Assembly (NCBI GenBank): GCA_903813345.2
Contig: CAIIXF020000011.1
Location: 30,124,166-30,188,165, forward strand
Length of the DNA: 64,000 nucleotides
Source of the DNA: Owenia fusiformis
Lineage: Eukaryota; Annelida; Polychaeta; Sabellida; Oweniidae
Direction of reading: 5' to 3'
Position 1 is the first letter of the stretch. Each line of letters begins with the position of its first letter. The notes beneath the pieces were generated by a model, which did no database searches, had not been told where the DNA came from, and was given only the letters and a program-made list of their open reading frames with translations. The position numbers and the translations under genes were made by a program. Shown one piece after another: positions 1-64,000 of the stretch.

Positions 1-1990
1 TGATGCATCTATTATGCAAGTGAAATGTGATTATTATGTATTTGATATAATGTTTAGTTCTGAGAAACAAAACAAGACTTCGTTTTTAGTCATCACTAAG
101 AAGTGTATTGAGGTGATGTTGGGAATTTGGCATTGGCGTAACAGTCTGCTGTTGTGTCACATTTGTAATCTTTTACAGGTGTGGTGACATTATGTCACAT
201 TAATGCTTTGTTTTAAAGTCATCATTTATTGGTAGACTAAAGAAACAGTGCCCTTGTAAGATGTCACAGTTTGGTGATAGGAATATTGAAATTATGAATT
301 TATTATAATGCTTTTGTTATACAATAACATGCCTTTGAAACAGATTCTAATTAGGCTTGGCCTATATCCTGTTTTAAATTATAATTATGTACATGTTGTA
401 AAGGAAAATAAAAAGCATGTAGTAAATAGAAAATAAAATGTATTGTTGTTTCTTTTGAATCTAAATCCCCTTGCACTACTGGTAAAGAGGGGTGATGTCA
501 ACGCGGTAGCCTGACAGTCGCCCCAGGGTATTTCAACATTAAGGGACTTCCTAGGGGGGTACAGGGGCCAACCAGGAATGTTCCTTTAGTTTAAATTTTA
601 AAATGAGTTGTAAACCATAGATCTATTTTTAAATGTTAAGGTTTTAAATCATATTCTATTCAAATTCTATCACTGTTAAATTATATATCTGCTTTATATG
701 GGCTTATTAGCCTTTTGCAGATTATTGACATAGACAAAAGAGTTTGATATGATTGTTATGACTAATTAAACAGCCTTATCAATCTCTCTTCTGTCACTTC
801 AATGCAATAGCAATAGTTGCTTATTTTCATTTCATAGACCTATTTCCAATTTCCCATTTCCAACACATTTTGCAAAGTGAAATACGATTTTGTTTATAAT
901 CCAGAATATTTAATTTTAATGAAAAAGTATTTTCCCCCTTCCCTCTCCACTTAAAGAAGAATATATGTATTCAGCTACTAAACCTTGTGACAATAACCAG
1001 ATACCAAATCACTCACTATAAATGAAATATATATAATGGCTATGCTAAATTATGGACTTCTATTTATAAGTCCATGGGTTTAGGGGGTAAATTCATGTAT
1101 ACAGCTCATCGAATAGTTGACTTCAGCAATAAGAGAGTGGCTACATGGACTTGCAGGGAACATCATTTCTCAAGAGCCTATAAAACAGTCAAAATAGAGA
1201 TCTATCAAGTCATTAGTCAGCACTAGTGTTGTCGCGATGTGCCATAATCGTACATCGATGCATCGGCAATTTTCAGGAGTAAACATCGATGCACATCGCG
1301 ATGTACATCGAGAAAAAGTCTGAGAAAAGTGCACTGAAATACCGAACGCTAATACACTAAAATACCGAACGGAACAAATTAATAAGAGTACGCTGGTACA
1401 TCCGGGAACTTCTAGTAACGGTGAAATGAAAGTAAAAGTAATTTTTTTAGATAATGGTTCATTTAGACTAGCCATGGGCTTTCAACTAGATGAAAGCCCA
1501 TGGACTAGCTAAAGCAGTTTTGGAGCGAAAGAATATCAGAAAACATTGGAAAATGAAATAACTCATGAGAAAGGTAAGCGATTTGCGTCAAAATAAGATA
1601 AGAAGGGGTGATTTTTAGCGAATTAAAATTTTTTCAAAAACATCGATGTTTTGTTTCAGACATCGATGCATCGCCAGAATCAGCTTTGGCGATGTATATC
1701 GCGATGTATCGATTAATCGCGACAACACTAGTCAGCACCATCTGTCTTACTAATAATATGAAGTGTGGGTATAGGATAGATGGTGTGACATATCATACCA
1801 CATTTACTAAGTTTTATAGTTTCAAACAAAGCCAATTGCAAATCTGTAATAATTAAACATTTCTTGGTAAATTGAATGATTTTATTTTCCAACCATTAAA
1901 AAGATGGCAGCACCATTTTATTTTGATTAAAACGAAATTACTGTAATAAATTATTCCCACTTTTAGTGACAACACTACACATCTGCAAAA
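1..1990. other. Upstream of GOPC: no gene seen; MITE debris
   Basis: No supported coding sequence. The segment holds a right-end fragment of the ATGTCACCACC repeat near 165-216, an hAT-like MITE at 1224-1730, and AT-rich unique DNA. AATAAA-like motifs near 408-440 could end an upstream + strand transcript, but nothing else supports this. The GOPC promoter and 5' UTR must lie at the right end; no TATA box stands out. Confidence 0.5.
1224..1730. mobile_element. hAT-type MITE with 8 bp target duplication
   Basis: The terminal inverted repeat begins TAGTGTTGTCGCG and ends CGCGACAACACTA, with further inverted similarity rich in ATCGATG/CATCGAT. It is flanked on both sides by GTCAGCAC (1216-1223 and 1731-1738), an 8 bp target duplication typical of hAT transposons. 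It is 507 bp with no transposase. An inner hairpin around CCATGGGCTTTCA lies near 1470-1503. The short ORFs here are chance frames. Confidence 0.85.
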
Positions 1991-2200
1991 ATGGCGACTG
2001 TTGCCTTTCGATGGCTAGAACTTTTAGAGAAGGAATTTGACAAAGCCTTTGTAGATTTGGATCTGCTATTAGGTGAAATAGATCCTGAACAGTGTGAAAT
2101 TACATATGATGGAAGACAAAAAATGACCGCCTTATCTGCAGCCTTTGCTCAGCTGTGCCATAAAGCACAAACTATTTTCCAAAGCAGTGCAAAATTGGAG
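1991..2200 (+). CDS. GOPC: GOPC exon 1 (residues 1-70)
   Basis: The exon starts at the ATG in a strong context and ends KLE before gtgagt, phase 0. It encodes the highly conserved N-terminal block including LLGEIDPEQ and CHKAQ. The open frame runs on into the intron but homology stops at the donor. Confidence 0.95.
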
Positions 2201-5200
2201 GTGAGTTTTTATAAAATGAAAAGTAATGTGCTATCTTACAAGCCTAATCTGGAAAGGCCAATTGTTGTTTTCTGTAAGCTTACTTATTTGCAATTTGAGT
2301 TCACAGATACCGGCACGATCGTATAATATGAGGTTATATAATGGTTTTTTCTGTATATCGTGTTTATACTCGAGTGAGTATAATATATTCACAAGTGAGC
2401 GTAGCGAACGAGTGAATATATTATATACTCACGAGAGTATAAAATCCACGATATACAGAATGAACCATTATATAATCTTATTATGCCACTCTAAGTTGAT
2501 TCGAACACAATCATAACAATTAAAAACCATAAAAATATCCCATAGCCAACTCAATAATGCCGATGTTGATCTCGAACCATTTATGACGTGGCTTGATTCT
2601 AGCAAATCATGCCGGAACCATTTATGACGTCACTTGATTCTAGGAAACCGTGAAAATTTTCATGATTTTTTTATTCATTAGTTCCCAGAATGCACTTCTA
2701 CAGTGGTATACGCTGGAGTGTATACGGAGGAGTTGTATACGATGTCGATATACCACTCTCCAATGTATATCGTTGTTATAGACCCATGTTATACAACCAT
2801 AATTGGACTTAGAGTGGTATAAAAAAAAATATATTATGAAGTCACCAACTTATTTTTCAATTTTTCACGATACAGCCATCACATTTAAGCTTAGCCTAGA
2901 GTGTTTGTGACAAATCATACCTCATTCGAAGCGTCTTGTTATTCCATATTTCCGAAATCATGAATAAAGATTATTCAAACATTCCTGCGTTAATAATAGA
3001 GTCAAAAATAAAATAATTTTATCCTCCTGGACTGAGTATGCCAAATTTCCATTTGACATAATTTGTGGATTTCCGAAACCTCCCAGAATGTGATGTAGTG
3101 ATTAAATAGAAAGCGTGCGAAATCTGAAGATGTTTACATTGTTTTGATCATTGCATGGAATTGTAACGTCAGAGGAATGATGAGTTTGTAGGCATACTTA
3201 CTGGCATATTCAATCCCGGAGCACACAAAAAATACATTTGCCGCAGTAAAAGTTCAACTACAGCGTTCATACGTAATCTTATACTATAGAACCAAACAAA
3301 TTGCAATAGTAAGATGAGGTTATGGCTATGTAAGCTCTTTTGCAGAAAAGAAAGGCATCACTTTGTTTGAGTATGGGAGGTTCTAAAGTGTGGTCAATTT
3401 TAATTTCCAGTGATTTTTCAATTCGGAGACTCATCTTGAGTTTTTCTTATTGCACCTACTACTTTTTTCAAGGCCAAACTTCGTCGCTAACATGCTAAAT
3501 ATAAGAGTTAGCTGACGTTTGGGAGTCTGACTTACCTTCTAAAGGTTAGAACCCGAATCTTAATGAAACCATATCACCTTTGTTCCGTCAACCATGGAGA
3601 ATTTGCCACAACATCCAAGAGGTAAATCATGGACCGAGAAAATGAATGATTTCCTTGTAAGTTCCGGAAGTTTCAATACGAAAAATTACCGAACATATAT
3701 GAAAACCGAATATTTGTTCGTTGTTTTCACGATTTACAGGTTCGTATGTTCTTCAATGTTTTGGTCTAAATTATAAAGCATCACCAACAGGTCTTACTCT
3801 ATTAATCGACTAATACAGCAGACGGCTCATATTTCTACGTAGCATTTCGTTCAGACCAATAGTGGGACTGTAGATCACGCAGTTTCGTTCGTTGCGTACT
3901 TCACTTGAAATTGGTAATTTTAAATATTGGCTACTTCACTTAGCTTGGCGGATGTAGAACATTGCTTAATATTCTTTTAATTTTCACACCAGACATGCTT
4001 GGTTGACATGTCAACAAAGTAAAGTTCAAGGGTCAATGCGTTATTTCGTGATAACTACAATGCCTTCCTGGAAGTCAACATTGATGAAAAATGAAAAAGT
4101 CGGAAAAGCATTTACACTAATTTCTATCAAATGCTATGTTTATGCATCATCATCGACACAACAAAGGTGATATGGTTTCATTAAGATTCCCCTCCCCCCC
4201 TCCGTCCCATTTTAATTATTTTCGATTATTTTTTATTTTACGTATGGAAACTTATTTTATAAATTCAGCAATGACATTACTATAGTTATGATAACATCAC
4301 TTACAAGTATTTATTACAGGTCGTGTAGTCCATTGTTGCTTGATTTATAGCAAAAACTTTGACTTTTGCACGTTGGTTGCGTTGCGCCTTTTTTAATAGA
4401 TCTTATATCTTAAAAGAGTATCGGTTGAAAAATAATCCTAGAATACCTAACATATTTTATCATACCGTGTGCTTATTCAATTTGCAATTCAATCGTAAAC
4501 TCTGTCTTGAAAAATTATTTTACCAGATTTGTTGAATTTTCTAGCGAAAATTGCCTGCTCCCCCTCCGTCCCATTTTCACGATCACCGGGCGTGATTACA
4601 CGCAAATATTGCGATCAAAAACTAAAATTTCTTCCTTGCTGAAAGTGAAAAGTGAAATCAGTAGCTTGCTTTATATCTTAAAATGTTTCATATATCTCTA
4701 TCCTCCATTTGCGAAAGTCTGTAAATTATTAGCTGCTTGTGTGGCTATCAGGACTTCTCGAGCTGATATTTTCTACTGAGATTTTCAACTCCATGTAACA
4801 GTTAGATCATTTGGAGTTTTCTGGTTCCAGGATTACATAGCAAATATATAAAACAGATATATGATTTAACAGTGATGGAATTTGAATATAATAGTTTAAA
4901 CCTTACATTTAGAAATTATGAAATACTGGTTGATTTAAAGATTGAAGTGTTTATTACCGCAATTTGGGACAGTCGCATCTTTTTTGCCGTTGAGTGAATG
5001 CTCGAAAGACTTTAAGACTTAGAATTAGATTATCAGTATTTACAAGGAAAATTCTAACCACGCCCATAATAAGAGAAAAGGCCATTATGCTATGAATATA
5101 ATATGGCAGAATATATATAGTGTATTATAACCATATATGACTGTAGGTTATGCAGTATACATGTATATCACATTTAATTATTATTGATTATATGACATGT

Positions 5201-8200
5201 CTGTAATCTGTATGATTACATGCACATCCTGCATTCTGTAATCAGAAGGAAAATGTCTAAATTATTATATCACTCTGTAGTTATGTGTTTGTCATCTCAG
5301 GTAATTGTCTTATAATATTGTAAATTGATTGCTTTATATAATTGCTTATTTTAGAGGACAAGGAGGCAATGTTGTTCATGTAGGTAATTGTCGGAGAAAG
5401 ACCTGCATTGAGTGTCTGACAATTACCTACATGGACGACATTGCCTCCATGTCCTCTTGTGCAATTCTTCCTACTTATAATTAACAATTCATGACATTTA
5501 TTTTTAAGAGCAGTAATGCTGTATATTTTGTAAAACAATCCATTCCCACTTAATGAACAGAAAGTTATTCATCATTCTCCCAATTCTTTCAGGCCCAGCT
5601 TATAGATCACAGATCAGACCTATGTGAGGTCAGGGCTACCAAAACTGTTGTAGAAAAGGAGCTGCAGAATTTGATTCTACAGCTGCACAGCTGCCAGATT
5701 GAACTGCAGACTGTCAAATCTGGTCATGATGTGGACTCTGAAGCTATCAAAAGGAAGTTGGTAAGTCTGAAGAATATGAGTTGTCTGAATATATCAGTAG
5801 TCCTTCTTTGTGGTTGATAGATTACCATAGGAGAGATATCATATTCATCGATGTACGAAAACATGTCATGAAATAATATGTCTGTCTTTGCTATTTTATC
5901 ATCCTATCATTAGATATTCACCATAAAAAGTGTTTATACAAGCAAAACAAACATTATTATTTTCAAAAAGCCTTTTTTGATATATTTTATTGTTTATCAA
6001 TATTTATTTTTCAATTACCAATTTACAAAAGCATGCCAATAGCGAGCTCATTTCCTCCAAACACCTCTGTTGATATTACTTTCCCTGAGACAAATGGACT
6101 ACAAATTGCAGTTTACAATATAGTTGAGAACTACTGATTGAGCACAGCAGTGTTATTATTTGAAATGTATCTACAGCACCTGGCAATGACACTCCTAGAA
6201 AAATATACCCTGATATTAATGTCAGAACGCTCTAGGATTTAGCTTGAAGTTATTAGATCAAGGAAGTGAGTTCTTAGTTTTATTTGAATTAGTTCTACAA
6301 GAGCAGGATATGAACTATAATTCATAGTTGGGGTAATAATCAGATGCTATCAAAAAGTTATCTTGAATTTTGCACCAATTCAATATTAAAAGTAAGTTTC
6401 CTCCCAATGATCTTGTGGTTTATTCCTAAAGCCAGTTTGAGCATCAGATCCACAAAAGCTAATGATAGAAGCATTTGAAGATATTTCCAGGGATATTTCA
6501 CATAAACAATGTATTTACAAGGTAATAAATGCCAAGTTTGTAAAAGGACAATCATATGAACGTTTTATTTCCTGAAGTTGCGTATACATCTTTTGATTTG
6601 CTTGACCAGTACATAATACTGGGTCTCCAGGAATACCACTAGGTCTCAAGTGAATACCACTGGGTCTTGACCATTTAAAAATAAAATGTAAAATGACAAG
6701 CATGGCAGTAATTCAATAATCTGATCAGAATCTCAAGAATATGTTTTGAACTGGTACAGTATTCTGTCTAATCTGGCAGCAAATAGGTTTTCAATTAGGT
6801 CTGGTGTATCTTCAAACTCTCCATTCGTTACAGAACGACATTGATCTGAACATTGGTTGTTTTAATCCTATGAAAGTCACTGTTGATAGTTAGACCATAA
6901 ACAAGGAAACAGGGTGCCTAAATGTCATGCTAGAGCAATATCAGGCCTGTGAGTTATAGAAGATGAATCCGGTGTATCTATCAGGGAAAGAATCGGTACA
7001 TTTCCCAAAGGTCCCCTTAAACAAGTACTTATATCACACATGGGTAACTCAACTAATTAGCCTGTGTTAGAGAAACCAATTATAGGGAACCAGACCAATT
7101 GTGACTCTCTAAGATGTGTTTCACAAGAGAAATTGGGAACTTTCCACTGTACAGTATGGTTCATTTTTGATAAATTCCTTCCAGATTGCCACATAATTGG
7201 TACATGTACATAATTTGCAATGAGACTCTTTTTATGAATTTTTGATTGGCATGTGATTGATACTAATAATTTGCAATATATCTTTTTCTATCAATTTTTA
7301 TCTTTATCATGGCCCATGTCTTTATTAAGACATGTGTTCTTTAACTCTCCAAACTCACAACTGCCCAACTGTCATATAAAGGAGATTACAGGGAGGATGC
7401 ATTAGGGATGGACTCAGACTGTCAGAGGGAGTGAGGGCAGATGGGCATATGCTTTTACTAAATGAATGATTATATAGTAAAATGAACCGATGATGGCAAA
7501 AGGGAAGATGGACTGATGTAGGTTGAGGTGAGGAATAGACTGATGGAGGAGGGGGATGGACTGATGGAGGAGAGATTGACTGATTGAGGAAAGATAGACT
7601 GATGGAGGAGAGATTGACTGATTGAGGAAAGATAGACTGGTGGAGGAGAGATGAGGTCAAAATGAACTTGTGAAGAGAGGGGAGAAATAGTTTGACTAAA
7701 GTTCCTCATATTTGAAATTATTTATAAGGCTCCATATTTACATCTCAAGAAATAATTATGGAACTTATTTGTTATGCTATCAAAGCAAACTGTGTTTACG
7801 CTCACAAAATGGAATTATTGATTTGCTAGTTTGGATTGCTCTATTTCGCTTCATTTGACAACCAATATCCTACAAATTCTGGTTGATCTTTAGGTGAATA
7901 TATACATGATAAAATAGGGGCAGTATTAGCCCAATAATTTTAAATATCTGGGGTAAAGCTTCAAATCATCAAATAACATTCCTGATTTGGGTACTGGGAT
8001 ATAACAGCCCATAAGACGGCTACTTGAATAGGTAACGGGAAATTAATTTGTGAACTGAATATCCCGAGGGGTCTGAACCTGGACATCAACTGGTTCTTGT
8101 GGTAAATTTAATTGACTAAAAGCAATAATTCTATTGTTTTGGGAATTATCGACTGATTTACAACTTGACAGGCTGGATTGACGCGAGGGACAAGTCAAAG

Positions 8201-11200
8201 AATATTGAATAGTTGATTTATCGGTATGTAAGGAAGCATTTCTAAATATCGATAGTTGCGGAAAAATAAGTGATATTTTTCGGAATGTCTAAAGGCGATT
8301 TTGTTTTGGTTGTAAAGATTCTGAAGTATCATCTCATCATTGTCACCATGATTTCTCTTTAATAAATTATACTTTTAATCAAAAATTTTCTGGGAGAAAA
8401 ATAAATCGATTAACCTTTTCACATAGTTTGATTTGTAGTAATGCTCTTAACCTCTTGTCTTATAGTAGGGAGAAACCAGAATAATATTAATTACATTTAT
8501 CCATAACTGATAACTTTTACCCCGCAGTCTAGTTATCCTCTACCAAGTATAGACTAAATTACGGTTTAGTAGCCCCGGCCCCATGACCTGTGCCCGAGAC
8601 AGCCTGGGTCATAAATCATTTGAAACCTACCATGCTTAACTTTTCTCAACCATGAATCAGCTGTATTTCGTTGATTAACAGCTGGGTGAGTTCAGAGACT
8701 ATTGTAAACTGAAAGAGTGAAGCTGAAGCTCTTCTAATCATAACCTTATTATGTCTTTAAGAATTTTTTGTTCCAGATAAAGTACAAATCTTAAAAACTA
8801 TTTTTATCTCATTGTATTATATCCAGCTATCTAATCTCCTTTCTGTAATAGTATCATCTCTGATCCGAGAAAATTTGCAATAATGTAATTCATTGTGACT
8901 ACATAAGATCTAATTGGATTATCAGTACTTATTAGATTCAATGATTACTGGATTATTGGGTCAAAGAGCCTTGTGGGATACAAGTAAATCCAATAAACTT
9001 CTCCTAATATGGTAGCATTTCGATGTTTTCTCGAGAATGATTATACCAATGTCGCAATTGATATTGCATTCTGTTAATCGTGTCACCATTCCATGATATG
9101 GTCCACCCAGTATAGCTCAACAGCCTACCTATGCATATAGCTCAGCGTCAGCGGTAGCACAGCTACCTCTTACGCAATAGGTCCCGGATTCGATCCCCCG
9201 TTCAGGCCTTAGACTTAATTTGCTTGTTTGTGTGAAGTACTTCAGGGTGTTTGCTTGAGTGGTCCACAACTCGTACAAAAGGCTGTGGTGTATACTTCTA
9301 TGTCTAAGTATGGTGCACATAAAAGAACACATGGCTCCTTTAGGAGGGGTTTCTTGGTCTATCTGGGTTCATATAAGGGAAAGGATCATAAGAAAGAAGA
9401 GTTTCTTTAAGCTGAACATCGTCGGTTCCCATGCTCAATCACAGATCTAAAGCCTGATGAAGCAATATGTAGGCATGGAAGCAGTGAAATGGGGAGAAGT
9501 GTATTAGATGGGAGGTTTCTATCATATCATATCATAATTTGATGTGGGGGCTTTTTATATGGAGAGGGTCGCCGGTCAGATTCCAAAATGAACATCTTCA
9601 GTCAAGTTGTCTATTGTGACACTTGTACAGAATTTATATAAATGTAACCCTTAAGAAGTCATCCTGCCCAATTTACTCACATAATAGAAGGGTTGTTCAC
9701 TAATATCTGATACTGATATTAAATGTACTGGTACAAATGATCTCATTTTCAAGGTTACAAAGGAATCAAGTTAATAATTTCAGTGATTGTATGCGATGTG
9801 GCATCTCAAAATATTCAAATTGATTCATCTATCAACATCTTCACATGCTCCTTTTTCACTTAATATCTATTGTGCGTAATATGAAAACAAGAACAAAAGG
9901 TCAGATGTGACATGTTTAATTCTGTCATCATGACATATATCCTGATATTGCTTACCATCATACTGTAAGTCTAAACACAGCTTACCATGCAATGTTCCAA
10001 TTTCATGAGTCATGGAAGACTCAGAGATATGGAAATGTAGCTTGATCTATGGCTGATATGGTATTCAATCAAAAAATCAATCGTAGATGATGAATTTTGA
10101 TTTAACATTTTCTGCTTGATTGCCCTATAAGGACTCTCATAGCATCTGATCCTGTGAAAGCTTTTGTTATTCTCTTTTCAAAGAGAAATAATTGCTTGTC
10201 GTAGTGTTTCTAATCTGAAGCCTTAGAATTCATGTTGTACTAAAATCACTAGAACATGATATGATTGGTTAATAACTACACGGTCATTCACCTATTATGT
10301 CAGAAGTGGGAACATATTTATAGCCTCCATCTTTTTTGTGGACAGTGTTTGGCAGTTGGTATTTGACATTGGCAGTGGTCAGTGTTACACATCTGTAACA
10401 AATGGCAGGTGGTGATATTTTCCATGTTAATGTCATGTTCATATCTAACGTTCACTTCATGTTGAATGTCTTAAATGGCATCATAGTTTCTACACGGGTG
10501 TTAAGCCACGATGATACCATGAGCACATGCTTTGAGGACCCGCGTTGTTTGAACCTACCTCACTTACATTAAGCCCCATTACACAGTCATGATACCGCCG
10601 AGCAAGCTCATTGCATCATCGGGTCTGCTTTACCCCCGTGTACTAATGATATCATTTTGATATTATCAGTATCAAAACTGCAATATAATTCAAGGTCTTC
10701 AGAGCTAGAGGGTTGGGACTTAATGCAATCCCAGTGTAATGACTGATACATTCTAGAGAAATTGAGTATAGTTTCGTGTTAATTACCAGTCTATTGCCCC
10801 CCCCCCCTTCCCCATTCTCACCAACACAGGGTTGGAACCATGAGAGACTCAAACAAGACTTTGTGGTGAGTTAAACTGCTAGAAACAGTGTGAATGTTTA
10901 AAGATACTAAACCAACTGTATAATTTTATATATTGCAAAATGTACTTCATTTCCTAGTATGCTAGTGTTAAGAGGATTAATTAAAACGGGAATACAGTAA
11001 ACCCTGTCTTATTCATGTCTATATTCACACTGTACATGTATAATATATCTGTTTCCTGAAACCAAGTATACTCGTTTCCCAGTTTCATTTTCAATGAACA
11101 CATCATACCTTGGAAATCCAAGATGAAACAGAAGCTGGCAGTAAAATCCTATGCTCTGAAAAAAATAATGAGATAAAGCCCTCTTAAGGGATGGAACTTT

Positions 11201-14200
11201 ACACAGGGTGTGTAGTCTAGTTTAAGGGATCAACAATGAATACTGTATACCCCAGTCACCTTATCTATCCCTTAATCCTTCAAATCTTCACATAGAATAG
11301 AATATAATCTTTAGTGACAACCAGTTAACCAAGTAGAATATCTTAAGCAGAATGATGTTGTCTTAGATTCTAGATTTTCTAGGAAAACAATGATTGATGC
11401 AAATGTCTTGTATGATTAATTTTCTTTCTAATATTGAGTTATCACAGGTCATGTCTTTATGTACCCTTTTCATTCGTGTGATTCATCTATACTCTGAATA
11501 AGGAAAATCCTTTTATTATGTCACCACCAAAAGTGGTGACATATTGTTATGGTCTCCGTTTTTTTTATGTCACCACCAAAAGTGGTGACATATTGTTATG
11601 GTCTCCGTTTTTTTTTGCGACGGCGGTTGGCGTCCGGCGGTTGGTGGTTGGCGTCCGGCGTCTGTAACAATTTCTTACAACTTCCTATAACTTAACAAAT
11701 ACTGTTTAGACTGACTTCAATTTTTTTCTAAATCATCTACATGTTCTCAGAAGTTCAAATCTGACTTTAGATTTGACATTTGACCTTCAATGACCTTCTC
11801 AAGGTCAAAAAGGTCTTTTTTCAACTTGCTTCACATTGATTAAATTTTTTTTTCAAAATCATCTACATGTTCTCAGAAATTCAAATCTGACTTTAGATTT
11901 GACTTTAGATTTGACATTTGACCTTCAATGACCTTCTCAAAGTCAAAAAAGGTCAAAAAGGTCTTTTTTCAACTTGCTTCAAATTGACTAAATTTTTTTT
12001 TCAAAATCATCTACATGTTCTCAGAAATTCAAATCTGACTTTAGATTTGACATTTGACCTTCAATGACCTTCTCAAGGTCAAAAAAGGTCAAAAAGGTCT
12101 GTTTTCAACTTGCTTCAAATTGACTAAAAAAAATTTTAAAAATCATCTACGTGTTCTCAGAAATTCAAATCTGACTTTAGATTTGACTTTAGATTTGACA
12201 TTTGACCTTCAATGACCTTCTCAAAGTCAAAAAAGGTCAAAACGGTCTTTTTTCAACTTGCTTCTAATTGACTAAATTTTTTTTTCAAAATCATCTACAT
12301 GTTCTCAGAAATTCAAATCTGACTTTAGATTTGACATTTGACCTTCAATGACCTTCTCAATGTCAAAAAAGGTCAGAAAGGTCTTTTTTCATCTTGCTTC
12401 AAATTTCACATTGACTAAATGTTTTTTCAAAATCATCTACATGTTCTCAGAAATTCAAATCTGACTTTAGATTTGACTTTAGATTTGACATTTGACCTTT
12501 AAATCTGACTTTAGATTTGACATTTGACCTTCAATGACCTTCTCAAGGTCAAAAAAGGTCAAAAAGGTCTGTTTTCAACTTGCTTCAAATTGACTAAATT
12601 TTTTTTTCAAAATCATCTATGTGTTCTCAGAAATTCAAATCTGACTTTAGATTTGACTTAAGATTTGACATTTGACCTTCAATGACCTTCTCAAAGTCAA
12701 AAAGGTCAAAAAGGTATTTTTTCAACTTGCTTCAAATTGACTAAATTTTTTTTTCAAAATCATCTACATGTTCTCAGAAATTCAAATCTGACTTTAGATT
12801 TGACATTTGAACTTCAATGACCTTCTCAAGGTCAAAAAAGGTCAAAAAGGTCTGTTTTCAACTTGCTTCAAGTTGACTAAAAAAAATTTTAAAAATCATC
12901 TACGTGTTCTCAGAAATTCAAATCTGACTTTAGATTTGACTTAAGATTTGACATTTGACCTTCAATGACCTTCTCAAAGTCAAAAAAGGTCAAAAAGTTA
13001 TTTTTTCAACTTGCTCCTAATTGACTAAATTTTTTTTCAATATCATCTACATGTTCTCAGAAATTCAAATCTGACTTTAGATTTGACATTTGACCTTCAA
13101 TGACCTTCTCAATGTCAAAAAGGTCAAAAAGGTCTTTTTTCATCTTGCTTCAAATTGACTAAATTTTTTTTTCAAAATCATCTACATGTTCTCAGAAATT
13201 CAAATATGACTTTAGATTTGACTTTAGATTTGACATTTGACCTTCAATGTCCTTCTCAAGGTCAAAAAAGGTCAAAAAGGTCTTTTTTCAACTTGCTTCA
13301 AATTGACTAATTTTTTTTTTCAAAATCATCTACATGTTCTCAGAAATTCAAATCTGACTTTAGATTTGACATTTGACCTTCAATGACCTTCTCAAGGTCA
13401 AAAAAGGTCAAAAAGGTCTGTTTTCAACTTGCTTCAAATTGACTAATTTTTTTTTTCAAAATCGTCTACATCTTTTCAGAAGTTCAAATTTGACGTTTAC
13501 AAGTTCTCAGAAGTTCAAATCTGACTTTAGATTTGACCTTTGACCTTCAATGACCTTCTCAAGGTCAAAAAGGTCTTTTTTCAACTTGCTTCAAATTGAC
13601 GAATTTTTTTTTCAAAATCATCTACATGTTTTAAGAAGTTCAAATCAAACCTTCTTAAGGTCAAAAGGTATTTTCCAACTTGCTTTAAATTGACCAAATT
13701 GTTTTAGGTGGTGACATTTTGTCATGTTAATGCCTTGTTAAGCCTTACTTTAAGTTGATCAAAATATTCAGCTACCCAATCAGAATTGCAGGCAGAGTAC
13801 CCTTTACATTCATTCAACTTCGCTTCTTATCTTAAAAGAGAGCTCCATCTTCACTTTTTCAGATTGCAATAAATCTCTGAACTAACCATATATATATATC
13901 TTTTATTGACTCTTTAGATGTCATATCATGACATATTAGTCACTAAGGTAGAGCAGTTCTTCCCATTGTCGAGTTGAAGAACTGGTATCTTTATCCTGGC
14001 TAGAACCATAGACAATTCTAGTCAGCGCCAGCCTTTTATCGAGTTAGCAGCACTCTAGTAATCGCCGGTATAGGTCAGCAGTCGTAGGTCAAAGACCTCT
14101 ACTTTTCAGTTTGAAGCCGGACTTCCTGCTTTTCAGACCAATGCCTTAACCACTAGGCCAACCCGGCGACCATGCCAATCAGAGTTTGCCTTTTATCGAG

Positions 14201-17200
14201 TTAGCAGCACTCTAGTAATCGCCGGTATAGGTCAGCAGTCGTAGGTCAAAGACCTCTACTTTTCAGTTTGAAGCCGGACTTCCTGCTTTTCAGACCAATG
14301 CCTTAACCACTAGGCCAACCCGGCGACCATGCCAATCAGAGTTTGTCATTGAATACGGATGACTTTCTATGAATGGTTATTTCCTCTGACATCATCACAT
14401 AGTTATTGAGCATGCATTTAGCAGGTATTTCTTTCAGCTGATTGGTTAAGTAAAAGGTCAGTGCGCAAGGTTTAAAATGATTTATGACCAAGGCTGTTCC
14501 AGGCACCAGTCGTGGAGGTGGGGCTGTTAAACGGTTATATTGTCTGTACAAGGCAGAGGTTAGTTACTAGATTCTGCATGCAGGGTACCGTCAGAGTTTT
14601 ATCCCTTCATAAGTAGTGTATTTTATTTCTTTTTATTCAGAGTTAATAAAAGCCATGACAGCTAAGCTATATTTGTCTTATTAAGAGGATAGGAACTAGT
14701 GCCAGGACACAGGAATATCTCTTCGGGAATCAAAAACAGAATTACAGAAATCTCACAAAGATTTTGTTTCAAAGTTTTAAAAGTAATTTCCTATCCAAAA
14801 TATAAAAAAAATGTCATACTCCTTTCATAATTTAGGGTTCAATTTCAAATGCCTGTTTTCAATATACATCATAACATTTGTTATAAACCTTTCTACTAAT
14901 TACTCAAATGAATGTATTTGATTCTGTGAGCTACATGCTAATGCCAGGCCTTTATTTTATAATAGTCACCTCAAGAGAATAATGCCTTCCTCTGTTATCT
15001 CAAAAAAATATTTCCATAAAATGGCAATTGAGGAACAAAATGGGTGGACAATGAAGAAATGGGAGAATATGGGAAACATGTATATAATCCACTGTTTCTA
15101 TGATAACAGGAAATATATCATTATTGAGATATCAATGAGAAAAGACGTGGATTAAGCAGGATATGAGGGAAAGTTTTAGTATGGGACAAAAAAGTGTCTA
15201 AAGACATGGAATGAATTCTAATTTCGAGGCACTTTGGGTTTAAGGAAAATTGCCAATTATGTTGTTATCGTTTAGCTATATTACCTAACCAAGAGCTAGC
15301 GGTCAGCAAAAGATTACAACAGTTTTCAAATTAAAATTATTAATAGTAGATGTTCCTTGCTTTTTGGCTCATACAGAAGGATCAGAAAGATATCCGACCA
15401 TTCTTCCATCTGTTTGTCAGACAGATGATAGATATTAAAACTATTTGCATCAAATCACTTGCACATTCATTTTGTGCCTAACCATATTATCTATTTCTCC
15501 CGTCATTATAAAATCCCCCATTTCCTCGGTTCTATGGAAATGAGTGATTTTGACACCGTGCCTCATTTAAAAGTAAATCACTATTTGAGCAGAGGGGGGG
15601 GGGGCAGTGGGTCCTTTATTGATGTACATGTACAAGTATATATTTTTTACATTTACTTCATCTTTCAAGATCAGTACTCACTAAGCTCTAGAACTCTAGA
15701 AATACCTTTGGACCAAGGATGCATTTTCTTCATTTTTCATCTTTCCAGTGTTTTAACATAGAAAATATAAACTGAATCTAATAGATCTGTCTTTTGCCAC
15801 AATTTCTATTTACTGAAGTAGATTCCCTATAGAATATAGAAAATATGGTGAGATCTTCGCCTTTCATCAGTTCATTTCAAGAACTAAATTGATAGTTAGA
15901 ACAACAGAAAGATGTGATGAGTATCAGAATGAAGGAAAATAAATTTGGATGTTTACAGAGTGAATTTTCTGGAGAATTTTCAACAGATATATTTTTGGAC
16001 TCAAATTATATTTTAAGACTCACATTATCTCGCCTAAGTGATCTACTCTATTAGAAACCAAAGGTGTTATTGTTTACTTCCAAATGCCAATATAAATGTG
16101 GAATTAGCTGAATCTGAGATCTTTTTTAGTAAATAAACATCTCTTATAAATACACCTTTTTGAGGCTGTAGATACGATAACAAAGTTCTTCATTCAATCA
16201 GAATATCATCAAGAAGATATTTTATGAAAAGGAATTAGAACTTCCAGTCACAGATCAGAAAGTGTTAATACGAGATTGCTCTAAACTTAGTTGAGGGATT
16301 TCTCCAAATATTTATTTGTAATGGAAAAGTTCATATATGATTCAACTTTATACATCTACACTTTCAGGAATTTTTGGGTTAAAAGATATTGGCTTGCCCT
16401 TTTAAGTCCCTGGTAGATCTGCCTCCCCCTTGGTCTTTGCCAGAAAAAAATTAGGACCCAAATTTTTTAGGGCCCTAATTAGTGGTCCTTTTTGGGCATA
16501 ATTGGGCCTATCAAGGCCTTTTTTAAATTTTAGGTCTAATTATCAAGAAAATGCTCCTTAAATTTTCCAAATTTGGACCTACTTTTTAGTTTTAGGGGCT
16601 CAAAATTTTTTCAGACTTGAAATATGGCCCCCTTGTTGGTTCCCAGGTCCGCCCCTGTAAGTTATGAAATGATAAGTCCTCTTGAGGACTTGTATTCAGA
16701 AACAAATGTATTCTTCCATGTTTTTGTTAGATTGATAGCCTATAATTGATAGAAGCAGTTGTATACTTGAGCATAAGACATGGATGGAATATTAAATATA
16801 TAATTTGTCATTTATCACATCATAGGTATTTTATTTAGGAGAAATAGCTTTTTGCATTACTGTATATAGTAATGTTGCAAATGGATGGATCTATTTATAA
16901 GAAGATATTAATACGACTACATTGATTAAAATACTGTATAATGCATGTTCAATTTACCTGTCATTATCCCACTGAATGAAGTTTGAGAGGGATATAGAAA
17001 AGCCATCCATCTGTCTGTCTGTTTGTCCATCTATTCAATGGTGTGTTAGCCTGTCAGGGTAATATGAGTAAACATATTGGGTTCAAATTTTACAGCTTGA
17101 TGCCTTATGGGGCAGAGACAACTTGATTTAACAAATCTGTTCATTTCCACTCACATAATTGAGTAATGATATAAAATTAGAAATTGAACAAAAATAATAA

Positions 17201-20200
17201 GAAGCAAGTGAATTGTTTCTAATACAGATTCAATTATTGACATTTCTGGTTTTAAGAAACAAGAGCTATGTAGGATAAAAAAGATAATTTAGCATTATAT
17301 TGCCTAAATAGGTATTGATCTTTCTACTGATAATGTTTACAAATGTTTGGTTCTTCAGTTCCATCAATAAACATTTGCTGGGTGAAGTTGCACCAGATGA
17401 CAATCAAGCCTATTTGGACCACTTCATAGAAATTATTACAGACGAATATGTTGATGTTCACAAAGAAGCATTTTGTTTTATCATTACAGATGAAAAACCA
17501 TCTTAAATTAGCCATATCAAGTATTTACCATTGTCTCCTGGGGGAGAAGCCATTTTCCTGAAGGAGTAAAGCCTCTGAGCAAGGTTAAGGGTTGATATCA
17601 TCTATGAGATGGTTCAGGTTTACAATATAAACCTCATATAATTATGTCACCATCTAGAAGTGGAGACATATTGTTAGTCTTCAACTTTTTGTAGACGGTG
17701 TTTGGCTGTCGGTGTCTGTAATTTGCTCTAACTTACAAGGTGGTGATGTTTTGTGCCTATAATGTATTACATTCCAGTGATCTATGATGTACTTAAGATT
17801 TATTCATTTGGGTATACTAAATATATTTTCGTGAAGTTGAGCATTCAAAAATTAAGATATTTATTAAGATAGTTTTGAATTAGATTTCTTTGGATAGCAG
17901 CATGGTAAAAACATGTTATACCCAATGGATTACAACGTTTAACCCAAGCCATGATAATACCTTTAGTGCAACCCCTTTCCAGACTTTGATTTCAGCATGA
18001 GGATGTCAAAATAAAAAATTTGTATCCAGTTTTGAAAAATTCCTATGTAGAGCACTTTATCCCATACTTGGACGTGTTACAGGTACATAAAGCCGGTTTG
18101 TAAAAACTTATATTTTCATCAGCGGGCAGATATAGCTTTACGTCTCGCTCCGAGCGGGCAGATATAGTATATCTGCCCGCTACGTCACAAATGATACTCG
18201 CATATTTGTTCATAATTTGTAACGTTCGCGTAATGACTGTAAACGACAATGGAGAAAACACAGACAATCGGGATCTGTTTGATGGTTTAAAAAAGAGAAG
18301 GAGCATCAACTTAATCAATCAGAAATTTGGGAAAATAAATGTGGGAATATTTGAGAGAACAGGAAAATCTGCCCACGGGCCAAGAAAACAAAACTTGACA
18401 TGAATATTCTAAAATATTTCCACGATTGAACAATGTTAACCAGATGACCAATATTGGTATGGGATAAACATATTATCCTATAGTCGGTTCAGGATATTGG
18501 GATTATCCCTTGGCCAATATAATATATTTTCCCTCGGGACCTGCGGCCCTCGGGCAAATATATTATATTAGCCTCGGGATAATCCCAATATCCTGAACCT
18601 CATATAGGATAATCTCTATATATGCTTGAAACATCTTTTACAGCCAGAAGCCAAGCTGACAGGCATCAGTCTAGTTGTCTCGCCTGTATCACTAAAAGGA
18701 TATTGAGATCATGAGAGAATTGAAGAGAATGATAAATGTGTCAGACATGAGTTTATTACAGTTGTTAATCAGACTAGGGACCTAAGGACTTGTAAGGCCC
18801 CAAGGTGGGTTCGCTCCCATGATTCCTTTCTTAATAATATAAGGCAGAGGAGGATCAATCACTGTGAATTATCATAGCGACGTATTGGAACTATATTGTA
18901 CATAGTCCCATATATCAACTATTGTAACTCTCTATTAATTAGGGGTAAATGAATATACAATCTAATATATAACAATACAATATAATATAATGCAACGCAA
19001 TATAATATAATATAATACAATATAGTACAGTATAATACAATACAATACAATAGAATATGATATAATACAATACAGTACAATACAATACAATGCAATTCAG
19101 GATTTAAGTTGCTTCACTTATATTTCGATCCTGGTTTAATACCATTGAGATCCTGTCATCATAATTCTGTAATTTCCTTAAGAAAAATAAAATATTGGCA
19201 GATTTATTTACCAATATAATGTCAGAAGGAACTATAACAAGATACGGAAATCTCCTTCCAATTGGTGAATTAGTGTACATTGAAGAGTGAACTAAGTAAA
19301 GAGAATAAGATGTATTTTTGAGAAATATTCAGAAAAGAATGATCAGGGATTATGTCAGATTAGGCTCTGTAATATACATGGACACCTTTACCAAATTGTC
19401 TGACATTCTGGAAAGTAATTAATAGTGAATTCGGGTACATTCTTACCTAATTCCTTTGGGATAAGCTGTCAAATATAACATTTCACGCTGCAGCTGGTTT
19501 AGTACTGTCAGTTATTGTATTTTATAAAATCAAAGCTGTCTCCATGATATACTGATTATAAGCTCGATCCCTTATGGTACCCCCTTTTCTATAAATATTA
19601 CATTAGAAGTAATATTTGTTCGTAATCTTAATATCATAATAAGATAATTTTAAGAGAACATAAAAGCAAAGTGGTTTTTTGGAATGATATCTTGAAGAAG
19701 GGGGCATACATTACATATCTCACATGGTGTATTTCTCCCGGGATATACCCCATGTTCAAAACTTCATTTAGCGTAATTTTTACTAATCATCTGTCTCCCA
19801 TTGTGCATTTCCCCAGGATATACCCCATATTCAAAACCTCCTATAACGTAACTTCTACAAATCATCTATCTCCGACTTTGTAATATCCCCAGGATATACC
19901 CCATATTCAAAACCTCATTTAACATAATTTTTACAAATCATCTATCTCTGACTTTGTATTTCCCCAGGATATACCCCATATCCAAAACCTCCCATAACAT
20001 AACCCTTACATATAATTGTTTACTTCCAGGAGAGTGAGATAGAAGACAGGAAGATAGATAACATGCAAATGGCACGTCTTGAAGCAGAGCTTAAAGAACT
20101 GAAGAAGGACAACCATGAACTCAGGCAATATGTGGTAGCTCTACAGGGAGAGGTCTATGGAGCAAGACTAGCTGCTAAATACCTTGATAAAGAACTTGCT

Positions 20201-23200
20201 GGAAGGTAATGAACTATTTAATTCACTTTTCCACTTTGCTGCTTTTGTTAAAGATTATAATTATAATGTTATAATTTGGTGCTTAGATATGTGTGAGAAT
20301 ATAAACCTGTTGTGTATTACAAATAGAATAAAATAGTAGCAAAGATTCATCATGAAAAATATTTTGAGTATTAAAAGTGTAGCTAAGGACTTAATAAACT
20401 TATTTTGGGTGACTGGGATCCAAGCTATGACACTTATCAGTGTTTAGTTTGTGAACTCATATGTTGCTAAAGTGTTCAATTAAAAACTTGAATTTTGCTT
20501 AGTGTTCAGTTGGTGAACTCTATTGTTGCGAAGTGTTCAGTTTGTGAACTATAATGTTGCTAAGTGTTGAATTTGTGAACTGTAATGTTGTCAAGTGTTC
20601 AGATGGTGAACTCTAATATTGCTAAGTGTTCAGTTTGTGAACTCTAATTTTGCTAAGTGTTGGATTTGTGAACTGTAATGTTGTCAAGTGTTCAGATGGT
20701 GAACTCTAATGTTGCTAAGTGTTCAGTTTTGAACTCTAATGTTTCTAAGTGTTCAATTTGTGAACTGTAATGTTGTCAAGTGTTCAGATGGTGAACTGTA
20801 ATATTGCTTTGTGTTCCATTTTAAACTATAATGATGCAAATGTTCAGTTTATTAACTCTAATTTACAGGATACAACAGATTCAGTTGCTAGGAAGAGATA
20901 TGAAAGGCTCAGAGCACGATAAACTGTGGAACCAATTAGAAGCAGAAATACATCTTCACCGTCATAAAACAGTCATAAGGGCTTGCAGAGGACGCTCTGA
21001 TAACAGACGGCGTAACTTTTTACCTCCGGGACATGTAAGCCAGTTTTCCAATTTTAACAAATTAGAGTCAATGTTTACTTGCGATATTTTCCTTTGATTT
21101 GCTGAAATAAAGATTTATATTCAAATGCTGCAAATTTTGGATGAGACTAACTCCAGTTAGTGTCATCCTGCTGCGGACCAGTGAATAATAAAAATTAAAA
21201 GGTTTTACTGTGCTTAAATTACGAGCGGACTAATATGAGTACATACTGGCAACTTTTACGCTGCCTATGGAATTATATTGATGCAGTCTAGAAAAACAGA
21301 CTTTAAATAACACAAATATTGAAGCTGAAAAGCAATTATTCAGATGTGAATACTTTTAGTAGTTTCTACTGCAATGCTTTATTTATTAGTTATCAGTTCT
21401 ACTTAGTATGATTAGCACATGTTTCATTTATCAACCCTCATATCTAAAAATGTGTATGATCATTTTACTCTGTTACCATAGATACTACATGTAATCAAGT
21501 ATCATATAAATAACAGTATATTCCGCACACATTTGTTTGAAGTGATTTTAAACAACCAGATTTTTTGCAAAATTTAGTTTTCAAGCACATATCTGTTGAT
21601 GAATACTCAAAGCAAACTTTGATTTTGCTTGAGCACTTGTGGCTCACTCTCTATATTTTCTTATTGTAGGACCAAGATGCCTTGAGACACAGACAGGGGG
21701 TTGGGGAGATAAGGAAGATGAAACTGACTATTTTATTTACTGTTTTGTTTGAACACTTGTGGCTCACTCTCTATATTCTCTTATTGTAGGACCTAGATGC
21801 CTTGAGACACAGACAGGGGGTTGGGGAGATAAGAAAGGTGAAACTGACTAAAGAGCCAGATGAAGGCTTAGGCATGTCAATAACAGTAAGTAGAAGTATA
21901 AAGTCTCATCATTGATTTAATGTCAGTGTTAATGTAAACTCCAATACATAAACAATCAAGTGTTAATGGCTTGATGTGATAATCCTTTGTTTTTTGTTAT
22001 TAAATCATAGTCACATGTTGAAATTCTTATCATTGTTTGAAAGGCTTAATTTATATACATGTACTAAGTACGTACATAGCACAAACTATCAAGAGTGGAT
22101 GATTTTTTTTATATCCATCCAGTTGCAATATTCCAATGTTCATTTTTACAATTCTATCCAAGTTATCAACATGCATGGCAAACATGTTGATTGTTTATGG
22201 TTTCTCTGTGTGTAGAAGCTAGAAAAAACAGATTTAATTTTTATGTCACTACACAAATGTGAAATATTGTTACAGTCTCAAGTGTTTTAGTGACCGGTTG
22301 ATGTTGGATGGTTGGTGTTCAGTGGTTAGTGTATCTGTAACAAATTGAAGATGGTGACATTTTGTATGTTTGTATGTTAATGCCTTGTTATCAAAGCGTT
22401 TCATACACCTTATATAACGGTGATCAATATGTAAAGGGTGAACTGTCACATCTCTACATTTACATCTTTCTACAGGGTGGTAAAGAACATGGAGTGCCTA
22501 TCCTGATCTCTGAGATTCACCCTGGCCAACCAGCTGACAGGTGTGAAGGCTTGTATGTGGGTGATGCAATATTATCAGTCAATAGAGTAGATTTAAGGAA
22601 TGCAAAACATGCTGAAGCTGTGCAGATACTCTCAATGCAGGTCAGTACCCAGAATTCAAAGTTATGGGAAAGTTCAGCACAGCCTAATTTGACATAATAG
22701 GGTTAATTCCGATTATAATTTGGACCTAGAAAAAACAATAATGCAATCTTAATTGCTTTTCAAACATCCATAAGCTTATTTAATTCATTAACAGTTTTTG
22801 GATTAAAAAGGAAATCAGAAAAGTAACATTTGAGATAAGTTTTTTTAATATGAACTCTTACCCTTTTCTCCTTTGGGGATTTGAGAATGTGGATCATACT
22901 ATACAAAGGTGACATCTTTAGAATGGTCTCATGGTGCAATCTGCCTTGATGTATAACCCTTTTTTCTAAAATCTAGAAAAGTCATTTCAGGCCATTCAAT
23001 CAGGACGATAGAATTCAATTCTATAACTGGAGTGATTTCTTCAGTTTCATCAACTATTTTATCTGACTCAATGGTGCCATTCTTTGGACCAGCAGTCAGT
23101 CTGTAATTCCTGTACTTTTTGAACTTTTTGCAATAACCTACCATTTTGTCATGTTAATGTCTTACATATTTCAGACAGGAGAAATAGAGATGGAAGTTGT

Positions 23201-26200
23201 ATTTGTGGCACCTGATGAAGATTCTGATGATGGAAATGATGAATATGTAGATGAAAATGGATTCAGGTAAGATTCCACCCCTTTGCTTGTGTATTGCCTC
23301 CCCAATCTTGTAATATGTATGTTTATGTGACTGAACTTTTTGGGTTTTCATAAAAACTAAGCATTACTTGATTTTCCCATAGTTTTGGACTTGTGTGTAC
23401 ACAATTCCCTTTATTTGGCCATTTCATTAATTTCCAATCTGCCATCTACTAGCCTTACTTGTTAAAGGCAATAATGGAATTTGAGAACTTAATGCTAAAG
23501 CATAGAGACTAATTATCATCATTTGGAACTACATGTATTATTAGTGCACTGAACACTCTAATTTGGCAGCTCTGCTCAAGCTGTGCCCATGTGTTAATTA
23601 TAAACACATTTACTAAATTGTGAGGATCAAGTTTTGCTTTGTTTAGTTTATTACTCATAATCCACAATAATTAGTACACATTTACAGATCTTATATAACA
23701 CTTTTCACACAAACTATAGACCACTGTTTTGCTGTTTGTAGAACTAACTGGACCAAAGCTTGGATTTCCTTATATATGTGTATTTGTGTAGATATGCTGT
23801 AGATCTTAGGGTTGGCATGGAATGGAACTATTATCTGAAACATACAATTTAATTTCGTTACCACACATTTGTAACTGAACTGTTCATCATTTTCCACAAT
23901 GAATATTTACTTTTTCGCAAAAATAAACTATGATATATGAAATCAATGAATATATCAGTTGGGAATAAAAATTGGCTGTACTTTGACACTCAATATCTTT
24001 GATACACTCTCATATCCACTTCTAAAGAAATATTATGTTCATTTGTTTTATTTTATATGTGATATTAATTCAAAGATGAGAAAAAATTACTTAAATTTTT
24101 GTATATTTGGTACCTTTTTGAATAAACTACCAATGACAAAATATCTGAATATTCTGAAATATCTGAAAGTTCTGAATTTTAGAGGCAAGTTCCAAAATCT
24201 GTTCAGATTCCATTCCATGCTATTATGAATAATAACAACTACTCTAGCAGTTCTTCATAATAATACCAATGCTACAATATATCAAATAATATTAGAAGAA
24301 TACTAAAACATGAGAAGGTAACTACGGAATATACGAGAATCTATAATGAACATGTTTCCCTGTATGTACAGTGTATGAAGAACATGTTTTGTATGTAAGA
24401 ATGTATGATGGACATGTTTTCTTGCACACTCTGTATGTACAGCATGTATGATGAACATGTTTTCTTGCACACTCTGTATGTACAGCATGTATGATGACTG
24501 GTTTTCTTGCACACTCTGTAGGTACAGAATGTATGATGAACATGTTTTCTTGCACACTCTGTATGTACAGCATGTATGATGAACATGTTTTCTTGCACAC
24601 TCTGTATGTACAGCATGTATGATGAACATGTTTTCTTGCACACTCTGTATGTACAGCATGTATGATGAACATGTTTTCTTGCACACTCTGTAGGTACAGA
24701 ATGTATGATGTACATGTTTTCTTGCACACTCTGTAGGTACAGAATGTATGATGAATGTGTTTTCTTGCACACTCTGTAGGTACAGAATGTATGATGAACA
24801 TGTTTTCTTGGACACTCTGTAGGTACAGAATGTATGATGAACATGTTTTCTTGCACACTCTGTAGGTACAGAATGTATGATGAGCATGTTTTCTTGCACA
24901 CTCTGTAGGTACAGAATGTATGATGAACATGTTTTCTTGCACACTCTGTAGGTACAGAATGTATGATGAATGTGTTTTCTTGCACACTCTGTAGGTACAG
25001 AATGTATGATGAACATGTTTTCTTGCACACTCTGTAGGTACAGAATGTATGATGAATGTGTTTTCTTGCACATTCTGTAGGTACAAAATGTATGATGAAT
25101 GTGTTTTCTTGCACACTCTGTAGGTACAGAATGTATGATGAACATGTTTTCTTGCACACTCTGTAGGTATAGAATGAATGATGAACATGTTTTCTTGCAC
25201 ACTCTGTAGGTACAGAATGTATGATGAACATGTTTTCTTGGACACTCTGTAGGTACAGAATGTATGATGAACATGTTTTCTTGCACACTCTGTAGGTACA
25301 GAATGTATGATGAGCATGTTTTCTTGCACACTCTGTAGGTACAGAATGTATGATGAATGTGTTTTCTTGCACACTCTGTAGGTACAGAATGTATGACGAA
25401 GAGGTTGGTAGTGTCACTAGTGAACAAAGTCATGGTAGTCATAGTAATCGAGTTAACGGCAGCTCATCATCCCCAACCCACAAGCAGCAACATGGTGCTG
25501 CCAATTCTCATGCTTTAAATGGTGATGTCACAAATAGGTGGGTAGATATATAGATGTCGCTTAAGTATTTCATTCTTATCGCTATATTGTGACCTCACAA
25601 TCTTAGCATGTCCATTAGACTCACTAAGAACTTCTTTTAGTAATTCTTCAACACTGTTGTTCTAATCACTATCACAGTATGTATTTATAGTAGAAGTGAT
25701 TTGCTATTATTGTATTACATAGATGTTTGGGATGAAAATCTTATTGCAATAAACATTTAACATGAATCCTTATAGTTTTGCATCAGGCATCTGCCCCCCC
25801 CCCCCCAACATGTAAGGCTTACTGTGTCCGAGTAAGATGGGGGGGGGAGTTAAAGGCTTATGATGCAAGACTGGAAAATATCACAGTAGCTTGTTGATAA
25901 TGTGAGAAACTACATAATCAAATTGACATTTAGAAAAAAAGATAATAAATCAAACATAACATAGATTGATCATGTACTGAAGACTATATTTCTTAAATGT
26001 GTATGATTTGATTACATTCGTCACATTATTAATTCAGTGGTTCAGTATTTTCACTACTTTTGTATGAATGTAACCTAACCAGCCTCAACTTTCTCTCTTT
26101 ATGCAGCAGACCACGGTAGCATCATCTTGTGCACTGAGGTAGTGTGCAGGCATGGGCAGTAGTGTGCATTTATTCACCTGCATGTTCTATTCACCTGTAT

Positions 26201-28557
26201 GTTCTGAAATGTGCAATCACCTGCACGTTCTGAAATGTGCAATCACCTGCATGTTCTAAAATGTGCAATCACCTGCATGTTCTGAAATGTTCAATTACCT
26301 GAATGTTCTATAATGTGCAGTAAAATGAATGTTCTATATGCTGCAGTCGCCTGCATGTTCTATGATGTGCAGTCACATGCACTTTCTGAAATGAACAGTC
26401 ACCTGCATGTTCTGTAATGTGCAGTCACCTGCATGTTCTATAATGTACAGTCACCTGCATGTTCTACAATGTACAGTCACCTGCATGCTCTATAATATGC
26501 AGTAACCTGCATGTTCTATAATATGCAGTCACCTGCATGTTGTATAATATGCAGTCACATGCATGTTCTATAATGTGCAGTTACCTGAATGATCTATAAT
26601 GTGCAGTCACATGCATGTTCTATAATGTGCAGTTACCTGTATGTTTTCTAATGTGCAGTCACCTGCATGTTCTATAATGTGCAGTCACCTGCATGATTTA
26701 AAATGAGCAGTCACCTGCATTTTTCAGAAATGTGCAGTTACCTGCATGTTTTATAATGTGCAGTCACCTGTATGGTCTATAATGTGCAGTCACCTGCATG
26801 TTCTATGATGTGCAGTCACCTGCATGTTCTATAATGTGTAGTCACCTGCCTGTTCTAAAATGAGCAATTACCTACATGTTTTATAATGTGCAGTCACTAG
26901 TATGCTCTGCATGTGCAGGGTGATTCAAAAAATGCAACATTTCAATTATTGTTAAATTACATTTTTATTTGTTTTGGAATCATCTGGAAGATTGAGTATC
27001 CAGTTTTAAATGCAAGGGCATGCCTGGTTTGAAACATGTTTCCTCTTAATCTCTATGTTGAATATGATATATAAGTTACCACTCCTTTATTCCATTAGGC
27101 GCTTTCTCTATATAAGAAAGTTCCACTTTTCTAGAGAAATAAAAATTTCACAGTGGTCAACATAATGTTTTTGTATAAGGATAGGAGACTAGCATGTCCT
27201 CTCAAGTAAATTACATTGGTAATATAACAGGCTTTCGACAATGTAACAAAAGCGAGGAGCTGAATTGAAACTTCATTTACAAAACAAATTCCACATCGAA
27301 GAAACTTATTAAAACTAGACAATATTGTCTAGCTATTGGCCAAATTATAATCTACAACTTGACTTCTAAGTAGGTTTAAATTGAGAAAACAAAAAACTCA
27401 TAACCAGGACAATCATCCATTTTGTTTCATTGATGTTCCATCAAAGCAACTAGTTGTGGAACAGTGAAAGTGGACTTTGATCTCTGTGAAATGTAAATTG
27501 AAGGCTCTGCATGAATGAAGTGACAACTTACACCAGGCTCTCTCAGAAAGTGTCTCTAGTATAGTGCAAGATGTCAAATTACTGTATTTTGTCTCTCATT
27601 TTGAAAACGTGGTTCAATTTGGGAGGGATTAATAAATAGGTAACACCCAGCTTTAAGTTCCATTATGCAAGGGGATTTCAGTGTATACATAATGTTCGAT
27701 GTTGATGTAAAAATGTTTACCGTTTTGAATAAGCAAATAGCTTGTTGGCTGAGTAAATCTTGATGCAGGCCTAGAGAAAAGGAATTTACCAACTTGTCAT
27801 CTTGATCAAATTTGCTGCATGCTAAAATATTTCAATGTTTCATATTATTTTGCTTGTTTAGAGCATGAGTTATAGGTGATTGTCATGGTTTCTTCTCATA
27901 ACAATCAGTGATGCACACAAATATTGTTCTTTATTTGGTTTTGGTATCTTAGTGCATTGGTAAAATACATTTAGTTTTTGTTGTTAAAGGTGGAGGTCAT
28001 TTTATTATTCGCTATGCATTTTTCCTTTATAGCTTGAAACTGGGAATATTTGTTATAAAATTGCAAATTAAGGATTTTGGCATGTTGGAAAATGTTATGC
28101 ATATAGGCCTATAAAGCATTGTGTTTTTCAATATTTCTTGAAAAATATTCTAATGTAATTTCTTTCTTTGAATTTCAGCCCAATGAACAACACAAACTCA
28201 ATTCAGAATACGTCTGCTAGTCCATCTAATGACCTTGACCTTGACAAGTCTTTGTCATCTCAATGTGAAAACGTGACTCAAAATGAGGCTGTCCAAGACA
28301 CTCTGCTATCTGCTAATGTACAAGCAACTGAAAACATTCCAGAATCTTCTCAAAATACAGCTGATAATATTGAAACTGATGCTCCTTCAGTCAATGGGAA
28401 AGGCTCACTGAATGCTCCCTCAGCAGACGGAAAGAAGGATCAGTCACAACCAAATAAGGCAGGTGATGAATTAGCTATGAATGTTGGTCTATTACAACCC
28501 AGTGGAATACAACAGCAACATATAGGCCCTGAGGCAACCTTTAACAGTAATATGTAG
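1991..28557 (+). CDS. GOPC: GOPC: Golgi-associated PDZ and coiled-coil protein (whole coding span, 9 exons)
   Basis: GOPC (also PIST/CAL) is a Golgi and trans-Golgi peripheral protein. Its PDZ domain binds C-terminal tails of membrane cargo and its coiled coil binds Golgi and Rab-type partners, which decides recycling versus lysosomal delivery. Joining exons 1991-2200, 5593-5760, 20030-20205, 20869-21034, 21790-21885, 22476-22640, 23175-23266, 25382-25537 and 28179-28557 gives one open frame of about 535 residues with all phases matching and GT-AG borders. Residues 1-70 match the conserved N-terminus ([20 protein letters not shown]). About 75-235 is helical and includes [29 protein letters not shown] and [11 protein letters not shown]. 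About 254-340 is the PDZ domain with a GLGM carboxylate loop and [13 protein letters not shown]. The Ser/Asn-rich tail (about 370-535) is longer than in vertebrates and not recognisable. The ATG has a good context (aaaATGG). Family identity is very secure; exon edges are inferred from consensus and frame. Confidence 0.95.
2331..2479. repeat. Foldback (palindromic) element in GOPC intron 1
   Basis: Two roughly 60 bp arms (2331-2392 and 2412-2479) are inverted copies around a GC-richer core, gtgagcgtagcgaacgag. The arms start and end with TTATATAATGG/CCATTATATAA. It is one of several hairpin elements in the window with a similar core. Confidence 0.75.
2482..2822. mobile_element. MITE with TIR tatRccactctaagt
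   Basis: The inverted ends tatgccactctaagt and acttagagtggtata bound about 340 bp. It directly adjoins the preceding foldback element. The interior has further GTATAC-rich inverted motifs. The target duplication is not clear, possibly TA. Confidence 0.55.
3556..4188. mobile_element. MITE-like element with ~30 bp terminal inverted repeats
   Basis: The arm aatcttaatgaaaccatatc at 3556 continues to caacctttgtt-like sequence at 3585, and its inverse occupies 4159-4188 (aacaaaggtgatatggtttc onward). It is 633 bp with no transposase and no clear target duplication. The 60-codon ORF inside has no recognisable homology. Confidence 0.6.
5353..5456. repeat. Hairpin element with 43 bp arms
   Basis: Arms beginning agaggacaaggaggcaatg and ending cattgcctccatgtcctct are near-perfect inverted copies around a short loop. 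It lies 137 bp before GOPC exon 2. It is probably a small foldback MITE; no target duplication was identified. Confidence 0.7.
5593..5760 (+). CDS. GOPC: GOPC exon 2 (residues 71-126)
   Basis: The acceptor is ttctttcag and the donor gtaagt, phase 0 on both sides, 168 bp. It encodes coiled-coil sequence beginning [10 protein letters not shown], which continues the KLE of exon 1 exactly as in vertebrate GOPC (KLEAQL). Confidence 0.93.
7490..7660 (+). repeat. Purine-rich imperfect tandem repeat
   Basis: Repeated gatggaggagagattgactg and related units, one strand nearly all G/A/T. The proline/serine-rich ORFs on the opposite strand are by-products of this composition. Confidence 0.75.
9129..9425 (+). 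mobile_element. tRNA-derived SINE, copy 1
   Basis: The head has an A-box-like tatagctcag and a B box GGATTCGATCC (about 9186-9196). The body includes gagtggtccacaactcgta, aaaggctg and gaacacatggctcct with aggaggggtttct. The same body recurs at 50815-51124, so this is a dispersed SINE family. The 3' limit is approximate. Confidence 0.8.
10325..10441 (+). mobile_element. ATGTCACCACC element, diverged copy
   Basis: Internal tttggcagttggt and right end taacaaatggcaggtggtga then catgttaatg match the other copies. The left end is degraded. Confidence 0.6.
10493..10640. mobile_element. 148 bp MITE with TA target sites
   Basis: The inverted ends CACGGGTGTTAAGC and GCTTTACCCCCGTG, with extended inverted similarity through catgagc/gctcattg, are flanked by TA on both sides (10491-10492 and 10641-10642). 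This is Tc1/mariner-like in its target choice. There is no coding capacity. Confidence 0.65.
11516..13740 (+). mobile_element. ATGTCACCACC element expanded by an internal minisatellite
   Basis: The left end ttatgtcaccaccaaaagtg is present twice (11516 and about 11565). The right end ggtggtgacattttgtcatg then ttaatgccttgtta closes at 13740. Short copies elsewhere are about 120-150 bp; here about 14 copies of a roughly 137 bp unit fill the middle. Each unit reads about atctacatgttctcagaaat, then gactttagatttgacatttg, then gaccttctcaaggtcaaaaa. No coding potential is seen. Confidence 0.8.
13888..14344 (-). mobile_element. SINE (- strand) with tRNA-like head and LINE-related 3' tail
   Basis: Read on the - strand, the head has an A-box-like ttggcctagtggttaaggc and a weaker B-box-like ggcttcaaact. 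A body follows, then a tail tctaccttagtgactaat ... gtcaataaaag and a TA run at 13888. The tail matches the 3' end of the LINE at 56486-60050. The head is present as two tandem copies of 157 bp (14031-14187 and 14188-14344) that look identical. Confidence 0.72.
17644..17766 (+). mobile_element. ATGTCACCACC element, short copy
   Basis: The left end tatgtcaccatctagaagtg plus gacatattgttag, internal gtagacggtgtttggc, and right end aaggtggtgatgttttg. It is a diverged short member of the family. Confidence 0.65.
18122..18181. repeat. Palindrome with agcgggcagatata arms
   Basis: 18153-18181 is a perfect palindrome (agcgggcagatata, one base, tatatctgcccgct). A third copy of the arm starts at 18122, with gtctcgctccgagcggg between. 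Confidence 0.75.
18472..18613. repeat. Foldback element with ccctcgggacctgcggccc core
   Basis: Arms of about 38 bp plus inner arms (attatcctat ... ggattatccc against gggataatcc ... ataggataat) surround a GC-rich core. The design matches the elements at 2331-2479 and 54632-54776. Confidence 0.75.
18950..19095 (+). repeat. ATACA/ATATA pentanucleotide-type microsatellite
   Basis: Runs of aatacaatac and aatataatat units, degenerate. Nothing else is seen here. Confidence 0.8.
19738..20029 (+). repeat. ~76 bp tandem repeat ending in the exon 3 acceptor
   Basis: Four units share ggatataccccatattcaaa and a following region. Three units carry an acceptor-like ccccag|ga at 19815, 19891 and 19966. The true acceptor (AG 20028-20029, tacttccag|gagag) occupies the corresponding place in the last, shorter unit. 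Confidence 0.7.
20030..20205 (+). CDS. GOPC: GOPC exon 3 (coiled coil)
   Basis: The acceptor is tacttccag and the donor gtaatg; 176 bp, ending within an Arg codon. It encodes the charged coiled coil ending in the family signature [17 protein letters not shown] 14.3 kb intron separates it from exon 2, and its acceptor follows a run of acceptor-like 76 bp repeats. Confidence 0.95.
20206..20868 (+). other. GOPC intron 3
   Basis: 663 bp. The first 230 bp are unique and AT-rich; the remainder is the 31 bp minisatellite. Confidence 0.85.
20437..20868 (+). repeat. ~31 bp minisatellite abutting the exon 4 acceptor
   Basis: About 14 copies of gtgttcagtttgtgaactct followed by aatgttgctaa run without a gap into the exon 4 acceptor, whose last unit reads ttcagtttattaactctaat then ttacag. 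The final repeat unit therefore supplies branch-point-like and acceptor sequence. Confidence 0.85.
20869..21034 (+). CDS. GOPC: GOPC exon 4 ([13 protein letters not shown] block)
   Basis: The acceptor is atttacag and the donor gtaagc; 166 bp, phase 2 in and phase 0 out. It is the most conserved stretch of the protein ([29 protein letters not shown]) and ends PPGH. A 31 bp minisatellite abuts the acceptor. Confidence 0.96.
21035..21789 (+). other. GOPC intron 4
   Basis: 755 bp of AT-rich DNA with the partial exon 5 duplicate at its 3' end. No other element is recognised. Confidence 0.85.
21621..21730 (+). pseudogene. Partial tandem copy of GOPC exon 5 and its acceptor
   Basis: This 110 bp is a near-identical copy of 21741-21850, offset by 120 bp. 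It carries the intron end (ggctcactctctatatt, ttattgtag) and the first 60 bp of exon 5 (21670-21729) encoding [20 protein letters not shown]. After that it diverges, has no donor, and reads into a TAG at the real acceptor. It retains DQD, as in vertebrate GOPC, where the used copy has DLD. Confidence 0.9.
21790..21885 (+). CDS. GOPC: GOPC exon 5 (start of PDZ domain)
   Basis: The acceptor is ttattgtag and the donor gtaagt; 96 bp, phase 0/0. It encodes 32 residues from [16 protein letters not shown] through GLGMSIT, the first PDZ strand and carboxylate-binding loop. A partial copy of this exon and its acceptor lies 120 bp upstream; only this copy reaches the donor. Confidence 0.94.
21886..22475 (+). 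other. GOPC intron 5
   Basis: 590 bp with one ATGTCACCACC element copy at 22242-22392; otherwise unique. Confidence 0.85.
22242..22392 (+). mobile_element. ATGTCACCACC element, short copy in GOPC intron 5
   Basis: Left end tatgtcactacacaaatgtg, internal ggttggtgttcagtggtt, and right end atctgtaacaaattgaag then atggtgacattttgtatg and ttaatgccttgtta. It ends 83 bp before exon 6. Confidence 0.75.
22476..22640 (+). CDS. GOPC: GOPC exon 6 (PDZ core)
   Basis: The acceptor is tttctacag and the donor gtcagt; 165 bp, phase 0/0. It encodes [31 protein letters not shown] and [12 protein letters not shown], i.e. the PDZ core including the helix B histidine. Confidence 0.96.
22641..23174 (+). other. GOPC intron 6
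   Basis: 534 bp. A right-end fragment of the ATGTCACCACC element (cattttgtcatgttaatgtc) lies about 23120-23164, just before exon 7. Nothing else is recognised. Confidence 0.8.
23175..23266 (+). CDS. GOPC: GOPC exon 7 (end of PDZ, acidic linker)
   Basis: The acceptor is atatttcag and the donor gtaaga; 92 bp, phase 0 in and 2 out. It encodes [13 protein letters not shown], the last PDZ strand, then an acidic Asp/Glu stretch ending DENGF before a split Arg codon, as in vertebrate GOPC. Confidence 0.93.
23267..25381 (+). other. GOPC intron 7
   Basis: 2.1 kb. The first kilobase is AT-rich and unique with no gene seen; from 24360 it is the 43 bp minisatellite. Confidence 0.85.
24360..25400 (+). 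repeat. 43 bp minisatellite built from the exon 8 acceptor (~24 copies)
   Basis: The unit reads about tgtatgatgaacatgttttc then ttgcacactctgtag then gtacagaa. It contains a pyrimidine-rich tract, the AG and the first ~19 bases of GOPC exon 8 (gtacagaatgtatga). The last unit is the functional acceptor at 25380-25381. The leftmost copies mostly read ctgtatgtacagcatg and have lost the AG at this place, while about 17-18 copies keep it. The unit has no stop in any - strand frame, so three long - strand ORFs of repetitive peptide appear; they are artefacts. Confidence 0.95.
25382..25537 (+). CDS. GOPC: GOPC exon 8 (YRMYDEE block)
   Basis: The acceptor is the last AG of a 43 bp minisatellite (cacactctgtag) and the donor is gtgggt; 156 bp, phase 2/2. 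It begins [12 protein letters not shown], matching vertebrate RYRLYLDELE, then becomes Ser/Asn/His-rich. About 17 upstream units carry the same AG and exon start. Confidence 0.88.
25538..28178 (+). other. GOPC intron 8
   Basis: 2.6 kb. It has a C-run/G-run hairpin at 25779-25866, a 26 bp minisatellite at 26160-26910, and AT-rich unique DNA from 26940 on. A possible short alternative exon starts near 26107 (ctctttatgcag|cagaccacgg), where the frame from exon 8 stops after four residues. Confidence 0.75.
26160..26910 (+). repeat. 26 bp minisatellite (~28 copies)
   Basis: The unit gtgcagtcacctgcatgttc + tataat is repeated with scattered substitutions. It has no spacers and lies in a eukaryotic intron, so it is not a CRISPR array. 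Confidence 0.9.
28179..28557 (+). CDS. GOPC: GOPC exon 9 (C-terminal tail, stop)
   Basis: The acceptor is ttgaatttcag in matching phase (Ser codon split), and the exon is open to TAG at 28555. The roughly 126-residue tail is polar, rich in Asn, Ser, Gln and Asp, with no recognised domain. It is assigned by phase, position and absence of another terminal exon. An alternative short terminal exon near 26107 is possible. Confidence 0.75.
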
Positions 28558-31500
28558 TGATTTTAAGCTAGAACTTGAACAAGTAATGGCATTGGGATTA
28601 CTCCCCACCTACATGGGTATGTTATATAGTATGCCACTGAAAGGGGGGGATGAAGGCCAATCAAGTGGAATTGGGAAATTTTGATATTTGATGCTGTTTG
28701 GTGCAATTTTAGCTTTCGGATGATCTCAATGGTACAAGCATGTATACTGGGTGTAATGGACATGAAGAAACTGGAAAGAATTGAAAATATATGTGAAATT
28801 TACGTCGCATTTTTGTATTGAAAAGCAAGAAAATGATTGAAATTGTGAGGGAGAACTGAATGTGAACATTGCAAAACAGGGAGCCTGCTATGTTTTTAAA
28901 AAGCTAGATGCCATAAATTGATATTAATATTCAAATGGAAATTATGTCTCATTTATTAATGAGGAAATGCAGTACAGGTAAAATCTAGTTGCACAATTTA
29001 GTATAACAGCAAATTTGGTTGAAAATTTAGTTTTCACCATAAATGGCATTAAAACCATTGGAAGTAGTCATTTGCAATTATTTATAACTTCGAAAAAATA
29101 CAGAAGAGGTTGAAGTTTTGTTATTGCATGACATCTATCCACCATAGATTTTGTATTCGCACCTTTATGTTTTGTGCAATTTTGCAAGTCATCCGTGATA
29201 ATTTTGTGCAATAAGGCCAAAAATGTTCACTTCTTTGTTTTAAGTCCCTGACTGCACATAAAATAAAACAATCAAATGCAATAGGATATGGAACTCTTGA
29301 AATGGTCCCATAAGTCACCTAGTGAAGTACTGCAGTACTGGGATTAAAACTTGTTCAAGTATTGTAGGCCCCTAACGGGTTATAATGGCGTCATCTTCAA
29401 GATTAAATAAAAAATTATTAAAATAATGTAATTTTATTTCCATAGAAAGATTGTGATTTTGCAAGAATTAATAGCCTTCTTGAGAGATAGAGATCAGCAA
29501 TTTTCATTTCTTAATTTGGAGATGTCAAACTAAAATTGTGATTATCTGGCCTAACACATATTTTGTCTTTTATTGATGTTTGGTATTTTGTTAAGTAATG
29601 TAATGTAAATTAAGTTTTGTACATTATATGAATGGGATGAGCTTGTAATATAAAAGTCATATTTTTATGAAGCGTACCAAAAAGTTTGACAAAATATATA
29701 TTTGTACATACAATCTCTGTCAAATGAAATGAATGATATAAGTTTAATTCATTTATTATATTGACAGGTTGAATAAGACATTTTGCGTGAGCGAGGTCTC
29801 ACACAACAGGTTATAACTTAAACGTATTCGCAACCCCATCTCATTTTAATCGAACTGCTGCCACATATAAATCTGGTGGCAACCACATCTCATGCTACAT
29901 ATAAATTTGGTGAATGCGTAACAGATTCTAGATATGTTGAGCTAAAAATGTTGCCCAAAACCTCTCTATTTATTGAATGAGATTCACAATCAAATGTACA
30001 TGTACTTGATGACATGGAGGTTCAAATTTTTTATATCTTTTTTTTATCATTATGTTTTGTTATGTTTGTAACAAATGAAATTGCAGTAGGACTTTATTAA
30101 GTAGGACTTTCATCTCTAGGAAAAATCGTCTGTGATTATAGATTTTTAGTTTAGTTTAGTTAAGGCGGGCCTGGTAGAACTACTTTTGAACTTGTAAAAG
30201 CTCTAAGTTATTTATAATTTATTCTATCTGGCCTACCTTAATAGGTTTACACTTTAGTAAATGACTCTAAGTGTACATATGTAATAAAGAGGGGGATTAA
30301 TATTGTTGGGATATGTTATACATATTACATATGGTACTGTATACAGAATAATAAATTATCTATAAAATTCATAAATATGGTTTATTGTTAATATATATTC
30401 CCATAATATATTTGTGTCATTCAGATAAAATTCTGATTGATCTTGAAGAAACCCTCTTTATATAAAAAATAAAACATCCAATGTTACTGTATGAAACCAA
30501 TATTCATATCTGCCACTTGACGTGTTTAGATGATGGAATGAATCGTCACACTAAAAATAATCTGAATAGAGTATGTTTGAACATGATAAAGTTTAGATCT
30601 GAACTCTATCTAGTCCTGTGTCATACTACCCCACATTGTATTTTGTGGTTAAACAAATGGTATACTATAGGTTTTTGCAATTTTTAAATGAATGTTTTCA
30701 TTGAAGAAATTCTAAAGAATGACTAGCGATGGTCATGGTAAACTTAAACCATGTATAACCAACTCAAATTTTACATCTTTCATTGACAGTGTATCTTTGT
30801 GAAATAACTTTTTTTTTGAAAAAATATGCATAAAATCATAGATTGAATAGTTGAAATAATATTACCTTTGCCCGATTTATTCAGTGGAGTAGAGAAAATA
30901 ATATGTTTTGTGTTGTACTTGATGTTCTAAAAATCTGCATGGAGTCATCAAATTAAAAGTAATTCATAATTTTTCAGATTGTTTTCAATTTTTCAGATTT
31001 GTTTTCAATAAATCTAATTTGTCAAGTGGATAAATATGATTGAACTGAAATCATGCTAACTCACCTCAAATCATTGCACATTTAGATGCTGGGGGATTCA
31101 AGATTGGAGAAGAAAACAAATATGGATATCAACATGTTTAAATCCAAAAACAGTTTGTATTCCTCAACTTTTAAAATGACTTCCCATTTTTCTATGTTTT
31201 CTGCAATAGACCTTTCCAATAAACCTTGCCGCCTTTTACTAAATTAAAGAAGCTATGATGAACTGGTAAGATTGATGGTGTCATAGGTTGTACTTTTTCA
31301 ATAGCAATAAGATCCTTTTTGCTTGGACAGATTGCAACCTACAACCAATGACATCACCAATCAAGCCAATATATCCTAGCTCCTCTGATGTACCAAAAGG
31401 TGGCAGGGCACTTAACCTCTAGGTAAAGACCAATTTTATCTTGACTAGATTCTGAAAATCTGTAGTTTATTCTGCAGCCTCCAGAACTAATATTCCTAAA

Positions 31501-33283
31501 TATGGGACCACTTTCAATATATTTTTACCATATACAAAATTGACAAAAGATAAAATATAAATTATATACAATTTATTTTCACCAATAAACATCAAGCTGA
31601 ACAGTTCGCTTTCATTTGCACAAGTAAATACATATATTTGATACATTTTGGAAATACTTTAACCATACATACACTATACACAGAGATACAGAGACATACT
31701 GAATATAATACTTGGTCTAAAATAAAATCTTGCACTGCTTTGACCATCTAAAAATTAAACACATTTTTATAATATTGATGAATAGACCAACAAAGTAAGT
31801 CACGCCATCTATTGGTTCTTACTATTTCAGAGTTTGCCATGAAGGGTCAGGATTTATTTAAAGTTTATTTTACTGGAGAGCAAACATTTAACTACTGCTA
31901 GAATTATTGATGAATCTAGTGTTGAGTTAATAGACGGTCAAACTTAGCAAAATCACCAACCCTACAGCATCAAATCTAAGCATTAAATAAAGATATAGTT
32001 AGACCATTCCAAATTATTCTACATTTAAATTCTACATTTTTCATACATGACTTTGCATTACTAGATTTCAGAAGTTTCGATTGGTCCATTTGCATTCATT
32101 ACTTTTCTTAGTGAATCAGATGTAGAATTAGAACTTGGCCAATAACCATTGATCATAGCTGATTTGGTTCATACTTTGAAATCATTGTATTTTTAGAACA
32201 TTTAAGTAGATATTAATTGGAAGACATCACAATATAGACAGGAAGCAGTTTTGAAGTTATATATTAGTACTTTACTAATTTGACATAATAAAACTCTATA
32301 TTTTCTGAGATTTTTATGAAGAACACAGTGAGAGCTTAAAATTTAATACACACCTCATCAAAATATAAGGCTGTGATTACTGTAAATTGGGTTAATTTGG
32401 TGCTGATTTGAATTGGCATTTTTACCATTTACTGGGTATACAATATAAACAAAATAGGTTAATATTGTAATCAGGTATTTGACAGAGATCTTAATTGTCG
32501 ATCTTATAAGGAACTGGTACATCACAACCAAACTGAAGCAATTATTAAGTAAATATGAGCATAGCGCCATTTATACGTAGCGTACGTACTATAATAAGGC
32601 ACAAATCTCTAATCGGACGCCCATATATGGAACCCTTCATTATGTTGATTAATTGTGACAAAACCACAAGGCTCATTCTTCATATTAGAACATTTTGAGG
32701 TCAATTGTCTCCCCCTCCCTCTCTCACACTGCTCTATCACATCTCTATAACGTCACCAGAAAACAATCATTTTCAATAAATGGTTCCATTTATGAAACAA
32801 CCTTTAGGATCAAGCATTTCAATTGGATGGATATTATATAATTGTATATTATATTATCTATGTACATTTCAAAACTACATTTATTCTATTCACATATTGC
32901 ATTTATTTTGTAGTATAGTACCACCCAATAACACCAATGTTTAACAACTGATGTATTAATTTTCATGGAAGGCCATATATTTGTTGACAAACAGGAGAGG
33001 AATTAGCAAGAAATTAGTATTAATAAAATCAAATCATACAGTAATCTCTCCAGCATTCAATTTCACATTTTCATTAGAGATTTTCACATTTCTTTACAAA
33101 TTTTCACATTTCTGAACAGAATTTTTGGCAGATTTTTGTCATTTACTTTTACCAATTCTCTAAATATACCAGGAGGGGGTTTGGATTAAATAGTATGCCT
33201 TCTACTGACCATGATCATTTCTACACCTCCTATACAACAAACAACAACTTTTAATAGCCACTAACCCTTACATGTTCAACATA

Positions 33284-33335
33284 CAGGGTGTTTCATAATA
33301 ACATTTCATAATGACTGTCATTATGAAACACCCTG
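33284..33335. mobile_element. 52 bp palindromic mini-MITE
   Basis: CAGGGTGTTTCATAAT and its inverse ATTATGAAACACCCTG are flanked by TA on both sides. The ends resemble mariner-type termini. Confidence 0.6.
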
Positions 33336-34254
33336 TACATAGTGCTAAACATTTCACTAGGACTGTAGCTATAGTTACCCAACCCATCCCATATTCACTG
33401 CTTACTCACTTTTACCGATTACTCACTTTACTCATGAGTTTGAGTAAGTAAAAGGAATGGTGGAAGAGCATGCCCTAATATGTAGTCCTGAATATATTGT
33501 CCTTAAATGTATTGTCCTAGATCTAATCTATTGAAAATTTACACATACCTTTTCTATATATTACAATAAAGTCTGTGCTATTAGAAATGTTATGCATTTT
33601 ATTGTGACCAGCAATAAAAGTAGATAATTAACCAAAGATGTTATCTACATATTTTTTTAATTCTGTATTTTTCAATATCCAAATAATGCCTCTTTTAACA
33701 TCTCACTTCAAAGCAATCTATGCAATAAGCCTGTGTTTGATGAAAGTATTACATTGTGTTCATGATTTGTTTGACACTACTTGATTTTGCATTTTATATA
33801 TTGGACACATATTTACTGATTCTGATTCTAAATACTGTAGAAGAGCAAAAATGTCCAATGTGTAATTCTACGAAAAACACTTTAAACAGGCTACCCATTC
33901 TAAAATGAGTGTTTCAATACATCACATAGATGGAACCTTTCAAAATCAAAATAGTTCAAAATATGATGAATTAAATCTCATGATGATAAGCATCAAAATC
34001 CTCCAGCTATCTCCAGTGGGGAAAGCCACAGATATGAAGTTACATTTGAAATTACAAAGCAATTCAAACTCCTACAAACCATTTGAAGTAAATCAATTGG
34101 TATCCTTTAAATTGTCAAATTAACAGTGTCAAAATAACCATGAATACATTTACTTACTGCAATATAGCAATTAATGTGACTAGCTTTATTTAAATATAAT
34201 TTTTTTATTTCTTAAAAATTATGTACAGTTGAACTTCCGGGAGAGTACTTGACG

Positions 34255-34402
34255 ATTAATAATGCTTCAAAAATTTGGGTGAGTTCACTTTTGACAACGT
34301 TGGCCCAAAATCACCTGAAAAGTGCTTGAAATGGTGAAAAACTGCATGATTTTGAAAGAATTTCTTGTCAGGCCCCCCAAACCCCATGGCTACGGGCCTG
34401 GA
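34255..34402 (+). repeat. Dispersed repeat, copy 1
   Basis: It shares aaaatcacctgaaaagtgct, gattttgaaagaatttc and a pyrimidine/purine run followed by acgggcctgga with 43300-43455. In the reverse sense it matches 39590-39710. Its class is unknown. Confidence 0.55.
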
Positions 34403-34499
34403 GTGGCATGTTTCTGTATATGTAGCTTATGACAAAAGGCTATTCTGATACTAACCCATGTTGAGTATACCAATGTGAAATAATCACAGAGAACTTGAA

Positions 34500-34610
34500 T
34501 ATAGTAAAGCCTGTACACATATGAAGCCCCGCATTTTAAGGACACCCATTTTCTACCATTGACTAAAATGTACATGTGATGTTCCAATAAGACAGGTTTT
34601 ACTATATGGT
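34500..34610. mobile_element. Diverged CAGTRAAACCTGT MITE
   Basis: The ends tagtaaagcctgt and acaggttttacta are inverted and resemble the better copies at 36132 and 40835. The interior is shorter. Confidence 0.45.
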
Positions 34611-35452
34611 ATATAGGACAATGTACAGTGTATGTTGTTGTTTATCAATAATATAGTTAACCTTCGAGACATAAACAATATAGAACATGAAGTAAACAAA
34701 CATATATCAATCTAAAATCATATTCAAATGGGACTATCTTAAAATTATTCTTACATCTTTGTGTGCCCATGTACAAAAAATAAAAATTTTCAACAATCCC
34801 AACTAATCCCTACAATGAATACTGTACTGTACATATAAAACAATTACATAGGGCCTTTAAACTTTCCAAGTACATGCAAATGTAAGACCTTGAAATACGG
34901 ACATTTTGTACATTTCATTTACATAAAGTAGATGAAATTGTGAGACATAGTATTATATATGAAAAACTGCATTTTTACTGTCATCAATTTATAAATAAAT
35001 GATATGTTTTATCAAATTATGAAAATATTTCATGAGCCCTTAAATGTCTAAATTGATGTGTTAAAGGCACTTGTTTGAAATATTTACAATTACAATTTTC
35101 AAATCTCTGTTTAAAACTCTTTTCATCAACAGCATACAACTTTCTTTTCTGAAATAGCCCTAGTAATGTATTTGGAATGCAGATTATGTATCTGTGATTA
35201 CTTAACCTTTCTTTTCGCTAAATGATAACTGGAATGTAATTGATCATTTTCTATTTTCCAAATATCCGAAAAACTGCCACATGCAGTAGATTCTTATTCT
35301 AATGTAGTACATACAAGCATGAATACATTTTGAGCAAAAGAAACATTTTTTTCAAAATTAATTTTGTGTCAATTCTTTCATCTGTTTCATCGAAAATATT
35401 GAAAACCTTAGCATTTTTGAGATACATATTTGTGACAAAATGGCATCAGAGT

Positions 35453-50012
<14,560 letters not shown>

Positions 50013-50425
50013 TGTTCAGTAACTTCTTTAAGACAAATTCCTTTGTAAAAAGTGAGAAATAAAGTGAACTTCGTTTTAACAAGTTGGCAATTCTGATTAC
50101 GTCACACCTGCTTCCGTTTCGAGGTGAATAATGAAACACCAAAAGCAGGATTTTAATTCGTTGGTAATCTTTTGTTTCAGTTTACCTTAGAACTGAACCA
50201 AGTATCATTTCACGTTCAATGTATTTTTTGTTTATTTTGCGATGGTCGAATCAATGAATAGAGCTCTGTAGGCCAGACCACCTGTCTTGAGATACCAAAC
50301 CATAAGTCCACATGGGGTGATCACATGTGACCTACATAACCAGGAAGAAAACAAATTATGACAACTTTTCAAAATGACATTTATCGTGTTTAATTCCATT
50401 TATTACACCTTTCTAAGTATATATC
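50013..50425. promoter_or_regulatory. Divergent promoter between CD164-like and TPC2-like genes
   Basis: The two start codons face away from each other across 413 bp, so this segment must hold both 5' UTRs and core promoters unless upstream non-coding exons exist. It contains a CRE-like TTACGTCA at 50097-50104, a palindromic E-box TCACATGTGA at 50321-50330 and another CACATG at 50309-50314. No TATA box is obvious. MiT/TFE factors bind CACATG/CATGTG boxes with flanking T/A, so a lysosomal co-regulation role is plausible but inferred. Confidence 0.6.
50321..50330. promoter_or_regulatory. Palindromic E-box TCACATGTGA
   Basis: A perfect 10 bp palindrome holding overlapping CACATG and CATGTG, about 100 bp before the TPC2-like ATG. 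It resembles MiT/TFE (M-box/CLEAR-type) half-sites; binding is not demonstrated. Confidence 0.4.
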
Positions 50426-63206
<12,781 letters not shown>

Positions 63207-63378
63207 GTAAGTGCATGAATCCTTAATTCATAATTATCCCAACAATATTTTTGGGATGAAGCATGGGCTTTCTCATCTTCGCACGCTCGGTCTTCACTGT
63301 GACCGACGGGAGCCGAGTGAACAAAGGTGGGTTTTCTTAAGATTAAAGATTAACTTTCATTCACCCATTTTTGGACAA

Positions 63379-64000
63379 CTATTGGGATCGTATAATATAT
63401 GGGGGATATCCTTTAACAATGGTCCCATTGAAGAACCCATAGACACCTTCTTTACTGTTACGCAAATGAGCTCCATATTCTCCAAAATTACTTCGACTTA
63501 TCATTAAAACATCACAGTATGTCTGTATATGAAAGTCTAATGATACTTTCTGCATGCCTTGACATGCCTGACTCCTATTAGGGGTCCTATCTACATGTGT
63601 TATTATTCCCTCTGTGTCTACAATAGTATTGGGGAAGAGCCTCTTGGCAGTTTGACGCACATCCTCTGAATCAGTAGTGATGAATATTCTGTGTTGGTCA
63701 GAGTTGTTAAACTGAGACAGAAATTCCCAGACTACTGAAAGAAATTCTAGTTTATTTCGTGGAGGTCCAACATCATGTGGAATTGATGGGTTTACACCCA
63801 TTCGGATCTGTGCACATATTAGCAAAGTGTTGAATCTGGTTTTTGCATTTACTATAAAATTGTTCAGCCTTTTCTGAATACTATCCTGAAGTTTGAATAG
63901 CAGTGAATGTAATTTAGGGAATACATTATCCATTTTAAGTTCAGAGGTGTTAAATCCTAATTGGGTCAGACGTTTTTCATATATCGGATTCTGAAACCCT
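63379..64000 (-). CDS. Fucosyltransferase-like glycosyltransferase, C-terminal part (runs off right edge)
   Basis: 206 residues open without introns from the right edge to TAG at 63379. The frame stays open upstream of the first ATG (63933), so the N-terminus lies outside. The visible part has a beta-strand/nucleotide-sugar style core: LLICAQIRMGVNPS, then RIFITTDSEDVRQTAKRLFP, HVDRT, and GMQKVSLDFHIQTYCDVLMISR with SNFGEYGA. This order (IR-G near a strand, TTDSE, late D-x-CD-x-L-x-S) is that of GT-B fucosyltransferase-like enzymes expanded in marine invertebrates; acceptor and linkage cannot be told. It lies antisense inside the TPC2-like gene, 172 bp beyond exon 13, so it is probably a nested, intron-poor gene or retrocopy. 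No stop or frameshift is visible. Confidence 0.55.
   Translation of the reverse strand, partial: GFQNPIYEKRLTQLGFNTSELKMDNVFPKLHSLLFKLQDSIQKRLNNFIVNAKTRFNTLLICAQIRMGVNPSIPHDVGPPRNKLEFLSVVWEFLSQFNNSDQHRIFITTDSEDVRQTAKRLFPNTIVDTEGIITHVDRTPNRSQACQGMQKVSLDFHIQTYCDVLMISRSNFGEYGAHLRNSKEGVYGFFNGTIVKGYPPYIIRSQ

Follow-up and report, generated by a model that had tools for sequence, protein, structure and literature searches.

The acceptor of exon 8 in the GOPC gene of the annelid Owenia fusiformis is the last unit of a 43-bp minisatellite made of about 24 copies of the same intron/exon border. We characterized this array in a 64,000-nucleotide stretch of contig CAIIXF020000011.1 (assembly GCA_903813345.2), hereafter the window. 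Its structure is already known under the name of mirage, of which the GOPC array is a new and large example. We consider it probably passive, and most likely without a job of its own.

Gene Model and Structure of the Array

On the plus strand of the window, the GOPC model comprises nine exons from 1991 to 28557, with an open frame of 535 residues and a stop (table 1). Exons 1–7 were located by tblastn with what we take to be the human GOPC sequence, called presumed human GOPC below, and their borders were then set at AG and GT. Exons 8 and 9 gave no separate tblastn match to this protein. The joined model is 68% identical to presumed human GOPC over residues 6–366. The alignment crosses the exon 7/8 border, where the human segment reads GHRYRLYLDEL, and covers roughly the first nine residues of exon 8; no part of exon 9 aligns to the presumed human protein. 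Exons 6–8, when translated, match solved PDZ chains of human GOPC (best 5.9e-30, within the part from exons 6–7) and the Pfam PDZ family (4.2e-13). The frame, the donor at 23267, and the last intron base at 25381 had been given in an earlier note made from the sequence alone, and the model reproduces all three. Six bases into exon 8, a CAG (25382–25387, GTACAG/A; the slash marks the splice border) is a possible in-frame alternative acceptor that would remove two residues. The G+C content of the window is 0.295–0.367 per 2-kb step, below that of Branchiostoma, about 0.41.

Table 1. Positions in the Window of the GOPC Exons and Associated Repeats
Feature	Coordinates	Strand	Basis
GOPC exon 1 (ATG at 1991)	1991–2200	+	tblastn with presumed human GOPC; open frame
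GOPC exon 2	5593–5760	+	tblastn with presumed human GOPC, splice borders, open frame
GOPC exon 3	20030–20205	+	tblastn with presumed human GOPC, open frame
GOPC exon 4	20869–21034	+	tblastn with presumed human GOPC, open frame
Second boundary duplication, two copies over the exon 5 acceptor	21623–21850	+	TRF, boundary matching
GOPC exon 5	21790–21885	+	tblastn with presumed human GOPC, open frame
GOPC exon 6 (PDZ)	22476–22640	+	structure match, tblastn, Pfam, open frame
GOPC exon 7 (PDZ end), donor at 23267	23175–23266	+	tblastn, splice borders, open frame
Degenerate left edge of the array	24336–24411	+	TRF 24336–24420 and sequence
43-bp array	24390–25400	+	TRF and register with exon 8
17 upstream TAG/G acceptor copies (outermost ones, by first exon-like base)	24522–25339	+	sequence register
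Higher-order duplication in the array, 170-bp exact copy of 24758–24927	25188–25357	+	sequence
GOPC exon 8, first 19 bases in the last array unit	25382–25537	+	borders, open frame; alignment of the initial residues to presumed human GOPC
GOPC exon 9, last coding exon with stop	28179–28557	+	frame and splice borders only

In this one sequence, TRF reports a period of 43 bp, 23.6 copies, a 95% match, and a score of 1770. Each unit joins bases −24 to −1 of intron 7 to bases +1 to +19 of exon 8, and the last is the real acceptor, with the first base of the exon at 25382. When the exon 8 boundary (−30 to +30) was compared with its flanks (1500 bases on each side), the local score was 95, whereas 60 single-base shuffles reached at most 28, which rules out a chance repeat. 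The unit is not a dispersed repeat either, as all 24 blastn matches to it in the window (E 0.1) lie within the array. The earlier proposal of some 24 copies of a 3′ splice site, built from the exon 8 boundary and ending in the real one, is thus confirmed.

Twenty-one units, with acceptor bases from 24522 to 25382, are in register. TAG is present at the acceptor in 18 of them and CAG at +4 to +6 in 19. Sixteen of the 18 TAG units keep CTGTAG/GTACAG exactly, the exceptions being 25081 (GTACAA) and 25167 (GTATAG); the earlier note counted about 17–18 usable-looking units. Units 24565, 24608, and 24651 have lost the TAG (CTGTAT/GTACAG). A one-base shift affects the units that start left of 24498, and left of about 24411 the array is degenerate. 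We considered a founding microhomology, because the left edge, AGAATCTATAATGAA, resembles AGAATGTATGACGAA in the exon; it matches the array unit better, however, and may be no more than a first copy that has decayed. Minus-strand ORFs of 362–386 aa span the array in all three frames, which we take as the result of a repeat unit without stops on that strand. Scans of the window for tRNAs and Rfam families gave no matches, and the 30-base core of the unit has none in viral contigs. A search for relatives of the GOPC protein in prokaryote genomes returned 84 pattern stretches, of which none was confirmed.

Mirages and Other Repeat Arrays at Splice Sites

The earlier note knew of no described array of this kind, but amphioxus mirages have the same structure, and in human UBC dual-specific splice sites are arrayed in tandem (PMC3087553, PMC3902484, PMC10809524; here and below, statements refer to excerpts of the cited papers). 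The name was introduced for cephalochordate genes, and amphioxus mirages occur in Adh3, BflGb6, BflGb9, and other genes. That of BflGb6 is a minisatellite-like tandem duplication in which the intron's 3′ end is copied together with the 5′ part of the exon, with units of 150–160 bp present in six or three copies in two haplotypes; the units of Adh3 measure 10–72 bp. Many mirage copies hold AG/GT signals, and somatic instability is cited for Adh3. RT-PCR in the globin study, together with data on Adh3, suggests that mirages do not interfere with regular splicing, and they have been proposed as sources of new introns (PMC3087553). Imperfect repeats in PGBD5 and, by citation, a troponin C mirage are also on record (PMC3902484). 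The GOPC array resembles mirages in duplicating an intron/exon boundary within its gene (−24 to +19 of the exon 8 acceptor) and in retaining the splice signals in most units (TAG/G in 18/21). It differs from BflGb6 in unit length and copy number (43 bp and about 24 copies) and in the behavior of its functional end: the boundaries of the BflGb6 cluster are excluded from concerted evolution (PMC3087553), whereas the real GOPC unit shares a variant with inner units. With it, the boundary minisatellites from which new introns have been proposed to arise gain a large example.

In UBC, as in GOPC, an AGGT splice signal delimits each repeat unit, and splicing between repeats has been observed (PMC10809524). 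The UBC repeats are coding, whereas those of GOPC are intronic, save for the exon part of the last unit, and have a weak donor half. In intron 18 of human ABCA7, the first two bases of a 25-bp VNTR unit are the exon's splice site, and arrays reach about 427 units. The donor of the neighboring copy is used to some extent, with out-of-frame retention of one 25-bp unit, and the length of the array influences splicing through skipping of exon 19 (PMC5954066). In ABCA7 and GOPC alike the array contains a splice site, and in ABCA7 the site of the next copy is used at times; the ABCA7 array holds a donor, with no mention of exon-derived copies in the excerpts, whereas that of GOPC holds an acceptor and copied exon. 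Zhuo and colleagues reportedly described in 2007 introns derived from tandem arrays in human genes, in which repeats supply both ends of the new intron. Such repeats are said to carry splice signals at intron ends as in GOPC, where, in contrast, only the 3′ end is repeat-derived. New introns have also been reported from human segmental-duplication repeats at exon–intron boundaries (PMC2812944). Neither the excerpts of that paper nor those of a paper on the miR-137 VNTR hold a closer case. Among the matches listed in our literature search, which used names other than GOPC, no acceptor array reaches this copy number.

Splice-Site Choice and Alternative Readings

From −22 to +15, the real site is matched base for base by 12 of its 17 upstream TAG copies, and site sequence therefore cannot discriminate between them. 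We also considered accessibility as the discriminating feature. By folding, the mean unpaired probability over −20 to +1 is 0.399 at the real site and 0.337–0.462 in the other 20 units; near the AG it is 0.400 against 0.159–0.464, the real site ranking fifth of 21 and the 5′ units being least open. The real site thus lies within the range of its copies, with no clear difference. Adenines usable for a branch point, with no intervening AG, lie at −37 to −25 of the real acceptor. This stretch belongs to the end of the unit before it, and the copies therefore share much the same branch region. What sets the real copy apart is that it alone leads directly into the rest of exon 8, with the donor of that exon.

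On general grounds, we predict that exon definition picks this acceptor: position 25382 would be preferred for the exon body directly after it and the donor at an exon-like distance, its own site being no stronger than the others. The spliceosome would then mostly still pair exon 7 with 25382, and splicing in the animal should be accurate. The array forms a natural competition test of 3′ splice site choice: 12 upstream acceptors match the real one at all 37 bases and differ in following sequence and in the order in which they are transcribed. Junction counts would weigh exon context against the site itself.

Joining exon 7 to an upstream TAG site introduces an early stop in all 17 cases. The stop falls after residue 371 for 16 of them, at the TAG that precedes the border of the next copy, and after residue 376 for site 24522; these stops lie 13 or 18 residues past the border codon and 156–958 nt before the exon 8/9 junction. 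The upstream CAG sites, six bases further in, stop at the same places (18/18). The 13-residue extension ending at the next TAG, and the truncation just after the PDZ domain, had both been foreseen from the sequence and are found here, the former at 16 of 17 sites and the latter at every upstream TAG and CAG site. Transcripts with a stop more than 50 nt upstream of the last junction are targets of nonsense-mediated decay (NMD), and given these distances the upstream products are predicted to be degraded. Upstream use would thus more likely yield little or no protein than a stable truncated one. The array would be tolerated as long as NMD removes the occasional mis-spliced transcripts, nearly always stopped at the TAG of the next copy. 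The in-frame stop itself follows from unit length and phase, and selection is not needed to account for it.

Two points stand against full passivity. Seventeen good upstream acceptors would ordinarily be expected to leak somewhat, and the use of a neighboring donor in ABCA7 speaks against presuming that copies are always silent. An unlikely alternative is that the array serves unproductive splicing, regulated or stochastic, with upstream use followed by NMD and repeat number setting GOPC dosage. The stops ahead of the last junction at 17/17 upstream TAG sites fit this idea, as does ABCA7, where an array at a splice site leads to out-of-frame retention of a unit (PMC5954066). Against it, one-unit retention in ABCA7 is constant across array lengths (PMC5954066), amphioxus mirages reportedly leave splicing undisturbed (PMC3087553, PMC3902484), and the stops are explained without selection.

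The array most likely began with a tandem duplication that captured the border of intron 7 and exon 8; amplification to about 24 copies would have followed by slippage or unequal exchange. A second boundary duplication in the same gene, at exon 5, supports this mirage-type reading. A 170-bp stretch recurs exactly, ten units on (table 1), and TG replaces CA at −24 and −23 both in the real unit and in the inner units starting at 24756, 24971, 25057, and 25100. Unequal exchange or conversion would account for both patterns; the shared variant further suggests that the functional unit itself joins in. The exact repeat and the shared variants are signs of concerted evolution within the cluster. The 170-bp duplication could instead be an assembly error, and one amphioxus mirage was apparently misassembled in a draft genome (PMC3087553). 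That the true array is much shorter than assembled is nevertheless very unlikely, as the units carry distinct variants (eight haplotypes in the last 17) and the left edge of the array decays.

Each unit had also been proposed as a possible dual-specificity site. The AG/GT is indeed present, but the donor half is weak. With an approximate scoring matrix, TAG/GTACAG scores −0.64, and CAG/GTACAG, which is regenerated by splicing of exon 7 to a copy, scores 1.79; both are lower than any of the model's eight donors, which range from 2.14 to 8.39. Among the 1308 intronic GTs outside the array, CAG/GTACAG ranks in the top 3.7% and TAG/GTACAG in the top 10.9%.

The two boundary duplications of GOPC, at exons 5 and 8, sit on its only two TAG acceptors (2/8), each with the TAG as an in-frame stop, a coincidence with a chance of about 1/28 times 1/9 under random assignment, computed post hoc on two cases. 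This coincidence accords with a fault-tolerant 3′ splice site, in which an upstream landing would be re-spliced through CAG/GTACAG to the exact mRNA or else stopped at the TAG of the next acceptor and destroyed, copy number tuning GOPC output; such a site seems to us very doubtful. A ratchet in which copies act as acceptor and then as donor, re-splicing to the last copy restoring the correct mRNA, is possible but highly improbable, and we do not favor it: exon 7 joined to a full unit does recreate CAG/GTACAG, so that the next jump would remove exactly whole units, this donor stands high among intronic GTs, and human genes use dual-specific sites in tandem repeats (PMC10809524), but both array donors fall under the weakest donor of the model and an intron of one 43-nt unit would be short. 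Furthermore, GTACAG encodes Tyr-Arg, present at the same place in the presumed human protein, and its resemblance to a donor may thus be incidental.

Other Arrays in GOPC and in the Window

At exon 5, an upstream copy of the acceptor at 21670 precedes the real one at 21790 (local score 110, shuffles reaching at most 26). Over the 120-bp period, the copies differ at 16 positions, 6 in the first 108 and 10 in the end. If used, the upstream copy would keep the frame open as far as the next acceptor's TAG. It encodes DQD, which the presumed human protein also has, where the working exon has DLD. Boundary matching at the eight acceptors found the border copied at exons 5 and 8 only. At exon 4, a 31-bp array (20439–20862) ends about 4–6 bp before the acceptor without copying its AG, and the boundary score (38 against 27 shuffled) reflects a match on the intron side only. 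A 75-bp array (19728–20010) ends 20 bp before the exon 3 acceptor; the border is not copied, and boundary matching found no match to the surroundings. None of the eight donors scored above shuffles.

Four of eight acceptors and none of eight donors lie inside an array or within 20 bp of one (P = 0.018–0.031 by rotation, 0.055–0.065 by random intronic placement). Within 10 bp the count is three of eight acceptors (P = 0.042–0.071 and 0.23–0.27, respectively), and at tolerance 0 two of eight (P = 0.19–0.25 and 0.60–0.63). This enrichment of arrays at GOPC acceptors is marginal and suggestive only.

Other repeats lie elsewhere in the gene. Intron 8 contains a 26-bp array of 27 copies (26191–26897), not beside a splice site of the model. 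Intron 2 contains a long complex array (11721–13646, periods of about 136/284 bp) with many AAGGTCA/TGACCTT-like motifs, and a 157-bp unit present twice at 100% identity (14031–14345), either very recent or an assembly duplicate. On the minus strand, a reading frame at 35453–35860 matches the MGC-24 sialomucin family (Pfam 4.9e-18), and a long ORF at 56651–59536, which contains a reverse transcriptase domain (RVT_1 in Pfam, 1.7e-23), probably belongs to a retroelement.
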